Shown here one piece after another: positions 1 through 64,000 of a DNA stretch of 64,000 nucleotides (position 1 is the stretch's first letter; each line of letters begins with the position of its first letter). Made by a program: the position numbers and the translations under genes. The DNA is from Candidatus Gastranaerophilales bacterium (GTDB taxonomy: Bacteria > Cyanobacteriota > Vampirovibrionia > Gastranaerophilales > Gastranaerophilaceae). The stretch spans positions 1 through 64,000 of the forward strand of contig CALVEH010000010.1 in assembly GCA_944326545.1 (NCBI GenBank), read 5' to 3'. The notes beneath the pieces were generated by a model that was not told the origin of the DNA, did not search any database, and was given only the letters and a program-made list of their open reading frames with translations.

Positions 1-282
1 GCTACGATGATTCAAGTTCGTGCAAACTTAGAAACATACAACGGTACAGGAAGAATTAAGGAAGTTCCTGCTACTGCTTTTTTAATCGGAACTTTCAAAG
101 AATTCCCTCTCGGTAATATTAAGCCGCAGGAAAATGCCGAATATGAAACAACTATGGCTGTAACCTATGCCAAATTAATCGTTGACGGAGTCGAGATTTT
201 TGAAATAGATGTTCTTGAAAACATCTACAAGGTCGGAATGGTCGATATGCTCGCTACATTCAAAAAGAATACGGGGGCTTAA
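1..282 (+). CDS. Phage tail tube protein, C-terminal part (gene cut by window start)
   Basis: This looks like the C-terminal half of a contractile-tail tube protein of the P2 FII / major tail tube family, which polymerises into the inner tube of the tail. The frame is open from base 1, with two codons before the first ATG at 7, so the gene very probably begins outside the window. The visible 91 residues are beta-rich, and the ending (EIDVLENIYKVGMVDMLA) resembles the end of FII-type proteins, which are usually about 170 residues. Its stop overlaps the start of the portal gene as TAATG, so the two are translationally coupled. That adjacency is unusual, because tail tube genes normally lie far downstream of portal genes. 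Confidence 0.65.
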   Translation, partial: ATMIQVRANLETYNGTGRIKEVPATAFLIGTFKEFPLGNIKPQENAEYETTMAVTYAKLIVDGVEIFEIDVLENIYKVGMVDMLATFKKNTGA

Positions 283-1745
283 TGACAGACGATTCTATTC
301 TTAAAAAAGCAAACTCTAAAAAAAGTTTGTCAGAAGAAATTGCGACCCGAAAACGAGCATTAAACTTTTATTCATTGGCAAACATTCTCCCTGATCCTGA
401 TATTGTTCTCAGAAAACAGGGCAAGGATATTAGGATTTATAAGGAATTGCTTTGTGATCCGCACGTTTTTGCCTGCACTCAATCAAGAAAAGCAGGTGTT
501 TTATCTCTTGATTGGGAAATCAATCGTGGTTTGGATAAAGACAAAAATGCTGAGGCGATTGAAGAATTACTTAAAAAACTGGATATTCATAAAATAATAA
601 ATGATATTCTTGATGCAACTCAGTTTGGTTATCAGCCTTTAGAGATTATCTGGAAGAAAACCAAATCAGGACACGTTCTGCCTGAAAAAATTATTGCAAA
701 GCCGCCGGAATGGTTTTGTTTTGATGATGACAATAATCTAAAATTTAGAACTAAAGAAAATTACTACGGCGAAATTGTTCCGGATAAAAAATTCCTGCTT
801 GCTCAAAATAATCCATCTTATAACAATCCTTACGGTGAGAGAACGTTATCTCGTGTCTTTTGGTCTGTAACATTTAAAAAAGGCGGACTGAAGTTTTGGG
901 TAGTATTTACTGAAAAATACGGAATGCCTCATTTGATAGGCAAACACCCACGAGGGGCATCACGAGAAGAAACCACGACTCTTGCCGATATGTTAGAGGA
1001 TATGGTTCAAGATGCAATCGCTGTTATTCCTGATGATTCTTCTGTTGAAATCCAAGAAGCCAATAAATCTTCATCTGCCGAGATTTATGAAAAACTCATC
1101 GACAAGATGAATTCTGAAATCTCAAAAGCAATCTTAGGACAAACTCTTACGACTGAAATCGGTTCAACAGGAAGTTATGCTGCTGCAAATACGCACATGG
1201 CTGTTCGTCAGGATATTATTGATTCTGATAAAAAACTCGTTGAAAGCGTTATAAACCAACTTATTCGTTGGATTTATGAAATTAACTTCTCAAACGAAGA
1301 CGTTCCAGTTTTTGAAATGTATGCACCAGAAGATGTTGATTTGACTCTTGCTCAAAGAGACAAAATCCTCTCAGATACCGGCGTTAAATTCACTAAAGAG
1401 TATTTTATTAAAGCCTACGGTCTTGAAGATGAGGATTTTGATATCAGGGAAGATGTTATCCCTGCAACAAGTCCGCAGTTTAAAGAATTTAAGGAAAGCG
1501 AACCGTCCGTACCCGGACAAGACCAGATAGAAAATCTGCTTGAGTTTATTTCAACAAAGAAATTAAATGAACAGGCTCAACAGATGCTTTCACCTTTAAT
1601 TTCATTGCTTGAGGATTGTGATGATTTTGATGAGGCTTATGAACTTTTAACGGATAAAAACCTGCATTCAAAGAAGTTTGAGCAATCTCTTCAAAAAGCA
1701 CTTTTCCTGTGTGAACTGCAAGGGAGGAGTGATGGTCTTGACTAA
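282..1745 (+). CDS. Mu-like phage portal protein (gp29/DUF935 family)
   Basis: This 487-residue protein resembles the Mu gp29 / DUF935 portal family, which forms the ring through which DNA enters and leaves the capsid. Family-like stretches include an N-terminal region with RDPHVFACTQSRK-like content around residues 55-75 (here CDPHVFACTQSRKAGVLSLDW), DATQFGYQPLEIIWKK near residue 110, and EKYGMPHLIGKHPRG near residue 210. Its length fits the family. The start ATG overlaps the previous stop (TAATG). The 3' end overlaps the start of the cytosine methyltransferase by 14 bases, so the head genes and the methyltransferase form one compact transcription unit. No frameshift is visible. Confidence 0.85.
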   Translation: MTDDSILKKANSKKSLSEEIATRKRALNFYSLANILPDPDIVLRKQGKDIRIYKELLCDPHVFACTQSRKAGVLSLDWEINRGLDKDKNAEAIEELLKKLDIHKIINDILDATQFGYQPLEIIWKKTKSGHVLPEKIIAKPPEWFCFDDDNNLKFRTKENYYGEIVPDKKFLLAQNNPSYNNPYGERTLSRVFWSVTFKKGGLKFWVVFTEKYGMPHLIGKHPRGASREETTTLADMLEDMVQDAIAVIPDDSSVEIQEANKSSSAEIYEKLIDKMNSEISKAILGQTLTTEIGSTGSYAAANTHMAVRQDIIDSDKKLVESVINQLIRWIYEINFSNEDVPVFEMYAPEDVDLTLAQRDKILSDTGVKFTKEYFIKAYGLEDEDFDIREDVIPATSPQFKEFKESEPSVPGQDQIENLLEFISTKKLNEQAQQMLSPLISLLEDCDDFDEAYELLTDKNLHSKKFEQSLQKALFLCELQGRSDGLD

Positions 1746-2931
1746 ACAATTAACTTTCCTTGATTTGTTTTCCGGTATAGGCGGTTTCAGAATCGGACTT
1801 GAAAGAGCCGGTTTTAAAAGTATTGGCTATTGTGATAATGACGAATATGCCAACAAATTATACAAAGCATATTTTAATACCGAAGAGGAGTTATTTTTTA
1901 ATGACATCAGAACAATCAATACAGAAGAATTGCCCGACTTCGACATTCTCTGCGGAGGGTTTCCTTGCCAGTCTTTCTCGATTGCAGGAAAAAGACGCGG
2001 CTTTGAAGACACCAGAGGCACAATGTTTTTTGAGGTCGCACGGATTCTCAAAGACAAGCGACCCCGATATTTTATACTCGAAAACGTTAAAGGCTTACTT
2101 AATCACGACAGTGGAAAAACTTTCCAAACAATACTTAAAATTCTCACCGACCTTGGGTATCAAGTGCAATGGCAATTACTTAATTCTAAGTTCTTCGGAG
2201 TTCCTCAAAACAGGGAAAGAGTGTACATTGTTGGATGTTATGGAAAAGGATGTGCCGGAAAAATATTTCCTCTCACCCCGGACGGAATCGAAAATATTAG
2301 CACGCTCAATAAACATCCATTAAGTCCCAAGACACCTCAAGGTAACAGAATTTATTTACCGGATGGTTTAAGTTCCTGTCTTACTGCAAACGGCGGCGGA
2401 CTCGGTGCTAAAACAGGGTTGTATTTTATTAACAAGCCTCGGCACAATCAATACAAAGCCTCTGATACAGTTCAAACTCTAAAAGTTGCGGGCGATACTC
2501 CTTTAATGAAAGTTAGAAACGGAACTAAAAAAGGATTTGACGAAGCAGGTCCCGGAGACGGAATAAATCTTGCTTTTCCACATTCTAAAACAAGACGAGG
2601 AAGAGTTGGTAAAGGCTGTTCTCAAACTCTTGATACAAACTGCAATATGGGAACTATTGACGGATACAGAATCCGCAGATTAACTCCGCTTGAGTGTTTC
2701 AGACTTCAGGGATTTCCTGATGAAATGATAGAGAAAGCACGTGAAATCGGACTGGCAGATTGTCGTTTATACAAGATGGCAGGCAATGCCGTAACCGTAA
2801 ATGTTGTTGAAGCTGTTGCAAGAAAAATCGCGGATTGCGAGCAGAGGGCGGAGGGCTTGGAGAAGTCCAAGACCGCAGACCCGTTTAATGCGAGCAACCA
2901 AGCGGCAGAGGTCGAGAATGGTCGAACTTAA
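1732..2931 (+). CDS. DNA (cytosine-5-)-methyltransferase, phage-encoded
   Basis: This protein transfers a methyl group from S-adenosylmethionine to C5 of cytosine in a specific DNA sequence. All key C5 motifs are visible: motif I LDLFSGIGGF (about residues 10-19), catalytic GGFPCQSFS with Cys79, ENVKG (117-121), QNRERVYIVG, and the motif IX/X pair RRLTPLECFRLQGFP and YKMAGNAV. An upstream in-frame codon at 1678 exists, but the ATG at 1732 is preceded by AGGGAGG and starts directly before motif I, so it is preferred (399 residues). No partner endonuclease is adjacent. Its position inside the head gene block suggests it modifies phage DNA against host restriction. The C-terminal 30 or so residues after motif X look like spacer and overlap the next gene. 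Confidence 0.9.
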   Translation: MVLTKQLTFLDLFSGIGGFRIGLERAGFKSIGYCDNDEYANKLYKAYFNTEEELFFNDIRTINTEELPDFDILCGGFPCQSFSIAGKRRGFEDTRGTMFFEVARILKDKRPRYFILENVKGLLNHDSGKTFQTILKILTDLGYQVQWQLLNSKFFGVPQNRERVYIVGCYGKGCAGKIFPLTPDGIENISTLNKHPLSPKTPQGNRIYLPDGLSSCLTANGGGLGAKTGLYFINKPRHNQYKASDTVQTLKVAGDTPLMKVRNGTKKGFDEAGPGDGINLAFPHSKTRRGRVGKGCSQTLDTNCNMGTIDGYRIRRLTPLECFRLQGFPDEMIEKAREIGLADCRLYKMAGNAVTVNVVEAVARKIADCEQRAEGLEKSKTADPFNASNQAAEVENGRT

Positions 2932-3676
2932 AGGCTTATTTAAACTTGCTCCGGCGGCGGCAATAAAATATTTCAGGCGGAAAGGTCAAACTTTCACTTG
3001 GGATTGGTACGAATTATGGCAAGATGCACATAAAAAAACTTTCACAGTCGCCAAAGTTATGCGTGAGGATATTCTAAAAGATATTCGCTCTGCCTTGGAT
3101 AAAGCCCTATCTGAGGGAAAAACATTCAGTGAGTTTCAAAAAGAACTCAAACCAACCCTGCAAAAGAAAGGCTGGTGGGGAGAACAGATTATTGTTGATA
3201 CTCAAGGCAACGCAGAAAAAGTTCAGCTTGGTTCAATGTACCGATTAAAAACCATCTATGCCGTTAATATGCAGACTTCATATATGACAGGGCGGTATAA
3301 AACTCAGATGGATAATGTTGACAATAGACCTTATTGGGAATACGTTGCTGTCCTTGATAACAGAACCCGACCTGAACACGCTCAACTGCATGGATTAATT
3401 TACAGATATGATGATCCGTTCTGGGCAAGTTTTTACCCTCCTAACGGTTGGAGATGCCGTTGCAGAGTTAACGCTCTTTCAGATTATAACCTCAAAAAGA
3501 AAGATGCAAAGCCGGGTAATTCCACTGGTACTTTGTCACAGGAGATGAGATTAGTTTCTAAAAAATCAGGTGAGTATAAGCCCGTTACAGTTTATACAGA
3601 CCCTCTTACAGGTAAAAAGATTGCCCCTGATGTCGGGTGGTCTCATAATCCGGCTTCAGGTTTAAACGATATTTGA
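2918..3676 (+). CDS. Mu F-like phage head morphogenesis protein
   Basis: This 252-residue protein matches the Mu gpF / SPP1 gp7 minor head protein family, which acts in capsid assembly near the portal. The diagnostic C-terminal part is present: VLDNRTRPEHAQLHG, then FYPPNGWRCRCRVN, where the Cys-Arg-Cys-Arg cluster is typical. The ATG at 2918, with GAGG nearby upstream, is chosen because the 39 residues predicted further upstream are Arg-rich and lie inside the methyltransferase gene. It overlaps that gene by 14 bases and follows the portal gene in the usual Mu order (portal, F), interrupted only by the methyltransferase. Confidence 0.85.
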   Translation: MVELKGLFKLAPAAAIKYFRRKGQTFTWDWYELWQDAHKKTFTVAKVMREDILKDIRSALDKALSEGKTFSEFQKELKPTLQKKGWWGEQIIVDTQGNAEKVQLGSMYRLKTIYAVNMQTSYMTGRYKTQMDNVDNRPYWEYVAVLDNRTRPEHAQLHGLIYRYDDPFWASFYPPNGWRCRCRVNALSDYNLKKKDAKPGNSTGTLSQEMRLVSKKSGEYKPVTVYTDPLTGKKIAPDVGWSHNPASGLNDI

Positions 3677-3709
3677 ACGCTATTTGAATAATAATTAAAG
3701 GAGTTTTGA

Positions 3710-4522
3710 ATGACAGTTGATAAAAAAAGTTTATTAAACTGGGTTGGCGGAAAAAGATTACTCCGCAAACGTATTGCACCGTTAATTCCTACGGATATTC
3801 AATCATACATTGAGCCTTTCGGCGGTGCCGGTTGGGTTTTGTTTTATAAAGACCGTTGGGCTGATTTGGAAATATACAACGACCTTGACGGTAGATTGGT
3901 GAATCTTTTCAGGATTGTAAAATATCACCCTAATGCCTTAAAAGAAGAATTACAGTATCTTTTAGGCTCACGTGAGATGTTTTTCCAATTTTTGAACGGA
4001 ACTTTTATTACCGATATCCAAAAAGCCGCACAATTTCTGTTTTTAATTACACGTTCATTTGGCGGTCGTGGTGATACTTTCGGAACTGTAAAAAAATCTT
4101 CAGGCGGTGCATCGAAATCCCAACGCAATGTTTTAGAAAAAATCGATGCAATCCACAAACGCCTTGATAAAGTTATGGTTGAGAATCGTGACTTTGAAAA
4201 ATTGATTAAACAATACGATTTTGAAGGTGCATTTTTCTATTGCGATCCGCCGTACACTTCAGGTTGCGGTTATGAAGTAACATCTACCGCAGACTTTGAC
4301 CACGAACGTTTAAGAGATGTTTTAGGTAACATCAAAGGGCGTTTTCTGCTCTCATACGATGATTCTCCAAAAGTCCGAGAATTATACAAAGGCTTTGAGA
4401 TGATTGAAGTTGAAAGACAGAACGGAATTAACAATCGTGAGGGTACTAGCAGGGCGAACAAGGTATATAAAGAATTGCTCATTGCTAATTATCCAATAAA
4501 AAAATTATCTAAAAATGTCTGA
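3710..4522 (+). CDS. DNA N6-adenine methyltransferase (D12 class, Dam-like)
   Basis: This is a 270-residue D12-class adenine methyltransferase, the family of Dam and T4 Dam. It carries the N-terminal LLNWVGGKRLL motif (residues 8-18), the cofactor-binding IEPFGGAG (34-41) and the catalytic DPPY in FYCDPPYTSG (179-182). Length and motif order are those of an intact enzyme. AAGGAG lies about 7 bases before the ATG. It sits between the F- and G-like head genes and overlaps the latter by 8 bases, so it is co-expressed with virion genes. With the C5 methyltransferase upstream, this is a second DNA-modifying gene embedded in the structural module. Its target is probably a short site such as GATC, but the sequence does not prove this. 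Confidence 0.9.
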   Translation: MTVDKKSLLNWVGGKRLLRKRIAPLIPTDIQSYIEPFGGAGWVLFYKDRWADLEIYNDLDGRLVNLFRIVKYHPNALKEELQYLLGSREMFFQFLNGTFITDIQKAAQFLFLITRSFGGRGDTFGTVKKSSGGASKSQRNVLEKIDAIHKRLDKVMVENRDFEKLIKQYDFEGAFFYCDPPYTSGCGYEVTSTADFDHERLRDVLGNIKGRFLLSYDDSPKVRELYKGFEMIEVERQNGINNREGTSRANKVYKELLIANYPIKKLSKNV

Positions 4523-4958
4523 CTCTATCGAAATAAAAATTGATAACAAAGAAGTTGAATCAAGACTCCTTTATTTGGCTCAAAGAAGTGAAAACCTGCG
4601 GCCGTTAATGAAAAACATCGCAGGGATTTTCGCATATTCAACAGAAGAAAATTTTAAAGAAGAAGGTCGTCTGAAATGGGAAAACCTCAAAGATTCAACA
4701 ATTAAACAGCGAACTAAAAATAAACAGTGGCCCGGCATGATTTTGCAGGTAACAGGGCAGCTTGCTTCTTCTGTTAATACTTATTATGATAACGATTCAG
4801 CAGTTATAGGTTCAAACCTTGAATACGCAGCAATACACCAACTCGGCGGACAGTCAGGGCGGAATAAATCTGTTGAAATTCCTGCACGTCCTTATTTAAA
4901 ACTTACTGATGAGGATTTTGAGGAAATAATTGCTTCAACGATGAATTATTTGGAATAG
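4515..4958 (+). CDS. Phage virion morphogenesis protein (Mu G / P2 S-like tail completion)
   Basis: This 147-residue protein belongs to the phage virion morphogenesis family that includes Mu gpG and P2 gpS, which help to complete or connect tails and heads. Recognisable parts are WENLKDSTIKQR around residue 54, LQVTGQLASSV near residue 77 and the end IPARPYLKLTDEDFEEI. The portal-F-G order is as in Mu. No further phage genes follow; the next gene runs in the opposite direction and overlaps the last 56 bases. The structural module therefore stops here, either because the prophage is truncated or because the defence genes were inserted at this point. Confidence 0.8.
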   Translation: MSDSIEIKIDNKEVESRLLYLAQRSENLRPLMKNIAGIFAYSTEENFKEEGRLKWENLKDSTIKQRTKNKQWPGMILQVTGQLASSVNTYYDNDSAVIGSNLEYAAIHQLGGQSGRNKSVEIPARPYLKLTDEDFEEIIASTMNYLE

Positions 4959-6204
4959 CATTATTCTGTTTTAAAATCAAATCCAAAGCATTAATTATTG
5001 CATCAGCAAACATCTTGGTGCATTTTATCTTATTATCTTCAGAAAGATTTATTGTATAATCACCTTTAATATTATTTATACAAAATTGGCATAACTCTGT
5101 ATCTACAATAGAGTCACAAACAAGTGTCCTTAAATACATATCAACATCTAGTTGTAATTCATTGTATCGTGCCTTCGGATTTAACTTGTAGTACAAATCC
5201 ATAATTCTAGATATGTCTTTTTCTATTTGTATTCTCGTATTATCAAAATTTTTTGCATAATCTAGCAGTTCTTTTAAATTACTTACAGTATCAAGTTCAT
5301 TACAAATAGGAGTAAATATTTGTTGAGAAAGTAAATTAAATCCGTATGAAACATTAAAGTCTTTCCCATGATAATCATCATTCAGTATACAAATATAAGG
5401 AGTAATACTAAAAAGTTTAAGATATGCAATAATCTTTTTCTTCTCCTTTGAACCACTAATATATATATAATGAGATATTTCATCAGGTATTTCTTTAAAT
5501 AAATCACTAGCAAGTGAGTAATAGATGCATCTGTCAAAAACATTATCTGATTGACTTTTTAAAATATTAATTATTTCAGTATCATCAATCTTTATATCAG
5601 GTTTAACCTCTTTAAAAAACAAATATGCAATTTTAAGAACGGCTAATGCTACACCTTTTCCACCAAAATCAAATTTTAACTTAATCATAAAGGGTTTAAA
5701 TTTGTGAGTATTTTGAGAAATAGCTGCCCAGCCAGCATCAATGATATTATGCTGTTTCCTTATTTCCTGTTTGTAATCAATACCAAGTTTTTCAAGTTCT
5801 TGTTTTTTATCTGCAAGAATTTTACCTATCTTGTTTTTTATTTGTTGTTTATTTTTATTCCCCTGAATTTGAAAACTAAAACCGTTTTGATGCAATGGGG
5901 TTTCATTTATATATACATCTGCAAGTTCATATTCTCCGCCATATTTGTACAAATATTGTTGTTCACTGTTTAAATCATCAACCAGTACAGGTTGTGGCGT
6001 TCCCCGTTCTCTTTTGATTTTAAACATATTAATTATTTGGTTGTAAACACCATCAAATGCATTATCTATATTGTCGCCCAACCAAGAATTACAATTTTTA
6101 CACAATAAATTTTTTGATTTTATTCTTCCGCATATAACATTAGGAATAATATGTTCTTCTGTTAACTCACTAAATTCTTGTCCACAAAATACACATTTTT
6201 TCAT
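4903..6204 (-). CDS. HNH endonuclease-like protein at the end of the defence operon
   Basis: The N-terminus carries a compact HNH/zinc module, CVFCGQEFSELTEEHIIPN (residues 4-22), followed by LLCKNCNSWLGD. These are paired CxxC ligands around an E-H-I-I-P core, as in HNH_5-type nucleases. The remaining 380 or so residues are not recognised. They are mostly helical and charged and could act in target or partner recognition. The start is 3 bases after the stop of the Type III Res gene on the same strand, so it is probably co-transcribed with it. The last 18 or so codons run antisense through the end of the phage G-like gene, so the present C-terminus may have been created at an insertion junction. 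Confidence 0.7.
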   Translation of the reverse strand: MKKCVFCGQEFSELTEEHIIPNVICGRIKSKNLLCKNCNSWLGDNIDNAFDGVYNQIINMFKIKRERGTPQPVLVDDLNSEQQYLYKYGGEYELADVYINETPLHQNGFSFQIQGNKNKQQIKNKIGKILADKKQELEKLGIDYKQEIRKQHNIIDAGWAAISQNTHKFKPFMIKLKFDFGGKGVALAVLKIAYLFFKEVKPDIKIDDTEIINILKSQSDNVFDRCIYYSLASDLFKEIPDEISHYIYISGSKEKKKIIAYLKLFSITPYICILNDDYHGKDFNVSYGFNLLSQQIFTPICNELDTVSNLKELLDYAKNFDNTRIQIEKDISRIMDLYYKLNPKARYNELQLDVDMYLRTLVCDSIVDTELCQFCINNIKGDYTINLSEDNKIKCTKMFADAIINALDLILKQNNAIPNNSSLKQLFPQNPHQ

Positions 6205-6207
6205 GAA

Positions 6208-9200
6208 TTATATGTTAACCTTAAACTCTTTCCAATCCTTAACCGGTTGTTCTGAGAATAGAATACCGTCTTGCAAGGCGTCAAAGTGTTGTTTCCCGCA
6301 ATGAATTTTTAATCTTTCAGGACTTCTCAAATCAAACAGGCTTGTTGTACCTTTTGTTTCAAGTACAAAATAAAGTTTTTGTTCGCCGTCTTTTTCTAAG
6401 AACACCGCCCAATCAGGGTTATAACTTCCAATAGGTGTTTCAATTTTAAACCTTGGCGGGATTTTGAAGAACATTTTTACATCCGGATCTTCATCAAGAG
6501 ATTTGGCAAACCTGCTTTCAACTCCGCTATCATAAATCAGGTAATCGTAAACACTGTGTTCTACCTGAACAGCATTTCGGTCAAGGTTTGCAAGAAGTTC
6601 AGCACTGTCAAAAATTTCCTGAACATAATATTCTTCGCCTGCAAGTTTAACATATTTTATGCCATCAATAGCCAGACTGTGGCGGTTGCGTGAGATTATC
6701 TCAAGTGCTTTTTCATAAAATCCTTGAGGGTTGTTTATAAAATCTTTTATTCTGCCGCTTTCCTGCAATATACGGATTATGTCGCTCCGTTTTAAAAGTG
6801 TTTCGGCTGAAATTAATCTGACAATATCCGGCAGAACTTCATAAGAGCCTGCAATATCCAAACTTCTTCTGTGCATTTCTGTTGAGGATACTCCGGAATT
6901 TTCAAGTTCTATTTCTGCAGTTGATGAAACAAGTTTTGCTTTTGGAATAACCGGCATTTCAGACAGCTCTTTCACGCAATTTTTAATTAAAGTTTCACTG
7001 TCTATATTTACTCTGTATGTTGTTTTTTGCTTAATTTTATTCCACAGTTCTCTAAATTCAGGGGATAAAATTGCCTGTTTTTTCAGTTTAACCGTAACTT
7101 CTTTGTTTGCATCACGAATTACAGGGCGGTTGTCGGCTTTTTCTAATGCCTGAATAATTGCACGCTGTGCGGCTTTTGAATAACGTTCACTCAAATCAAG
7201 TTTGCCGGCTTTAAGCTGTGCTTTCATTGTATCTTTTATTTTACCCTCTTTTGAGATTACTTTCATTTCTTTGAGTTCTTCCATGATCTCTGAGGCTTGT
7301 TCATGCGTAAATGATTTTTCTTCAATACGGGTTTCAACACATTTAACTTCTTTAAGCTTTTCAAAAGTTACAGGTTCAGCCTGTTTCATTATTTTTTTGA
7401 CTTCCTGCTTTAGTGGCTCTGCTATTTCAGGAAGTTCAATTTCTTCTATTTTTACATCTTCTTTTACGTTTCCGTTAGCATCAAGAACATCGTTTGCCAC
7501 AAGTGCCTCATAAACATCAAAGGCTGAGGCTTCATCCATTTGATGTTCAATTTCGACTTTTTCTTCATAAGTCAAATCCATCAACGCACTAAGCTGCAGC
7601 ACACCAAACTTCATGCCAGTTTCCTGTTCAATTTCTTTTTGCAGAGTTTCGGCAAATTCAGCAAAACTTTCGTTTGCCATAACGTGCAGGATGTTTATAT
7701 TTCTATCTTCAATCCGTTCACCCTCCTGATTTACGCAAAGCCTTAAACCTCGTCCGACTTTTTGGCGGCAGGTAAATGTTGATTTCTGTTCAATTAATGT
7801 ACAAACCTGAAACACATTCGGGTTGTCCCAGCCCTCTTTTAATGCGGAGTGGGAGAAAATAAACCGTAAAGGACAATCAAAAGACAATAGCCATTCTTTA
7901 TCACGCATAATTGTGTTATACGTATCATCATCTGCTAGGGTATCGCCTTTAGTATTTTTGTAAATCCCTTTTTTGTCCTGTGAAAAGTAACCGTTGTGGG
8001 CTTTTTCAATATCTGTATTAAAATAAGTTTTCAGCGGGGCATACTTTTCTTTGCTCATAAGCTCGTTATAGCATTCTTCAAACATCTGAGCATATATGCC
8101 TTTTTCGCCTGTTTCAGTACGGTATTTTTTAACCTCATCAATAAAGAATAATGACAAAACTTTTATACCTTTGTCGTGGTAGCGGAGTTCTTTTTCAAGA
8201 TGTGCTTCGATTGTTCTGTATATTTGAGCATGCTTAATTATATTTTCATCAATACTTCCGATAGATTTGCCGAGTTTAACTGTTTCGGAGTTCGTAAATT
8301 CAACACATTCAAAACCTTTTGTGCAATCAATGCCTTCAATTGTATAGCCTTCGTATAAACTGCGTTTTCCTGAAAGCATAAACAAATCATCACCAGGCTT
8401 GACAGTAATTGTTTTACGTTCTACTTTTCCTGCTTTGCTTTCAATATCCATTTCAATTTTTGCAGTAAACCCGTTTTGGTTTGAAACTGATTTTAAGTGA
8501 ATATATGGTTTATTAAAGTCATTAGTTACAGAGTTTGACGAAACGCAAATCTGTTTTACAAGGCCCATTTGATAAGCATCAACAGGAGTTAAGCGGTAAA
8601 GCAGGTTTATTTTTTCTCTGTGAGTTGCACTGTAGCGGAGAACACAAAGAGGATTTAATGATTGAATTGCCTCTTTTGCTTTCGGAGTGTTGTCAACGGA
8701 TTGCGATTCGTCAATAATTACAACGGGATTTGTGTCCTGAATGTATCTCATAGCAGTTTCGCCGTTGAGCTTGTCCTGTTCCTGATTGATTATGTTTTCG
8801 GCTTTTTTAAATGCGTCAATATTTATAATCATTATTTCAATGTTACCTGATGTCGCAAACTGGCGGACATCCGAAAGTTTAGCCGAGTTATAAATAAAAT
8901 ATCTGTAAGGAATTCCGTCATAAAGGTTTTTAAAATGTTCTTCTGTTACCTGCAAGGATTTAAAAACACCCTCCCTGATTGCAACGGACGGAACAACAAT
9001 AATAAATTTTGAAAATCCGTAACGCTTATTGAGTTCAAGAATTGTTTTTGTGTAAACGTATGTTTTACCCGTTCCTGTTTCCATTTCAATAGAAAACTGG
9101 TGGCTGTCGTAATCACGAGATAACGGGAGTTTGTTTCGTCTTTGAATTGCGTGCATATTTGAAAGCAGTGTGTCGTTATCTATTTCAAGTTTGTTGCCGA

Positions 9201-9348
9201 AACCAAAATCATTTTGAATTAACTTCATCTGATCGGGGTTTCTGTCAATAGAAAATGTAGTTGTTGATTTCTCCTGACCTGTAAATAAATCAGCAACCAC
9301 ATTTACTGCCTCTGTTTGAAATTCTTGATGTTTAAATTTTAACTTCAC
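6208..9348 (-). CDS. res: Type III restriction enzyme, Res subunit
   Basis: This 1046-residue protein is the ATP-dependent translocase/nuclease subunit of a Type III restriction-modification system. It has Walker A TGTGKT (residues 91-96), Walker B DESQ (213-216), motif III SATHR near 240, and a QKVGRGLRL helicase motif VI. A C-terminal PD-(D/E)xK nuclease is visible as NPDWAVF (Asp979) and LETKG (Glu997, Lys999). All expected catalytic residues are present and the length fits the family. It overlaps the upstream Bro-N gene by 4 bases and is followed after 3 bases by the HNH gene. Unusually, it is separated from its Mod partner by two accessory genes. Confidence 0.95.
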   Translation of the reverse strand: MKLKFKHQEFQTEAVNVVADLFTGQEKSTTTFSIDRNPDQMKLIQNDFGFGNKLEIDNDTLLSNMHAIQRRNKLPLSRDYDSHQFSIEMETGTGKTYVYTKTILELNKRYGFSKFIIVVPSVAIREGVFKSLQVTEEHFKNLYDGIPYRYFIYNSAKLSDVRQFATSGNIEIMIINIDAFKKAENIINQEQDKLNGETAMRYIQDTNPVVIIDESQSVDNTPKAKEAIQSLNPLCVLRYSATHREKINLLYRLTPVDAYQMGLVKQICVSSNSVTNDFNKPYIHLKSVSNQNGFTAKIEMDIESKAGKVERKTITVKPGDDLFMLSGKRSLYEGYTIEGIDCTKGFECVEFTNSETVKLGKSIGSIDENIIKHAQIYRTIEAHLEKELRYHDKGIKVLSLFFIDEVKKYRTETGEKGIYAQMFEECYNELMSKEKYAPLKTYFNTDIEKAHNGYFSQDKKGIYKNTKGDTLADDDTYNTIMRDKEWLLSFDCPLRFIFSHSALKEGWDNPNVFQVCTLIEQKSTFTCRQKVGRGLRLCVNQEGERIEDRNINILHVMANESFAEFAETLQKEIEQETGMKFGVLQLSALMDLTYEEKVEIEHQMDEASAFDVYEALVANDVLDANGNVKEDVKIEEIELPEIAEPLKQEVKKIMKQAEPVTFEKLKEVKCVETRIEEKSFTHEQASEIMEELKEMKVISKEGKIKDTMKAQLKAGKLDLSERYSKAAQRAIIQALEKADNRPVIRDANKEVTVKLKKQAILSPEFRELWNKIKQKTTYRVNIDSETLIKNCVKELSEMPVIPKAKLVSSTAEIELENSGVSSTEMHRRSLDIAGSYEVLPDIVRLISAETLLKRSDIIRILQESGRIKDFINNPQGFYEKALEIISRNRHSLAIDGIKYVKLAGEEYYVQEIFDSAELLANLDRNAVQVEHSVYDYLIYDSGVESRFAKSLDEDPDVKMFFKIPPRFKIETPIGSYNPDWAVFLEKDGEQKLYFVLETKGTTSLFDLRSPERLKIHCGKQHFDALQDGILFSEQPVKDWKEFKVNI

Positions 9349-10187
9349 TTAGTTTGTCCTTTGTCTTTAATCAGCTTTTGTTTCTTTGTAGGCAGGAAAT
9401 TGTTGTCTATTACAACTTTTTGTCCGGTTTGAAGCTCTAACTTTTCCCTTGCCTCACGTGCAATTTTGCCGCCCTTCTTTGCAGAAGTCTTATTTTCATC
9501 CAAGCCGGTAGCATTTTCGCTCTCAGCAATTTGTCTTGTTGAAAGTTCCGCAAGTGCTGTAAAGATAAGTTCTGCCTCAGACATGTGATCTCGAAGATTT
9601 TGTGATTTTAATCCCTTGAGGTTCTTGTGTTCTTTAACAGATAAGCCGCTCCATTCCTGATGAATGATATTTGTAAGAATAGCAAATTCTTCACCTTCTT
9701 TAATTTCATGGTCTTTCCAGTAGTCAGTGAGTTTATTCCTTGTCTCTTGCCCCATCATTCTTTGTTGTATCCACTTTTCAGACCTGCCTAATTTTTTATA
9801 GGTATCTCTAGCTCTATCAATAGCTGTTGAAGGATCTGCCATTTCTTTCATACGCTCATATCCGACTTTTGCAAGCCACAATTTAACAGGCTCAGCCTTC
9901 AGACTTGGCACGGATTGAACAAGTCTCAAACACCCTTCTACATCAAGAGCATCAGTCTTTCTCATTTTGCCGTCTTTGGACATCATTTTCAAACCGTTAC
10001 AACTTGTAACGGTTTCATTTCCTTCTTCTTTTAATCTCTTTTTTAAGACTCTCCAATATGTAGCAGGGTCTTTACTTTCTGTTAAAACCGCTATAATATC
10101 AACTACTGAGAAGTACCATTTTTCTTGATCTTCATCATATACAGAACGAATATTATTTTGTTCAAAAATCTTAATTTCGTTTTTCAT
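9345..10187 (-). CDS. Bro-N / DinD-like protein between mod and res
   Basis: This 280-residue protein resembles the DinD / phage antirepressor group. An N-terminal Bro-N-like DNA-binding domain spans roughly residues 1-110 (KIFEQNNIRSVYDEDQEKWYF, split here at the window of that motif, then FSVVDIIAVLTES), followed by DALDVEGCLRLVQSVPS. The C-terminal half contains a Lys/Glu-rich helical region ending in KKGGKIAREAREKLE. The ATG at 10187 is preferred over one 24 bases upstream, because GAGG lies about 9 bases before it. The gene overlaps res by 4 bases. Homologues often sit inside restriction-modification operons. A role in regulating the system or sensing DNA damage is inference. Confidence 0.75.
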   Translation of the reverse strand: MKNEIKIFEQNNIRSVYDEDQEKWYFSVVDIIAVLTESKDPATYWRVLKKRLKEEGNETVTSCNGLKMMSKDGKMRKTDALDVEGCLRLVQSVPSLKAEPVKLWLAKVGYERMKEMADPSTAIDRARDTYKKLGRSEKWIQQRMMGQETRNKLTDYWKDHEIKEGEEFAILTNIIHQEWSGLSVKEHKNLKGLKSQNLRDHMSEAELIFTALAELSTRQIAESENATGLDENKTSAKKGGKIAREAREKLELQTGQKVVIDNNFLPTKKQKLIKDKGQTK

Positions 10188-10204
10188 CTTTTCAATCCTC
10201 ATTA

Positions 10205-11749
10205 TTACCATATAGATGATGATACATGTAACTTTTGTCCTGTCAGCTTTTCATAAAATATGTGTGGAACTATTTTTTCTACTATCATTGCAAATTGTAA
10301 ACATACCGTATAATATTTATCCCATTCTCCGTCTTGCATTCTTCTCCATAAGTTAGGATAATACCTTACAATTATTGAGAATGTATATAAAATCATAACG
10401 GCATATACAATCCAGTCATCCTTTAACCCTGATAGTGGAATAATTATGCTCTGAAGACAATAAGAACTTTTATACAAATTGAGATGTTGATACCAGTGAC
10501 TATCAGGAGAATGTTTTACAAATATGCTATAGCGTTTGTATGTCCTGCCGTCATCATTCTCATCAAATTGGTCTCGCTCGCTACGATTTTCGGATACTTG
10601 TTCGATATTCCCTATTAGTGTTTTAACCATATCTAAATTTGAACAACCAGATTTATCAACTAAACTAATATAAGACCCTTCATTTTGTGTAGTATAACCA
10701 GGGTTTCTACTGGTTATACTACTTTTTTGATTCAATCTATCTGAGTAGTGTGGTTCTAAGAAGCCTGTTGAATACTCAGGGTTTATCATTCTCATAAGGA
10801 CTGCTAATTCGGGAATTCTAGCTAAGATATCATTAAACAAGTAGCAATACTTATTTAGCTCATCATCTTTACGTATGCGTTTTTCAGGAAAATCATTAGT
10901 ATCATAATCTAGTACATTTAGCCATTTTGCAAATAATCCATTCTTAAGAATACAAGTATATAATGAGTTTATACTATAATCATTCTCTGGAATGTATATA
11001 TATAATCCATGTCCGCCTTTTGTAATTTCTTCAACAGCTTTCAAATCTGTATACTTGTCAGAGTTCATTAAAATATCAGCTTCAATAAGTGCTAAAGTGC
11101 CGTAATAAAGATTTAGTAATCTTTGTGTTGGATTCTGAGTTTGAGCCGAGTCAAAATAATCACAAGAATTTTGCATTAAGAATGCTACACCTTCTGACTT
11201 ACTTTTAATTACTTCTGAAGATAAATCTGGATAACGTTCAGTTAAGAAACGCTTACAAACTTCTGAGCTTTTTAATGTTTTAATTAACATCCAATACTGT
11301 TCTGATGGGTTCTCTGCTGTCAAATATATTTTAATAGGAGTTTTAACACACCCTCTGCAATCTTTTTGTGGAGAATTAACCTCTTCTGTAGGACATTCTT
11401 TATTCCAGTCCTTTAGTATATTTATAAAGTTGGATGCAAGTTCAAGAGGTTTGCTAAAACCTGAAGAGAAAGAACAATTTGGGTCAAGATTCATTCCATG
11501 TATCAAACAAGCGTCAGCACGTTGTTGGATAACGGAATATACTTCTTTTCTTGTTTGTTGAGAATAAAGTATAGCAAATCTTTTAGTCCAATTTCCTCTG
11601 TATATTTTAATAATGAGGTATTCACCTTGCTCTACAGTATCTTCAATTTCCCATACCCACCCATGACTTTCAAGCAACGGTACTGTTGATCGTTGAAAAT
11701 CGCTTGTTAATATGTTCATTCTTGATTGAAAACCAGTATCCATCAACAA
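10205..11749 (-). CDS. YaaC-like protein of unknown function in the Type III operon
   Basis: The C-terminal half of this 514-residue protein resembles the uncharacterised YaaC family of Bacillus. It shows LLNLYYGTLALIEAD, then a helical tail with AVMILYTFSIIVRYYPNLW and FAMIVEKIVPHIFYEKLTG. The N-terminal 100 residues or so (GHGWEIEDTVEQ-like, rich in aromatic residues) look like a separate small beta domain. No catalytic motif is seen. A TTG start at 11749 has AAGGAG about 6 bases upstream; an ATG two codons later is also possible. It starts 10 bases after the mod stop and ends just before the Bro-N gene, so it is part of the restriction operon. Its role there is unknown. Confidence 0.6.
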   Translation of the reverse strand: MLMDTGFQSRMNILTSDFQRSTVPLLESHGWVWEIEDTVEQGEYLIIKIYRGNWTKRFAILYSQQTRKEVYSVIQQRADACLIHGMNLDPNCSFSSGFSKPLELASNFINILKDWNKECPTEEVNSPQKDCRGCVKTPIKIYLTAENPSEQYWMLIKTLKSSEVCKRFLTERYPDLSSEVIKSKSEGVAFLMQNSCDYFDSAQTQNPTQRLLNLYYGTLALIEADILMNSDKYTDLKAVEEITKGGHGLYIYIPENDYSINSLYTCILKNGLFAKWLNVLDYDTNDFPEKRIRKDDELNKYCYLFNDILARIPELAVLMRMINPEYSTGFLEPHYSDRLNQKSSITSRNPGYTTQNEGSYISLVDKSGCSNLDMVKTLIGNIEQVSENRSERDQFDENDDGRTYKRYSIFVKHSPDSHWYQHLNLYKSSYCLQSIIIPLSGLKDDWIVYAVMILYTFSIIVRYYPNLWRRMQDGEWDKYYTVCLQFAMIVEKIVPHIFYEKLTGQKLHVSSSIW

Positions 11750-11759
11750 AACGTACTCC

Positions 11760-13631
11760 TTACAACAATTTCATTTCGATGCCTTTGTCTTTCAGGATGT
11801 AGTAAGCATTTGAAAGAGCCGTACTGTCTTTGAAGGCTTGTTCAGAGGAGACGATTTTTGCAGGAACAAGCTCGCACATTTCTTTTATATCTTCAGGAGT
11901 TATTCCGTCTTTGCCATAGTCAAGACAAATAAGCACTAAGCAATCTTCCCCTATTGAATACGCTTTTTTGTCGTTAATTTCTGTCGGAATTACTTTGTAA
12001 TCAAGTGGAATTCCCATTTTTAGCATTACTTCATAAACAACATCCAGGTCGTTACGGTCGGGCTTGATAGTTTCGTTCAGTAATGAAAATCTTTGTGCAA
12101 CAACCTGTTCATCTTGTGTTGGCGTGCTGTCCCACTCTACAAGATTTGACGTGTCTAGTTTAAATACTTTAAAACCTATGTCTAATGGCTTCTTTTCTTC
12201 CAATGCAAGTTGACCGTTATTTGCTGTAAGTTTTTTGCCGGCACGACGGATACGTTCTTTGCCGATGTCACAAATATTTTTGCAACCGGCTTTGTAGGCT
12301 TCTGATTTTTCATCGCAAAGTTCAGGCAGCTGTACCATTATAAATTGGCGGTTCCCGCCGTCTTCGGCATTCAACTGCATTACTGCATGAGCGGTTGTGG
12401 CACTCCCTGAGAAAAAGTCGAGGATTATGTCATTGTCCTTTGTTGTTGCTTCAAGAAAAACTTTTACAAGTTCAATTGGTTTTGGATTTTCAAACATATC
12501 TTTTGTACTGAACAAGCCGGTTAAAACATTTGAGCCGTCGCCAGTATTTGCTACATCATATAAAATACTTCTTTGTTTTAAGACTTTCACTTGGTTTGCA
12601 AAATATTCTTTTTCGTAAGGTATCCATTTCCCTTCTTTCATTTCCCAATGTACAAGGTCATTTTGTAATAATTCATTCATTCGTTCCCTACCAACTCTCC
12701 AACGTCCATCATTCCCATCAGGAGCTATTGGAAAAGCTTCTGTACCATCAGGAGCAATTAAACTAAAATACATAGAAGGTCTATCTTCCCTTCTCGCTGT
12801 ATTCCCCCATTTTGCCAATTTCGTAATTTTAAAATTCCCTCGTTCATCTGATTTATTATATTGAGCAATATCTCGAGCTTCTTCTTTGTCATACCATACA
12901 AGCTGTTGACTTTTGCGATAAACTACTATGAATTCATGTTCAATTACAAAATATTCTTTTGCTTGCCCGCCGCCGTCTTTTTTTCTCCATATGAACGAGC
13001 CTATATAATTTTCTTCTCCAAAAACTTCATTACAAACTTTTTTTAAATTCGTTATTTCGTTTTCATCAATGGAAATAAAAATCACACCGTCATCTCGCAA
13101 GAGGTTTGCCGCTAAACGTAACCTTGGGTACATCATATTCAGCCAATTGGTGTGAAAACGCCCCATTGTTTCAGGATTTGACTTTGTTGTCTGCTGCGTT
13201 ACTTCCTTATACTTTGCCATTGGGTCAGCAAAATCATCTTCATATACAAAGTCATTGCCGGTATTATACGGCGGGTCGATATAAATCATCTTAACTTTAT
13301 TGTAATAAGACGATTGCAAAAGTTTCAAAACTTCAAGGTTATCACCCTCTATATAGATATTGTTTGTTGTGTCAAAATTTACACTTTCTTCAACACAGGG
13401 TCTTAGCGTTCCGGTTGAACGTTTTCCCGCGATACGGTAACATTCTGATTTGCCTTTCCACTCAAACTTGTATTTCTCAAAGTCGTTATCATCATATTCT
13501 CCGAATAAAGCCAAAAGTTTGCTAATATCCAGCTTTCCCTCTGAAAAACACTGAGGAAAAACCGCTCTAAACTTTTCTAAATCCGCTTTTTCAATATCCA
13601 TACTCTGTGACGGTAATCTTTCAATATCCAC
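11760..13631 (-). CDS. mod: Type III DNA methyltransferase, Mod subunit
   Basis: This 623-residue protein is the N6-adenine methyltransferase and specificity subunit of a Type III system. It has the catalytic DPPYNTGND (residues 119-127), RFHTNWLNMMYPRL, DDGVIFISIDENE and the cofactor-binding DFFSGSATTAHAVMQLN near residue 400, an arrangement typical of beta-class Mod proteins. The region between about 215 and 370 is the likely target recognition domain. The start used is GTG with AGGA about 9 bases upstream; an ATG ten codons later repeats the same MDIE sequence and cannot be excluded. It lies upstream of the YaaC-like, Bro-N-like and Res genes in one apparent operon. Confidence 0.95.
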   Translation of the reverse strand: MDIERLPSQSMDIEKADLEKFRAVFPQCFSEGKLDISKLLALFGEYDDNDFEKYKFEWKGKSECYRIAGKRSTGTLRPCVEESVNFDTTNNIYIEGDNLEVLKLLQSSYYNKVKMIYIDPPYNTGNDFVYEDDFADPMAKYKEVTQQTTKSNPETMGRFHTNWLNMMYPRLRLAANLLRDDGVIFISIDENEITNLKKVCNEVFGEENYIGSFIWRKKDGGGQAKEYFVIEHEFIVVYRKSQQLVWYDKEEARDIAQYNKSDERGNFKITKLAKWGNTARREDRPSMYFSLIAPDGTEAFPIAPDGNDGRWRVGRERMNELLQNDLVHWEMKEGKWIPYEKEYFANQVKVLKQRSILYDVANTGDGSNVLTGLFSTKDMFENPKPIELVKVFLEATTKDNDIILDFFSGSATTAHAVMQLNAEDGGNRQFIMVQLPELCDEKSEAYKAGCKNICDIGKERIRRAGKKLTANNGQLALEEKKPLDIGFKVFKLDTSNLVEWDSTPTQDEQVVAQRFSLLNETIKPDRNDLDVVYEVMLKMGIPLDYKVIPTEINDKKAYSIGEDCLVLICLDYGKDGITPEDIKEMCELVPAKIVSSEQAFKDSTALSNAYYILKDKGIEMKLL

Positions 13632-13740
13632 AATATAAATTCCTATTAGTTATTTTCCCTGTTAAGTTAATCTTACCACAAAAATTACCCCTGAGGCTTG
13701 ATGCAATATCTGCTATTTGGATCTTCCAAAACAAGTTCCT

Positions 13741-16356
13741 CTAACGCCTGTTCGGGCTGCTTTTTTTATTTGTACTGAAAATTTGCACTTTGAAATGCGG
13801 GCTCATAAGAACATTAAAATTGTATTCATCCGACAAATCCGCTATTTCCTTTTCTGTTTCAACGTCAATCTTTGCTTTATCGTAAAATAGTTTTTCTTCT
13901 CGCTGCAAAAGTTCTTTTTCCAAAACCTTTATCTGTTTTGTTGTTTTCAGCTCCTCAAGTTTGTTTGCACAAGCCTGTTTTTTCAAATCTTTTATTTCTG
14001 TTTTTATATCGTTCAAATCCGTTTCAAGCTGAGTTTTCTTTCTGCCTGCAACAAGTTTTATTTTTTCAACCTCAAAAGCAAATGAGCCTTCCTGGCTTTT
14101 TATATACTCTTGTATTATCTCATCTTTAGATATTTTTTCATCCAAATTCCCGAAATCTTCAAGTAAACTGCCAAGCCTTATTTTTTCAAGACTTGTTCGT
14201 TCTTTAATTTCAATTACGGGCAAACTTAACAGTTGTCTGCACTTTTCATCCAGCAAAATCTCCCCGCTTTTTGTCTGTCCGATTAATAAACAATGGCTTG
14301 ACGAAACATCTTTTGAGGTTATTGCTACATTATATAATCCAATCTCGCAAGGCTCAATATCCGCATTTACATAAATTTTCGCCTCGGGGGCAATGTTCGT
14401 GTCAATTTCTCTCAAAATCCCTTTTGCAAAAACAGATGTAAAACTTATTCTGCCTGTTTGAGGTTTGAAATCCTTGCCTAATCCGTATCTTTTGTACCCC
14501 TCATAATTTCTCATTCGTCCGTTATCGTTGAACGAAAACAAATACGGGCGTTTATAACCCTCAATCAGGGTCAAAGTTTTATTTTCTTCGTCTATTTCGT
14601 ACCAGTCGGGCTTTATTGTTTCAAAGTAATATTTCACAAATTCCCAAAGGTCATTATTTAGTTCCTCTGTTTTTTCTTTAATATATGCAGGAGTAACCGT
14701 AACTTTATCGGCAATAGATTTTGTAAATGTCGTAAACAGAATATCTTCCGAATTTTCAACAAGCTGTTCATTTGCTTGCCTGTGCTCCGTCAAGTTTTCT
14801 TTGAATGCCCGAGCAACTTCATCTCTGTGTCTGAAACCTTTTAGGACTTCTTTTATCTTTACATCAAAATTTCCTACAATATCATCCGACATCCCGAAAA
14901 TCCCGTTAAACTGCAAAGTCCGTTTGTTTATAAGTTCCAGCATTCTGACATCTGCAAAATTTTCATGGCTTAAAAGATTAATAACTAGCACATCAGAATT
15001 CTGTCCCTGTCTGTGGCACCTGCAAATCCTCTGCTCCATTTGAATTGAATTGTAAATCATATCGTAATTCACAACTACAGGACAGTATTCTATATCCAAA
15101 CCCTTTGCCGCTGTGTCCGTTGTTACAAGGATTTGAACATCCTCATCATTACGGAAATTCTCAAGTGTGTCATTATCTTTGTATTTAAGCGTGTTATATC
15201 CGTTTTGCCTGAAAATCATATAAAGATTATCAAGTGTTGTGTTATTATCCACAAAGACAATCGCTTTTTGATTAACTTTCGTTGCTTTCAGGTGGTTAAA
15301 AACTGTTTTTAAAATCTTCAAAAGCTGTGTGGTTTTTGAATTAATTTTTATTTCGGATGCAAGTTTTTGAATATGCAGCAGAGCGGCTTTTTCAAGTCCG
15401 TAAGTTCTTTGAATTGCGGGAGATATCATATTCACAAACGCCTGCGGTGAAGATGAAAGTGTTTTGAAAAACAACAGGTTAAGGTTGTATTCATCTATTT
15501 CGGGGTAAGCAACCTTATCGTCAGAGGCAATATATGTTGAAATAAGTTTATACAGTTCTTTTTCTTCCTGTATAAGTGGATAATCGACAGTAATCGGCAG
15601 TCTGCGTGAAAAATTTACATACTCAGTTGCCTGAGTTTTAAGTGTTCTGAAACAAAATTGCGAAACCCAGCCTGTTAATTCAGGGTAATTTTCGGGCTTT
15701 CTGAAATATCGTTTGTAAAACCAATCAACATCCGGCAAAATACTTTCATCTATAAAATGAATTAGCCCGTAAATGTCCCGAATGTCTTTTGTAATGGGTG
15801 TCGGAGTTAAAAGTAACTTGTATGCCTCACGTACTGCATTTTTTAATATGACCGTCGTGTCTTTTGTGTAATTTGCAAGTACATCAGCCTCATCAAAAAT
15901 CGCCAGGTCCCAATCACGTTCTTTTATTTTATCGGCATGTCTGATAGCACAATCGTATGTTGTCAAAACAATACCGTCTTCATCAGGAATATTTTTTGTA
16001 TTATTCCAAAAAACATACGGGAGTGTAAAATCCCTGTCAAGTTTCCGTTTCCACTGTGTTACAAGATTTGACGGAAGAACAACCAAAATGTTTTCCTTTC
16101 CCTCATACCATTTTTGTCCTGCAACAAACAATGCCTCATAAGTTTTACCAAGAGAACCCTCGTCACAGAGAATACAGCCTTTTAAAAAGTCAGACCGTAA
16201 TGCAAATCTTGCCGCCGCTATCTGATATGGCAAAATCTTTGCAGTCGATGAGGCATAAACAGGCAACAAATTTTTGTCTTTTGACAATTCTTCAAGACGC
16301 TTTGCCTCTATTAATGCAGAATATTGATTCTGAAACTTTGTATTGATTGTTCTCAT
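13741..16356 (-). CDS. SNF2-family helicase with C-terminal coiled coil
   Basis: This 871-residue superfamily 2 ATPase has Walker A in CDEGSLGKT (residues 64-72, where the usual SNF2 form is DEMGLGKT), Walker B DEAD (155-158), the TPTPI-like motif III, TTDTAAKGLDIE, and motif VI QMEQRICRCHRQGQ. This is the RapA/SNF2 double-RecA core that translocates on double-stranded DNA. The C-terminal 250 residues include a long Lys/Glu-rich coiled coil (about 770-850). No nuclease motif is seen. It lies 109 bases upstream of mod on the same strand, so it may be the first gene of the defence operon. DISARM systems also pair such a helicase with a methyltransferase, but no drmA, drmB or drmC is present here. 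Confidence 0.8.
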   Translation of the reverse strand: MRTINTKFQNQYSALIEAKRLEELSKDKNLLPVYASSTAKILPYQIAAARFALRSDFLKGCILCDEGSLGKTYEALFVAGQKWYEGKENILVVLPSNLVTQWKRKLDRDFTLPYVFWNNTKNIPDEDGIVLTTYDCAIRHADKIKERDWDLAIFDEADVLANYTKDTTVILKNAVREAYKLLLTPTPITKDIRDIYGLIHFIDESILPDVDWFYKRYFRKPENYPELTGWVSQFCFRTLKTQATEYVNFSRRLPITVDYPLIQEEKELYKLISTYIASDDKVAYPEIDEYNLNLLFFKTLSSSPQAFVNMISPAIQRTYGLEKAALLHIQKLASEIKINSKTTQLLKILKTVFNHLKATKVNQKAIVFVDNNTTLDNLYMIFRQNGYNTLKYKDNDTLENFRNDEDVQILVTTDTAAKGLDIEYCPVVVNYDMIYNSIQMEQRICRCHRQGQNSDVLVINLLSHENFADVRMLELINKRTLQFNGIFGMSDDIVGNFDVKIKEVLKGFRHRDEVARAFKENLTEHRQANEQLVENSEDILFTTFTKSIADKVTVTPAYIKEKTEELNNDLWEFVKYYFETIKPDWYEIDEENKTLTLIEGYKRPYLFSFNDNGRMRNYEGYKRYGLGKDFKPQTGRISFTSVFAKGILREIDTNIAPEAKIYVNADIEPCEIGLYNVAITSKDVSSSHCLLIGQTKSGEILLDEKCRQLLSLPVIEIKERTSLEKIRLGSLLEDFGNLDEKISKDEIIQEYIKSQEGSFAFEVEKIKLVAGRKKTQLETDLNDIKTEIKDLKKQACANKLEELKTTKQIKVLEKELLQREEKLFYDKAKIDVETEKEIADLSDEYNFNVLMSPHFKVQIFSTNKKSSPNRR

Positions 16357-16561
16357 AAATAATCTGCACTAATTTTAGCATAAAATATTATAAAAAATTC
16401 TCCGTACACATAAATTTCATTCTTTAGTAATTAAAAACAGTTTGGCTATTTTTGATTGTTGTATTTGAATTATTTTGTTTAAATAGATTTTTTTTGTACC
16501 ATGGATTAATAGAAAGTAACTTATTTTAACGTATTGTATATATAATTTATTGGAGATATTA

Positions 16562-17986
16562 ATGAAGAACTTTAAGTCAAATGAAATAAAAATAAAGTTT
16601 TGCAAGCAAGAGATTCCCATTCTCAATGATGCTAAGTTTGAAGTAAAGCTTGATGAATTAAATAAACGTATTTCTTTTATAATCCCCAATAATGCAACAA
16701 GATATATGAATTTATTAAGACGGCAGTGCAAAAATATGTCTTTAGACATAGAAGAATTAGAAACTTGTACAAAGCACGATATTCAGGCGGAATTTTCTGA
16801 AGAAAAAAATGTCGGTTCATATACTGAAATTACTTATAAAATTATTGAATATACAAATTATAATAAAGTAAGAATGGCACTGCAAAAAACATTCAAGGCA
16901 ACTTTGAATCAATATTTATCAGACAGTGATTTATTGAAAATTTGTAGTTTCAAAGATAAAGATCCGCTTAAGATAATGTTATCCGCAGTAACAAATAATC
17001 ATTTCGGACATTCCTTTAACTCCAATGATAACGATGAAAATAAAAAAGCCACAAGGCTAAATCTCATAATAGAACAAGTTTTGAAATTAGGGAATGAGAC
17101 ACATAAACAATGGTTAAGAAAAAAGTTTGATATGTATCTTAAAGAAAAAACTTTATCTGGAAGAAATGCGATTCTCGGTGAAATTTTTACTATGGGATAT
17201 ATATTTTTTATTCATCCTGAAGACTTTACTCCTATAAAAGAAAAGAAAACTGCAACACCTGATTTTGAAAGTATAATAAATGGACATAAAGTTTACATTG
17301 AAGTTAATACTCCTTCAATGAATGAACAAGAACAGAAAAAACTAGAAAAATTTAAAAAAGAAGTTGCAGAAAAAATAAAAAGTGCACCAAAGGGAAGTAT
17401 ACAATCATCAATTATTACGGTGTCTCCCGTTGGATATAATCCAAAATTTAAAACAGTAGGGGAAATGTGTATTAGTAAGTTTTCTAATATAAAATCATCA
17501 AGCGGACAATTAAGTGTAGGAAATTATAATATATTAGCAATTAATCTATTTAATCCGGATTATTTTTCTATTTCAGGCAAAGCTGCAAAGCCATTATTTT
17601 TATCTTTCAGAGGTGAATATTTTTATTCTGGATATTTATGGCAGGCTTTTTATGCTCAGGAAAGAGATCTCGTCTTGGAAGATTATTCCGGTGCCGGTAA
17701 TATACCAACATTAAAGTTTAATGGAATGTTTGAAAGAGAAGAAAATAAGCACATATCAGCGGTCATTATAATGATTCCATATAAAACAATAATATATGAA
17801 AATCACAAGGCAGATAAAATGCTTCCATATGAAACTTTATTATCATTAACTAAAATGCCATATTTTGATTTGAATTTATCTCAAACAAGGATTCCTATTA
17901 AATTTTACACTTTAGATACTTTTAAAAATGAAATAGAGTATCATAGGAGAAAAATTAATTCAGTATCTAGAGCTGAGTTTTATTAA
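16562..17986 (+). CDS. Putative PD-(D/E)xK-like nuclease, unknown family
   Basis: This 474-residue protein is not assigned to a known family. Around residues 230-250 it contains TPDFESIINGHKVYIEVN, which has the spacing of a PD-(D/E)xK nuclease core (PD, then a beta hairpin, then E-x-N in place of E-x-K). GRNAILGEIFTMGYIF just before it could be the helix carrying an upstream acidic residue. Such cores are common in stand-alone restriction-like proteins. GGAG 6 bases before the ATG at 16562 decides the start over an upstream TTG. The gene is divergent from the helicase-led operon, 205 bases away, and ends just before the repeat region. Base composition is strongly AT-rich, as expected for an acquired defence gene. 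Confidence 0.5.
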   Translation: MKNFKSNEIKIKFCKQEIPILNDAKFEVKLDELNKRISFIIPNNATRYMNLLRRQCKNMSLDIEELETCTKHDIQAEFSEEKNVGSYTEITYKIIEYTNYNKVRMALQKTFKATLNQYLSDSDLLKICSFKDKDPLKIMLSAVTNNHFGHSFNSNDNDENKKATRLNLIIEQVLKLGNETHKQWLRKKFDMYLKEKTLSGRNAILGEIFTMGYIFFIHPEDFTPIKEKKTATPDFESIINGHKVYIEVNTPSMNEQEQKKLEKFKKEVAEKIKSAPKGSIQSSIITVSPVGYNPKFKTVGEMCISKFSNIKSSSGQLSVGNYNILAINLFNPDYFSISGKAAKPLFLSFRGEYFYSGYLWQAFYAQERDLVLEDYSGAGNIPTLKFNGMFEREENKHISAVIIMIPYKTIIYENHKADKMLPYETLLSLTKMPYFDLNLSQTRIPIKFYTLDTFKNEIEYHRRKINSVSRAEFY

Positions 17987-18025
17987 AAATTTCTAATTTT
18001 ATTATGAACTTTGGAATAAAAATTT

Positions 18026-18109
18026 GCTCATAAATTTAAAATTTTAAATTTATGTTGCCCAAAATAATCAAACCATCTGTAACAAGAAATCAAACCATGT
18101 GACTCTTTA
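18026..18109. repeat. 84-bp direct repeat, copy A
   Basis: This copy is about 82% identical over 84 bases to 18984-19067, without gaps, by eye. It contains a 20-bp perfect AT palindrome at 18032-18051. The 14-mer AATCAAACCATCTG (18066-18079) recurs as AATCAAACCATGTG (18088-18101), a 22-base step. It starts 40 bases after the stop of the PD-(D/E)xK-like gene. Confidence 0.85.
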
Positions 18110-18302
18110 CATACGGCTAGATAGATTATTTTGGTAAAGTTGGCTTTGTGTGGGCGTTTTCGGGTCGGAAAAATTAAGTGTTCCAAAAAAATCAAACTGG
18201 AAAACTGGACTTTTTCTGGACTGTACGGATAGATTGAGATTTGTATATTATCAGTGAGATACGCACCAAATTTGAACTATACGGATAATTTGATTATTTT
18301 GG
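18059..18302. repeat. Inverted repeat with clustered short motifs
   Basis: CCAAAATAATCAAA at 18059-18072 has its exact reverse complement at 18289-18302. An 11-base part of the right arm, GATTATTTTGG, also occurs at 18124-18134. Near-copies of TACGGATA appear at 18111, 18223 and 18280, and CTGGACTGT / ACAGTCCAG form a further inverted pair (about 18217 and 18304). This 386-base stretch between genes (17987-18372) holds no credible reading frame. The layout suggests a cluster of protein-binding sites, or the end of a mobile element. Confidence 0.6.
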
Positions 18303-18372
18303 AACAGTCCAGTTCCGCAAACTTTTAAAAATTTTAAAACAAAATCGGAAGTTTTTTCTTAAGGTTGGAATA

Positions 18373-18819
18373 TTATAAAATTTTCTTTAAATAAATCATA
18401 TCTACCAACTGCTTTTCATTTTCAAAAATTGGGTGCGGGTAGTTATCAATAAAAAAGTTTTTTAGTCTGTGAGTTTCTTGAAAACCTTGTTTTTTATAGA
18501 ATTTCAAGGTATTGTTATTTTCTCCGGTTCCAAGGATTAAATATTTAAAATTTGTTTTATATTTATTACAGACAAAATTAATCAATGCTGAGGCATAGCC
18601 TTTATTTTGATACTGCGTATAAGTTGCAAGATTTTTTATTTCAACGGTTTCCTTATCAATCTCCATAACAGCACAGATTGATGTCAAGATATCATTATCG
18701 TACAAAGCAAAAAGTTTTGACGATTCCAGATATTTGTTAATCATTGCTTTATCTTCATCGCCGATTAATAGAATATCCATATAATCCTTTTTATTCGTAG
18801 TTATTTCTTTAATTTGCAT
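18373..18819 (-). CDS. GNAT-family N-acetyltransferase
   Basis: This 148-residue protein has the GNAT fold signature: motif A around YTQYQNKGYASALINF (residues 86-101), which binds the acetyl-CoA pyrophosphate, and motif B NNTLKFYKKQGFQE (about 118-131). Length fits a single-domain acetyltransferase. The acceptor substrate cannot be told. The gene lies alone between the two 84-bp repeats, pointing back toward the defence island, so it may be cargo of the same mobile segment. Confidence 0.85.
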   Translation of the reverse strand: MQIKEITTNKKDYMDILLIGDEDKAMINKYLESSKLFALYDNDILTSICAVMEIDKETVEIKNLATYTQYQNKGYASALINFVCNKYKTNFKYLILGTGENNNTLKFYKKQGFQETHRLKNFFIDNYPHPIFENEKQLVDMIYLKKIL

Positions 18820-18983
18820 AAGTTAAATATATCATAATTGATACAAAACCGAAACAAAGGTCGGAAATAGGGGGATAATGCTTTGTTCTCAGAGTTAATG
18901 TGTATGTACCCAATGAAATAGAATATTATAAGAAATCCGTATTAAAAACAGGGTTTTATTAAGAATGTATTAATGAAAACATT

Positions 18984-19067
18984 GCTCATTTGTTTAACAT
19001 TTTAAATTTATTTTGCCCGAAATAATCAAACTATCTGTAAAATATAATCAAACCATGTGTTCTTTTA
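18984..19067. repeat. 84-bp direct repeat, copy B
   Basis: This is the second copy of the repeat at 18026-18109. The internal 14-mer occurs at 19024 (AATCAAACTATCTG) and 19046 (AATCAAACCATGTG), again 22 bases apart, so the pair and its spacing are conserved while the spacer bases differ. It lies 165 bases upstream of the GNAT gene start. Confidence 0.85.
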
Positions 19068-19080
19068 TACTGAGGCTGGA

Positions 19081-19121
19081 GTGTTTTTGTTTGTAGTGAT
19101 GAAATCACGAAAACAAAACAC
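19081..19121. repeat. Strong imperfect hairpin
   Basis: The 41 bases form an inverted repeat. Outer arms GTGTTTT and AAAACAC pair, followed by GTTT/AAAC and an inner GTGAT/ATCAC stem closed by GAA. It may be a terminator or a recombination-site structure. It lies between repeat copy B and the tRNA-like remnant, in a 410-base gap (18820-19229) with no credible gene. Confidence 0.6.
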
Positions 19122-19152
19122 GTAATTGCCGTTACACGCGAGCGAGTAAGAC

Positions 19153-19168
19153 AATCCCACCCTCTCCG
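19153..19168 (+). other. tRNA 3'-end-like remnant, candidate attachment site core
   Basis: AATCCCACCCTCTCCG reads like the last part of a tRNA (3' half of the T stem, 3' acceptor strand and discriminator base), most like a tRNA-Ser. The bases upstream do not complete a T arm or a tRNA, so this is only a fragment. Such fragments are left where a tyrosine-recombinase element has integrated into a tRNA gene. The intact tRNA and the integrase would have to lie outside the window, so the call is inference. Confidence 0.35.
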
Positions 19169-19229
19169 ATTTTAAGTCACTCTTATTGCATTTATTTGTG
19201 TGAGTATTTCAATATTTTTGAAAAAAAGA

Positions 19230-19976
19230 TTAATACATCAAGCACTCAAAGATGTTTTCTTTTGGTAGATACATTGTACCGGTAAAGAACGGTGCATTTT
19301 CACGCTTGCCTCCGTTTTTTACCCATTGAGCTAATTCATCATTTAGGAAAGGGGGAATCATTCTAAATCCCAATTTGTAATAAAATCCTGCCGGTGATGT
19401 TTTTCCATCAATGCAACTTGCATCCAGTGTTACTCTGCCTTTAGTTTTGTTGTCCATTAAACTGGTTAGGACTACTTCTTGAACCGCAGTTTTTCCTGTC
19501 CCTTTTCCGTTACTCCAAAGTTCGTCAATATGGTAGTGCGGCAAAAGCTCGTATGTTTCTTCATAATGTGCTGGTTGAGCTTTAATTATACGATTTTTAT
19601 TTCCGAATTTTGCTGTTCTTTCTGGTTTTGCTTCAACAAATTCTCTGCATAAAAGATTTGTGTATTCTTTAGGATAACCAAATGCTATTATTCCTTGAGG
19701 TTCATAATGATATCGTATAGATGCAAATTTTAATTGTTTATCATTTTTAATATTATTTATAAAGCTTAGTAGGGTTTCTTTTATTTTGTTTGTGTTTTGT
19801 GCAGTAATCAAATCCTTTGCGCAGTTGTAAGTGAATACATCACCACTGAGTCTTGATTTTTGGGCAAGTTCGCATATTTCTTTAAAATCATTTTTTCCGA
19901 TGGTGTTGGTAATATTTTTTCGGTTTTGTATTGTCCAACCATTATCAACAATTTGTCTTAGTAACTTTATCTGCAT
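19230..19976 (-). CDS. GNAT-like protein of unknown specificity
   Basis: This 248-residue protein probably has a C-terminal acetyltransferase-like fold. GKGTGKTAVQEVVLTSL (about residues 158-174) resembles a divergent GNAT motif A, and SPAGFYYKLGFRM near residue 202 resembles motif B, with the Tyr-Lys-Leu-Gly-Phe ending common in GNATs. The N-terminal 90 residues are helical and unassigned. There is no signal peptide. The C-terminal APFFTGTMYLPKE seems to be a conserved end. It is the first gene beyond the repeat region and stands alone, 63 bases downstream of the TonB/TPR gene on the same strand. Confidence 0.5.
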   Translation of the reverse strand: MQIKLLRQIVDNGWTIQNRKNITNTIGKNDFKEICELAQKSRLSGDVFTYNCAKDLITAQNTNKIKETLLSFINNIKNDKQLKFASIRYHYEPQGIIAFGYPKEYTNLLCREFVEAKPERTAKFGNKNRIIKAQPAHYEETYELLPHYHIDELWSNGKGTGKTAVQEVVLTSLMDNKTKGRVTLDASCIDGKTSPAGFYYKLGFRMIPPFLNDELAQWVKNGGKRENAPFFTGTMYLPKENIFECLMY

Positions 19977-20039
19977 TAAACACTTCCTTTAAGCATATAA
20001 AGTTAGCTGACAAAAAAAATTGCTATTTTTATAAATAGT

Positions 20040-21131
20040 TTATTTTATATTATTTTTTTTACAGTATTTCTTAGCTTTTTGATGATAGTAAAAAGCCTTT
20101 TTGTAATCTTCTTGAATTTCGTATATTGCAGAAATCATAAAGTAATAATCTGCATTTTGGGAATTTATCTTGATTACTTTTTTTAAATCACTAATTGCAT
20201 TGTCATATTGTTTTAAGTTTTTGTATGTAGCTGCTCTAAAATAGTATAAATCCTCTAAATCTTTGTTTTTATGAGTCAACTCTATTGCTTTTGTGTAGTC
20301 TGGAATTGCGTTTTTGTAGTCATCTATTAAAAAATACAAATTAGCCCTGTTTTCAAAAACTGCAGGTTCTTTTGGTGCTAATTCTATTGCTTTTTTGTAA
20401 TCAGACAGTGCCTTTTTATATTCTTTTAATTCAATATAACTGCTACCGCGTTTTGCATAGAAATTTGGGTTTTTAGGGTTGTGCTTTATTGCTGTTGAAA
20501 AATCTTTTATGGCTTTCAAATGCTTTTTGTTATCTGCATATGCGCAACCCCGATATAGGTAAAGCTCATGATTTTTGGGGTTGAGTATTATTGCATTTGA
20601 GTAGTAGCCTATTGCGTCTTCGTAATTCCCTTTAGTATGTTTTTCTAAAGCAAGTTTAAAATATTTCTCTGCGTAGAGCTTTTCTTGATTGGCTTTTGTT
20701 ACAGGTGGTTTATTCGGGCCAAGAAGTGGGTTGTATTCGAGTGTTAATTGAATATTAATACCGCTGTCCTTTACAAAATCGGGGAACTTTTCAAATGGAG
20801 ATGCCGCAATAACAGCTTTTTTAGCTGCTTCATCGTAAGATTTTTCATTTGATGAAGAAATAACCTTAACAGAGTGAGCTTTTCCCTCTCTATCAACTGT
20901 AAATTTCACTATCGTTTTATAATTGTCTGTGCTTTTTGGGGGATACCAATGCTTTTTTACTTTTGCTTGTACGTTTTTTACATATTTGTTCCAGTCATAT
21001 TCAGGGTTTGTAATTTGAGTTTGTGCAGTTTTTGAGCAATTTTCTTGCTTTATTGAGTTCGATGCAAATACACAATTTGTTGATAGTGCAGACGACAAAA
21101 TAATTATTATTAGTAGAAATATTTTTTTCAC
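20040..21131 (-). CDS. Secreted TonB-domain plus TPR-repeat protein
   Basis: This 363-residue protein has a signal peptide (a hydrophobic run of isoleucines and leucines ending near NCVFA, residue 24). A TonB C-terminal-like domain follows at about 45-140, with YVKNVQAKVKKHWYPP, TIVKFTVDREGKAHSVKVISSS and a closing strand. Five or six TPR repeats occupy about 155-355, each with the A-x-x-x-Y...P-x pattern (for example YLYRGCAYADNKKHLKAIKD, FYAKRGSSYIELKEYKKALS). TonB domains normally touch TonB-dependent receptors or act as periplasmic binding modules. Here there is no TonB transmembrane anchor beyond the signal, so it is probably a periplasmic or envelope scaffold rather than an energy transducer. 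Confidence 0.75.
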   Translation of the reverse strand: MKKIFLLIIIILSSALSTNCVFASNSIKQENCSKTAQTQITNPEYDWNKYVKNVQAKVKKHWYPPKSTDNYKTIVKFTVDREGKAHSVKVISSSNEKSYDEAAKKAVIAASPFEKFPDFVKDSGINIQLTLEYNPLLGPNKPPVTKANQEKLYAEKYFKLALEKHTKGNYEDAIGYYSNAIILNPKNHELYLYRGCAYADNKKHLKAIKDFSTAIKHNPKNPNFYAKRGSSYIELKEYKKALSDYKKAIELAPKEPAVFENRANLYFLIDDYKNAIPDYTKAIELTHKNKDLEDLYYFRAATYKNLKQYDNAISDLKKVIKINSQNADYYFMISAIYEIQEDYKKAFYYHQKAKKYCKKNNIK

Positions 21132-21236
21132 TTAAGATATTCCTTTTATTTATTGTTTTTTAGTGTAGCTTTTTTGAAAAAATTAAACAAGTTAAGTTGT
21201 AATAAGTTTTAAGTTTTGGCAAATTTTATTTTTTTT

Positions 21237-22034
21237 ATGCGTTGTTCAAATATGGATGTTATTTCTTCTTTTCACATAAAGTCTGGTAAAATAAAGCCTT
21301 TAAATTTTAGGGGACAAAATTCTACCAAAGAAATTTGTAAAAATAAAAAAGATTGTTTTGTTAGAAAGTATGATTATGTACTATGTTCCCAAAATAACAA
21401 GTTTGGCGAGCTAGATTATGTTGATTTTAAAATGCCAATAACTCCCGCTAAGGCTGTTTTGTCATTGTTATATTCTTCTGATAAAAACATAACAGACGCA
21501 TTGTTGTATAAAATGCATACGCCTGATGAACTGGAATTGATGTCTCTTGATGTAGCGTCTGATGATTATTTGAGTACTTTAAAAGTAAAAAAAATGGTTG
21601 GGCTTGGCGCAAAAGCGTTTGTTTTTGAATTAGATGACGGAAAAATTTTAAAATTAACAACAGGTAATCACTTTCCTAACAGAAGAAAACCTGATTGTTT
21701 TGATGTTCCGATAATAAAACAAGGACGTTTTTGCAGAACTTATTATTATATTGAAGAAAAAATGACCCAAAAAGAAATTACCCAAGAAGAATTAAAAAAG
21801 TTTATTAAACAAATAGAAGAAAAAGGATACACTTTTAGAGATCATTTCTATAGTGATGAGAAGAGCAAAAAAAATCCTCAAATCAGAATTGAGCAGTTTG
21901 GAAAGTCTAAAGATGGAAAACTATATTTGCTTGACCCTGAATGTGCAATTGCCATAAAAAAACAATTTTCAGCTATAAAAACAATTAAGGGTAAATTGAT
22001 AAAAATATTTGCAGCTGTTTCATTATTCAAGTAG
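21237..22034 (+). CDS. Protein-kinase-like protein with N-terminal F-x-G motif
   Basis: This protein of about 265 residues has a segment MVGLGAKAFVFELDDGKILK (roughly residues 122-141) that looks like a kinase glycine-rich loop followed by the ATP-binding lysine. YYYIEEKM resembles a hinge, and LLDPECA near residue 236 could stand for the metal-binding aspartate loop. The HRD catalytic loop is not clear, so activity is doubtful. Near the N-terminus it has KPLNFRGQNS, a motif seen in several neighbours. No clear ribosome-binding site separates ATG codons at 21237 and 21252. The gene is followed after 57 bases by another small protein with a related N-terminal motif. Confidence 0.5.
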   Translation: MRCSNMDVISSFHIKSGKIKPLNFRGQNSTKEICKNKKDCFVRKYDYVLCSQNNKFGELDYVDFKMPITPAKAVLSLLYSSDKNITDALLYKMHTPDELELMSLDVASDDYLSTLKVKKMVGLGAKAFVFELDDGKILKLTTGNHFPNRRKPDCFDVPIIKQGRFCRTYYYIEEKMTQKEITQEELKKFIKQIEEKGYTFRDHFYSDEKSKKNPQIRIEQFGKSKDGKLYLLDPECAIAIKKQFSAIKTIKGKLIKIFAAVSLFK

Positions 22035-22091
22035 CAAAAATAATTTTTTTTGATTTTGGTATAATTGTAAATACTGGAGAATTAAAAATTT

Positions 22092-22418
22092 ATGAATACT
22101 AGACTAACCCGAAATAATACACCATCCTTTGGACAATTTATAAAAGTAAAAGGCCAAGCTAAGGCTGTTGATGATTTTAGAAAAAAGTTATTAAATAACG
22201 AAGGTGATTTTATCACTCTGGGGGTAAAAAAGGCTAAAGAAAAAAAAGACTTGTACATTATTAGCGGTAAGGATTATGACAAGTTTATAGATCTTATGGA
22301 AAAGGTGTTTTTCTTTGAGTTGAGAACAAATTTAGAACACTATTTTAAGAAAAAGCCTAAAGTAATGAAAGTCAAAAAAGCAGCTGAAAAATTGGCTGAT
22401 AACAAACTAAAGTTATAA
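22092..22418 (+). CDS. Small protein of unknown function, F-G motif at N-terminus
   Basis: This 108-residue, lysine-rich protein is not recognised. The N-terminus carries NTPSFGQFIKVKG (residues 9-21), similar in position and character to the F-x-G motifs of neighbouring genes. The middle shows a beta-alpha pattern (KDLYIISGKDYDKFIDLMEKV). There is no signal peptide or membrane segment. GGAG lies about 13 bases before the ATG and a TATAAT box about 30 bases upstream, so it may have its own promoter despite following the kinase-like gene on the same strand. Confidence 0.55.
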   Translation: MNTRLTRNNTPSFGQFIKVKGQAKAVDDFRKKLLNNEGDFITLGVKKAKEKKDLYIISGKDYDKFIDLMEKVFFFELRTNLEHYFKKKPKVMKVKKAAEKLADNKLKL

Positions 22419-22431
22419 TTTAATCTAGTCT

Positions 22432-22575
22432 CGCAGTTGTCGCCTCGAACATTCGAGCCGCCATTGCTCACCTTTTCAAGGTGACACTCTAAAAATTCGT
22501 TCACGTCTTCTTATCGCCAAAACTTACATTTAGTAAGCTTTTGCTCGGCAGAGTGCTACTTATCACGAATTTTTC
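22432..22575. other. Structured intergenic segment with nested inverted repeats
   Basis: Several inverted repeats are packed here: CTCGAA/TTCGAG (22444-22457), CACCTT/AAGGTG (22470-22484) and CTTAC/GTAAG near 22523-22537. CACTCT (22485) also pairs with AGAGTG (22550), and AAAAATTCGT (22491) with ACGAATTTTT (22565), the last lying in the final codons of the hydrolase gene. The last two pairs interleave, as in a pseudoknot or two alternative folds. It may be a non-coding RNA, a repeat element or a 3' end structure between convergent genes. Confidence 0.4.
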
Positions 22576-23468
22576 TCGGACAAAATATTTTGTATGTATT
22601 TTATACTTTCGTCAATTTTTTCTTTATTGATTTCGTGTCCGCCAATTAAAAATTCTTTGTATGTAAGGTTTTTATTTTTGATTTTTTCTTTTAACTTTTG
22701 GGTTAAGTTAATTGGCACGGTTTTATCGTCCTTTGATGCTATTATCATTATTGAGCAATTGGCTTTTTTTAAGTATTTTTCGTTATTAAATGTATATTTT
22801 AAAGGAATTAAACAAGTCGGCATATTTTTTACCACAATCTTTATTATTTGTGGGAGTTTTGATCTTTCAACAAAGTTTTTTACTAAATCTTTAGCTTTGT
22901 TGTATGGACTTAACAACACAAGAAAATTGAGTTTGTGCGTGGCTGCAAATTTTCCAGCTACAGCACATCCCATAGAGTGTGCAACTATGCCAATATTTTC
23001 TTGTTTTATTCCTTTTTGTAAAAGATAGTTGTGTACTGATTCTATGCTTTGTTGTGCATTTTTTTGAGAAAAGTTTGCCGTGCTTTCTCCTCTACCTGGG
23101 TAATCAAAAGCTATCACACCTCTTTTAGTCTTTAGTAATTCAGCGTATATTTTTTGATTTTTGCTATCCATTGTTGTGAACATACCGTTGCAAAATATTA
23201 TATATTTGTCGCTGTTTGACGGGTTTATATCAAGAGCTTTAAAGGCAAGATTTTGTTTTGTTTTTAGTGTTAGCTCTTTGCAGCAGCTTTTTAATTCTTC
23301 AATAACCTGTAGTTTTGAAAAATTTGTTTTATATGAATGTTTTTCAAATGTGTTTATTCCATACAAATATCCTACTGCAACGCTTGATAATGCAATTGTT
23401 GAGTATTTGAAATACTTTTTAATGCTTGATGTATTTTGATTGTTATTTGTTACACGAAAATTTGTCAT
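22563..23468 (-). CDS. Membrane-anchored alpha/beta hydrolase
   Basis: This 301-residue protein of the alpha/beta hydrolase fold resembles the serine aminopeptidase S33 / monoacylglycerol lipase group. One hydrophobic segment, STIALSSVAVGYLYGI (about residues 25-40), probably anchors it with the catalytic domain outside the cytoplasm. The oxyanion region IFCNGMFTT, the nucleophile elbow AHSMG (Ser near 166), the acid in SKDDKTVP and the catalytic His in GGHEINKEK are all visible, so the triad is complete. Its substrate is unknown. It is followed on the same strand by no gene for 145 bases, and it lies 9 bases after the kinase-like gene, suggesting an operon with that gene. Confidence 0.8.
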   Translation of the reverse strand: MTNFRVTNNNQNTSSIKKYFKYSTIALSSVAVGYLYGINTFEKHSYKTNFSKLQVIEELKSCCKELTLKTKQNLAFKALDINPSNSDKYIIFCNGMFTTMDSKNQKIYAELLKTKRGVIAFDYPGRGESTANFSQKNAQQSIESVHNYLLQKGIKQENIGIVAHSMGCAVAGKFAATHKLNFLVLLSPYNKAKDLVKNFVERSKLPQIIKIVVKNMPTCLIPLKYTFNNEKYLKKANCSIMIIASKDDKTVPINLTQKLKEKIKNKNLTYKEFLIGGHEINKEKIDESIKYIQNILSEKNS

Positions 23469-23477
23469 TGTTTTTTT

Positions 23478-24458
23478 CTAAAAAAGTTTATCAAGATAAT
23501 TTTGGGCTGCTTTTACTCTTTTTTGTGGAGATGGAATATTGGTTTGAAATTCTCTTAACTTATCAATTATTGTTAAGTGGTCATCTTTTGCGTTACAAAG
23601 TTCATTTGCAACAACTTTCCATATCTGTTTGCCATAAGCCGTATTGTCTCCAAGAGCAAGTTTGTTTTTAACTGAAGCAATTACTATTTTTTTGAAAATT
23701 TCTTGTCTCGGTTTTAAAGCTTTTTTGTTGTACATAGCAGGCTTTGTAAGACTCATTCTTTGCAAAAATACGTATAATAAATCTGATGTGCTATTGGGGT
23801 CAGGAGTTGATACCATCGCAATATCATCGGCTATTTTTAGGGTTTTACCTGTTAATACAATATTATTGGGGTTTATAAAATCAAAATTATAGAATAAATC
23901 CCCGTTGTGTTTTTGGTTTAATGAGTGGCAATCTTTAGCGATTGCATTATAACTTTTTTGCGGAACAGATGAAAATAATGGTAAGTAAACTGTTTCGTAG
24001 TATTTTTGGCAGTCCTTTTCAGAATATGTCTGCGAGAATCTTTTCGGAATTCCAGCAGGGATTTGATTATTATTTGGTGAAAGATTTTTTAATATTTTTA
24101 CATCATAAAATTCTGCAACAGGCTCGCCGTAGTAGGTTTTTAGCTCTCCAAAATCTGACTTTTGTATGTTATTCATAGTATGAGCAAAGGTTATTTTTCT
24201 TGTTATTTTTTTTAGAACGTACTTGCTGTCAATTTTGTAGATTTGTCCATAATTACCTTCGCCAACAAGATTTTGCGGGGTTGTCTTTGTCTGAAGTATC
24301 TTTTGAAGCCTGTTAACAAGAGATATTTTTTCGTTTTTGTTTGCAGAACCTTTTTTTAAAACTATATCCAGCTCTTTACTGAAAGCTGTACGGTAGCCTT
24401 TAAAGTTGGGGTAATTATTTTGATTATATCGATTTTGTGATAGGTTTATTGTAATCAT
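23478..24458 (-). CDS. Protein-kinase-like protein, F-K-G motif at N-terminus
   Basis: This 326-residue protein shows several protein-kinase features: a glycine-rich loop and lysine in VGEGNYGQIYKIDSKYVLKK (about residues 65-84), an N-x-D-F-x-x-x-N-I-V element (NFDFINPNNIVL) in place of the HRD catalytic loop, and IADDIA where DFG would be. The acidic and Asn positions fit a divergent or atypical kinase. The frame is open to 24614, but the ATG at 24458 is chosen because the longer form would run 100 bases into the divergent gene. NYPNFKGYRTAF at residues 16-26 is the lineage-type motif. It precedes the hydrolase by 9 bases on the same strand. Confidence 0.55.
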   Translation of the reverse strand: MITINLSQNRYNQNNYPNFKGYRTAFSKELDIVLKKGSANKNEKISLVNRLQKILQTKTTPQNLVGEGNYGQIYKIDSKYVLKKITRKITFAHTMNNIQKSDFGELKTYYGEPVAEFYDVKILKNLSPNNNQIPAGIPKRFSQTYSEKDCQKYYETVYLPLFSSVPQKSYNAIAKDCHSLNQKHNGDLFYNFDFINPNNIVLTGKTLKIADDIAMVSTPDPNSTSDLLYVFLQRMSLTKPAMYNKKALKPRQEIFKKIVIASVKNKLALGDNTAYGKQIWKVVANELCNAKDDHLTIIDKLREFQTNIPSPQKRVKAAQNYLDKLF

Positions 24459-24513
24459 AGGTTCGGCCTTAATGTTATAATTATAATCTAAAGAATTTAT
24501 TAGTTGAGGGATT

Positions 24514-25161
24514 ATGAAGGATTTTGAACATAAAGTTGATTGTTTAATTGGTAAGTTAAAACAGTATGAATCTAAAGGCCTTGTTTTTAACCCTTGGAAA
24601 GATACTGATAACAAGGATTCTTCGTCAGATGCTCCTAATATTCGTTGTGAAAATTTAAAAAAATATCTTTTAAACCACGAAAATGCAAAGTATATTTTGC
24701 TTGCTGAATCACCAAGCCACGGTTGCCATTATACAGGGATAGCAATGACTTCAGAACGTGTTATGATGCAGTATCCCGAGATATTTTCTCAATATAAAAC
24801 AACTTCTGTTAAAGGTGATGTAAGAGAAGGTACGGCCTCTTATGTTTGGGAAATGATAAAAGAGAAAGAAAAACAGTTTGTATTATGGAATGCGTTTGTG
24901 TTTCAAACATACAAAGATAATTTTTCTCCGAGAAAACCGAATAATAAAGAGTTGCAAGAGGGTATTGGTATTTTAAAAGATTTTTTGTTGCTTTATCCAA
25001 AACGAGAAAAAATCATTGCTATAGGCAAAACAGCTGAAAATATTTTGTTAAATAACAATATTCTTTTAAATGAAGATAAGTACCAATATATAAGACACCC
25101 TTCTTGTGGTGGTGCGACAGAATTCAGACAAGGTATGAGAGAGATACTTGAAAATATATAG
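24514..25161 (+). CDS. Uracil-DNA glycosylase superfamily protein
   Basis: This 215-residue protein resembles the uracil-DNA glycosylase-like fold, whose members remove damaged bases from DNA. Matching elements are YILLAESPSHGCHYTGIAM (about residues 59-77; the usual water-activating loop is G-E-x-P-G), WNAFVFQTY (129-137), IIAIGKTAENIL and the C-terminal YIRHPSCGGATEFR, which sits where the H-P-S leucine loop is found. The Glu-x-P and His-Pro-Ser elements suggest an active enzyme. GAGGG lies just before the ATG. The gene is divergent from the kinase-like gene with 55 bases between starts and ends 2 bases before a convergent gene. Confidence 0.75.
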   Translation: MKDFEHKVDCLIGKLKQYESKGLVFNPWKDTDNKDSSSDAPNIRCENLKKYLLNHENAKYILLAESPSHGCHYTGIAMTSERVMMQYPEIFSQYKTTSVKGDVREGTASYVWEMIKEKEKQFVLWNAFVFQTYKDNFSPRKPNNKELQEGIGILKDFLLLYPKREKIIAIGKTAENILLNNNILLNEDKYQYIRHPSCGGATEFRQGMREILENI

Positions 25162-25163
25162 CT

Positions 25164-25748
25164 CTAGTCAAGAAACCATTCTATCAATGGTTTCTTTTCT
25201 CCGAATTTGAGTCCGAAAGCTTTTTCGTAATCTTCGCTTGTCAGGTATTTGTAACTGATGTTAAAACCGAGAGGTTCTTCTTTTACGTTGAGCTTTTTAT
25301 ATTTTCTTGCTGAAATTGTGCTTTTTCTGAGGTTTAAGACATTTGAATAGTTTAAACCCTTATATGCACAAAATGGTGTTTTTACTTTACCATCTTCGTA
25401 ATTTGTCATTAATCCGAATGTTCTGCAAATTACGCCTCTGTATTCATAAACACAACATTCATTGTTTATTAAAAAAGGACAATCGTATTTGAATTGTTTG
25501 CCTTTGTATTTTTTCTTTCTTTCAAGTGTTTTTGAAATATTTGCTTCTATTTGCTGTTGCGTTTTTTCATCCAGTGTCAATGCTCCTTGTAACAAGAATT
25601 TTGCTTCGATGGCCGAGTAGGGAAATTCTGAGTTTTGACAACACTTTGAACACCCTTTTTTACAAAAAATGAAGGGCTTTTGGCTTGCAAAAAATTGTAC
25701 AAGTTTTTTGTTCAAAAACTCTAAATAGGCAATGTAGTTGCCAAACAT
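25164..25748 (-). CDS. YkgJ-like cysteine-cluster protein
   Basis: This 194-residue protein belongs to the YkgJ / UPF0153 group with a conserved cysteine cluster that probably binds an iron-sulphur or zinc site. The N-terminal cluster is FCKKGCSKCCQ (residues 28-38), followed by YDCPFLINNECCVYEYR and VICRTFG near 110-125. All the Cys positions are kept. The enzymatic role is unknown for the family. The gene is convergent with the glycosylase-like gene and the terminator hairpin of that gene lies inside its last codons. Confidence 0.85.
   Translation of the reverse strand: MFGNYIAYLEFLNKKLVQFFASQKPFIFCKKGCSKCCQNSEFPYSAIEAKFLLQGALTLDEKTQQQIEANISKTLERKKKYKGKQFKYDCPFLINNECCVYEYRGVICRTFGLMTNYEDGKVKTPFCAYKGLNYSNVLNLRKSTISARKYKKLNVKEEPLGFNISYKYLTSEDYEKAFGLKFGEKKPLIEWFLD
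25171..25198 (+). terminator. Intrinsic terminator of the glycosylase-like gene
   Basis: AGAAACCATT and AATGGTTTCT form a perfect 10-bp stem with a 5-base loop, followed by TTTTCT. It lies 9 bases after the plus-strand stop and is embedded in the 3' coding end of the convergent gene. Confidence 0.7.
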
Positions 25749-25819
25749 AGTAAATCTCTCGCTAAACTATCACAATAAGATTGTACTACGTTATTTTTTA
25801 TTTATGTCAAACATTCGAC

Positions 25820-27082
25820 TTAAATTTTGTCTTTACTTGTTGCAAGACCAGGGTCTAAGTCAGAACCCGTTACAATTTTTCTAAAGGCAAATTGAGCTTT
25901 AGGCAGTGCATACGCAAGTAAAAAACTGCTTAAACTTATGTTGGCTATGATATTGAAACCTTTTGCCCATTTTGCTTTTTTGGCAAAATTTGTGACGTTT
26001 TTTGAGTCTATTGCATTTTTTGCAAAGTTTTCGAGTTCTTTTTTGAATTCGGCGAGTTTTTTAGTGTTTACAAATGCTCTTGGGTCACGGATTCCGTTTT
26101 CAAGATATTTTACATCATAAAATTTTGTTGCATATTGAGAAAAAAGGCTTTTTGGGTTTTTGTCCAAAAATTCTATAATATCTTTTTCTGTAGAGCTTGC
26201 AGGAAGTTTTAAATTTTGATTTTTTATAGCTTCTAATAGTTTTTTATCATCAAGAATCAATGGATCAAGTGCAACATTTAATCCGGCAACTTTGTATGTA
26301 AGTTTGTCCAAGAATTTTGCAAGATATGGAGGGAATAAAAAGTTAAGAATCATCATGCCTGTCATTTTAAACCCGACATCAAGAGCTTCGTTTTTGTTGC
26401 GTGCCGTTGCTACTCTGCCTACTCCGTATCCACCGTCTGTAACTGCCATTTTTTCTACCGTTGAAAAATTAGCAATTTGTGAGATTAAATTTCCTTTAAA
26501 TGATATTTGGCCATTTTTTATGTATTCCATCGGGTTTTTAAATTGTTGTAAGTTTTTTTGTTCTTTTTGCTTTCTAAGTTTTTCAATTTTCTTGCTTGAT
26601 GAAGCAAAAATAAGTTTTGGAAGTACAAAACCCATAAGCGCCATAGGTATTGTTGTTGAAAGTACGAATTTGCCAGCTAAAAGTTTTTCGTATATTGCTT
26701 TGTTATCTTTAACTTTTTTGAGTTCCTTAATTATGCTGTCACTTACCTTTCCTTCAAAGTTTTTGATGTTGAGGTTTATTCCCTGACAGTCACTTTCTTT
26801 AAATAATTTTAGGTTTATATCCGGGTTGAAGCCTTTTTTTCGTATTACATAGTTTGAAATTTTATCAACAAGTGGTATGCAGCCAAGCCATACGGCAGAA
26901 ACTGCGTATTCATCTAAGAATCTTTCTCTTGCTGCAAGTTTTGCTACGTCTTTAGATTCCTTTTTGTTTTGGTTGTAAGTTAATACTATTTTTGATGGAA
27001 CTTCTATTCCGCAATCTCTTACTATAAGTGGTGCTTGTTTATTAGTGTTTCCGATAGCTGAAATAATGCTTGTAATTGTCAT
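25820..27082 (-). CDS. Unknown multi-pass membrane protein
   Basis: This 420-residue protein is not recognised. Hydrophobic segments occur around residues 60-75 (AVSAVWLGCIPLV), 150-175 (STTIPMALMGFVLPKLIFA), 245-265 (MTGMMILNFLFPPYLAKF) and 385-405 (FNIIANISLSSFLLAYALP), with basic loops between them. ISFKGNLISQ near residue 200 matches the F-K-G motif of the neighbouring proteins but lies internally. There is no signal peptide or enzymatic motif. The gene stands alone and has a long structured leader ending in a terminator-like hairpin 25 bases before the start codon, so its expression may be controlled by attenuation. Confidence 0.6.
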   Translation of the reverse strand: MTITSIISAIGNTNKQAPLIVRDCGIEVPSKIVLTYNQNKKESKDVAKLAARERFLDEYAVSAVWLGCIPLVDKISNYVIRKKGFNPDINLKLFKESDCQGINLNIKNFEGKVSDSIIKELKKVKDNKAIYEKLLAGKFVLSTTIPMALMGFVLPKLIFASSSKKIEKLRKQKEQKNLQQFKNPMEYIKNGQISFKGNLISQIANFSTVEKMAVTDGGYGVGRVATARNKNEALDVGFKMTGMMILNFLFPPYLAKFLDKLTYKVAGLNVALDPLILDDKKLLEAIKNQNLKLPASSTEKDIIEFLDKNPKSLFSQYATKFYDVKYLENGIRDPRAFVNTKKLAEFKKELENFAKNAIDSKNVTNFAKKAKWAKGFNIIANISLSSFLLAYALPKAQFAFRKIVTGSDLDPGLATSKDKI

Positions 27083-27107
27083 TTTGTTTCTCCGATTCTG
27101 TCATAAA

Positions 27108-27145
27108 AAAATAGCCTGTTCGTTTTTTCCCGAAAAGGCTATTTT
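27108..27145 (-). promoter_or_regulatory. Terminator-like hairpin in leader of unknown membrane protein gene
   Basis: Read on the minus strand, AAAATAGCCT pairs with AGGCTATTTT (10 bp) around an inner TTCG/CGAA stem and an 8-base loop. The run of seven T residues follows directly and the start codon is 25 bases further on. There is no upstream minus-strand gene within 280 bases, so this is not a normal gene end. An attenuator in a 5' leader is the simplest reading. Confidence 0.5.
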
Positions 27146-27167
27146 CTTATTAAGAAACGGTTATTAA

Positions 27168-27240
27168 TTCACACGAACAACAAACAACCCTATAGCCTTA
27201 TCGGGACTATATGGTGGTTATGATGTTGTCTTGTTGTGAA
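27168..27240. other. Long imperfect stem-loop (73 nt) in divergent intergenic region
   Basis: Outer arms TTCACA/TGTGAA, then ACAAC/GTTGT, AACC/GGTT and TATAG/CTATA pair in register, closing on a CC/GG with a short loop. It lies 22 bases upstream of the terminator-like hairpin on the minus strand. The 307-base gap (27083-27389) has no other visible gene. Confidence 0.5.
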
Positions 27241-27389
27241 TCTACTTTGCATTATTTTTCCTTTGTTGAAAAAGATATCATATTTGTGTGCTTATTTCAA
27301 TATGCAAGTAACTTTTCTTGTAACAATTTTTATAACACCATTACTTTGTTACTGATTTTTTATAGTAAGATTACATGTATAAGATTACT

Positions 27390-28367
27390 ATGGGGTTTTA
27401 TTTGGAAAATACTAAGGTAATAAAAACAGAGATAGAGTTTGTATTGATAAGCTGTTGTACGTGTAAGCGGCCTCATATGCTTTCTGCTGCTTTGCAGTCA
27501 GTGGATGAGTTGAATTTTTGTGAAAATACAAAAGTAGAACTCTTGGTTGTTGATAATGACGAAAATGAATCAGCAAGAACGGTTGTTGAGAATTTTTCTC
27601 AGACTTCTAAAATCCCAGTCCATTACGTGAGTGAAAAACAAAGAGGTATTGCTTTTGCAAGAAACAGAGTTTTGAAAGAAGCTGTTGAATTAAACGCATC
27701 GCATATTGCCTTTTTTGATGATGACGAAATATTGGACAAAGATTGGCTTATTAACCATATAGAATTTTATAAGACTAATGACAACGTTATTATTAGTTCC
27801 GGCCCTACGTACAGTAAATTTGAAAGCGAATATCCTTCGTATATTCGCAATAACAAAATATTTAAGACCTCTACTACTAAAAAGACCGGTGCAATCAGAC
27901 GTATTTGTGCTAGCGGAAACGTGTTTTTCCCTGTTTCAGTTGTAAAAGATGCTGATTTGTGGTTTGATAACAAATTTGTTTTTATGGGTGGAGAAGATGG
28001 TGACTTCTTTGCAAGAGCTTCAGAAGCAGGTTATACAATAGTTTGGAATAATGATGCTGTTAATTATGAGATTATTGGTGATCAAAGAGCCAATATGCAC
28101 TGGATTTTAAACCGATATTATTATAACGGCTATTCAGGAGCATTGTTGAGATTTAAGAACAATAAAAATAAATTTAAAAAAGCCGTTTATCTTTTCAAAA
28201 CCTTAGTTTCTTTCTCGTTTATGGCTTTGGCTGCAATTCCGTCTATTATATTGGGTGTTTCTTTCTTTTGGAATACTGTCGGAATGGCTGCAAAAAATCT
28301 CGGTAAAATAGTTTCTACCGTTAGAGGTGTTCCTCTTGATTATTATAAAGAGATTAACGGCTTATAA
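27390..28367 (+). CDS. Family 2 glycosyltransferase with C-terminal membrane segment
   Basis: This GT-A fold glycosyltransferase of family 2 transfers a sugar from a nucleotide-sugar donor, probably onto a surface glycan or lipid. It has the N-terminal VLISCCTCKRPHML strand, LLVVDNDENESA, EKQRGIAFARNR (about residues 85-96) and the metal-binding DDDE in IAFFDDDEILDKDW. It ends with a hydrophobic helix FMALAAIPSIILGVSFFW (about 285-302) that likely holds it to the membrane. Two start codons are possible, ATG at 27375 or at 27390. Neither has a good ribosome-binding site, and 27390 lies 6 bases after a TATAAG box. It ends one base before a convergent gene. Confidence 0.85.
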   Translation: MGFYLENTKVIKTEIEFVLISCCTCKRPHMLSAALQSVDELNFCENTKVELLVVDNDENESARTVVENFSQTSKIPVHYVSEKQRGIAFARNRVLKEAVELNASHIAFFDDDEILDKDWLINHIEFYKTNDNVIISSGPTYSKFESEYPSYIRNNKIFKTSTTKKTGAIRRICASGNVFFPVSVVKDADLWFDNKFVFMGGEDGDFFARASEAGYTIVWNNDAVNYEIIGDQRANMHWILNRYYYNGYSGALLRFKNNKNKFKKAVYLFKTLVSFSFMALAAIPSIILGVSFFWNTVGMAAKNLGKIVSTVRGVPLDYYKEINGL

Positions 28368-29525
28368 CTAATCCCATTGTTTTGAGCCTAAAGAACCTCT
28401 GAGGTCTCCAGTTTTTGCCATGTAATCAAGAATTCTGAAGTTTAGAAGGTTTCTGTAGTCTTTCATTGCAGGTGAAAAGTTTGTCATTGAACGTGGACAT
28501 TTTTCTCTAAGAGCTGCAATTTGTTTATATGACAACATACCTGTTTTGTATCTGTCAGGTTTGTATATAGTCCATACTTCGTGAGGGTAGAAAGAAGCTC
28601 TGCACTCGTTTGTGTTTTCGTTAATGAGCATTTGCTCAAATATATTCATTGGCATATCGTGATATTCTTGAGGTATTTCTCTTGAATAAGGTGCCAGTCT
28701 GTCTGGCATTTGTACTCTTGGTTCAGAGATTTCTTCGTCATCGTGATAGAATTTTTCAGTATATTCCATACAGCCTATTCCATAAATACGTATAGAATGT
28801 GCAAAATCTTCAAGTATACCGTCTTGTTCTGCAAATTCGGACATCAAATCGAGGAAAGAAGAAACACCCTTACCTGTATTTATGTAATCTGTAATTACTA
28901 TCTTTTTACCTGTTTTTTTAGCTACATCTACAATGTGCTGAGGATCGCATTGAATATTTTTTAAATATTTTTTGTAAGCTTTCTTTTCTTCTGGTGTAGG
29001 TTGGAACATTGGTCCCATTTTTACCAATTCGTCACCTTGTTTTCTGAACCAAAATTTTGAGAATGCAACAAATTTGTAGTTGTCGATACCGTCTTTCATC
29101 CATAATGATGTATTTAAAAACCATTTAGGACTTCTTCCCAAACATAAAATAGGATCATCTTTCAGTTTATTGAATTGAGAACATATTTCAACAAATTTCT
29201 TCATATCTTCATCCTTCATAAGAGGAAGATATTTTTTGTTTTGGTTTTCAAGTTCACTAGTTTTTACTTTTTCGTTAAAGTCTGTACATCTTTTTCGTAA
29301 AAATCTTTTCATAGGTTCTGACATAGTTCTGTAGCTAAAGTAATCTACATCAGGAACTGTTTTTCTTTCTGCTTTAAAATTTATAGGAAGTGTTACTTCG
29401 TTTATTGATGGCAGTTTTGTCGTATTAGTACTTTTTTGAGGGGATGTTTCATTACTTGAAATACGATTTTGTGCAATTTTATATTTTGAAAAGGTATATG
29501 ATTGAGAAATAGGTGAAATATGCAT
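28368..29525 (-). CDS. Phosphoribosyltransferase-like protein with N-terminal F-K motif
   Basis: This 385-residue protein contains ILCLGRSPKWF (about residues 128-138) and IVITDYINTGKGVSSFLDLM (about 215-234). The second is a good match to the PRPP-binding loop of type I phosphoribosyltransferases (two acidic residues or D-x, then T-G-K-x-x-S). The rest is not assigned. The N-terminal 60 residues are low-complexity (Ser, Thr, Asn) and end in LPINFKAERK, similar to F-x-G motifs nearby. ATG at 29525 is chosen over one 39 bases upstream because GGGAGAG lies directly before it. No biosynthetic neighbours point to a substrate, so it may be a salvage or a specialised lineage enzyme. Confidence 0.6.
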   Translation of the reverse strand: MHISPISQSYTFSKYKIAQNRISSNETSPQKSTNTTKLPSINEVTLPINFKAERKTVPDVDYFSYRTMSEPMKRFLRKRCTDFNEKVKTSELENQNKKYLPLMKDEDMKKFVEICSQFNKLKDDPILCLGRSPKWFLNTSLWMKDGIDNYKFVAFSKFWFRKQGDELVKMGPMFQPTPEEKKAYKKYLKNIQCDPQHIVDVAKKTGKKIVITDYINTGKGVSSFLDLMSEFAEQDGILEDFAHSIRIYGIGCMEYTEKFYHDDEEISEPRVQMPDRLAPYSREIPQEYHDMPMNIFEQMLINENTNECRASFYPHEVWTIYKPDRYKTGMLSYKQIAALREKCPRSMTNFSPAMKDYRNLLNFRILDYMAKTGDLRGSLGSKQWD

Positions 29526-29616
29526 AATGCTCTCCCGTATTGATAACTTGATTGTTGAAATCATAGGAAGATTTTTTTTTGCTATTTCTATGTTTTTTTC
29601 TTAACTCTTCTTAACC

Positions 29617-29967
29617 TTATTCACAAACATGTTCAAGTGCTTTTTCTAAGATAGTTTTTACGTGGTGGTCATTGAGGGCGTAATAAACGTTTTTGCCTCT
29701 TTTTTCCGAGCGAACAAGTTTTGCTGTTCTAAGCACTTTTAATTGGTGAGAGACCGCAGATTTTGTCATATCAAGTAATACAGCCAAGTCGCCTACGCAC
29801 ATTTCACTTTCTTCCAGAGCCCACAATAGTTGTATACGAGTGCCGTCACCCATAACTTTAAAAAAGTCTGACAAGTCATATAAAAGCTCTTTTGCAGGCA
29901 TGTTTGGTCTTGTTTTTTCGACCAAATCAATATTTATAGCTTCGCAGTCTGATTTTTTATTTTGCAT
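29617..29967 (-). CDS. ArsR/SmtB-family metal-responsive repressor
   Basis: This 116-residue winged-helix repressor of the ArsR/SmtB type lets go of DNA when metal binds. The DNA-reading helix is in MTKSAVSHQLKVLRTA. The C-terminal helix DHHVKTILEKALEH has the Asp/His ... His/Glu pattern of the alpha-5 zinc site of SmtB, ZiaR and CzrA. The N-terminal Cys (SDCEAIN) could add a ligand as in ZiaR, while the alpha-3 Cys-x-Cys of CadC is only half kept (MCVGDLA). The ATG at 29967 has AGGGGG upstream. It is divergent from the P1B ATPase gene and has operator palindromes between them. Confidence 0.9.
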   Translation of the reverse strand: MQNKKSDCEAINIDLVEKTRPNMPAKELLYDLSDFFKVMGDGTRIQLLWALEESEMCVGDLAVLLDMTKSAVSHQLKVLRTAKLVRSEKRGKNVYYALNDHHVKTILEKALEHVCE

Positions 29968-30000
29968 AAACGTTTTGAGCCCCCTTACTAAAATAATTAT

Positions 30001-30108
30001 ATATGAATGGTTGTTCAATTGTCAAAGTTTTGTAAAGTTTTTGTTTACTATATATTGACAGTTGAGCAATTGTTCAATTATACTATGAATAGTTGAATGA
30101 TTATTCAA
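30001..30108. promoter_or_regulatory. Zinc-module promoter with three SmtB-type operators
   Basis: A canonical plus-strand promoter is visible: TTGACA (30055-30060), 18 bases, TATACT (30079-30084). The palindrome TTGAGCAATTGTTCAA (30062-30077) fills the spacer. TTGAATGATTATTCAA (30093-30108) lies after the start of transcription, and TGAATGGTTGTTCA (30004-30017) covers the repressor's own upstream region. All three resemble SmtB/ZiaR operators, so binding would block both divergent genes until zinc or cadmium is high. Confidence 0.75.
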
Positions 30109-30124
30109 TCGAAAAGAGGTAAAT

Positions 30125-32023
30125 ATGTGCGAACATCATCACGAACACGGATGTGGTCATAATCATGAAAATCAAAAACAGAAATTGATTAGAATTATTG
30201 TGGCTCTGATAATTTTTGCAGTTGGCTTTGTTTTCCATACAGATGGGATTTTGAGGTTCTTTTTATTTGCTTTTGCTTACTTGCTTGCAGGTGGTGATGT
30301 TTTATATTCAGCTTTAAAAAATATTTTAAAAGGTGAAGTTTTTGATGAAAATTTTCTTATGAGTGTTGCAACAATAGGTGCATTTGCGATTAAAGAATAC
30401 CCAGAAGCTGTTATGGTAATGATTTTATATCAGATTGGTGAGTATTTTCAGCATAAAGCTGTTGAAAAATCCCGTAAATCTATCAAGCAGCTTATGGATA
30501 TTCGCCCCGATTATGCCAATGTTGAAAAAGATGGAAAATTGGTAAAAGTAAACCCTATTGAAGTCAAAAAAGGCGATATTATTGCTGTAAAAACAGGAGA
30601 AAAAATTCCGTTGGACGGTACCGTTATTGAAGGCGAGGCTTTAGTTGATACTTCTGCTTTAACCGGTGAATCTGTGCCGATTTCTGTAAGACATCAAGAC
30701 AGTGTATTGAGCGGATGTATAAATACAAACGGATTCTTAAAAATTTCTGTAAGCAAGGAATTTGGCGAATCAACAGTTTCAAAAATACTAGAACTTGTTG
30801 AACACGCAGCTTCTAAAAAAGCAAAGACAGAAAATTTTATAACAAAATTTGCAAGATATTACACACCAATAGTTGTTTTAGGTGCAGTATTATTGGCAAT
30901 TTTGCCTCCATTAGTTATTGATGGTGCTCAGTTTTCTACTTGGTTATCAAGAGCATTAACATTTTTGGTTATATCTTGTCCGTGTGCGCTTGTTATATCT
31001 GTTCCTTTAAGCTTTTTTGCCGGAATCGGTGGGGCTTCTAAGTGCGGAATATTGATTAAAGGCAGCAGCTATCTTGAAATTTTATCAAATGTTGAGACAG
31101 TAGTGTTTGATAAGACAGGGACTTTAACAAAAGGCGTGTTTGAAGTTAGCAAGATTTTACCTGCAGAAAATGTTCAAGGTGATGAGCTTTTGTATTATGC
31201 TGCAATGGCAGAAGCCTATTCAAGTCATCCTATTGCTGTTGCTTTGAGAAAAGCCTGTAAAAAGGATTTGGATTTATCTTTAATTTTAAATGTTAAAGAA
31301 ATTGCAGGTAACGGTGTACATGCTTTTGTTAATGGTGAAGAAATTCTTGTTGGCAATGTTTCATTATTAGAAAAATTTAATGTAAAATTCACTAAAGTAG
31401 AAGAATCTGGCACTATTGTTTATGTTGCAAAAGATAAACAATATCTTGGTTGCATAGTGATATCAGATGAGATAAAAGCTGATGCCGCAAAAACTATTCA
31501 AGAATTGAAAAAGACAGTTAAAAATATAGTAATGTTAACAGGTGATTCTGCTTCTGCAGCTATTGATGTTTCAAAAAAACTTGGTATAAGTTCTGTTTAT
31601 TCTGAATTGTTACCTGCTCAAAAAGTTGAAAAAACAGAAGATTTAATTGCTAAAAAAGAACAAAATAAAAGTGTTGTTTTTGTTGGGGACGGTATAAATG
31701 ATGCTCCTGTATTAACTCTTGCCGATGTTGGTATTGCTATGGGAGCATTGGGCTCTGATGCGGCAATAGAAGCTGCTGATATAGTTATTATGGATGATAA
31801 GCCATCTAAAGTCGCTACAAGTATAAGAATTGCACAAAAAACAATGAGGATTGTCAGACAGAACATAGTTTTTGCAATAGGAATAAAATTGCTGTTTTTA
31901 GTGCTGGGTTCATTCGGTTTTGTGACTATGTGGGGCGCTGTATTTGCCGATGTGGGTGTAGCCTTTATTGCAATTTTAAATGCGCTCGGGGCTTTACATA
32001 CAGATAACTTTATTAAAGAATAG
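30125..32023 (+). CDS. P1B-type heavy-metal-exporting ATPase (Zn/Cd/Pb)
   Basis: This 632-residue P-type ATPase pumps divalent soft metals out of the cytoplasm. It has the actuator motif TGES (180-183), the transport site CPC (285-287) in the membrane, the phosphorylated Asp329 in DKTGTLTKG, and VGDGINDAPVL near 510. The CPC with the ZntA/CadA overall pattern indicates zinc, cadmium or lead rather than copper. In place of an N-terminal metal-binding domain it has only a His/Cys-rich tail, CEHHHEHGCGHNHE (residues 2-15). AAAGAGG precedes the ATG. The repressor upstream and the ZIP transporter 23 bases downstream complete a metal-homeostasis unit. Confidence 0.95.
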   Translation: MCEHHHEHGCGHNHENQKQKLIRIIVALIIFAVGFVFHTDGILRFFLFAFAYLLAGGDVLYSALKNILKGEVFDENFLMSVATIGAFAIKEYPEAVMVMILYQIGEYFQHKAVEKSRKSIKQLMDIRPDYANVEKDGKLVKVNPIEVKKGDIIAVKTGEKIPLDGTVIEGEALVDTSALTGESVPISVRHQDSVLSGCINTNGFLKISVSKEFGESTVSKILELVEHAASKKAKTENFITKFARYYTPIVVLGAVLLAILPPLVIDGAQFSTWLSRALTFLVISCPCALVISVPLSFFAGIGGASKCGILIKGSSYLEILSNVETVVFDKTGTLTKGVFEVSKILPAENVQGDELLYYAAMAEAYSSHPIAVALRKACKKDLDLSLILNVKEIAGNGVHAFVNGEEILVGNVSLLEKFNVKFTKVEESGTIVYVAKDKQYLGCIVISDEIKADAAKTIQELKKTVKNIVMLTGDSASAAIDVSKKLGISSVYSELLPAQKVEKTEDLIAKKEQNKSVVFVGDGINDAPVLTLADVGIAMGALGSDAAIEAADIVIMDDKPSKVATSIRIAQKTMRIVRQNIVFAIGIKLLFLVLGSFGFVTMWGAVFADVGVAFIAILNALGALHTDNFIKE

Positions 32024-32046
32024 AAGTTACTGAGAGGTATAAATAT

Positions 32047-32886
32047 TTGGAACAAATTATTTTATTGATAAAAGTAACAGCACTTGCTGGAATTGGCGGA
32101 ACCGGTTTAGGCGGTATAATTGGAGCTTTATTTAAAAAAGATTCTAACAAAACTGCCAGCCTGCTTTTGAGCTTTGCCGCAGGGGTTATGGTTGCGATAG
32201 TTTGTTTTGATTTGATATTGAGTGCATTGGAAACTAAAACCGGTGTTTATACTGTTTGCTCAGGGATTGCTGCGGGTGTTGGTATTGTATATCTTTTAAA
32301 CCTTTTTATTGATAAAACTACTAACCACGAAGTTTCACACATTGATAAAGCTCACCCTGAAACAGCTGATGACCTTGATGAAATTATTCACAGTAACCAC
32401 CTTTCTGTTCACATAAGAAAACACGATGACCGGGTTTCTCTGTTTGTAGCTGGTGTGATTATGGCTTGTGCTATCGCTTTGCACAATCTGCCTGAAGGTA
32501 TGACAATAGGTGCTTCTTACGCAAATTCTAACGGTTTAATGCACGGTTCTGCGCTTGTATTGGCGGTGTTGATAGGTTTGCACAATATTCCTGAAGGTAT
32601 GGCTATTGCTGTTCCTTTGATAAACGGCGGTGTAAAAAGACGTATGGCAATACTTGTTACTGCGTTGACAGGTGCGCCTACAATAGTTGGGGCTTTGTTA
32701 GGGTATTGGATTGGTGACATAGGTCCATTGGGCTTGGCATTGAGTTTAAGTTTTGCCAGCGGAGCTATGTTGTATGTTGTATTTGGAGAAATTTTACCTC
32801 AATCAATACTTATGTACAGAAGCAAACTTCCTGCATTTTTTGTAATCATCGGTATGCTTTTAGGTTTGATCGTTATTCACGTATAA
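32047..32886 (+). CDS. ZIP-family metal transporter
   Basis: This 279-residue membrane protein of the ZIP family (GufA/ZupT-like) moves zinc or similar metals. The two metal-site helices are explicit: ALHNLPEGMTIG (about residues 145-156) and GLHNIPEGMAIAVPL (about 181-195). About eight hydrophobic segments and a His-rich central loop (HSNHLSVHIRKHDD) fit the family. The start is TTG at 32047, with GAGAGG 9 bases upstream. It is 23 bases behind the P1B ATPase, in the same transcript. A putative importer co-regulated with an exporter is odd. It might work as an efflux or organelle-like route, or be tuned by translation. Confidence 0.9.
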   Translation: MEQIILLIKVTALAGIGGTGLGGIIGALFKKDSNKTASLLLSFAAGVMVAIVCFDLILSALETKTGVYTVCSGIAAGVGIVYLLNLFIDKTTNHEVSHIDKAHPETADDLDEIIHSNHLSVHIRKHDDRVSLFVAGVIMACAIALHNLPEGMTIGASYANSNGLMHGSALVLAVLIGLHNIPEGMAIAVPLINGGVKRRMAILVTALTGAPTIVGALLGYWIGDIGPLGLALSLSFASGAMLYVVFGEILPQSILMYRSKLPAFFVIIGMLLGLIVIHV

Positions 32887-32903
32887 GCTTTCATAAAAAA
32901 AAG

Positions 32904-33392
32904 TTAGCTTTTGGTTGTTATATCTGCTAACGAGTATGGAATTACTTTTTTTAAATTTTCGAGTGATGTTTCTACTTGGTAGCCTATTTTGCCTGCACTA
33001 AAGATTATTGTTTCAAAATTTTGTGCAGAACTATCTATAACTGTTGTAAAAAGTTTTTTCATTCCTATAGGGGAACAACCGCCATGTATATAGCCTGTTG
33101 TTGGTAAAAGGTCTTTTAAATGTAACATTTCTACAGATTTTTCATTTACGGCAGAAGCAGCTTTTTTTAAATCAAGTTCTTCTGCAACAGGAATCATAAA
33201 TACGTAGTGTTTTTTTGATTTGCTTGTTGTTACAAGGGTTTTAAAAACCTGAGCGGGGTTTTGGTTGAGTACTTGAGCTACTTCTATGCCGCTTATTGCG
33301 TTAGTATTGACATAAGAGTAGTGTTTATACTCAACTTTGTGTTGGTCTAAAATCCTCATTACATTTGTTTTTGTATCTGTTTTTGCACTCAT
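32904..33392 (-). CDS. YbaK/EbsC-type Cys-tRNA(Pro)/mischarged-tRNA deacylase
   Basis: This 162-residue protein belongs to the YbaK/ProX deacylase family, which hydrolyses mischarged aminoacyl-tRNA such as Cys-tRNA(Pro). Visible family parts are VFKTLVTTSKSKKHYVFMIPV (split as VFKTLVTT and YVFMIPV), the conserved catalytic lysine in this stretch, and TGYIHGGCSPIGMKKLF (about 97-113), the G-G-x-S-P element of the active site. The ATG at 33392 is preferred over an upstream TTG. It is convergent with the ZIP gene, 17 bases apart. Confidence 0.9.
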   Translation of the reverse strand: MSAKTDTKTNVMRILDQHKVEYKHYSYVNTNAISGIEVAQVLNQNPAQVFKTLVTTSKSKKHYVFMIPVAEELDLKKAASAVNEKSVEMLHLKDLLPTTGYIHGGCSPIGMKKLFTTVIDSSAQNFETIIFSAGKIGYQVETSLENLKKVIPYSLADITTKS

Positions 33393-33579
33393 TTTGTAAC
33401 TGCTTTCTATAGGCAAATTTTAACATTCAGATAATTGGGATTCAATAAAAGAATTTGTAAAATTTGTCTTGTAAAAAAAATTATTCTTTTGGCAATCTTT
33501 TTAGGGGAATGATAAAAAAGTCTAAATATCAGATTATTCAGGTAGTCTTGTTTTATGTGTAATTGAAAGGAATATGTAT

Positions 33580-34362
33580 ATGTTTAAAAAACTTTTATTA
33601 CCTGCCGCTTTTTTAGCAGTAGCTATAGGTTTTTATTGTGCAAAAAAAAAGAACAAAATGCCTTTATTGGGGGATAAAGCACCATCGTTTAGCGCAAAAA
33701 GCACAAAAGGAATTATAAATTTCCCAAAAGATTATAAGGGAAATTGGGTTGTGTTCTTTTCTCACCCTGCTGATTTTACCCCAGTTTGTACAACTGAGTT
33801 TATGACCTTTGAGGCAATGCAGGAGGAATTTTCTTTAATTAATACAAAACTATTGGGGTTATCTGTTGATAGTATAGGGTCTCATCTTGCTTGGCTAAAA
33901 AGTATAAAAGAGCAAATTGATTATAACGGAATGAATAATGTAGACGTTGATTTCCCTGTTATTGACGATTTGAGCGGTAAAATTGCTCGTAAATACGGAA
34001 TGATTCAACCAAATGTTGATGATACAAAGACTGTGAGGGCTGTATTTATTATTGACCCTAATAGCATTGTTAGGGCTGTTTTATATTATCCGCAAACAAC
34101 AGGTAGAAATCTTGATGAGATAAAAAGGATTGTTGTTGCATTGCAAACCAGTGACGAATTTAACGTTGCAACACCTGCAAATTGGGAGGTAGGTGATGAA
34201 GTAATAATTCCTCCGCCTTCAACAAAAAAAGAGGCTATAGAACGTCTTGAAAGTATGGATAACGTAAAGTGCTATGACTGGTTTTTGTGTTTTAAAAAGC
34301 TGCCCAAAAACGAAATAGGAGAACGTATTTTATCTGAGCAGAGTGATATTTGTGAAAACTAA
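33580..34362 (+). CDS. Membrane-anchored peroxiredoxin
   Basis: This peroxiredoxin of about 260 residues reduces hydrogen peroxide and organic peroxides. A hydrophobic N-terminal helix (LLLPAAFLAVAIGFYC) with lysines after it probably anchors it outside the cytoplasm. The peroxidatic cysteine is in FTPVCTTEF (Cys70), with HPADF before it. Near the C-terminus, VKCYDWFLCFKK has two cysteines that can act in resolution, as in long Prx6-like enzymes with a C-terminal CxDWxxC motif. AAAGGA lies 8 bases before ATG 33580 and only 2 before ATG 33574. The thioredoxin gene follows after 12 bases, an obvious reducing partner. Confidence 0.9.
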   Translation: MFKKLLLPAAFLAVAIGFYCAKKKNKMPLLGDKAPSFSAKSTKGIINFPKDYKGNWVVFFSHPADFTPVCTTEFMTFEAMQEEFSLINTKLLGLSVDSIGSHLAWLKSIKEQIDYNGMNNVDVDFPVIDDLSGKIARKYGMIQPNVDDTKTVRAVFIIDPNSIVRAVLYYPQTTGRNLDEIKRIVVALQTSDEFNVATPANWEVGDEVIIPPPSTKKEAIERLESMDNVKCYDWFLCFKKLPKNEIGERILSEQSDICEN

Positions 34363-34374
34363 AAGGAGAATGAT

Positions 34375-34704
34375 ATGTCTAAAGTTGTTGAATTAACTGA
34401 TGAAAACTTTGATGCAGAAATAAAAAATGCAAAACATCCTGTACTTGTTGATTTTTTTGCTCCTTGGTGCGGGCATTGCAGGGTTCAAAATCCTATTATA
34501 GACAGACTTGCCGATGAATTTGGGGATAAGGCGGTAATTGCTAAAATAAATGTTGATGAGAACAGAAATATAGCCTCCAGATACTTTATAAGCGGTATAC
34601 CTGCGATATTACTTTTTAAAGACGGTAAGCCTGTAGCTCAAAAGGCTGGTGTCCAACAGCTTGATGAATTAATAAATCTTGTTTTAAAACATGAAAACAA
34701 CTAA
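34375..34704 (+). CDS. Thioredoxin with WCGHC active site
   Basis: This 109-residue thioredoxin-fold protein has the active site PWCGHC (Cys32 and Cys35), the structural cis-proline in SGIPAILLF, and no signal peptide, so it is cytoplasmic. The usual bacterial site is WCGPC. The His variant is typical of protein disulfide isomerases and raises the redox potential, which makes it a stronger oxidant. AAGGAG precedes the ATG. Its position right after the peroxiredoxin suggests that it serves this enzyme. Confidence 0.9.
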   Translation: MSKVVELTDENFDAEIKNAKHPVLVDFFAPWCGHCRVQNPIIDRLADEFGDKAVIAKINVDENRNIASRYFISGIPAILLFKDGKPVAQKAGVQQLDELINLVLKHENN

Positions 34705-34733
34705 AAAAAAGACCGATTATATCGGTCTTTTTT
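34705..34733. terminator. Bidirectional intrinsic terminator
   Basis: AAAAAAGACCGAT and ATCGGTCTTTTTT form a perfect 13-bp hairpin with a 3-base loop and T runs in both directions. It ends the thioredoxin transcript and the convergent small gene. Confidence 0.9.
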
Positions 34734-34738
34734 AATCT

Positions 34739-35020
34739 TTAATTTTGGCAAGTCATATAGCCTAAAATACTGAATGCAATGATTTTTTCTTCGTTTATGT
34801 TTAACCATTCATATTTTGGGCTTTCTATGTTACAGCTGCATTCGTCAAAATGGTGACAGATAGTTGCATCTTTAAGAGTTAATATATCTTTTAAATTGTC
34901 TTTATGGTCTTTTACTACAGTTCCGTAAGCTTTAAAACTTTGTGTAAAAACAACAATATCTTTTACTCCGCCTGTCATTTCTATTGCTTTATAGATTCTT
35001 TCAAGTACGTTTACTCCCAT
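34739..35020 (-). CDS. Small cysteine/histidine-containing protein, unknown
   Basis: This 93-residue protein is not recognised. It has a Cys/His cluster in ATICHHFDECSCNIESP (about residues 55-71) and a C-terminal CQN, so it may bind a metal ion. It has no signal peptide. AAGGAGAT stands about 6 bases before the ATG at 35020, so an upstream 20-residue extension is not used. It is a single gene sharing a terminator with the thioredoxin gene. Confidence 0.6.
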   Translation of the reverse strand: MGVNVLERIYKAIEMTGGVKDIVVFTQSFKAYGTVVKDHKDNLKDILTLKDATICHHFDECSCNIESPKYEWLNINEEKIIAFSILGYMTCQN

Positions 35021-35275
35021 TTTTATCTCCTTTTTTAGGCTATACAATGAGATTATTAATGTTTTTAATGCTTTTTTCATTACCTTAAAGTCTAGCTTTA
35101 TAGCAAATTTTTTATGATAGATTTTTTGATGAAAATAAAAAAATTTTTTTTTATTTTATGTAGTTTTTTAGTTTGTAACATAATATCTTAACAGTGAACA
35201 AATTGACGCTTTTTTCGTTATATAATGTGTGTACTAATGTACATGCGGATACGTGTGAGAAGGAGAAATTATTAA

Positions 35276-35764
35276 ATGATGAAAAAACTTTTTGCTTTAT
35301 TTGCTGTTTTTGTTGCAGCAGGGGTAATGATGATTGCAAATGCTGCTACAGCAACACCTGAACAGGCTCTTGCTTTTTTTAATAAGTATATAGATGCAGC
35401 TAACTCTTATAGCGAAACAATTACTGATTTTTATTCACCAAATGCAAAAATTATCAGAGTTGTTATGAAACCTGATGGAACAACTGCAACTGTTACAGCT
35501 GATACAAAACAATATTTTAATCAAATGAGAATTGGTGCAAACCTTGCTAAACTTAACAAGTATAAAAACTTCTATACTCAAAGAAAAATCACAAAACAAG
35601 GTGCTGATTACAAAATTTCTTGTTTAAGACAACCATCAACAAGTGATTACAAGATTCCTGCATACTTTGTAATAGGTATGGATGCAAACGGCAATTTGAA
35701 AATTAAAGAAGAAATGATGTACACAAAACAACAAAAGTTCTTGAAATACGCAAATAAAAAATAA
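35276..35764 (+). CDS. Small secreted protein, unknown
   Basis: This 162-residue protein has a clear signal peptide (KKLFALFAVFVAAGVMMIANAA, cleavage near residue 23, shown here only in part by key residues FALFAVFVAAG and IANA). The mature part, 140 residues of mixed alpha/beta character (TPEQALAFFNKYIDAANSY at the start), resembles an NTF2-like small fold, but this is a guess. AAGGAG precedes the ATG. A TATAAT box lies at 35221-35226, 50 bases upstream, followed by the palindrome GTACTAATGTAC. It is followed by a terminator hairpin inside the convergent gene. Confidence 0.65.
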   Translation: MMKKLFALFAVFVAAGVMMIANAATATPEQALAFFNKYIDAANSYSETITDFYSPNAKIIRVVMKPDGTTATVTADTKQYFNQMRIGANLAKLNKYKNFYTQRKITKQGADYKISCLRQPSTSDYKIPAYFVIGMDANGNLKIKEEMMYTKQQKFLKYANKK

Positions 35765-35765
35765 T

Positions 35766-36725
35766 TTATTCGTATAAAAAACATCTAACGCAATGAGAGT
35801 CCGAGATTTTTGTAATAGCGGGCTCTTTTTGTGAGCATATTTCTTGTACGTAAGCACATCTTGTGTTGAATCTGCAACCCTTAGGCGGATTTTTTGGCGA
35901 TGGTAAGTCGCCTTCCAATTTTATTTCTTGAGTTTTTTTTTCGTGTATGGATGGAACGGCAGAAATAAGAGCTTTTGTGTACGGGTGTTTTGTTTCTTCA
36001 AACAAAGATTTTGAGTCTGCTAATTCTACAATATCCCCAAGATACATTACTGCAATTCTGTCACATAAATATTTAACAACACCAAGATCGTGAGATATAA
36101 AAAGTATTGTCAGGTTTAGCTTTTCTTTTAAGTCTTTTAAAAGAGTTATTATTTGTGCTTGAATACTCACATCAAGTGCGGATACAGGTTCATCAGCAAC
36201 AAGAAAATCAGGCTTTAAAATTAACGCTCTTGCAATTGCTATTCTTTGTCTTTGCCCTCCTGAAAATTCGTGAGGGTAGCGTTTTAAGTCCTCTTTGTTC
36301 AGACCTGTCAGTTCAATTATTTCATTAATTCTTTCATCAATTTCCTTTTTGTCTCTGATTCCGTGAACAACCAAAGGTTCTCTTAGGATTTTGTATATAG
36401 TCATTCGTGGGTCGAGGCTTGAATAAGGATTTTGGAAAATCATTTGAGATTTTTTTCTGAAATTTTTAAGCTCACTTGCTTTAAAATCAAGTATATTTTC
36501 TTCTTCGTATTCTATTTTTCCTTGTGAATCAACAAGTCTTAATAATGCTTTGCCTAAAGTTGATTTTCCACAGCCTGATTCACCAACCAGACCCAGTATT
36601 TCACCCTTTTTTATATCAAGTGAGATGTTATTAAGTGCATGGATATATTCTTTGTTTGTGTTCCACGCACCAGAGTTTACAGGATAATATACATTTAAAT
36701 CTTTTATTTTTACGAGTGTTTTCAT
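35766..36725 (-). CDS. Oligopeptide/dipeptide ABC transporter ATPase (OppF/DppF-like)
   Basis: This 319-residue ATPase of the peptide-uptake ABC family has Walker A GESGCGKST, Q-loop MIFQNPYSSLDPRMT, signature LSGGQRQR, Walker B FLVADEPVSALD and the H-switch ISHD. The C-terminal extension with PPKGCRFNTRCAYVQEIC and SHCVRC carries the cysteines typical of OppD/OppF that may hold an iron-sulphur cluster. No permease, binding protein or second ATPase is adjacent, so it must work with subunits encoded elsewhere. ATG 36725 is used, as the upstream extension would overlap the lytic transglycosylase stop. It follows that gene directly on the same strand. Confidence 0.9.
   Translation of the reverse strand: MKTLVKIKDLNVYYPVNSGAWNTNKEYIHALNNISLDIKKGEILGLVGESGCGKSTLGKALLRLVDSQGKIEYEEENILDFKASELKNFRKKSQMIFQNPYSSLDPRMTIYKILREPLVVHGIRDKKEIDERINEIIELTGLNKEDLKRYPHEFSGGQRQRIAIARALILKPDFLVADEPVSALDVSIQAQIITLLKDLKEKLNLTILFISHDLGVVKYLCDRIAVMYLGDIVELADSKSLFEETKHPYTKALISAVPSIHEKKTQEIKLEGDLPSPKNPPKGCRFNTRCAYVQEICSQKEPAITKISDSHCVRCFLYE
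35796..35830 (+). terminator. Terminator of the secreted protein gene
   Basis: AGAGTCCG pairs with CGGGCTCT (one G-T pair), loop of 15 bases, then TTTT. It lies 32 bases after the plus-strand stop and within the 3' end of the convergent ABC gene. Confidence 0.6.
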
Positions 36726-36757
36726 ACCTACATTATAACGATTTGCGTTGTTATATA

Positions 36758-38800
36758 TCAATAGACATTGAGGTAAACCCAGTAGCTTCTAAATACTTTT
36801 TTGATGTATTCTTTTGTTTCCGGGTATGGGATATTTTCTATAAATTCATCAAAGCTTTTATAGTTTAAGTTGTCTTTCCAAGTTTGGACTGCATTTGGCC
36901 CTCCGTTATAAGAAGCAACTACAAGCATATCATCGTTATGAAGTGATTTTTTTACATAATTTAAATACGCACAACCAAGATTTATATTAGTGTTTGGGTT
37001 AAACAATGAGCTTGCTCCACTGTATGGGATTCCTTTTTGGTTAGCAATATACCTAGCAGTTGATGGCATAAGTTGCATTAAACCTGAAGCTCCGGCTATA
37101 CTTTGAGCCTTTTTATTAAAGTAGCTTTCTTCTCTTATTATTGAAGTAACAAGATAAGGGTCAAGACGATATTCTCTTGCTTTTTCATTTATTATGTCTT
37201 GATAATGTAATTGATATGCAAGTTTGTATATGCTGTCTTCAAAGTCTGGTTTTTCTGCAAGATCGTCTATAAAATCTCTTGCGAGGATAACGGAGGTTCC
37301 GTATTCTCCTTCTTTGTATTTAATCCAGCTTGATAGCGCTTTATTGTTTTCATCAATTTCTTGAATAAGCTTAAAGTCGTTAAGTTTTAAGATTGTATCA
37401 ACGATTTTTCTATTGTCGTCTGAAATATTTGCATATTTGTAAGGAAATTCAATATACGCCGTTTTTTCAGGCAACCTGTGTGAAGGTTTTGTTTTCCAGT
37501 CAGAGTATTTTGAGTATCCTAAAGATTTATTTGCTCTGTATGCATAATAGCTGTCAGGGTATTTTTGCAAGATTCTTTGGTAAAGTCCTTTTGCCTCATT
37601 TTTATTACCCTTTTGAGCATCAAGTTTTGCCATCCAAAACAGAACTTTGGGGGCTGATATTGTGTTTTGATAATCTCTTATATGAATATTGCCAAGGAGT
37701 CTTGCATCTTGATAGTCTTGTCTTTGATAGGCATCCCAAAAAAGGTTGGCTACAGCATCTGCTGCGTATTTCCCTTCTGAAAACTGGGTGAAAATTTGTC
37801 TGTATAAGTTGTTTTGTTCTTCACCTGAGACATATTTTGTAAGCCTGTAAAGAATAAAGTCTTCACCTGGGGATTTTGTATTTTCTGCTATTTCAAGGGC
37901 TCTGTACCAACCTGCTTTCATTCCTGTTGGGCTTAAGCTTGCGTAATTTTCTATAACTTTATTTAAATCTTCAGAATCCAGAGTTTTTGCATATTTGGGG
38001 TAGTTTGTTTCAAAAATTTCTCTCGCTTTTTGATATTCGCCTCTTTTAGTATAAATTATGCTCAAATATCCCCACGCAAAAGGCATAGGTGACAAATTCA
38101 GATTGTTATATGCGCTTTGGTATAGTCCGTTTTTAAAATAAGTTTGACCTATAAAAAAGAACTCTTTAGGAAGTATCTGAATATTTAAGGCTGCAATTTC
38201 TTTTATACAATCAAGACCATAACGTCCGTCAGGAGCATCTTGTAGGTATTGTACAAAATAGTTTTTTGCTTTTTCTTTCTTTTTTAAGATTTCTCTTTCA
38301 TTGTCGTTTTCTTTAATTTCTTCTTTGGCGATTACACCTAAAAAATAGTTGGATGCTTTTGTGTATTCCGTATCTTTAAAATTTTTTCTTATATCATTGA
38401 ATGTTTTTTCAGCTTTGTTATAATCTTTTGCTTTAAAGTAGTTATGCGCAAGAGAGTAATATGCTTTTTGTATAAAAATTGATTCCGGGTATTTTTCTAT
38501 AAACATTCTGTATTTTTTAGACGCAGTTTGAAAATCATTGATTTTGTCTGCTGCCATAGCTTGTCTTAATAGCGCAATTTCATATATTGCAGATGTTTTA
38601 GATACGTTAGAAAAATTATAATAAGCGTTCTCGTAGTCGCTTTGTCTTAAATATTGTAGTCCTTGATTGTATGCTTTAAGATCTTTTTCGGTGACTCTGG
38701 TCATCTTAAAGACATTTGTCAGTACAATCAAAATCAAAAAAGCAAACGCTGCTGTTATTGCTATAAACTTTAATTTCTTTTTCCAGTCCAATTCTTCCAT
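36758..38800 (-). CDS. slt: Soluble lytic murein transglycosylase-like protein with TPR repeats
   Basis: This 680-residue envelope enzyme cuts peptidoglycan between N-acetylmuramic acid and N-acetylglucosamine, forming anhydro ends. An N-terminal anchor helix (IAITAAFAFLILIVLTNVF) is followed by about 450 residues of tandem TPR-like helices (many A-x-x-x-Y pairs). The catalytic domain is near the C-terminus: IIREESYFNKKAQSIAGASG with the catalytic Glu, then LMQLMPSTA and VASYNGGPNAV. This is the Slt70 arrangement. The long TPR superhelix is family-typical. The ABC ATPase starts 32 bases downstream, perhaps for recycling of cell-wall peptides. Confidence 0.9.
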   Translation of the reverse strand: MEELDWKKKLKFIAITAAFAFLILIVLTNVFKMTRVTEKDLKAYNQGLQYLRQSDYENAYYNFSNVSKTSAIYEIALLRQAMAADKINDFQTASKKYRMFIEKYPESIFIQKAYYSLAHNYFKAKDYNKAEKTFNDIRKNFKDTEYTKASNYFLGVIAKEEIKENDNEREILKKKEKAKNYFVQYLQDAPDGRYGLDCIKEIAALNIQILPKEFFFIGQTYFKNGLYQSAYNNLNLSPMPFAWGYLSIIYTKRGEYQKAREIFETNYPKYAKTLDSEDLNKVIENYASLSPTGMKAGWYRALEIAENTKSPGEDFILYRLTKYVSGEEQNNLYRQIFTQFSEGKYAADAVANLFWDAYQRQDYQDARLLGNIHIRDYQNTISAPKVLFWMAKLDAQKGNKNEAKGLYQRILQKYPDSYYAYRANKSLGYSKYSDWKTKPSHRLPEKTAYIEFPYKYANISDDNRKIVDTILKLNDFKLIQEIDENNKALSSWIKYKEGEYGTSVILARDFIDDLAEKPDFEDSIYKLAYQLHYQDIINEKAREYRLDPYLVTSIIREESYFNKKAQSIAGASGLMQLMPSTARYIANQKGIPYSGASSLFNPNTNINLGCAYLNYVKKSLHNDDMLVVASYNGGPNAVQTWKDNLNYKSFDEFIENIPYPETKEYIKKVFRSYWVYLNVY

Positions 38801-38952
38801 TTCCCTTGATTATTTAAATTTAAAAACCTGTTTTATTTAGCACTTTGTTTTATATAAGTGTGCAAGGTTTTTTATCAACAAATATAGCATATATAAAGTG
38901 TCGTTGTTAATGCCATAGAGTTAAATATTTACAAAGAGGAGGGACAGGGAAT

Positions 38953-39105
38953 ATGCACATATATTCTAATGAGGAGTTTGAAAACAGACAGAGAGAAATT
39001 ATACAAAAAAATATTTACAAACCTGTTTTGTACACTCAATATGTAAAAAAGAATAACGTCATAAAAAATTATGTATATTATGATGAACCTTACAAATTTA
39101 GTTAA
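38953..39105 (+). CDS. 50-residue small protein, probable
   Basis: A 50-codon reading frame starts at ATG 38953, behind the strong ribosome-binding site AGAGGAGGG (38935-38943), 9 bases before it. The protein is rich in Asn, Tyr and Lys (for example VYYDEPYKFS at the end) and is not recognised. There is no membrane segment. Its last 8 bases overlap the end of the convergent histidine kinase gene. The translation signal is much better than chance. Confidence 0.5.
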   Translation: MHIYSNEEFENRQREIIQKNIYKPVLYTQYVKKNNVIKNYVYYDEPYKFS

Positions 39106-40213
39106 GAGGTGTGGAACAATCTGTTGCAATGTATTTTTTAAACGGTAGTGTTATAACAAATTCAGTTCCGCTTGTTAGATTTTGTGCTATTGTGATGGTT
39201 CCATTGTGGGCTTCAAGTATCTTTTTTGTAATAAATAACCCTAAACCCGAGCTGACTTTTTTAAATCTTTTATTCATAGCCATAGGGTTATTGAATAGAG
39301 TTTGTATTTTTTCATCAGAAATACCAGCGCCTTCATCTCTGATCGAAATTATCATATCGTCAGTTCCTCTTTTGATAGAGATGTATATTGTTGAATTTTT
39401 GGGGGAGTATTCTGATGCGTTTGTAAGTAGATTGTTTAATACTAGTTTAATTGTTTCTTCATCATAAACAAAAGTGTCGTCTTCTGTTTCTGTTGTTATT
39501 TTTATTGTTTGTTGAGCTGTTTCAAGCATATATTTAATGTCGTCAACACAAGATTCGACAGATTTTTTTATTGAATTAAGCTGTTTTTTTAGTATGAGCC
39601 CCTCTGTTTCTAGTCTGAGTTTTGTAAGCACATTGTCAGTCATTCTAACCATATATCTTGATGAGTTCAAAATTTCTTTTAGCATGTCTTTTTGTTGCTG
39701 GTTTAGTGTTCCTAACGTTTCATCATATAGTAGCTCTAAAGCTCTTTCTTCGGCTCTTGCTGGAGTTTTTAAATCATGCATAAGTGTTTCTATAAAACAT
39801 TCTTTATCTTTTAATCTTGCTATTTCTTCAGAATAGTCATTTAATACTATAAGATAGCCGTGATGTAGCCTTCCACAGTGTCTTTTGGTGATATTTGCTT
39901 TTATATATTTGCCTTCAGGTAAAACTATTCTGAAAAATGTTGTGTTTATTCTGCTTTTTTTGTATCTTTTTATGGTTTCTATAGCTTCGAACAGTTGTCT
40001 TTTTTCTAAAAGCTCAATAAAATTTTCTACATTATCCGATTTCTCATTAAATATTTTGAAATTCCTTGTAATAATGTTGAAATCTAAATCAACTACTATT
40101 ATCTCATCACAAGACATTGACATAATGGAGGATAAAATATCTTCATGTCTGCTAATTTCTTCTGACAGCCTTTGTATAGTTGGGTTAATTTTGCTTGTTT
40201 TAGTCTTTTCCAT
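39098..40213 (-). CDS. Cytoplasmic sensor histidine kinase
   Basis: This 371-residue protein has an N-terminal PAS-like domain (about residues 25-135, DEIIVVDLDFNIITRN), a HisKA dimerisation helix with the phosphorylated His146 in LMHDLKTPARAEER, and a C-terminal HATPase domain with the N box LVLNNLLTNASEYS, the G1 box RDEGAGISDE and the G2 box SSGLGLFITKKILE. No transmembrane segment is seen, so it senses an internal signal. No response regulator is adjacent; the small plus-strand gene overlaps its end. An orphan kinase whose partner lies elsewhere is likely. Confidence 0.9.
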   Translation of the reverse strand: MEKTKTSKINPTIQRLSEEISRHEDILSSIMSMSCDEIIVVDLDFNIITRNFKIFNEKSDNVENFIELLEKRQLFEAIETIKRYKKSRINTTFFRIVLPEGKYIKANITKRHCGRLHHGYLIVLNDYSEEIARLKDKECFIETLMHDLKTPARAEERALELLYDETLGTLNQQQKDMLKEILNSSRYMVRMTDNVLTKLRLETEGLILKKQLNSIKKSVESCVDDIKYMLETAQQTIKITTETEDDTFVYDEETIKLVLNNLLTNASEYSPKNSTIYISIKRGTDDMIISIRDEGAGISDEKIQTLFNNPMAMNKRFKKVSSGLGLFITKKILEAHNGTITIAQNLTSGTEFVITLPFKKYIATDCSTPLN

Positions 40214-40302
40214 TCTTACTTCACCATTTTGTTTGGATGTTTATCGTAAAACGATTTTGCAAAAATAAGAATTACCCGACTGGCTATTATTTTTTCTTAA
40301 AT

Positions 40303-41127
40303 TTATTCTTTGATTCCGCCGGATAACATATCATTAATAAAGTACTTTTTGCCTGCCAAATATATTAAAATTACAGGCAAAGAAAGAATAACAGAACAGG
40401 CTGTCAAATCTCCCCACATAATAGTTTCTCTAAAACTTCCCTTAAATTGAGCCAGAGCAACCGGTAAAGTTGTGATATCCTGTGAATTGGTTACAATTAA
40501 TGGCCACATAAAACTATTCCACGTTGTTATAAACGTAAACAGTCCTAATGTAACGATCGCCGGTATAGAAAGTGGTAAAGCTATTTTAAAAAATATTTCA
40601 AATATATTGCAACCATCAATTTTTGCGGCTTCTTCTATCTCGTGAGACATATTTTTGAACCACTGTCTCATTAAAAACACACCAAAACCACCGAATATCC
40701 CAGGAACAATAAGAGCCTGATAGGTATCAATCCAGTGAAGTTCTCTCATAAGAAAAAATAAAGGAACAATGTTAACTTGTGGTGGAATCATCATAGTCAC
40801 AAGAAATATAAAAAATATAAAATCTTTGTATTTGAATTTGCTTCTTGCAAATGCATATCCAGCCATTGCCGAAAATAAAATCTGAAAAACTGTTGTTAAC
40901 AGTGCGACAAAAAGACTGTTTATAAAAAATCGTGTAATTGGCAGTTTTTCAAATATATGAATGTAATTGTCTGTTATAAAAGGATGTGGAATAAAGTTGG
41001 GCGGATAAGAAAATATTTGAGCTTCAGTCATAAAAGAAACGCAAAGCATCCATATAAAAGGAGCCAACATGGAAATTGCCCCCAATATAATTAATAAATA
41101 TCCGCTAAAAACCACCGTCTTTTTCAT
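40303..41127 (-). CDS. Sugar ABC transporter permease (MalG/UgpE family)
   Basis: This 274-residue permease of the carbohydrate-uptake 1 family has six predicted transmembrane helices and the conserved EAA loop EAAKIDGCNIFEIFFKIALP (about residues 167-186), which docks onto the ATPase. The GAISMLAPFIWMLCVSF N-terminus and GLFTFITTWNSFMWPL are typical. No partner permease, binding protein or ATPase lies nearby, so the complex is incomplete in this window. It is either an orphan or works with a shared ATPase. A 90-base gap separates it from the histidine kinase gene on the same strand. Confidence 0.9.
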   Translation of the reverse strand: MKKTVVFSGYLLIILGAISMLAPFIWMLCVSFMTEAQIFSYPPNFIPHPFITDNYIHIFEKLPITRFFINSLFVALLTTVFQILFSAMAGYAFARSKFKYKDFIFFIFLVTMMIPPQVNIVPLFFLMRELHWIDTYQALIVPGIFGGFGVFLMRQWFKNMSHEIEEAAKIDGCNIFEIFFKIALPLSIPAIVTLGLFTFITTWNSFMWPLIVTNSQDITTLPVALAQFKGSFRETIMWGDLTACSVILSLPVILIYLAGKKYFINDMLSGGIKE

Positions 41128-41274
41128 AAATAAATTCTATATAAAAATCCGTTAAAACACAAATATATTAAGGGAAAAGAAGTGTTTACAATTGTTAATA
41201 ATGCTCTATATTGCACTTATTTTTTTTATAAAAATATGTTATACTACAAATGTAACAACAAGAAAGAGTAAGAT

Positions 41275-41790
41275 ATGAATCGGGTGCTTTTATTGAACCA
41301 TGAAAACGAACCGCTTCGAATTTGCAGTTGGAAGCGCGCTCTTAAATTGTTGTTAAAAGGCAAGGCTCAATGTGACAAGAGTATTAAAAATATAGAGGAC
41401 TATATCAGTATTAACAATACCGAGATTCCTAAAGTTATTAAACTTAATTATGATGTGGCAGTTCCATACAAGGAACTGCCATTTTGTCGTATAAATGTTT
41501 TTGTTCGTGATGATTATACTTGTCAGTATTGCGGCAAAAAGTTTTCTGCAGAAGAACTGACTTTAGATCACGTTTTCCCAAAATCAAGATTGGGGCCAGA
41601 TATTTGGGAAAATATTGTTACCTGTTGTAAAGAGTGCAATCAATATAAGGCTGATAAAACACCTAAAGAAGCAGGCATGAAGCTTTTAAGAAGACCGTAC
41701 AGACCTAAAGAATATTTTAAATACGAGATGAAAAAATATTCTTATACAGAACAAGCTTATTGGCACAAATGGGCTTGTAAGACTGCGTAG
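41275..41790 (+). CDS. HNH endonuclease-family protein, cyanobacterial type
   Basis: This 171-residue protein starts with MNRVLLLNHENEPLRICSWK, the conserved N-terminus of a small HNH family widespread in cyanobacteria and relatives. The nuclease core is CQYCGKKF (about residues 80-87), LTLDHVFPKSR (93-103) and CCKECNQYKADK, giving the His-Asn-His like active site with two CxxC zinc ligands. The role of the family is not established; it is not linked here to a restriction system. A promoter TATACT box lies 45 bases upstream. It is convergent with the next gene. Confidence 0.85.
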   Translation: MNRVLLLNHENEPLRICSWKRALKLLLKGKAQCDKSIKNIEDYISINNTEIPKVIKLNYDVAVPYKELPFCRINVFVRDDYTCQYCGKKFSAEELTLDHVFPKSRLGPDIWENIVTCCKECNQYKADKTPKEAGMKLLRRPYRPKEYFKYEMKKYSYTEQAYWHKWACKTA

Positions 41791-41799
41791 AGATCTTTA

Positions 41800-42174
41800 T
41801 TATTCTTCTTCGATTTCTTCTGCCATTCTTTCTTTAACGGATTTTCTTCTTCTGATGAGTTTTGATGGTGCTTTTTCTTCTGTATCTTCGTCAGAATCTT
41901 CATCATAAATTCCGTCATCGATAAAGTTTGAAAGTACACAATTTAAAAGAGTTCTTTGACCTAAGTCAAAGTTTCCTCTAAATACAATTTGTGCATCTTT
42001 TGTGTCCATAGAGTTTAAAAATCTGGCAAATTCTTTAACAATATTACCTAAATCGGCTGGGTTTTTTACTTTTGCAACGGCTTTGGCTACTTTTGCTATT
42101 GAAATTTTGTACTCCCCTGCTTCTTCAGTGTATCCGTTTGATTTTTTACCCTTTATTCTATCTTTTAATGACAA
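41800..42174 (-). CDS. Small acidic-tailed protein paired with a CpaE-like ATPase
   Basis: This 124-residue protein is not recognised. The N-terminal 85 residues are alpha-helical and basic (KISIAKVAKAVAKVKNPADL). The C-terminal 40 hold an acidic stretch (DEDSDEDTEEK) followed by Arg/Lys (LIRRRKS). It starts 14 bases after the CpaE-like gene on the same strand, so the two are probably coupled and may work together in pilus or polar assembly. There is no signal peptide. Confidence 0.6.
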   Translation of the reverse strand: MSLKDRIKGKKSNGYTEEAGEYKISIAKVAKAVAKVKNPADLGNIVKEFARFLNSMDTKDAQIVFRGNFDLGQRTLLNCVLSNFIDDGIYDEDSDEDTEEKAPSKLIRRRKSVKERMAEEIEEE

Positions 42175-42188
42175 TTTTTTATCTCCAA

Positions 42189-43364
42189 CTATATTCTTAT
42201 TTCTCTATTATAATTTTTGTTTAATTTTTGTGTTATCAGATAATCTGACACTTTTGATGCAAATTCTTTGTAGTTTAGTGCAACATTTGCATCAGGATTG
42301 ATTTCGTTAACAGGCACACCCTTGTTTATTGCTGACATCATTGTAAGGTAATTATTAGGAATTTTCCAATAAACTTTTTGTTTTACAACTTCTTCTATAT
42401 CAGAAGTTTTGATGTCTTCATTTTCCATATAACGATTTAATACAAGTTTAATTTTTTCTTGTGAGTATCCAAGCTTGTCGAATAGTTCCATACATCTTTG
42501 TGTGCTTCTTATTGCAGGAAGATTAACAATTGCTATCAGCAGAATTAAATCACTGCTGTCTAATGCAGAAATTGTTTTTGAGTCAATATTTGTTCCTATG
42601 TCGATAACTATGTATGAAAAAGTTTTCTTTAGAGCAGTTAAAATACATTTTATTTGATCAGCAGTAATGTCTTTAGACTTATCAATGTTTAATGGATCAG
42701 CTATGACATAAAGACTTGTGTTTTTATATCTTGTCATTGCTTTTAAAAGTTCATCCTGATCGAGATTGTTTATGTTGTCTGCAACATAATCCATTGCAAA
42801 TGGTGGTGTTAAATCCAAAAAAGTTGCAACATCACCAAGCTGAAGGTTTAAATCAATCAACGCAACTTTTTCTTTTGAAATTTGAGCTAATTCTACAGCA
42901 AGGTTTACTGCAATAGATGTTTTACCTATGCCGCCTTTGTTTGAAAAAGTAGAAATTATTTTACAGCTGTCAGTTGATTCTGTTGAATCTAAATCTTTGA
43001 TGATATTTTGGAAAACTTCCTGAAACTCAGATTTTATGACAGGTTTTGCAATAAATTCTTTTGCACCTGCTCTCATTGCCTTAATTATAATATCGGCAGA
43101 AGCTCTGTTAGATAATGCAATAACCAATGCCTCTTTATTTTTTGCTTTCAAGTCTTTTATATCAGATACTGCACGCTCAAGATTTTCTGATATGTCAACA
43201 ATAACAGCACATTTACCTGACTCTGCCGCAATGGAGAATCCTCTCTCAAAATCAGAAAATTCTGCAGAAATACCTACGCCGTCTATTTCTGATAAATAGC
43301 TTTTTATGACGCTTCTTGAATTTTCGTCATTGTCTATTAGTAATACATCTAAATTTCTGTCCAT
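42189..43364 (-). CDS. CpaE-like ATPase with receiver-like domain
   Basis: This 391-residue protein combines an N-terminal response-regulator-like domain (about residues 1-120, VLLIDNDENSRSVIKSYL) with a ParA/MinD-type ATPase having a deviant Walker A, KGGIGKTS. This is the arrangement of CpaE, which helps place Tad/Flp pili at a cell pole. The domain VIVDISENLERAV has its acidic phosphorylation-type Asp in place. GGGGA lies 6 bases before the chosen ATG at 43364; two upstream ATG codons are not favoured. The Tad secretion genes themselves are not in the window. Confidence 0.8.
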   Translation of the reverse strand: MDRNLDVLLIDNDENSRSVIKSYLSEIDGVGISAEFSDFERGFSIAAESGKCAVIVDISENLERAVSDIKDLKAKNKEALVIALSNRASADIIIKAMRAGAKEFIAKPVIKSEFQEVFQNIIKDLDSTESTDSCKIISTFSNKGGIGKTSIAVNLAVELAQISKEKVALIDLNLQLGDVATFLDLTPPFAMDYVADNINNLDQDELLKAMTRYKNTSLYVIADPLNIDKSKDITADQIKCILTALKKTFSYIVIDIGTNIDSKTISALDSSDLILLIAIVNLPAIRSTQRCMELFDKLGYSQEKIKLVLNRYMENEDIKTSDIEEVVKQKVYWKIPNNYLTMMSAINKGVPVNEINPDANVALNYKEFASKVSDYLITQKLNKNYNREIRI

Positions 43365-43469
43365 AAACATCCCCAAATAACTTGTAATTGGTTTATGTTG
43401 CAATTTTACCATAAATTACAAACAAATGGCAGAAAAATTTAAATGACTTTATTTATGCAAAAAGCGACC

Positions 43470-43577
43470 TTATCTATTACGACGATAATCGTTGCAATCA
43501 ACGGTGATGTAAACAGGGGCTAATTCGAAAAGCCCAAAAAGAACAGACTCAACAAAATTACTAATCATGTTTAACAT
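43470..43577 (-). CDS. 35-residue hydrophobic small protein, probable
   Basis: A 35-codon frame reads from ATG 43577, with AAAGGAAG about 9 bases upstream. The protein begins with an amphipathic, mostly hydrophobic helix (MLNMISNFVESVLFGLFELAP, key residues only) and ends in a polar Asp/Arg tail (CNDYRRNR). Such a plan is common for membrane-active peptides, small toxins and small regulatory proteins. The surrounding 427-base gap (43413-43839) has only this frame and the dnaG promoter. No family is recognised. Confidence 0.4.
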   Translation of the reverse strand: MLNMISNFVESVLFGLFELAPVYITVDCNDYRRNR

Positions 43578-43794
43578 TAAGATTACTTCCTTTCACACAC
43601 AAATTTTCCAATTCACCTTCACATTTATATAAAAACATTTGGCTTGAAAAAATTGCCCGTTTCATAAAGTTTTGTATTAAGAATATTAACATATCTTTTT
43701 ATATTTGAAAAGTATCAAATACACTTTATGTTAAATTCATTAAATTCATATATACCTCATAAATATATTGTATTGTTTTTTTAAGATAAAAAAC

Positions 43795-43829
43795 TTTACC
43801 CTTTAGGGTAAAAATAACTGTGCTATAAT
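43795..43829 (+). promoter_or_regulatory. dnaG promoter with palindrome, likely leaderless transcript
   Basis: An extended minus-10 element TGCTATAAT (43821-43829) ends only 10 bases before the dnaG start codon. TTTACCC TTTA GGGTAAA (43795-43812) is a perfect 7-bp inverted repeat with a 4-base loop where a minus-35 element would sit. No Shine-Dalgarno sequence is present between promoter and ATG. Confidence 0.55.
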
Positions 43830-43839
43830 TTTTATCAAG

Positions 43840-45756
43840 ATGAATACCCTAACTTATCAAGATGTTGTATCGCAAATAAAAGACAGACTGGACATAGTCG
43901 ATGTTATTTCCAAGTATGTTATCCTCAAAAAACAAGGAGGAAACTACTGGGGCTGTTGTCCTTTTCATAATGAAAAAACACCTTCTTTTAGCGTAAGCCC
44001 GGCTAAACAGATTTATAAATGTTTTGGCTGTGGAGAAGGCGGCGACGTTTTAAGCTTTTTGATGAAAATAAACAATCAGTCTTTTCATGACGTAATAAAA
44101 GAACAGGCTGAAATCCTTGGTATAGAACTTCCTTCTACATTTGAAAAAGCTAATGATAATAAAGATATTAAAGAACAAATTTATGCTTGTATGAAAGATA
44201 CAGCAGACTTTTATAAAAAGACGCTTTTGGCTGACAAAAGTTCCGTAGCTTATAAATATATATCAGGCAGAGAAATTACTGACGAAAATATAGAAACCTA
44301 CATGCTTGGTTTTGCACCAAATTCTTATGATGAATTGCAGAAATATTTAAAAGGCAAATATTCTGAAGATATTCAAGAAAAAGCAGGGTTAATAATTAAA
44401 AGAGAAAATAACTCAGGTTATGTAGACAGGTTCCGTAACAGAATAACAATCCCTATTTTTGATGAAAAAGGTAATATTGTTGCTTTTGGTGCACGTGCAA
44501 TAGAGGCAGGTCAAAACCCAAAATATTTGAATTCACCTGACACTGTTGTTTACAACAAAAGCCATATTTTGTACGGGTTGTTTCAGGCAAAAGAAGCGAT
44601 AAAAGAAAACGATTCTATTGTTATTATGGAAGGGTATTTTGACGTTATATCAGCACAAATTAACGGAGTAAAAAATGCTGTAGGTGCTTGTGGTACTGCG
44701 TTGACAGATAGCCATGTAAAGTTGATTTCAAGATATACACCATCAAGAAGAATTTATCTCGCTTTTGATACAGACAAAGCCGGTCAAAATGCCACTAAAA
44801 AAGGGGCTCAAGTTATAAAAGAAGCTTTTGCAGGTTTGGGAAATATAAAGCAGTTTGATGAAAGCTTTTCATCTTTTTCCGGCGTTGATAACAGGTATTC
44901 TTGTGAGCTTAGAGTTGTTGTTCCTCCCGAGGGTAAAGATCCTGATGAATTTATTAGAGAAAACGGAGCTCAAGCTTATCAAGAAGTCTTGAAAGATGCG
45001 CCTTTGCTTGTTGATTTTCAAATAAACAGCATCCTTAAATCTTATCAAAAAGGTATGTCTCCAATTGAGAAAAATAATATAGTTAAAGATGTTTTGCCTT
45101 ATTTGGCTGAGATTAACAACAGTATTGTTCGTGGGGAGTACATAAAAATTGTTGCAACAAGGCTTGAAATCGACGAGCGTGTTTTAGTAAATGAACTCAA
45201 AAAGATTTTAAGCAATGGTTTTGATAACACTTATTCTCCAAAACCAAAGCCACAAGCTCAACTTGCTCCTATTGTAAAGAAATCTTTAAATATTTCAGAA
45301 AAAGCGCAAAAAAATTTATTGTCGATGTATTTACTAAATGAAAGTACATATAGTATTCAAACATTAAACAGCATTTTAAAAGATGTCGACTATACGAATG
45401 AAACATTAATAATTGTAAAAAATACAATTGACAAATTGGTTCAACGGGTAAATAATGTTAAAGAATTAACGGAAGCCCTGTACACAGAATTTGCCGAGGA
45501 CTATGAAGTCAAAGACATAATCACAGATTTGATATATTTGTCCGATAGCTTTAAGGATTTGTCGGATAAGGACTTTAAAACAGCTATTAATGAAAATATT
45601 GAAACTATTAATGCTTTTAAGGAAAAGGAAGTCAAAAGTCATTTACGTTCTCAATACAGAGATGTCAACGATGATGATATAAAGGCTATTGAAAAGCAAA
45701 TTCAATTAAAAGAACTTTTAAAAAACAAAAACAAGCTAAGAACTGGAGACAATTGA
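43840..45756 (+). CDS. dnaG: DNA primase DnaG
   Basis: This 638-residue primase makes the RNA primers for replication. The N-terminal zinc-binding domain has Cys40-His43 and Cys61-Cys64 ([19 protein letters not shown]). The Toprim catalytic domain shows [13 protein letters not shown] (with the conserved Glu) and LAFDTDKAG. The C-terminal part is the usual helical helicase-interaction domain. The start ATG fits the family because the protein begins with the expected helix [16 protein letters not shown]. It overlaps rpoD by one base (TGATG), the classic dnaG-rpoD arrangement. No ribosome-binding site is seen. Confidence 0.97.
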
Positions 45757-46832
45757 TGAGCAGAAAAAAAATGTCAGACAAATCACTCGTTAGTATAATG
45801 GATGAAGATGATCTTCAAACAGATGATACAACTGGTGATGATTTATTTAGCGAACCCGAAACTATAACAACAGACAGTATCGATGTAATCATCGGAAAAT
45901 CAAGCTCAGTTGCAGCAGATGAAATATACATGCAGCCATCAGATGATTTGGATGCAGATGATGACCAACAAATTGCAGTTCCAAGAGGTGTATCTTTAGA
46001 TGATCCTGTTAGAATGTACTTAAGAGAAATTGGTCGTATTAAACTTTTAACAGCAGATGAAGAAATTGATCTTGCAAGAAAAATTATTCAAGGCGGTAAT
46101 GTCGGTGCAGTTGCAAAAAGAAAATTAGTTCAAGCAAACTTAAGACTTGTTGTTTCTATTGCAAAAAAATATGTTGGTAGAGGTATGTTGTTCCTTGACC
46201 TTATTCAAGAAGGTAACTTGGGTCTTATCCGTGCTGCTGAAAAATTTGACCACGAAAGAGGTTATAAATTTTCTACTTATGCAACATGGTGGATTCGTCA
46301 AGCAATTACAAGAGCTATTGCTGATCAGGCTCGTACAATTCGTATCCCTGTTCACATGGTTGAAACTATCAATAAATTGAAGAAAGTTACAAGAAAACTT
46401 GCTCAAGAACTTTCTAGAAAACCAACCGAAGATGAACTTGCTCAAGAAATGAATATTTCAATTTCAAAATTAAGAGAAATCATCAAAGTAGCTCAAGAAC
46501 CTTTATCTTTAGAAACTCCTATCGGTAAAGAAGAAGATTCAAGATTGGGCGACTTTATCGAAGATAAAGATGCTGATGCTCCTGTAAAAACAGTTGCTCA
46601 CGAACTTTTGAGAGAAGATTTAGCTGAAGTATTAAGCGGTCTTTCTCCACGTGAAAGAGATGTTTTAAGACTTCGTTTCGGTATGGATGACGGTCGTCAA
46701 AGAACATTGGAAGAAGTTGGTCAACTTTTCGGTGTTACTCGTGAACGTATCAGACAAATCGAAGCTAAAGCTTTAAGAAAATTGAGACATCCAAACAGAA
46801 GCAAACGCTTAAGAGAATATGTAGAAGTTTAA
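45756..46832 (+). CDS. rpoD: Principal sigma factor RpoD (SigA)
   Basis: This 358-residue group 1 sigma-70 factor directs RNA polymerase to housekeeping promoters. Region 1.2 starts near [14 protein letters not shown]. Region 2 contains [32 protein letters not shown], whose core is [12 protein letters not shown]. Region 4 has the helix-turn-helix [20 protein letters not shown]. The acidic N-terminal extension of about 60 residues (region 1.1-like) is short compared with proteobacterial RpoD. GGAG 7 bases before the ATG decides the start. The gene is followed by an intrinsic terminator, so dnaG-rpoD is a two-gene operon. Confidence 0.97.
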
Positions 46833-46847
46833 TCAGTAATAAATAAT

Positions 46848-46878
46848 AAAAAGCCTCAACTTGTTGTTGAGGCTTTTT
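46848..46878. terminator. Intrinsic terminator of the dnaG-rpoD operon
   Basis: AAAAAGCCTCAAC and GTTGAGGCTTTTT form a 13-bp stem with a 5-base loop and a T run. It also lies at the end of the convergent minus-strand gene. Confidence 0.9.
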
Positions 46879-47463
46879 TTAATGTTGTTTTATATCAAGT
46901 CTTGCTTCGATATTACAGTCTATATCTCCGTAAATCACCTGCATATATTTTTCACCAACAGGAAATACTTTTGCATAGTTAAGAGATTTTTGATTATAGT
47001 CATATCCTGAATTTATTGCTTGTATTTTTGCAATAAGATTGTTTCCTTGATAAAAGTTCAGGTAAAAATCATTTTCACCTGCCTTAACTGACAATATTCT
47101 GTAATATCCCGGTTCTATTTCTCTGCCATTGTCGGTGATAAGTGTGACAGGAATCATTACTGTCGGATAATCTTCATATTTTGTTTTAATGATATTTGAA
47201 TCAATAGGCGGTGTTTGCCCTTCTTGCAGCTGTGGGCCTATAGGTGCACCTTTGGGTTTCTTTTTTTCTTCTTTTTTCTTTTTCTTTTTGTTAAAGAAAT
47301 CCAAAACCTTGTTAAATTCTTGGTCTGTTACCGCTTTTTGTTGGCTTTTAGCCTCGTTATCAATTTTTATCGGTTCATCCCAAAAATCATCATCAAAGGC
47401 CAAGCATGGCAATGATGACATTACAAAACAAAATAAGAATAAACTTACAAAAAATCGTTTCAT
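46879..47463 (-). CDS. Secreted protein of unknown function
   Basis: This 194-residue protein has a signal peptide (RFFVSLFLFCFVMSSLPCLA, residues 2-21). A charged linker follows with a run of lysines and glutamates (about 60-75), then a beta-rich C-terminal domain of about 100 residues (PTVMIPVTLITDNGREIEPG onward). It resembles small envelope or carbohydrate-binding domains but no family is recognised. It lies downstream of argS by 44 bases on the same strand, so co-transcription is possible. Confidence 0.7.
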   Translation of the reverse strand: MKRFFVSLFLFCFVMSSLPCLAFDDDFWDEPIKIDNEAKSQQKAVTDQEFNKVLDFFNKKKKKKEEKKKPKGAPIGPQLQEGQTPPIDSNIIKTKYEDYPTVMIPVTLITDNGREIEPGYYRILSVKAGENDFYLNFYQGNNLIAKIQAINSGYDYNQKSLNYAKVFPVGEKYMQVIYGDIDCNIEARLDIKQH

Positions 47464-47507
47464 AATTCTATAATAATGTTTTTTTTTATTTAGTAAAGTA
47501 AAAAGCT

Positions 47508-49262
47508 TTACATTCTTTCAGGAGCTTCAACAGCAAGTATTTTAAGCGCTGTTTTTATAACTGTTGCAACTGATTTAACAAGCGCAAGTCTTGCTGCTGC
47601 GAGTTTTTTGTCATCAGTGAGCACTCTTGAGAATGTATAGAACTGGTGGAAGCATCCTGCGAGTTCTTGCAAGTATTTGCATATCATATATGGCGCTCTG
47701 TTTTTAGCTGCCATAAGAATCATTGGCTTGAATTCTTCCAATTTTAAAATCAGTTTTTTAGCAGAAGCTGCTGATTTGTCTTCATCAACTGACCATAAAA
47801 GGTTTAAGTCAGCATTCAAGATAGCTTCGTTAAGTTCATTTTCTTCAAATAAAGGTGATATTTTTTCTTTGGTTTCTATGTTGATACGTTCTGATTTTGC
47901 ATTTCTGAAGATAGAACAAGCTCTTGCGTGTGCGTATTGTACATAGAATACAGGGTTTTCATCTGTTTTTGATTTTGCAAGTTCTATGTCAAAGTCGAGA
48001 GTTGTATCGATGCTTCTTATTATCATCCAGTATCTTGTTGCATCAACACCTACCTCGTCAATAAGGTCTTCGAGCGTTACCATGTTCTTTCTTTTACCCA
48101 TTCTGACAGCTTCGCCGTTCATAACAATATTAACGAGCTGGCCTAATAAAACTTCAAGTTTGTTAGGGTCATCGCCGAGAGCTTCTATAGATGCTCTCAT
48201 CCTTGGCACGTAACCGTGGTGGTCAGCACCCCAGATGTTTATTAACTTATCAAAGCCTCTTTTAATTTTGTCGTGGTGATAAGCTATATCAGCTGTTAAG
48301 TACGTATTTGAACCGTCTGTTTTTCTTAGAACTCTATCTTGGTCGTCTCCAAACAGTGAAGATTTAAACCATAGAGCGCCTTCTTTTTCGTACAACATAT
48401 TGAGGTCTTTGAGTTTTTTAACGCATTCTTCTACCTTGCCTGATTTGTGCAAATCAGTTTCTGAGTAGAAGTTATCAAAATGTGTGTGGAATTTGTTTAA
48501 AAGTTCTTTTTGAAGTTCCAACATTCTTGTTTTTGCAAATGAGCTGAGTTTTTCAAGTTGTTCGTTTGTAAGTTCTTTTGTGAGTGTTTTAGAAAATTCC
48601 GGATTTTCTTTAACAAATTCTTTTGCAACAGGTATAAGATATTCCCCGGGGTAGAAAGATTTTCTTTCAATTTCATCAGTAGGAAAATCTATATCTTCAC
48701 CAAGCTCTTGTAGTACTCTCACGTGCAAAGAACGACCGAGGTTTTTGATTTGGTTGCCTGCGTCGTTTATATAAAATTCTTGAAAAACGTCATATCCTGC
48801 AAATTTTAAAAGATTAGCAAGAGCACTGCCCATAGCAGCCCAACGTCCGTGACCAATATGGAAAGGCCCTGTAGGGTTGGCTGAAACGTATTCCAATATT
48901 ACCTTTTGTCCGTTACCAAAGTCATTAGCACCGTATTGTGCATTTTCGTTTAGGATTTCTTTAACTATTGCGTTAAGAAATGATGGGCCGAGTTTGAAGT
49001 TTATGAACCCTGCAACTGTTGTTACTTTGCAATCATCGATGCTTATAGCTTGTGCTACAGCTTGGGCTATTGCAGGAGGTGCCATTTTTGCATATTTAGC
49101 AAGAGAAGATACATTGATTGCTAAATCGCCAAATTCTTCGTTTTTGGGGATTTCCGCATTCAACGTAAACGAATCGTTTTCCTGCATTTGATTTAATTGT
49201 CCGTTTTTAGCGGCTGTTTTAATAGCATTTGTTGTAACATCGATAATATACTGTTTTAACAT
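47508..49262 (-). CDS. argS: Arginyl-tRNA synthetase
   Basis: This 584-residue class I synthetase charges tRNA-Arg. The N-terminal additional domain (about residues 1-110) is followed by the HIGH signature in SANPTGPFHIGHGRWA and YINDAGNQI. The KMSKS-like loop is RMGKRKNMVTL, the typical form for ArgRS, and the tRNA-binding helical C-terminus ends in LLALK-type helices with a final PERM. All motifs are intact. AAGGTG precedes the ATG. A TATAAT box with an adjacent TTGAC stands about 40 bases upstream, between argS and the 54-codon gene. Confidence 0.97.
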   Translation of the reverse strand: MLKQYIIDVTTNAIKTAAKNGQLNQMQENDSFTLNAEIPKNEEFGDLAINVSSLAKYAKMAPPAIAQAVAQAISIDDCKVTTVAGFINFKLGPSFLNAIVKEILNENAQYGANDFGNGQKVILEYVSANPTGPFHIGHGRWAAMGSALANLLKFAGYDVFQEFYINDAGNQIKNLGRSLHVRVLQELGEDIDFPTDEIERKSFYPGEYLIPVAKEFVKENPEFSKTLTKELTNEQLEKLSSFAKTRMLELQKELLNKFHTHFDNFYSETDLHKSGKVEECVKKLKDLNMLYEKEGALWFKSSLFGDDQDRVLRKTDGSNTYLTADIAYHHDKIKRGFDKLINIWGADHHGYVPRMRASIEALGDDPNKLEVLLGQLVNIVMNGEAVRMGKRKNMVTLEDLIDEVGVDATRYWMIIRSIDTTLDFDIELAKSKTDENPVFYVQYAHARACSIFRNAKSERINIETKEKISPLFEENELNEAILNADLNLLWSVDEDKSAASAKKLILKLEEFKPMILMAAKNRAPYMICKYLQELAGCFHQFYTFSRVLTDDKKLAAARLALVKSVATVIKTALKILAVEAPERM

Positions 49263-49330
49263 ACTTCACCTTGTAAATTACTAATCTTACAAAGATTATA
49301 GTCAAAACAAGTTAGAATTAAAACACTTTG

Positions 49331-49495
49331 CTAGTTATTAGTTGAACCGGCAAGCATTTGTTTTTTCATTGCATAGAAATAAAACTTGTCCATTTCTTCA
49401 ATGCAGCCGTCTATTACTCTTATCAAATCAAGCAGATCTTCCTGCATTTTTATATGCATTATCTGTGTTTCATCATATTCGTTATTATGTTCCAT
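49331..49495 (-). CDS. 54-residue small protein upstream of argS
   Basis: A 54-codon frame reads on the minus strand from ATG 49495, behind AGGGAGC placed 4-5 bases before it. The protein is a helical, acidic peptide (MQEDLLDLIRVIDGCIEEMDKFYFY in the middle, quoted here only by its core LLDLIRVIDG) with no membrane segment. It resembles small cytoplasmic helical-hairpin proteins. It stands 68 bases upstream of argS on the same strand. The rest of the gap from 49496 to 49755 holds the S1 promoter. Confidence 0.6.
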   Translation of the reverse strand: MEHNNEYDETQIMHIKMQEDLLDLIRVIDGCIEEMDKFYFYAMKKQMLAGSTNN

Positions 49496-49682
49496 TTATG
49501 CTCCCTGCTTTCTTTACTTTCTATATATCGACATTTGAAAAAATAACTTTATGAAATTTGTACAGTTTGTTAATTTATGTTAATTTCTGAATTTCGGAAG
49601 TTTTTAGGGGTTGATAAAAAGATATTTGTTTAAAAAAACTGGTCAAAACATTGAGGATTATTAATGTTCATTAACTTTTTAT

Positions 49683-49712
49683 TTGACAAAATCAAGTAAA
49701 ATTTACTATTAT
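49683..49712 (+). promoter_or_regulatory. Promoter of the S1 gene
   Basis: TTGACA (49683-49688), 18 bases, TATTAT (49707-49712), a good sigma-70 promoter about 44 bases before the start codon. GGAG lies 8 bases before that ATG. Confidence 0.65.
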
Positions 49713-49755
49713 AACTATAGTAATAAACACATGGATAATTAAATGGAGAAAACTA

Positions 49756-50808
49756 ATGGTCACAAAAACCTACACTGATGATGAATTTGAGTCACTTATA
49801 TCGCAATACGATTATAAGTTTCAGAAAGGTGATTTAGTCAAAGGATTGGTTTGTGGATATGATTCCGAAGGTGTTGTCGTAGATATCGGTTCAAAAACAT
49901 CTGCAAGCGTTCCGGAAAAAGAAGCAAGAGTTGACACATCAGTGTCGGTTGAAGAAACTCTTAAAAAGGGCGAAGTATATGAGTTTCTTATCATAAAAGA
50001 AGAAGACGAAGATGGTCGTTTTGTTCTTTCTCACAAAAAAGTTGCAATGGCTTATGCTTGGAAAGAACTTGAAGCTCTCAAAGATGCAGATGAAACTGTC
50101 GAAGGTACGGTTGTTTCTGTAGTTAAGGGCGGCGTGCTTGTTGAAATTAAAGGCGTTAGAGGCTTTGTCCCTTCAAGCCACTTAAGAGCAAAAGATACAG
50201 ACAATATTGTCGGACAAAAAATCGAGCTTAAGATTCTTTCTTTGGATCCTGCTCAAAATAACTTTATCCTTTCAAACAAAAAGGTTTATGCTGATACTCA
50301 AGATGAAGCAAAAGAAAATATGTTCTCAAATCTTGAAGTTGGTCAAGTTGTAAAAGGTGAAGTTGTTCGTATTACTGACTTTGGTGCATTTATTGATATC
50401 GGCGGTATGGACGGTTTACTTCCGTTATCACAAATGTCTTGGAGATGGGTTGACCATCCGTCTGATGTTTTAAAAATTGCTGATACAATTAATGTTGAAA
50501 TTATCGGTATTGACCACGACAAACAAAGAGTCAGCTTGAGCTTGAAAAATCTTGAAGCTGATCCTTGGATTGAAGCTAAAAAACAAATTAAAGAAGGCGA
50601 TAAAGTAGAAGGTACTATCACAAGAATTAAACACTTTGGTGCGTTTGTGGAAGTTTTTGCTGGTGTTGAAGCTTTGTTGCCTAATAATGAAGTTGTTGAA
50701 TATCAAAACAAAAACGGTTGCATTTTGGCAGCCGGTGACAAGATTAAAACAACTATTATTAAGTTCAATCCTGATGATAGAAGAATCAGTCTAAGTATTG
50801 AAGAGTAA
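49756..50808 (+). CDS. rpsA: 30S ribosomal protein S1-like RNA-binding protein
   Basis: This 350-residue protein has four S1 (OB-fold) repeats: about residues 20-90 (LVKGLVCGYDSEGVVVDIG), 108-175 (EGTVVSVVKGGVLVEIKG), 195-265 (VKGEVVRITDFGAFIDIGG) and 280-348 (VEGTITRIKHFGAFVEVFAG). S1 helps the 30S subunit capture mRNAs, particularly those with weak or no Shine-Dalgarno sequences. The four-repeat form is shorter than the six-repeat proteobacterial protein and resembles cyanobacterial and plastid S1. A terminator hairpin follows. Confidence 0.9.
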   Translation: MVTKTYTDDEFESLISQYDYKFQKGDLVKGLVCGYDSEGVVVDIGSKTSASVPEKEARVDTSVSVEETLKKGEVYEFLIIKEEDEDGRFVLSHKKVAMAYAWKELEALKDADETVEGTVVSVVKGGVLVEIKGVRGFVPSSHLRAKDTDNIVGQKIELKILSLDPAQNNFILSNKKVYADTQDEAKENMFSNLEVGQVVKGEVVRITDFGAFIDIGGMDGLLPLSQMSWRWVDHPSDVLKIADTINVEIIGIDHDKQRVSLSLKNLEADPWIEAKKQIKEGDKVEGTITRIKHFGAFVEVFAGVEALLPNNEVVEYQNKNGCILAAGDKIKTTIIKFNPDDRRISLSIEE

Positions 50809-50822
50809 TTTCAAATTTTTAG

Positions 50823-50858
50823 TAAAAGACCCGCCTGTTATACCTAGCGGGTCTTTTA
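50823..50858. terminator. Bidirectional terminator between S1 and TolC-like genes
   Basis: AAAAGACCCGC and GCGGGTCTTTT form an 11-bp stem with a 12-base loop and flanking A/T runs. The stop of the convergent gene is inside its 3' edge. Confidence 0.9.
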
Positions 50859-52337
50859 TTTTTGCTTTTTATAGTCATATAGACCTTTGTAATTTAACAA
50901 TAAAGTCTGCGGGGTAATAAGCCCTATATCAAACAACAACTGAGCTTGTGCTTTGTTATATTCAATGATTGAGCGCAACAGTTGTTGTCTGGCTTTTGTT
51001 TTTTCCGTTTGAGATGTAAGCACGTCAATGAAGGTGTTTTGACCGACATCAAAACCAATAAGTGAAAATTTTAATCCTTCGTCAGCTGCTTTAACCTGTA
51101 TTCTGTTAGATTCTACTTTTTCAAGAGCCGTTTTTGAGCTGTAGTAGGAGCTTACTATATTTTCTTTTATTTGTCTTTCTAAAGTTGTTAGTTCATATCG
51201 GGCTGTTTTGATTTTTGCTACATCTGCATTTTTTTGTGTGAGTGTTCCTACCCCAAGTTTTTTTCCTACCGGTACATCGACGTTGAGGCTCAGAGTGTGG
51301 TTTGGTCTAAGACTTCCGGTTGATGTTGTACCAACTTTTGCAAATTCAAAGCTAAGGTTGATATTGGGCGCAAAATCCGTGTAATTTTTGTTCTTTAAGT
51401 TAACGAGGGATCTTATTTGTGCTCGTTTTGCCTGAATGTCTTCTCTTTGTTGCAGTGCAACGTTGTATAGGCTGTCAACATTGTTCTTTTTTAGTATAAG
51501 TTCTCTTGGGGTGACGCCGTGTTCGTAGGGGTAGAGGGTTAGTGTAACTTCTATACCCATTATATTAGCAAGTTTTGCCTGTTGTAATCTTAGAGAATTG
51601 AGGGCTGATATGAGTTCTTGTTTTGCATCTGCATATTGAGCTTCTGCCCTTAAAATATCATATTTAGAGCCTATTCCTATTTGATATCTGGCTTGCATTA
51701 ACTTTAGTTGTTCTTGGCGGTCTCTCATATTTGAGATTAAAACCTCAATATTTAGTTTTGCTTCTAACAAATCGTAGTAGTATGTTGTTGTTTTTAGTAG
51801 TATTTCACTTTGAGTGTATTGAAGATTGTGCTTTTGGGCTTTGTTGAGGTTGTTTGTGCTTGCTATATCAAAAAGCGGAGCTCCGTTACCTATAACTGGA
51901 TAATTTACATATATACCGCTATAAACAGGATTTTGGTCAATTGTTCGTGGAAGAATATCCCCAACTAAAAATTCACCATAAACTGATTGTATTTGATATC
52001 TATAATAAAAATCAGGTAACAATTGGGCTATAGAATTGAAGTAGGTCCATTTTGTTTCTTCTTTTTTTGTGCCTTCTATTTTTATATCGTAGTTGTTCTC
52101 CATAGCAACATAGATGCAGGTTGATAAATCTATGGGAATCAGGTTTATGTCGAGGCCTTGTTTTATTTGGTCATCAAGGTCTTTTTTAGTTAATTCATCA
52201 TAGCTGCCATGACCTTCTTTTAAGGATTCAATAAAGTTATCATTTCTGTAGTCCCATATCAAACCTGGTGATTCTTCGCTATAGGCAGGGAGAAGCAAAA
52301 AAGAAAATAACAATAAAGTTTTAATTATTGTTTTCAT
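50856..52337 (-). CDS. TolC-family outer-membrane efflux channel
   Basis: This 493-residue outer-membrane efflux protein probably forms the trimeric channel-tunnel of a tripartite exporter. It has a signal peptide (LLLFSFLLLPAYSEE), two repeats of long coiled helices (QAKRAQIRSLVNLKN, and VSSYYSSKTALEKVESNRIQ) and the strand region YRYQIQSVYGEFL. A typical GIGSKYDILRAEAQYADAK turn is present near residue 220. No inner-membrane pump or adaptor gene is adjacent. It is the first minus-strand gene after the terminator, upstream of which lies the SulP gene with 91 bases between. Confidence 0.85.
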   Translation of the reverse strand: MKTIIKTLLLFSFLLLPAYSEESPGLIWDYRNDNFIESLKEGHGSYDELTKKDLDDQIKQGLDINLIPIDLSTCIYVAMENNYDIKIEGTKKEETKWTYFNSIAQLLPDFYYRYQIQSVYGEFLVGDILPRTIDQNPVYSGIYVNYPVIGNGAPLFDIASTNNLNKAQKHNLQYTQSEILLKTTTYYYDLLEAKLNIEVLISNMRDRQEQLKLMQARYQIGIGSKYDILRAEAQYADAKQELISALNSLRLQQAKLANIMGIEVTLTLYPYEHGVTPRELILKKNNVDSLYNVALQQREDIQAKRAQIRSLVNLKNKNYTDFAPNINLSFEFAKVGTTSTGSLRPNHTLSLNVDVPVGKKLGVGTLTQKNADVAKIKTARYELTTLERQIKENIVSSYYSSKTALEKVESNRIQVKAADEGLKFSLIGFDVGQNTFIDVLTSQTEKTKARQQLLRSIIEYNKAQAQLLFDIGLITPQTLLLNYKGLYDYKKQK

Positions 52338-52428
52338 ATTCTCCCCATTTCCTACTTTGTTTCATATATGAAAGCTTATTTGAAAATGAGAGAAATTCTT
52401 ATAGCCTGTTGGTTATTTATAAGGATTA

Positions 52429-53997
52429 TTAGTGACCTGATGAGTTTTTCTTTTCTTCGTGAGATTTGTGGAAATGACACCATTTGAAAGACGGATAAGT
52501 TTCTTTTATCTCATCCCAGGCAACGTGTACGTCATAGTTAAGGTTTCTTTTCTTTATCTCACTTTGTCTGTCGTGTTCCCATTCTTTTATAAAATCGACA
52601 CAGGCATGATCTATATAGTGAAGTCTTTCAGAGCAAAGGGTAATGTTTTTATCTTTGGGAAGACTTTCAAGAGCTTCTATTAATGTAGGAAGTTGAATAA
52701 ACGTTATATTTCCGTGAATTTTTGCTGTAATTGTATTTGTTTCTTCGTTTATTTCTGTATCAATATCCACCTTTAAAACTTTATATGCACTTTTAATCAA
52801 TGCACAAATAAACCCTGCCAATATACCTTCAAACAGGTTTGTAAACAGTATAGCAACAAGTGTAATTGCATATATCGCAAATTCGCCTTTGCTTAATTTT
52901 AATATGTGTTTTGCCGCATTGACATCTACGAGTTTGTAACCCGTGTAAACAAGAATTGCAGCAAGTGAAGAAATCGGAATGTAATTTAGTATTGCAGGGA
53001 AAAAGCTTACAAACAAAAGTACCCATACACCGTGCAATATGGCTGACATCCTTGTTTGTGCATCTGCGTTGATGTTGGCGGCGCTTCTGACTATTACGCC
53101 TGTTATCGGCAAACCACCAACAATACCTGAGAGTGAGTTGCCTACACCTTGGGCAATGATTTCTTTGTTATAATCTGTCTTTGATTTATCGCTCATTTTA
53201 TCTATTGCCGTTGAGGTCAAAAGTGTTTCTGCACTAGCAATAAAAGTTATAACAAGGGCGCTAATCAATACTTTTAAATCAAACAGATGTTTAAAGGTTT
53301 CAAGCTTTATAAATGTTGCATCTCCCCAAAAATTTTCACCCACTTGGATATAATTAATATCAAAGTGAAAAAGGTTTGCAATAAGGGATGCCGCAATTAC
53401 TGCAACCAATGCTGCAGGAATCGCCTTTATTTTTTTGAATGGTATTGCGTTCCAAAAAATGATTATAGCGATGGTTATGATACCTATAATTGCTGCTAAA
53501 TGGTGACTTGAACCATCTAATGGAAGTACCGAATCTACAATCACTTTCCACAAGTCTAAAATATTTGCAATAAATGAGTTGTTTGGTTTGCTATCAAGCA
53601 TTATGTGAAATTGTGAAAGAAAAATTGATATACCGATACCGGCCAGCATACCTTGTATTATTGCCGGTGATATAGCTCTAAACCATTTGCCGAGAGAAAG
53701 AAATCCAAACAAGATTTGCATAAGCCCGACTACGAATATGATTAAAAAAAGTTTTTCCATTCCCAAATTGTTGATGATGTCAACAACAATAAGAATCAAC
53801 CCTGCCGCAGGGCCTGAAACTTGCAAAGAATTACCTGACAATGCACCTACAATTATACCGCCTATGATACCTGATATAATCCCGCAGTAAATAGGTAATC
53901 CGCAAGCTATTGAAATACCTATAGCCAAAGGCATTGCTACTAAAAATACAATAATCGAGGCAAGTGTATCTTTTTTTATTGCAACAATATCTATCAT
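52429..53997 (-). CDS. SulP-family anion transporter with STAS domain
   Basis: This 522-residue protein of the SLC26/SulP group has about 10-14 membrane helices beginning with IVFLVAMPLAIGISIACGLP. It shows the conserved SGPAAGLILIV and QGVGNSLSGIVGGLPITG segments (about 290-310), and a C-terminal STAS domain (about 420-500, with NITLCSERLHYIDHACVDF). SulP members carry sulfate, bicarbonate or other anions. The close relation to BicA-type carriers cannot be decided from the sequence. The extreme C-terminus is His/Lys-rich (HFHKSHEEKKNSSGH). Confidence 0.85.
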   Translation of the reverse strand: MIDIVAIKKDTLASIIVFLVAMPLAIGISIACGLPIYCGIISGIIGGIIVGALSGNSLQVSGPAAGLILIVVDIINNLGMEKLFLIIFVVGLMQILFGFLSLGKWFRAISPAIIQGMLAGIGISIFLSQFHIMLDSKPNNSFIANILDLWKVIVDSVLPLDGSSHHLAAIIGIITIAIIIFWNAIPFKKIKAIPAALVAVIAASLIANLFHFDINYIQVGENFWGDATFIKLETFKHLFDLKVLISALVITFIASAETLLTSTAIDKMSDKSKTDYNKEIIAQGVGNSLSGIVGGLPITGVIVRSAANINADAQTRMSAILHGVWVLLFVSFFPAILNYIPISSLAAILVYTGYKLVDVNAAKHILKLSKGEFAIYAITLVAILFTNLFEGILAGFICALIKSAYKVLKVDIDTEINEETNTITAKIHGNITFIQLPTLIEALESLPKDKNITLCSERLHYIDHACVDFIKEWEHDRQSEIKKRNLNYDVHVAWDEIKETYPSFKWCHFHKSHEEKKNSSGH

Positions 53998-54077
53998 TAT
54001 TATGTTTCACCTGTGTTATAACCGGATTTTATAATAACGAACTATAGGGCAATTTTCAATATGCTATAAAGATATTT

Positions 54078-54560
54078 TTACAATAAACAGCTTACTGCAT
54101 TACTTGCCAATGTTGTCATAGTAGCGTTGGTGTAATAATTTTTACACATATTCATTGCAAGGTTTTGTGCAGTAACTCCAAAATCTTTTGTTGTTTGAAT
54201 TTCTCTTAAAGCTGATTTTAAAATATCAGGGACATTAGAGTTTGGATTTGTTTCTTCGTGAGTTATTTTGCCATCTTGATTTTTATCAATTTTCTGAGTT
54301 AAATCATCGATGTTGTTGTTTTCTAAAATCTTTTTAAGCTCATCATCTCTTCTTGTGCTGACACTTGCTGCTGCAATTTCATTTTTTGAAAGTTCTGTGT
54401 CTTTATTTTTGTCTATAGAATCATAGTTTTTTTCTAAATATTGAGCAAAATCAAGAGCATCAGACTTCAAAAGCTTTGATGCATAGTCTTGAGCTTTTGT
54501 GTATAAATTATTTATTAAGCCTGTTTCAGGTTGTACTCCATTATTGATTTGAAGTCCCAT
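54078..54560 (-). CDS. Small EF-hand calcium-binding-like protein
   Basis: This 160-residue protein has two EF-hand loops: DKNKDTELSKNE (about residues 52-63) and DKNQDGKITHEE (about 92-103). Both keep the calcium ligands at positions 1, 3, 5, 7, 9 and 12, with Glu last. It has no obvious signal peptide. GGGGAGAG precedes the ATG. The family is unknown, but bacterial EF-hand proteins of this size usually act as calcium sensors or buffers. It stands alone between divergent genes. Confidence 0.75.
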   Translation of the reverse strand: MGLQINNGVQPETGLINNLYTKAQDYASKLLKSDALDFAQYLEKNYDSIDKNKDTELSKNEIAAASVSTRRDDELKKILENNNIDDLTQKIDKNQDGKITHEETNPNSNVPDILKSALREIQTTKDFGVTAQNLAMNMCKNYYTNATMTTLASNAVSCLL

Positions 54561-54683
54561 AATTATACTCTCCCCATATTTTATTTTAATTATAGTTAAG
54601 GTTTTTTATTTTAAAATCCGTCATTTGTTGTAAAATTTTATTTACTAGCAAAAAATATAATCACGGTTTTTATCTAAATTGTA

Positions 54684-56654
54684 ATGAAAATTTTATCAAT
54701 AAATAACAATTTTTATACAGCTTTTTCTCTTCAAACAAATTCGATTAAGCCTCATAAACCCGTCTCTTTTGACGGTGCAAATTTTACACCTTTTGAACAG
54801 CAAATGTTGGGACTCAAAGATGTGCATTGCCCTATTTGCGGTGTGAAAATGCTGCCAAGAGATGAATTGCAAAATATTGCCAGAAATGTTGATTCTGTAA
54901 AAACTCCAAGGGATTTTGTCAATATTTTAGAAGAAAATGAAGAATCAATCAGAAAGCCTTTTAGACCGGTTTTGAAAGAATCAAAAAGTATTATAGCCGA
55001 GAATCCTGATATTGGATTAGCTGATTTTTATAAGAAGCTTTATTTTGCTGCGGCCGCTGATGTAAAAAAGAATATTTCGAATTCGATTATTTCATTGAAA
55101 TTTGCTGAAACATCTAATGATTATTCTGATACAGACAAAGTATTGTTAGAAGAGTGTAAAATACGTCTGAAAGCATTAAATGATGATCCTAACAGAGTTG
55201 TGTATGATGATTACAAAAATGTAATTAAAGAAACCGTAGGAATGCTTAATTCTGACAAGAAATGGGTTTTGTATGAGACTTTAAAAAATCCTGTAAGAGA
55301 TGCTATTATGCTGCGAGATGGGCTTGCAATAAACCCTAATACACCAAACAGCATAAGAACAAGCATTACTTTAAAAAATGTATTGGGTCATTCTGTTTCC
55401 AGAATAAGGACTATCGGAACTCTAAAAGATGATATTTCTAATGACAACTGTAATAAGATTTTGACTTGCGATGATTGCGGAAAGGATAAAAGTTTTTACT
55501 TTTCATTTTTTAACTCGCCTGATGCAGGTCATAGGTTTTCTGATTATCAATCTGATATTGCCAAACAAATATTAAATGGTTTTTTGACAGGGAACAACTT
55601 ATATCCGTTTAAGCTTGAAAGTCATATAAGAAAAATGACAAAAGGTAATGTTGTTTCAGAGAAGAACAATGCTGCTGTTAAAGCTTTACAACAGATGAAT
55701 TTTCATATAGCTCAATCAGAATTGGATTTTGTTCCTGTAACTTATGATGGTGTTCCTTGTTCTTGTTGCGGCAAGCCTACTATTAATCATGAACATAAAT
55801 TGGCTCTATATGAGGAAATTAACAAGACAAAAAATTTGTGGCAATTGCTTGAAATTTTAGAAAAAAATGAAAATATTATAAGCAATCGTAATAAATTTAT
55901 TTTGGAAAATTTTGCAGGGATATTAGAGTCAAATCCTCTTGCAACACAAAAAGAGGTTGTTTCAGAGCTAAGAAAAATTTCTTTCGAAAGAATTGTTAAT
56001 CAGATAGAAGAAAATGAGAAAAAACTGAATGACATTTTAGTTCAAAACAAATTGAGCCAATCAGACATATCGAAAGTAAAACGGTTTATAAAAGAAACAA
56101 AAGAAGATTTTAAAACTTGGGATTTAAATAACTCTTTTCCTTTTACAAAGTACAACAATTTGATAAGACAAACTATAGGCAGTTGCGAAAGTCCGTTGAA
56201 AACTCAAATGATAATGATAACAAAAGAGTCTGTTCGCATTTTATGTGAAGCACAAAGTTTGCTTTATCCGCCTGCTTCTGTTGTTGCTAAGTTGCAATCT
56301 CAAATGAAGCCGATTGCGCAAAATATTATAAATGGTTCTGTGGCAACAGTAGATCACTTGATTCCAAAAAGCAAAAATGGAGAAAATTCAATTTATAACT
56401 GTACGGTGATGTGTAAAGATTGTAATTTTGAAAAATCGTATTATTCTTTCTATTACTGGTATAAGCTTCATCCTGGGTTTAAAGTGAATGTACAAAAATA
56501 TATGGATTATATTGTTAATCTCATTAATAAGGGCAAGTTGAAAGATTATTCAAGCTATCCTAAAGTATTTGCTACAAGGTTACAAAAGCTTACCGATGAT
56601 AGAGAAAAAATAGTGTTGCGTTTTCGTTTGAAAAAAGATGATTCCGTAAAATAA
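54684..56654 (+). CDS. HNH-type zinc protein with internal duplication, F-D-G motif
   Basis: This 656-residue protein has a C-terminal HNH-like nuclease core: VDHLIPKSKNGENS (about residues 555-568) then CKDCNFEKSYYSFYYW (about 576-591). The middle has CSCCGKPTINHEHK (about 358-371). The N-terminal half has the matching CPICGVKMLP (49-58) and CDDCGKDKSFYFSFF (about 262-276), but no DHxxP. The two halves also share an ILE-x-NE-x-I repeat, so it looks like a tandem duplication with the first copy degenerate. The N-terminus carries KPVSFDGANF (25-34). The function is unknown. No Shine-Dalgarno sequence is seen; a TATAAT box lies 22 bases upstream. Confidence 0.6.
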   Translation: MKILSINNNFYTAFSLQTNSIKPHKPVSFDGANFTPFEQQMLGLKDVHCPICGVKMLPRDELQNIARNVDSVKTPRDFVNILEENEESIRKPFRPVLKESKSIIAENPDIGLADFYKKLYFAAAADVKKNISNSIISLKFAETSNDYSDTDKVLLEECKIRLKALNDDPNRVVYDDYKNVIKETVGMLNSDKKWVLYETLKNPVRDAIMLRDGLAINPNTPNSIRTSITLKNVLGHSVSRIRTIGTLKDDISNDNCNKILTCDDCGKDKSFYFSFFNSPDAGHRFSDYQSDIAKQILNGFLTGNNLYPFKLESHIRKMTKGNVVSEKNNAAVKALQQMNFHIAQSELDFVPVTYDGVPCSCCGKPTINHEHKLALYEEINKTKNLWQLLEILEKNENIISNRNKFILENFAGILESNPLATQKEVVSELRKISFERIVNQIEENEKKLNDILVQNKLSQSDISKVKRFIKETKEDFKTWDLNNSFPFTKYNNLIRQTIGSCESPLKTQMIMITKESVRILCEAQSLLYPPASVVAKLQSQMKPIAQNIINGSVATVDHLIPKSKNGENSIYNCTVMCKDCNFEKSYYSFYYWYKLHPGFKVNVQKYMDYIVNLINKGKLKDYSSYPKVFATRLQKLTDDREKIVLRFRLKKDDSVK

Positions 56655-56737
56655 TTCTTATTGCATAATAACTTAGCTAATAGTTTTGTTTTTTTATTTT
56701 ATTTATTTTTACAAAGAAAATACTAAAGGAGTTTTTT

Positions 56738-57061
56738 ATGAAAAAAGTATTAGCTTTGTTTGTTGTGTTTTTTGTTGCTGCTTCCCTAGCTGCAAATGCA
56801 GATTGTGAGTGTTCTTACAGACAACAAAAGAAAATGCTTCATAACAGAAAGATGATTAAAAATAAGGTTATTAATGCTCAGGTAAAAGGTAAAATGCTTG
56901 CTATACAAGAACTTGCGTCAAATGACTATTGTAATGACCCTATTGTAAAAGCCCAAATCGTTGCTTATCAAAAACAGATTGTCGATTTGACAAACCAAAA
57001 AATGTGCTTGAAAGACGAGTATAAAAAATCATTAAAAGAGTTAAAAGCAAAGAAAAACTAA
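56738..57061 (+). CDS. Small secreted Cys-containing protein
   Basis: This 107-residue protein has a signal peptide (KKVLALFVVFFVAASLAANA). The mature part is Lys-rich and helical with a Cys-x-Cys (CECSYRQQK) and two other cysteines (YCNDP, MCLKDE), so disulphides are possible. The ribosome-binding site AAAGGAG lies 8 bases upstream. It is not recognised. Its stop overlaps the stop of the convergent KS gene by 4 bases. Confidence 0.65.
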   Translation: MKKVLALFVVFFVAASLAANADCECSYRQQKKMLHNRKMIKNKVINAQVKGKMLAIQELASNDYCNDPIVKAQIVAYQKQIVDLTNQKMCLKDEYKKSLKELKAKKN

Positions 57062-58281
57062 ACTTTTTTAAAGATTAAAGATGTGTTTATGCCTCCAAAA
57101 GCAAAATTGTTAGACATAACAATATCCGTTGCAAACTCTTTTCCTTCACCTTTTAAGTAGTCAAGGTTTGCACATTCTTCATCTACATCGTTAAGATTTA
57201 AGGTTGGGCAAAACCAGCCTTTATTCATCATTTCTATAGAGATTATTGCTTCGATAGCTCCACAAGCACCTAGGGTGTGACCGGTGTAGCTTTTTATAGA
57301 ACTTATCGGTACTTGTCTTTTAAATATCTCATAAGTTGCAATGCTTTCTGCTATATCTCCGCTGTGAGTTGCTGTTCCGTGGGCGTTAATATAGCCGATA
57401 TCATCTGTTGAAATATTTGCGTCTTTGATTGCTCTTGCTATTGCACTGCCCATTGTTTCGTGGTTCGGGTTTGTGATGTGTGTTCCGTCTGTTGTTGTAC
57501 CAAAGCCGATTACTTCTGCATATATTTTTGCACCGCGTTTTTTAGCATGTTCGTAATCTTCAAGCACTAATGTTGCTGCGCCTTCTCCTATGACAAGCCC
57601 GTCTCTGTTTTTATCAAACGGTCTTGGGGTTAGTTCAGGGTGATTGTTTTGTTGGCTTGTTGCGTACAAGGTATCAAATACAGCAATTTGTGACGGGTGA
57701 AGCTCTTCTGCACCGCCTGCTATCATAATTGTTTCGTAACCGTTTTTTATTGCTTCGTAAGCGTATCCTATGCCCATAGAGCCTGATGTGCACGCTGTAG
57801 AGGTAGGTATCAATCTGCCTTTTGTTTTAAAGTACAAAGAGATATTTACGCTTGTGGTTTGTGGCATCATTTTTATATAAGAGCCTGAGTTAATGCCTTT
57901 TACTCTTTTTTCAACTTCCATTGTGTAAAAGTCGATAATTGATTCTAAAGACCCTGAAGAAGAACCATAGCTTACGCCGGTTTGTTCTGTTTGTATTATC
58001 GGGTCTGTGAGTAATCCTGCATCATTAAGTGCTTGTTCACTGACGACAGTACTCATCAGCGCAACTTTTCCCATTGTTCTTGTTATTTTTCTGTTAAAGT
58101 GCTCAGGTGTCTTAAAACCTTGTACTTTTGAGCAGAGTTTTGCGTTAAGGTTTTGGTATTCCTCAAGCGTGCTGTCATATGCAATACAATTTTCGTATTT
58201 TTGCAGCCTTAAAAAAGCGTCTTCAACTGTACAACCAAGCGGGCTAGCAAGAGCCATTCCTGTTACGACAACTCTTTTCAA
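57058..58281 (-). CDS. Beta-ketoacyl-ACP synthase (aryl polyene KS, ApeR-like)
   Basis: This 407-residue thiolase-fold condensing enzyme of the FabF/KAS II type joins malonyl-ACP units. The catalytic triad is intact: Cys164 in STACTSG, His301 in NAHGTATHSGD and His335 in KSYTGHTLGACG, with Lys330 before it. It starts 4 bases before the end of the ketoreductase gene and ends the minus-strand arm (KS-dehydratase, KR, KS). In proteobacterial aryl polyene clusters a homodimeric KS stands at this place (the R position). It is therefore likely the iterative enzyme that extends or starts the chain. Assignment rests on order plus catalytic residues. Confidence 0.9.
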   Translation of the reverse strand: MKRVVVTGMALASPLGCTVEDAFLRLQKYENCIAYDSTLEEYQNLNAKLCSKVQGFKTPEHFNRKITRTMGKVALMSTVVSEQALNDAGLLTDPIIQTEQTGVSYGSSSGSLESIIDFYTMEVEKRVKGINSGSYIKMMPQTTSVNISLYFKTKGRLIPTSTACTSGSMGIGYAYEAIKNGYETIMIAGGAEELHPSQIAVFDTLYATSQQNNHPELTPRPFDKNRDGLVIGEGAATLVLEDYEHAKKRGAKIYAEVIGFGTTTDGTHITNPNHETMGSAIARAIKDANISTDDIGYINAHGTATHSGDIAESIATYEIFKRQVPISSIKSYTGHTLGACGAIEAIISIEMMNKGWFCPTLNLNDVDEECANLDYLKGEGKEFATDIVMSNNFAFGGINTSLIFKKV

Positions 58282-59006
58282 GAATAAAGTCCTCCGTTAA
58301 CAGAAATAACTTGTCCCGTAATATAAGAAGCGTCTTCGCTTAGTAGATAATTAACAAGGCTTGCTACTTCTTTGCCTGTGCCAAAACGTTTCATCGGAAT
58401 CATTTTCTTAACTTCATCAACAGGCAAATCTTTTGTCATATCAGATTCTATAACACCAGGGGCAACACAATTTACAGTTATCCCTCTTTTTGCCAGTTCA
58501 AGACTCAGTGCTTTTGTTGCACCTATAATACCTGCTTTTGATGCGCTGTAGTTAACCTGACCTCTGTTACCTCTAAGACCTGAGATAGAAGACAGTGTAA
58601 CAATTCTTCCTTTTATTCTTTTTTCAATCATCGGCATAATTATTGGTTTTAGTACGTTGTAAAAACCGCCGAGGTTTGTGTTTAGTACATCGTCCCATTC
58701 GTTTTCTTCCATAACAGGGAACACGTTATCTCTTGCAATTCCTGCATTTAAAACAGTTGCGTAATAAACTCCGTTTTGTTCTATGTCTTTGCTTATTGTA
58801 TTTAAGCATTCTTGTCTGTTCTTTATATCAAATTGCAGAATTCTTGCTTTAGAGCCAAGCTCTTCTATTTCTTTTTGAACTTCTTTGGCTTTTTCTATAT
58901 TTTTTTGACAGTGTAATACTACGTCATAACCGTTTTTTGCAAGGTAGAGAGCAATTTCTTTCCCTATTCCTCTGGATGATCCGGTAACAAGTACTTCTTT
59001 AACCAT
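58278..59006 (-). CDS. 3-oxoacyl-ACP reductase (aryl polyene ketoreductase, ApeQ-like)
   Basis: This 242-residue short-chain dehydrogenase/reductase of the FabG type reduces the beta-keto group with NADPH. The nucleotide-binding loop is TGSSRGIG (residues 8-15), NAG (87-89), and the catalytic residues are Ser140, Tyr153 and Lys157 (YSASKAG). All are present. It overlaps the following KS by 4 bases and lies 23 bases after the KS-dehydratase fusion, so the three genes form one transcript. The same order occurs in known aryl polyene clusters. Confidence 0.92.
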   Translation of the reverse strand: MVKEVLVTGSSRGIGKEIALYLAKNGYDVVLHCQKNIEKAKEVQKEIEELGSKARILQFDIKNRQECLNTISKDIEQNGVYYATVLNAGIARDNVFPVMEENEWDDVLNTNLGGFYNVLKPIIMPMIEKRIKGRIVTLSSISGLRGNRGQVNYSASKAGIIGATKALSLELAKRGITVNCVAPGVIESDMTKDLPVDEVKKMIPMKRFGTGKEVASLVNYLLSEDASYITGQVISVNGGLYS

Positions 59007-59029
59007 TCAATTCCCCTATAAATGTCAGA

Positions 59030-60631
59030 TTATAATTCTATTTGTGAGTTTGTTATATCTTCAGGTTGGTAGGCGTTGATCACAGCTTTTGCGCACTCTA
59101 TACCATCATTATAGATAAAACACTCGAACGAAACAAGTTCGTTATCTGTAAAGACCTCTTTGACAGAGATTTCGTACGTTTTGTCTTTTTCAAATTTTTC
59201 TAAACTGCAATTGTATGAGCGACTACCTAAAAGAAAGCCTATTTTTGCTTCGCCTGAACCTCTTTTAAAGTAAGAAAAACAGCCTATTGTCTGTGCCATA
59301 AATTCTATCCCTGCAAGAGGAGAAACTCCCTGAATTGTAGCATCGTAAAAAATCTTGTTTTCGTCAATTGTGACAAGAGCTTTGGCAGAATTTTCTTCAA
59401 GATTGATATCAGACACTTTGTCTATAAGTATCATTGGTCTGTCATGTGGTAATACTTTTGCTAAATCCAAATTGTCATAGTTGTTGGTTTGCTTGGCTTT
59501 ACCAAAAATAATTACTGCATTAGATCCGCCAAAGCCAAAGGCATTACACATAACATAATTTTGTTTTTCTGCTTTATCGTTTTTGTTAGTGAGTTTTATT
59601 TTAGGTAAGGCATCATCGTATGTTCCGTCATAGTTGTGCGGTAATAAAGCTTTTTGTTTATTAATCGTTTCATCTAAAAATGCAAGACAAAGTGCTGATT
59701 CTACCGCAGAAGATGCACCAAGGCAATGGCCTGTAAGTGATTTTGTTGAGCTGCAAGGTACTTTGTCTTGGAATACTCTATAAACTGCGTTAGACTCCAT
59801 TAAGTCATTGCTCACAGTACCTGTCCCATGCAGGTTTATGTAGTCTATATCTTGGGCATTGATATTTGCCTTTTTTAATGCTTCTTCTATTGCAACGGAT
59901 GCTTGAACCCCTTCAGGGTCTGGCGTTGCACTGTGGTATGCGTCAGAGGTTTCTCCTATACCAAGGATTTGTATTCCTTTGTCGCTTTTTTCAAGAATAA
60001 ACAACGCCGCTCCTTCACCAAGGTTTATGCCGTCTCTGTTTTTTGAAAATGGCTTGCAAATGTCGTGGGTCATTACTTCGAGTGCATTAAAGCCAAATGA
60101 CGGAGTTTTTGATATTGAATCAGAACCGCCGCATAGTACAGCGTCACAGATTCCGTTTTCAATAAGCTTTACCCCTGTTGAGAAAGCTTTTATTCCCGAT
60201 GTACAGGCGGTTGAAACTCCAGCGCAATAGCTGTCAAGCTTTAAGTGTTCTTTTAAAAATATTGCAGGCGAGCCTATTTGAGAGTGGAATACATCTTTGC
60301 TTATCTCGTACTCATTTACTCCCGCATTTGTTGTTCCTATAACTACGCCTATTCTTTTGTTGCTGTATTTTTTTATTAAATTGTCTATATCTGTTTTTAT
60401 TTGGCTGCAGCAGTGTAATAAAAGTGCATTTGTTCGCGTGTTAAATTTTGGATTCTCTATTTTGGGTAATTCTTGCTTAACTTTGCCAAAGAAAAATTTT
60501 GTACCTTTAACAATACTGTCATCACAAGAGAAGACAGTCGAGTCCGCAATAAGAGCGTTGTTAAATATTTCTTGTATATTAGTGCCAAGGTTGCATACAG
60601 CACTGTAAGATGTTATAGCAATATTTGTCAT
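59030..60631 (-). CDS. Fused beta-ketoacyl synthase and hot-dog dehydratase (ApeO-ApeP-like)
   Basis: This 533-residue bifunctional protein has a KS domain at residues 1-380, with Cys143 (STACTSG), His268 (NLHGTGTVSND) and His302 (KSLTGHCLGASS). A hot-dog dehydratase domain at about 390-533 has the catalytic His in LPHDRPMILID (His396) and then TIQGVSPLAGIEFMAQTIG. A FabA/ApeP-type dehydratase makes the trans double bond after ketoreduction. In characterised aryl polyene systems KS and dehydratase are separate adjacent genes (O and P), so here they are fused. It starts 18 bases from the divergent CLF gene and is the first gene of the minus arm. Confidence 0.9.
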   Translation of the reverse strand: MTNIAITSYSAVCNLGTNIQEIFNNALIADSTVFSCDDSIVKGTKFFFGKVKQELPKIENPKFNTRTNALLLHCCSQIKTDIDNLIKKYSNKRIGVVIGTTNAGVNEYEISKDVFHSQIGSPAIFLKEHLKLDSYCAGVSTACTSGIKAFSTGVKLIENGICDAVLCGGSDSISKTPSFGFNALEVMTHDICKPFSKNRDGINLGEGAALFILEKSDKGIQILGIGETSDAYHSATPDPEGVQASVAIEEALKKANINAQDIDYINLHGTGTVSNDLMESNAVYRVFQDKVPCSSTKSLTGHCLGASSAVESALCLAFLDETINKQKALLPHNYDGTYDDALPKIKLTNKNDKAEKQNYVMCNAFGFGGSNAVIIFGKAKQTNNYDNLDLAKVLPHDRPMILIDKVSDINLEENSAKALVTIDENKIFYDATIQGVSPLAGIEFMAQTIGCFSYFKRGSGEAKIGFLLGSRSYNCSLEKFEKDKTYEISVKEVFTDNELVSFECFIYNDGIECAKAVINAYQPEDITNSQIEL

Positions 60632-60634
60632 ATT

Positions 60635-60644
60635 TGATATAATA
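60635..60644. promoter_or_regulatory. Back-to-back promoter of the aryl polyene arms
   Basis: TGATATAAT (60635-60643) is an extended minus-10 element for the plus arm, ending 6 bases before its ATG (60650). The reverse strand reads TATTAT (60644 to 60639), 7 bases before the minus-arm start codon at 60631. Neither start has a Shine-Dalgarno sequence, so both mRNAs would be leaderless. The start codons are only 18 bases apart. Confidence 0.5.
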
Positions 60645-60649
60645 CTACC

Positions 60650-61279
60650 ATGAATTTTGAAAAAATTTTTTATATTTCTAATATAAATTTTGCTGATGAA
60701 TCTAACATAGATGTGTCTTTTTTACCGCCTATGGCAAGAAGAAAGCTTAGCCAAATTGATAAAGCTGCTTTGTGTGTAATGAATAGCACATTTAATCAAT
60801 CTGAATGTAAAGAGCCTGTGATTATATTTTCTTCTCAATACGGAGAATTGGACAGATTGGATAAAATTATCTCTCAGTATCAGGAAGATAATGAAGTATC
60901 ACCTTTTACTTTTAGTACTTCTGTTCATAATTCTATTGTAGGGCAGTTTTCTTTGTTAAACGGAATTAAAAAAAGTTATAACGCATTGGCTTCAGGTGAT
61001 AACAGTTTAAGTATCGGGCTTTTGGAAAGCTATATGTCTGCAAGTGATGAGAATGATGTTTTATATTGCTATGCGGATGCATATAAAGAGGTAAAAGCCT
61101 GTGCATTATGTGTGTCATTAAAACCGAGTGACGGTGCAATAAAAGTTTTGTTAAAACAAAATGATTGCGAAAAAACTTCTGCTGATGAGTTTTTGGATTT
61201 TAAAGGCTTTTGTGAAAATAAAGTTAACAGTTTTGCCTCTTATGACGGGTTGTTTTCTGTTTTCAGAGGTGAAAGTTAG
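60650..61279 (+). CDS. Ketoacyl-synthase-like chain-length factor (ApeC-like)
   Basis: This 209-residue protein is an N-terminal ketosynthase-like fold without the catalytic cysteine: NALASGDNSL (111-120) occupies its place. FSSQYGELDRL (60-70) and SPFTFSTSVHNSIVGQFSLL (84-103) match the Ketoacyl-synt_2-type proteins found in aryl polyene loci. Such a protein pairs with an active KS as chain-length factor, setting the number of condensations. It starts the plus arm, 18 bases from the divergent KS-dehydratase. The short length is usual for this subfamily. No signal or membrane segment. Confidence 0.85.
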   Translation: MNFEKIFYISNINFADESNIDVSFLPPMARRKLSQIDKAALCVMNSTFNQSECKEPVIIFSSQYGELDRLDKIISQYQEDNEVSPFTFSTSVHNSIVGQFSLLNGIKKSYNALASGDNSLSIGLLESYMSASDENDVLYCYADAYKEVKACALCVSLKPSDGAIKVLLKQNDCEKTSADEFLDFKGFCENKVNSFASYDGLFSVFRGES

Positions 61280-62026
61280 ATGAAGTACTGGCGTTCTTTT
61301 GTTGTACTTTTTTTATTTTGCTTTTTTGGGGTAGGATCTTTGATATTGGGGCTTATTTATATCCCGTTGACAGGACTTTTTATAAAGCCTGAAAAAAGAC
61401 GACCATTTTATTGTAATGTCGTTCATAATTTGTGGGCTTTTTTTACAAACTTGATGCAGCTTGCCGGTTCTATAAAACTCAACATAGATAAGGATACAGA
61501 AACTTCTTTAAAAAATACAAAAGGCTCTGTTATTGTGGCTAACCACCCGAGCTTTATAGATATAGTTTTGTTGATAGGTTTGATACCAAATTCTTTGTGT
61601 GTTGTAAAAAAAGAAGTAAAAAAGAACCCTATTATGAGCAATATTGCTACATCTGCTTATCTTATCAATGATGAAGATAATGAGTTGCTTAAGCAAGAAG
61701 CTACAAAGGCTCTTAATCACGGATTTAATGTGATAATCTTCCCTACAGGAACAAGGACTGTAGAAGGTGAGGATATGAAACTTCATAAAGGTGCTGTTTC
61801 TATAGCAATGTATGCTAATGCGCCTATTGTCCCAGTACATATTAGCTGTGATTATAAATTTCTTGCAAAGCACCAAAAAATATTAGATGCAGGAACAAAG
61901 CCCGTAAATTATTACTTAACATTGAATAAAACAATCAATATTGATGAATATAGAGAGCCTAATCTTGATGATACAAAACTGAGAAGGCGTTTAAATGCTA
62001 TTGTTAAAGATAGAATAAGCCATTAA
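61280..62026 (+). CDS. Lysophospholipid-acyltransferase-like protein (PlsC family)
   Basis: This 248-residue membrane-associated acyltransferase has two N-terminal hydrophobic helices (FVVLFLFCFFGVGSLILGLIYIP, quoted by its ends FVVLFLF and GLIYIP). Motif I is NHPSFID (residues 88-94, with His89 and Asp94), and motif III is FPTGTRT (here in place of the usual FPEGTRS). It starts one base after the chain-length-factor gene, with the stop and start almost touching. In aryl polyene clusters an acyltransferase of this type attaches the polyene to a lipid or glycerol acceptor. The acceptor cannot be told here. Confidence 0.85.
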   Translation: MKYWRSFVVLFLFCFFGVGSLILGLIYIPLTGLFIKPEKRRPFYCNVVHNLWAFFTNLMQLAGSIKLNIDKDTETSLKNTKGSVIVANHPSFIDIVLLIGLIPNSLCVVKKEVKKNPIMSNIATSAYLINDEDNELLKQEATKALNHGFNVIIFPTGTRTVEGEDMKLHKGAVSIAMYANAPIVPVHISCDYKFLAKHQKILDAGTKPVNYYLTLNKTINIDEYREPNLDDTKLRRRLNAIVKDRISH

Positions 62027-62034
62027 AACATTAA

Positions 62035-62063
62035 TTGACTTTGGTTGCTGCTTACGCCATAAT
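62035..62063 (+). promoter_or_regulatory. Internal promoter before the first ACP gene
   Basis: TTGACT (62035-62040), 17 bases, CATAAT (62058-62063), with the ACP start codon 6 bases further. No Shine-Dalgarno sequence lies between. It may add a separate, leaderless transcript for the carrier proteins. Confidence 0.45.
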
Positions 62064-62069
62064 ACTCTT

Positions 62070-62339
62070 ATGGATAAAGATAACATTAGTCTGGAAGACG
62101 AATTAAAAGCATTTATAGTTGAAGCATTAGAGTTAGAAGATATTGACCCTTCTGATATCGAAACTGATGCTCCGTTATTTATTGACGGTTTGGGGCTGGA
62201 TTCTATCGATGCTCTTGAACTTGGTATGGCTTTAAAGAAAAAATATAAACTTTCTTTGGGCAGCAACAAAGAAGAAAACAAAAAACATTTTTATTCTGTT
62301 AAAACTTTGGCAGATTTTATCAGAAATTCTCAAGTATAA
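62070..62339 (+). CDS. Acyl carrier protein (ApeE/F-like), first
   Basis: This 89-residue acyl carrier protein keeps the phosphopantetheine site Ser45 in LGLDSIDALE (DSI motif). It has a helical ACP fold and an acidic face. The C-terminus carries a short, basic KKHFYSVKTLADFIRN tail that is usual for polyketide ACPs. It starts 43 bases after the acyltransferase and has its own possible promoter. Confidence 0.95.
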   Translation: MDKDNISLEDELKAFIVEALELEDIDPSDIETDAPLFIDGLGLDSIDALELGMALKKKYKLSLGSNKEENKKHFYSVKTLADFIRNSQV

Positions 62340-62352
62340 GGTAGTGTGGTAA

Positions 62353-62604
62353 ATGGTTCAATACACAAGAGATGAAATCTTTAATGTATTAAAAGATATA
62401 TTGGTTAACGATTTTGAAATCGAGCAAGACCAAATAGTTCCTGATGCCAATTTATTTGAGGATTTAGATTTTGACAGCATAGATGCTGTCGATTTGGCTG
62501 TAAGGCTTCAAGAATATACAAATCGTAAGATTTCTCCTGACAATTTTAAAGAAATCAGAACAGTTAATGATGTTGTTATAGCTGTGGAGCAGCTTCTTGC
62601 GTAG
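62353..62604 (+). CDS. Acyl carrier protein (ApeE/F-like), second
   Basis: This 83-residue acyl carrier protein has Ser42 in LDFDSIDAVD as the site for phosphopantetheine. It follows the first ACP by 13 bases. The two ACPs differ clearly in sequence, so they may carry different intermediates, for instance starter and extender. Its 3' end overlaps the membrane-protein gene by 8 bases. Confidence 0.95.
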   Translation: MVQYTRDEIFNVLKDILVNDFEIEQDQIVPDANLFEDLDFDSIDAVDLAVRLQEYTNRKISPDNFKEIRTVNDVVIAVEQLLA

Positions 62605-63034
62605 CATGCGTTTTTTAAAAGAATGTTTTAAAAAATACGGGTTTGTTTTTTCTACGCTGTTTACGTTTGTTGTTATTGCGTTGTTCCATTTTACAAGGCT
62701 AAGCGGGCTTAAGCTGTATCCTGTCGTAATGAACTTTTGTATTTTTATGATGTTTTTTACTTCTGTATTTTCTGAAGAAACGATTATACAAAAATTTGCC
62801 AGGCTATCTGAAGGCAAAGAACTTGACCCTAAAACCAAAAACTACACAAAAAATCTCACTTATATATGGTGTGTTTATTTATTGTTCCAGTTTTTGGTTT
62901 CATTTGCAACTTTGTTTATGTCTGATAAAGTTTGGATGATTTTTAACGGTTGTGTTTCTTATATTTTACTGGGAAGCTTTTTTGCTGTAGAATATGTTTT
63001 TAGAATCTTTTTTAAAAAAAGACACGGACTATGA
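62597..63034 (+). CDS. Four-helix membrane protein (COG4648-like)
   Basis: This 145-residue protein has four hydrophobic helices: FVFSTLFTFVVIALFHF, VVMNFCIFMMFFTSVF, IWCVYLLFQFLVSFATLF and MIFNGCVSYILLGSFFAVEY. It resembles COG4648 membrane proteins of aryl polyene clusters, whose task is unknown but which may assist in lipid attachment or transport. The start is TTG at 62597 with GGAG 7 bases upstream; an ATG at 62606 has no site at a good distance. It overlaps the ligase gene as ATGA. Confidence 0.75.
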   Translation: MRSMRFLKECFKKYGFVFSTLFTFVVIALFHFTRLSGLKLYPVVMNFCIFMMFFTSVFSEETIIQKFARLSEGKELDPKTKNYTKNLTYIWCVYLLFQFLVSFATLFMSDKVWMIFNGCVSYILLGSFFAVEYVFRIFFKKRHGL

Positions 63035-64000
63035 ACGTATTTGAGATTTTTCATACAAAAGAATTTGATACAAAGACTATTTTAAAAAGAAACGGCAAAA
63101 ATTTGTCTTTACAGGAGTTTAAAGAGTTTATTTCTGTAGCTGTTAATTTTTTGAATTCTCAAAGTTGCAAAAACGCTGTTGTCTTAAGCTCAGATGCGTT
63201 TGATTTTGTTGTATGGTTTTTTGCCTGTATTGCAGCAAAAAAAGAAATATTTTTGTTAACAGATTCATCAAAGTTAAAGTACTTGGAGTTTGAGTATGTT
63301 CTTCTTGACAAAATTCTTGATAAAAAATGTGACAAAAATATTGAATATGACCCAATAGACTGTCATAAGGTGAGTATTAACTTTTTTACATCAGGTTCTA
63401 CCTCAAAACCTAAAATGATAACTAAGACTTTGACTAATACTATTATTGAAGCAGAGGATGTTTTTGCAGAGTTTTTATCTGATTATAAAAATCCGTTTAG
63501 GGTTTTAACTTCTACAAAATCTCAACATATGTTTCCGTTTATTTATTATTTTATTTTGCCGTTGGTTTATTGCGAAAAACTTTTAATGGATACAACAGAT
63601 GTTTGTTATCCTGATGATGCAGATTTTAAAGACAGTATGTTTGTTTCTACCCCATCGTTTTTAGAAAAATTTGAAAAGTATAATGTAAAAAACGAATACT
63701 CTCCTTATGTGATTTTTACGGCTGGGGCAAAGATTAAGGATAGTGTTCGTAAATATTTAGAACAAGACAGCACTGTAATTGATATTTATGGCAGTACAGA
63801 AACAGGTACTGTAGCATTTAAAAGACATTCCTCAGAAAATACTTTGACTTGTATGAAAAGCGTTGAGATAGAACCTGATGAAAATTCTCAGATTGTAGTA
63901 AAATCTCCATACTTTATAGAAACAAGCTGTACTTTAGGTGATATAGTAAATATTGTTGACAAAAAGAGTTTTATTTTGATGAATAGAGCAGATAGAATAC
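63031..64000 (+). CDS. AMP-forming acyl/aryl ligase (ApeH-like), cut by window end
   Basis: The first 323 residues of an ANL-superfamily adenylating enzyme are visible. It has the phosphate-binding loop FFTSGSTSKPK (118-128), YGSTETGTVAF (about residues 253-263) and a late GDI near 311. Such an enzyme activates an aryl or fatty acid and loads it on an ACP. In aryl polyene systems it activates 4-hydroxycinnamic or 4-hydroxybenzoic type starters. The gene starts at ATG 63031, overlapping the previous stop (ATGA), and runs off the window end. Confidence 0.85.
   Translation, partial: MNVFEIFHTKEFDTKTILKRNGKNLSLQEFKEFISVAVNFLNSQSCKNAVVLSSDAFDFVVWFFACIAAKKEIFLLTDSSKLKYLEFEYVLLDKILDKKCDKNIEYDPIDCHKVSINFFTSGSTSKPKMITKTLTNTIIEAEDVFAEFLSDYKNPFRVLTSTKSQHMFPFIYYFILPLVYCEKLLMDTTDVCYPDDADFKDSMFVSTPSFLEKFEKYNVKNEYSPYVIFTAGAKIKDSVRKYLEQDSTVIDIYGSTETGTVAFKRHSSENTLTCMKSVEIEPDENSQIVVKSPYFIETSCTLGDIVNIVDKKSFILMNRADRI

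Follow-up and report, generated by a model that had tools for sequence, protein, structure and literature searches.

The gene for a 420-residue, histidine-free orphan membrane protein (25820–27082, minus strand), present in the window (the whole stretch of 64,000 nucleotides that was analysed), is preceded by a leader which is very likely a histidine leader-peptide attenuator. We consider it highly probable that a ribosome-mediated histidine attenuator controls here a protein that is made during histidine starvation. A first-pass annotation of this DNA had proposed an attenuator leader before an unknown membrane protein gene, consisting of a riboswitch-like structured domain and a terminator. 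Our analysis retains the attenuator and its target gene but not the riboswitch-like domain, since the first stem-loop largely codes for a histidine-rich leader peptide. The annotation had overlooked the ORF contained in this stem-loop (27252–27190) as well as the complementarity between the end of the ORF and the 5' arm of the terminator. Most probably it is the ribosome translating this ORF, and not an RNA aptamer, that acts as sensor.

Folding of the leader (minus strand, 27260–27083) gives −56.9 kcal/mol, against −27.1 ± 3.9 kcal/mol for 200 dinucleotide shuffles, none of which equals it (z −7.7). Both hairpins described in the annotation are present far above chance by this measure, and an inverted repeat was found as well. 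The imperfect stem-loop, given as 73 nt long in the annotation, ranges in our fold from 27242 to 27166 on the minus strand, and the fold suggests that in this genome it conceals the antiterminator strand 2 described below if the leader is untranslated, a property that is not general among relatives. The terminator hairpin (27150–27103, minus strand), identified by fold, inverted repeat and covariation, has two arms of 20 nt each (27150–27131 and 27122–27103, 90% complementary) and a run of seven T (27111–27105) located 22 nt upstream of the gene's ATG at 27082. It is enclosed by an outer helix, in which 27160–27153 is paired with 27099–27092 according to fold and covariation, and which partly masks the ribosome site of the gene (GGAG, 27093–27090). 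The sequence does not point to a transcript start downstream of 27145, the case in which the annotation would have given up its proposal, as a sigma-70-like promoter candidate (TTGAAA, 17 nt, TATCTT; 27300–27272, minus strand) lies upstream of the whole leader. Such sites are not enriched within the window (14 against 10.2 expected by chance). However, 58 of 81 loci have a site matching at 8 or more of 12 positions ahead of the leader ORF, compared with 12.6% of base-shuffled controls, and it is this conserved position across loci, not the frequency within the window, that makes the promoter candidate credible. A search of the contigs of the genome found the leader in a single copy, and a repeated or mobile element was rejected on this ground.

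The leader ORF came to light by reading upstream of the orthologous genes in relatives, the named ones being mostly recorded as Candidatus Gastranaerophilales. In the window it comprises 20 codons (MQSRFTTRQHHNHHIVPIRL followed by the stop codon; 27252–27190, minus strand), is preceded by the ribosome site AAGGA (27263–27259) and overlaps the first stem-loop, a placement which resembles that of the leader peptide of the his operon. Its four histidine codons lie in the stretch CAT CAT AAC CAC CAT (27225–27211, minus strand), which is the presumed stall site from the reading of the ORF and the comparison of relatives. All 81 Gastranaerophilales loci examined have, ahead of the orthologous gene, a short ORF with at least three histidines. 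These comprise 21 loci (L002–L022) from a set of 30 protein loci, in which L023–L027 and L029–L031 have another type of leader and L028 was left out, and 60 further loci chosen among part of the 218 carriers of the gene. Because the histidine-richest ORF had been picked, shuffled sequence was put through the identical rule. With ATG starts only, at least three histidines are found in 80 of the 81 real loci against 4.6% of 1620 shuffles, and at least four in 72 against 0.8%. The leader peptides of relatives, among others MNTLLFTKHHHNHHIVPIRL, MKNEFTLNLHLHHHINLKRL, MIKYIANKQFHHHHHSNLKRL and MNKAYIKLHHHNHSTLGQL (each followed by the stop codon), keep their histidines though much else varies, while the spacing and order of the histidines differ and the C-terminus is partly recurrent (IVPIRL, NLKRL). 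In the genome of the window CAYCAYNNNCAYCAY is present four times, and reading of the frames indicated that the remaining three occurrences are not leaders. None of the six hisD loci that were scanned had a recognisable leader with a histidine run; the few short ORFs with at least four histidines found there mostly have TTG starts. A scan for the histidine-codon pattern in ten genomes, six of them without the gene and hisD, gave 76 matches, of which 30 (three per genome) were made into loci. Among these 30, the single leader was the expected one of G033, and two other histidine-rich short ORFs have no gene behind them.

The last codons before the stop of the leader ORF (strand 2; 27205–27194, minus strand, CCCGATAAGGCT) are complementary to part of the 5' arm of the terminator (strand 3; 27140–27129, minus strand, AGCCTTTTCGGG), so strand 3 can pair either with strand 2 in an antiterminator or with strand 4 in the terminator. 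Strands 2 and 3 co-vary in relatives, as seen in the pairs CCTGAAAAGGCT and AGCCTTTTCAGG, CCCGAAGAGGTT and CACCTCTTCGGG, and CCTTGGAAGGCT and AGTCTTCCAAGG. The pairing is anchored in 75 of the 81 leaders; no anchored pairing was found in the other six (L016, L018, L050, L069, L071 and L086), and that of L057 is weak. Since the partner of strand 2 had been chosen by complementarity, a control was set up: the best complementarity over 12 nt scored 24 or more in 60 of 81 loci, compared with 0.4% of controls. Covariation, which the annotation had named as the check on its proposal, is present in the antiterminator, the terminator and the ribosome-site helix in an alignment of 37 leaders (A3) that was made with MAFFT and built without structure. 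The 37 members are drawn from the 39 leaders with 16 nt between the start of strand 2 and the end of the stop codon; L007 and L077 were left out. In this alignment 92.1% of the cells of the antiterminator and outer helix are paired, against 32–59% when the pairing is slid, and double changes occur in nine of the 14 core pairs of the antiterminator. The corresponding value for the terminator and ribosome-site helix is 88.4% (32–60% when slid), the ribosome-site helix itself reaching 95.8%. Further pair types in A3 are not above column shuffles (25 against 23.6 for the antiterminator, 18 against 20.2 for the terminator and ribosome-site helix). RNAalifold with 14 close relatives predicts the antiterminator, without double changes. 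Because the antiterminator and the terminator/ribosome-site pairings both covary, strand 3 has two mutually exclusive partners, and compensatory changes occur in both pairings.

Our search detected a T-run terminator hairpin in 50 of the 81 loci, whereas the ribosome-site helix is almost fully paired in the 37 aligned leaders; many leaders may for this reason act on translation. The helix over the ribosome-binding site of the gene is, as far as these comparisons indicate, the more constant output. The geometry of the leaders is regular, with the last histidine codon located a median of 5 nt upstream of strand 2 and the stop codon usually 13 or 19 nt past the start of strand 2. For the 75 anchored leaders we folded transcripts cut off immediately past strand 3, in which the leader was occupied by a ribosome footprint. 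In this model a ribosome stalled at one or more of the histidine codons allows the antiterminator in 74 of 75 leaders, against 0 of 75 when the ribosome is at the stop codon. The antiterminator still forms in 66 of 75 leaders with no ribosome, and silence of the gene without translation is therefore not general. As the model assumes a footprint, folds at equilibrium and takes strands predefined by complementarity, these counts illustrate the mechanism and are no proof of it.

The mechanism that we propose is as follows. A shortage of charged tRNA(His) would make the ribosome stall at the histidine codons of the leader ORF, leaving strand 2 free to pair with strand 3. Because strand 2 is then engaged with strand 3, neither the terminator nor the ribosome-site helix would form, and the membrane protein gene would be expressed. 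When histidine is ample, the ribosome would reach the stop codon and cover strand 2, strand 3 would pair with strand 4, and transcription would terminate, the ribosome site of any read-through mRNA being masked. Both the stalling at the histidine codons and the termination in vivo are our interpretation of the sequence. The protein made under starvation would then bring histidine or a histidine source into bacteria which are unable to make histidine.

The regulated protein contains no histidine in its 420 residues; the long ORFs of the window average 1.47% histidine. Its orthologs, of about 420 residues, have none in 71 of 79 cases, one in six and two in two (79 of 80 loci, those with the ORF detected). 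Mean histidine content is 0.04% in the orthologs of alignment A2 (the window and 46 of the 80 loci) compared with 1.57% in the proteins of a sister branch, and for every other amino acid the two branches are within about 1.7-fold of each other. Such avoidance fits a protein made during histidine starvation, as a protein of this kind would need to avoid histidine. The structure model predicted for the protein is all-helical (mean pLDDT 78.6), the sequence has two clearly hydrophobic segments, and family and fold searches gave no clear resemblance to a known transporter. No Pfam or NCBIfam family was found above cut-off for the window protein, 47 orthologs gave scattered weak Pfam matches only, and Foldseek with the predicted model returned nothing at E ≤ 0.001. 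The best VIA-align match (Z 7.1, 132 residues, rmsd 5.8) is within the range of common helical arrangements. An internal repeat, suspected by eye, is not proposed, as a profile comparison of the halves aligned 56 columns only with a probability of 27. No conserved operon partner was found in the 79 loci, the next downstream ORF is on the opposite strand in 50 of 75 loci, and the transcription unit looks monocistronic. Elsewhere in the window, the ORF at 42189–43412 (minus strand) has one histidine in 407 residues, the next lowest content after the 420-residue protein. The region 29617–32023 holds two adjoining, divergent ORFs: that at 29617–30018 (minus strand) presumably resembles a small metal-responsive repressor, and the large one at 30125–32023 (plus strand), with a start rich in histidine and cysteine, we take to resemble a heavy-metal P-type ATPase.

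The membrane proteins of the sister branch are preceded by a different conserved leader ORF, which ends in LMNLxWGL or VMNLVWGL directly before the stop codon. It is present in the genome of the window (L182, MFNNRRYTQSRAKSQIVLVMNLVWGL followed by the stop codon; contig C6 near 113,620–113,642, minus strand) and in relatives (L023–L027, L029–L031 and L226–L255). A scan of 59 genomes gave a single match to the end pattern in each of 33, and 31 of these 33 matches lie directly upstream of a listed family member; the exceptions are G016, where the member is on another contig, and G050, which is without a listed member. All 29 sister-branch proteins counted (from 30 loci) contain histidine, 2–12 residues each. 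In a FastTree tree all 16 proteins with a histidine leader form one clade, for which the node value of 0.072, printed after rerooting, is unusable as support. The early codons of the sister leader seem complementary to bases near the ribosome site of the gene. It is possible that the LMNLxWGL leader is an arrest peptide.

In the genome of the window, which is 99.95% complete, no match to hisG, hisD or hisB was found, and the HisA/HisF family gives a weak partial match only (E 1.2e-4); the source gut bacterium appears to be unable to make histidine. Among 383 genomes of the same family, the gene (E ≤ 1e-60) is present in 218, hisD in 101 and hisG in 100. Both the gene and hisD occur in six genomes, the gene only in 212, hisD only in 95 and neither in 70. 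Thus, of the 218 carriers 6 have hisD, and of the 165 non-carriers 95 do; these genomes are related and so not independent. The same six carriers have hisG. The split between the gene and hisD recurs within the genera g1, g37 and g57 (genus counts cover the genomes named in the lists). The control gene trpB likewise occurs less often in carriers (34 of 218 against 103 of 165), though this contrast is weaker than that of hisD. Shared ancestry and general loss of biosynthesis therefore contribute, and nominal Fisher values for the gene against hisD ignore both. Within the genomes having trpB, the hisD contrast, as calculated from the same tabulation, persists (3 of 34 carriers against 77 of 103 non-carriers). 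In two of the six carriers with hisD, G206 (C10:29015-30756) and G324 (C9:32253-34875), hisG and hisD lie a short distance apart on a single contig, with hisD scores (601 and 535 bits) above those of relatives. Their his cluster was perhaps acquired anew, assembly contamination being the alternative.

The arrangement of a structured domain followed by a terminator had suggested a metabolite-binding riboswitch, which we regard as very improbable. In line with the annotation, which had recognised no known riboswitch pattern, no Rfam family, including the riboswitch and T-box models, reaches its gathering score in the window, and a riboswitch or T-box was rejected on this result; moreover, the structured domain is coding in all 81 loci and the antiterminator consists simply of a pairing to the last part of the ORF. 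We likewise give hardly any credence to a free-standing small RNA or mobile palindrome that lies upstream of the gene by coincidence. A promoter and a terminator do delimit a compact unit, and the cyanobacterial small RNA Yfr10 gives a sub-threshold Rfam match (27096–27168, minus strand; 33.6 bits against 43, E 0.0016), which is probably a resemblance of the terminator hairpin. However, the element is single-copy in its own genome, stands ahead of the same gene in every one of the 81 loci and has pairing that extends to the ribosome site of this gene. A leader peptide that senses something other than charged tRNA(His), for instance a metal ion or small molecule, either as an arrest peptide or as a small histidine-rich protein that binds metal, is also improbable. 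The partly recurrent C-terminus and the conserved peptide end in the sister branch would agree with such a role, but the recurrent C-terminal codons are the bases of strand 2 and change with strand 3, the histidines vary in spacing and order, and the histidine-free product would be left unexplained.

If the leader is a histidine attenuator, the role of its product is a further question. Taken alone, the proposal that the membrane protein helps histidine auxotrophs to acquire histidine or a histidine source is the reading towards which we lean, with modest confidence. The same attenuator might instead govern a protein serving another starvation need, such as peptide handling, envelope remodelling or a general starvation response, and this we consider rather unlikely. 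It would account for a protein without family or fold match to a transporter and without a conserved gene partner, and for a histidine-rich sister branch under a different leader. The 70 genomes with neither the gene nor hisD (for example G022, G025, G035, G060, G062 and G066) are also a point against acquisition. However, the near-complete avoidance of histidine fits acquisition better than a general response, as does the occurrence of the gene mainly where hisD and hisG are missing.

A hypothesis of function for an orphan protein family is thus obtained from regulation alone, with three lines of evidence that are mutually independent in sequence: the leader has histidine codons, its product has no histidine, and most carriers lack his genes. 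The finding would extend histidine attenuation to the Gastranaerophilales and points to an unrecognised route by which an essential amino acid may reach uncultured gut bacteria. In the open-licence literature searched, we found no report of leader-peptide histidine attenuation in Gastranaerophilales, nor of a histidine leader-peptide attenuator on such a membrane protein. More tentatively, the two branches may form a new family of nutrient-acquisition membrane proteins in gut Gastranaerophilales, in which the histidine-free branch, induced by histidine starvation, would replace the lost pathway, and the sister branch would be under an unrelated leader, maybe a new ribosome-arrest peptide. If this is true, control by a leader peptide would be a trait of the family, with the sensor swapped between the branches.

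In the available portion of PMC9413887, the mechanism of the his operon leader is described as clustered histidine codons in a short ORF, mutually exclusive pairing of strands 2:3 and 3:4, and a terminator before the gene. The leader described here has in common with the enterobacterial his operon leader (RF00514, His_leader) the ORF with histidine codons, the exclusive 2:3 and 3:4 strands and the terminator. However, His_leader governs the his biosynthetic operon whereas the present leader governs one orphan membrane protein, the output here is often at the ribosome site and not a T-run terminator, and the RF00514 model does not recognise this leader (19.6 bits against a gathering score of 49). 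In the parts of PMC9413887 and PMC2965389 drawn on here, attenuators with histidine codons are reported from Proteobacteria and, as predictions, from some Firmicutes. The predicted Firmicutes leaders share the short ORF with histidine codons, the antiterminator and the terminator, but in the cases given in these parts they precede his biosynthesis operons or hisS-family genes, unlike the present leader. The histidine transporters hisXYZ and yuiF of auxotrophs, which the same portion of PMC9413887 gives as regulated by HisR or T-box, are alike in that a histidine regulator is retained for an uptake gene, uptake being in our case the presumed function. They differ in the type of regulator and in belonging to known transporter families, whereas the protein here is an orphan. 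Finally, amino-acid biosynthetic enzymes show a low cognate bias, and proteins for recovery from starvation tend to avoid the amino acid concerned (PMC4209129, as far as the accessible text goes). The present protein is alike in avoiding the scarce amino acid, but it is a membrane protein that belongs to no known pathway, and its avoidance, at a mean of 0.04% histidine, is nearly complete.

Follow-up and report, generated by a model that had tools for sequence, protein, structure and literature searches.

A ketosynthase and a hot-dog domain in one frame

Candidatus Gastranaerophilales are gut bacteria. In a 64,000-nucleotide stretch of DNA from one of them (the window, which is the first 64000 of the contig's 82878 bases), a single frame encodes a ketosynthase (KS) followed by a dehydratase-like hot-dog (DH) domain. 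Are two enzymes genuinely joined here, and could the resulting chain pass its product from condensation to dehydration by itself, as the original prediction proposed? The features of the locus are collected in Table 1.

Table 1. Features of the fusion locus (window positions).
Feature	Coordinates	Strand	Remarks
ApeR-like ketosynthase	57058..58281	-	PRK09116 above cut-off; 4-nt overlap with ApeQ stop
ApeQ-like ketoreductase (FabG family)	58278..59006	-	profile matches; downstream of fusion gene
ApeO-ApeP fusion protein	59030..60631	-	533 aa; ATG start; stop codon 59030-59032
ApeP-type hot-dog half-dehydratase, residues 390-533	59033..59464	-	PF22817; E443 present, FabZ catalytic His absent
Linker, residues 381-389	59465..59491	-	flexible; lowest pLDDT at 381-384
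Ketosynthase (KS) domain, residues 1-380	59492..60631	-	profile, active-site residues, structure matches
Divergent spacer, 18 bp, with TATAAT	60632..60649		between ApeO-P and ApeC start codons
ApeC-like chain-length factor (half-size KS, Ketoacyl-synt_2)	60650..61279	+	PF13723 3.6e-29
1-acylglycerol-3-phosphate-type acyltransferase, ApeD-like position	61280..62026	+	PF01553; TIGR00530
Acyl carrier protein 1	62070..62339	+	PRK09184
Acyl carrier protein 2	62353..62604	+	PRK05350
Small membrane-like cluster protein	62597..63034	+	position conserved; no Pfam match
ApeH-ApeI N-terminal part (AMP-ligase + other half-dehydratase)	63031..64000	+	continues to contig 64653

Pfam and NCBIfam profiles recognise the N- and C-terminal ketoacyl-synthase domains in the KS part, and residues 1-379 match PRK09185 (NF006618), a beta-ketoacyl-ACP synthase subfamily, at 2.6e-114, with a score of 382 bits that falls below the 407 cut-off of this profile. 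The Cys-His-His set of active-site residues is complete (C143, H268, K297 and H302). By sequence, the KS is nearest to PDB chain 6qsp_A and the hot-dog part to 6qsr_B. In the AlphaFold model of the fusion protein (mean pLDDT 88.5) both domains are confident. The best structure matches of the KS are 7f28_B and 6qsp_A, the latter with a TM score of 0.89 by target and 36% identity; the fold search identifies 6qsp as ApeO with ApeC from Xenorhabdus doucetiae. The KS is indeed of the chain-extending type (ApeO), as had been predicted. As for ApeO:ApeC of X. doucetiae (6QSP) and Acinetobacter baumannii (PMC8358021), a gene for a half-size chain-length factor (CLF) adjoins it; unlike ApeO of those species, ApeO here bears a C-terminal ApeP domain. 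The top 50 matches in the fold search with the full chain were all KS structures, and the assignment of the hot-dog part therefore relies on sequence: residues 390-527 match the ApeP-like family PF22817 at 8.6e-14, with 51.8 bits against a curated cut-off of 27. Among the best 80 of at least 525 related loci, the nearest named matches to the DH part, at 98%, are metagenome-assembled genomes of Candidatus Gastranaerophilales.

The relatives with which we compared the locus, largely metagenome assemblies, often have separate genes, as would be expected if an assembly or base-call artefact had joined two genes in the window. Nevertheless, eight congeneric genomes, 71-98% identical, contain the same uninterrupted frame despite diverged sequence and differing linkers, and none has the stop or frameshift near residue 385 that would betray such an error. 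A fused frame in independent, diverged congeners results neither from chance nor from base-calling, and we discarded the artefact reading, to which we give practically no weight. The separate genes of more distant relatives are an alternative evolutionary state, not an error.

A first comparison of 28 loci found the fused frame in the window genome, the eight congeners and two other genera. The enlarged set of 97 Gastranaerophilales loci with both parts comprises 23 fused loci, nine from the window's genus and 14 others, and 74 separate ones; the fused count includes two loci that are cut by contig ends yet have both parts in one frame (G308 and G342). Since 74 of the 97 loci do without it, the fusion is dispensable. 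Separate genes nearly always abut or overlap: in 70 of the 74 loci the DH start, chosen mechanically, lies between 14 nt before and 20 nt after the KS stop. Linkers of fused relatives differ in length and sequence. In 16 of the 23 fused frames the interval from FGFGG (KS motif) to LPH (DH motif) contains no ATG, GTG or TTG, meaning that ApeP is not translated separately in those; the window linker has one TTG there. Five loci (L087 in G021, L084 in G010, and L017-L019 in G006, G014 and G010) have KS and DH in-frame with a single TAA or TAG between them, and are thus one base change away from the fused state or split recently.

Outside the Gastranaerophilales, the KS and dehydratase are separate adjacent genes in the Pseudomonadota clusters that we read, as the original prediction had stated for characterised clusters. 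The aryl polyene clusters of E. coli, Klebsiella and Pseudoalteromonas have the order O-P-Q-R, as here, but their O and P are separate, and so are ApeO and ApeP of A. baumannii. None of eight Pseudomonadota loci from a plasmid collection has the KS motif in the DH frame (one, L264, is uninformative, as it yielded a mere 80-aa frame lacking the DH motif), and no ApeP outside the window's family was seen in 194 genomes sampled from the phylum. ApeO:ApeC, ApeI:ApeP and ApeH-ApeI are known already; the ApeO-ApeP fusion appears to be new, as we found no published report of it in a search that covered few subscription journals and not the primary X. doucetiae study.

A dehydratase site probably divided between two proteins

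The dehydratase FabZ has its catalytic His and Glu within one chain, which forms a homodimer. We compared alignment columns with a FabZ reference (1u1z). The Glu, in the motif GIExMAQ, is present in 97 of 99 ApeP rows, the other two being misplaced hits, whereas a His at the FabZ His column occurs in none of the 99. The combination of His and Glu in one chain that characterises a self-sufficient FabZ-type dehydratase is therefore not found in ApeP. Conversely, in an ApeI alignment built with a motif seed, the GHF His motif is present in all 76 sequences, with Tyr or Phe at the acid position in nearly every one. ApeP thus has the Glu without the His and ApeI the His without the acid, so that each holds half a site. 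Judged by these residues, the ApeP part is half an enzyme and not the complete dehydratase that had been predicted.

The same distribution, Glu on ApeP (PF22817) and His on ApeI (PF22818), is found in the ApeI:ApeP heterodimer (6QSR; PMC8041823), which in A. baumannii has a single active site (PMC8041823). Unlike in 6QSR, both halves are fused here, each to a different enzyme. In X. doucetiae, ApeI has an Asp at the acid position, which ApeI here lacks.

The ApeI half exists in the window's genome, although not as the stand-alone protein that the original prediction proposed to look for: it is part of the protein of the ligase ApeH. Its domain lies at 64387-64623 of the contig, outside the window, where it scores 28.7 bits against a cut-off of 28.5 (PF22818) and has the GHF His. 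A search of the whole genome returned this frame alone above the cut-off; a second ApeI match, of 15.9 bits on contig C3, is below it and comparable to matches in 10 control genomes. Each of the 76 complete ApeH frames of Gastranaerophilales loci includes ApeI, and in a targeted search of 20 genomes the match ran to the end of ApeI within a single frame in 19, with none found in the remaining one (G103). A ligase with ApeI fused to its C-terminus is likewise known from A. baumannii (PMC8041823); in Pseudoalteromonas, unlike here, ApeH and ApeI are separate too.

In four fused genomes of the window's genus (G002, G007, G009 and G017), the ApeOP-Q-R-ApeC block and ApeH-ApeI are on different contigs, so these species may have the cluster in two pieces, which tells against a site shared by the two fusion proteins; the clearest case is G002, where 18 kb around the ApeOP block contain no ApeH. 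In another genus (g6), L068, L109 and other loci have ApeH-ApeI frames of about 420-447 aa instead of about 540, with the GHF motif kept. The match of these short proteins to the window protein starts near residue 112, so their ligase has either lost its N-terminal part or diverged there.

A self-sufficient ApeP part, acting on the product of the KS in the same chain, would agree with the fold family, which is correct for a dehydratase. However, the FabZ catalytic His is absent from all ApeP rows and present only in ApeI, which makes this reading very improbable, and a complete dehydratase on the KS was discarded on account of the missing His. For the same reason, and because ApeI sits on ApeH, the ApeO-ApeP chain is unlikely to manage the hand-over from condensation to dehydration without ApeH-ApeI as its partner. 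We consider it probable, with good confidence, that the locus encodes a genuine apeO-apeP translational fusion whose dehydratase site is shared with ApeH-ApeI.

Recurrent origin of the fusion

On a tree of the concatenated KS and DH parts (515 columns, IQ-TREE in quick mode), the fused label needs 9 changes, compared with 20.8 in shuffles, and at least 7 of the 9 are forced by strongly supported branches. Separate trees (FastTree) require 11 changes for the KS alone and 9 for the DH alone. The fusion is thus recurrent, and on the concatenated tree fusion and separation alternate within genera. The tree tool gives no direction to these changes; the separate genes of the Pseudomonadota clusters suggest that the separate state is ancestral. 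Most probably, abutting or overlapping genes fused repeatedly when the stop codon between them was lost. In genus g6, four fusions (L076, L079, L093 and L095) share a GC-rich, palindromic-looking linker element, and a pattern derived from this linker was found 11 times genome-wide in G075, once at the ApeO-ApeP junction. Here, the two genes were apparently joined when a repeat inserted and eliminated the stop. The clade of the window's genus has retained the fusion while its proteins diverged by nearly 30%.

Obligate complex or neutral tether

ApeO works with ApeC in this family (PMC8358021, PMC8253772). In the mechanism that we propose, the KS part would pair with the chain-length factor ApeC and extend the chain, while the ApeP part would give the Glu, and ApeI, on the C-terminus of ApeH, the His of a single dehydratase site. 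This site would require ApeO-ApeP and ApeH-ApeI to associate via their hot-dog domains, a pairing that we infer from homology to the X. doucetiae and A. baumannii proteins, the comparison behind it giving about 29% identity for ApeP. With both fusions present, assembly of the dehydratase site would necessarily link KS:CLF to the ligase, and KS:CLF, dehydratase and starter ligase would consequently be held in one complex at a fixed ratio. That the double fusion makes this type II polyene synthase an obligate KS:CLF-dehydratase-ligase complex, with a site shared by two chains, is a possibility that we put forward tentatively, at rather less than an even chance. A gain from the fusion in rate, or in channelling as originally suggested, would be a further presumed consequence.

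A serious rival, which we rate just short of an even chance, is that the fusion is real and functionally neutral, the hot-dog domain merely tolerating an N-terminal tether with no channelling benefit. Its strength lies in the ease with which fusion occurs: with the DH start so close to the KS stop in nearly all separate loci, a single indel or stop loss joins the genes, the two states alternate within genera, and the linker of one genus consists of a dispersed repeat, that is, an accident. Against neutrality, the fusion has been retained over the divergence of the window-genus clade, and the start codons in the linker have mostly been lost. The natural pairs of closely related fused and separate loci allow a direct test of what a covalent tether does in a type II polyketide synthase. 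If the obligate complex is real, the double fusion would be a naturally occurring intermediate between type II and type I synthases, reached repeatedly within one order. The case also provides a dehydratase active site with one catalytic residue on each of two multidomain proteins, and shows how readily overlapping biosynthetic genes fuse.

The surrounding cluster

The core set of an aryl polyene cluster is present at the locus: two KS, the CLF, a ketoreductase, two DH parts, two acyl carrier proteins (ACPs) and the ligase. The set is also complete for thioesterase, carrier and transporter genes. Past the window, the genes after ApeH-ApeI encode a 4HBT thioesterase, a LolA-like protein, assigned by its position and size relative to a characterised cluster, and a large transporter whose sole Pfam match is SecD/SecF. 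Further on are an O-methyltransferase and then an acyltransferase-like gene with no Pfam match. Between the transporter and the O-methyltransferase, a minus-strand gene of 226 aa, also with no Pfam match, may encode a phosphopantetheinyl transferase.

The presence of the O-methyltransferase, and the fact that neither an aromatic ammonia-lyase nor a DUF3261 gene was recognised in the cluster, would fit a related type II system that makes another polyene or a modified acyl lipid instead of an aryl polyene cluster proper. We regard this as unlikely, though less so than a self-sufficient ApeP, since the core parts and their order (O-P-Q-R, ApeC, acyltransferase, two ACPs) match characterised clusters, in which ApeH-I and the thioesterase are likewise placed as here.

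The divergent spacer, ATTTGATATAATACTACC, keeps its length in 11 genomes of the genus, the window's included. Its TATAAT lies very near the ApeC ATG, so there may be a leaderless transcript here, or the promoter may be bidirectional.
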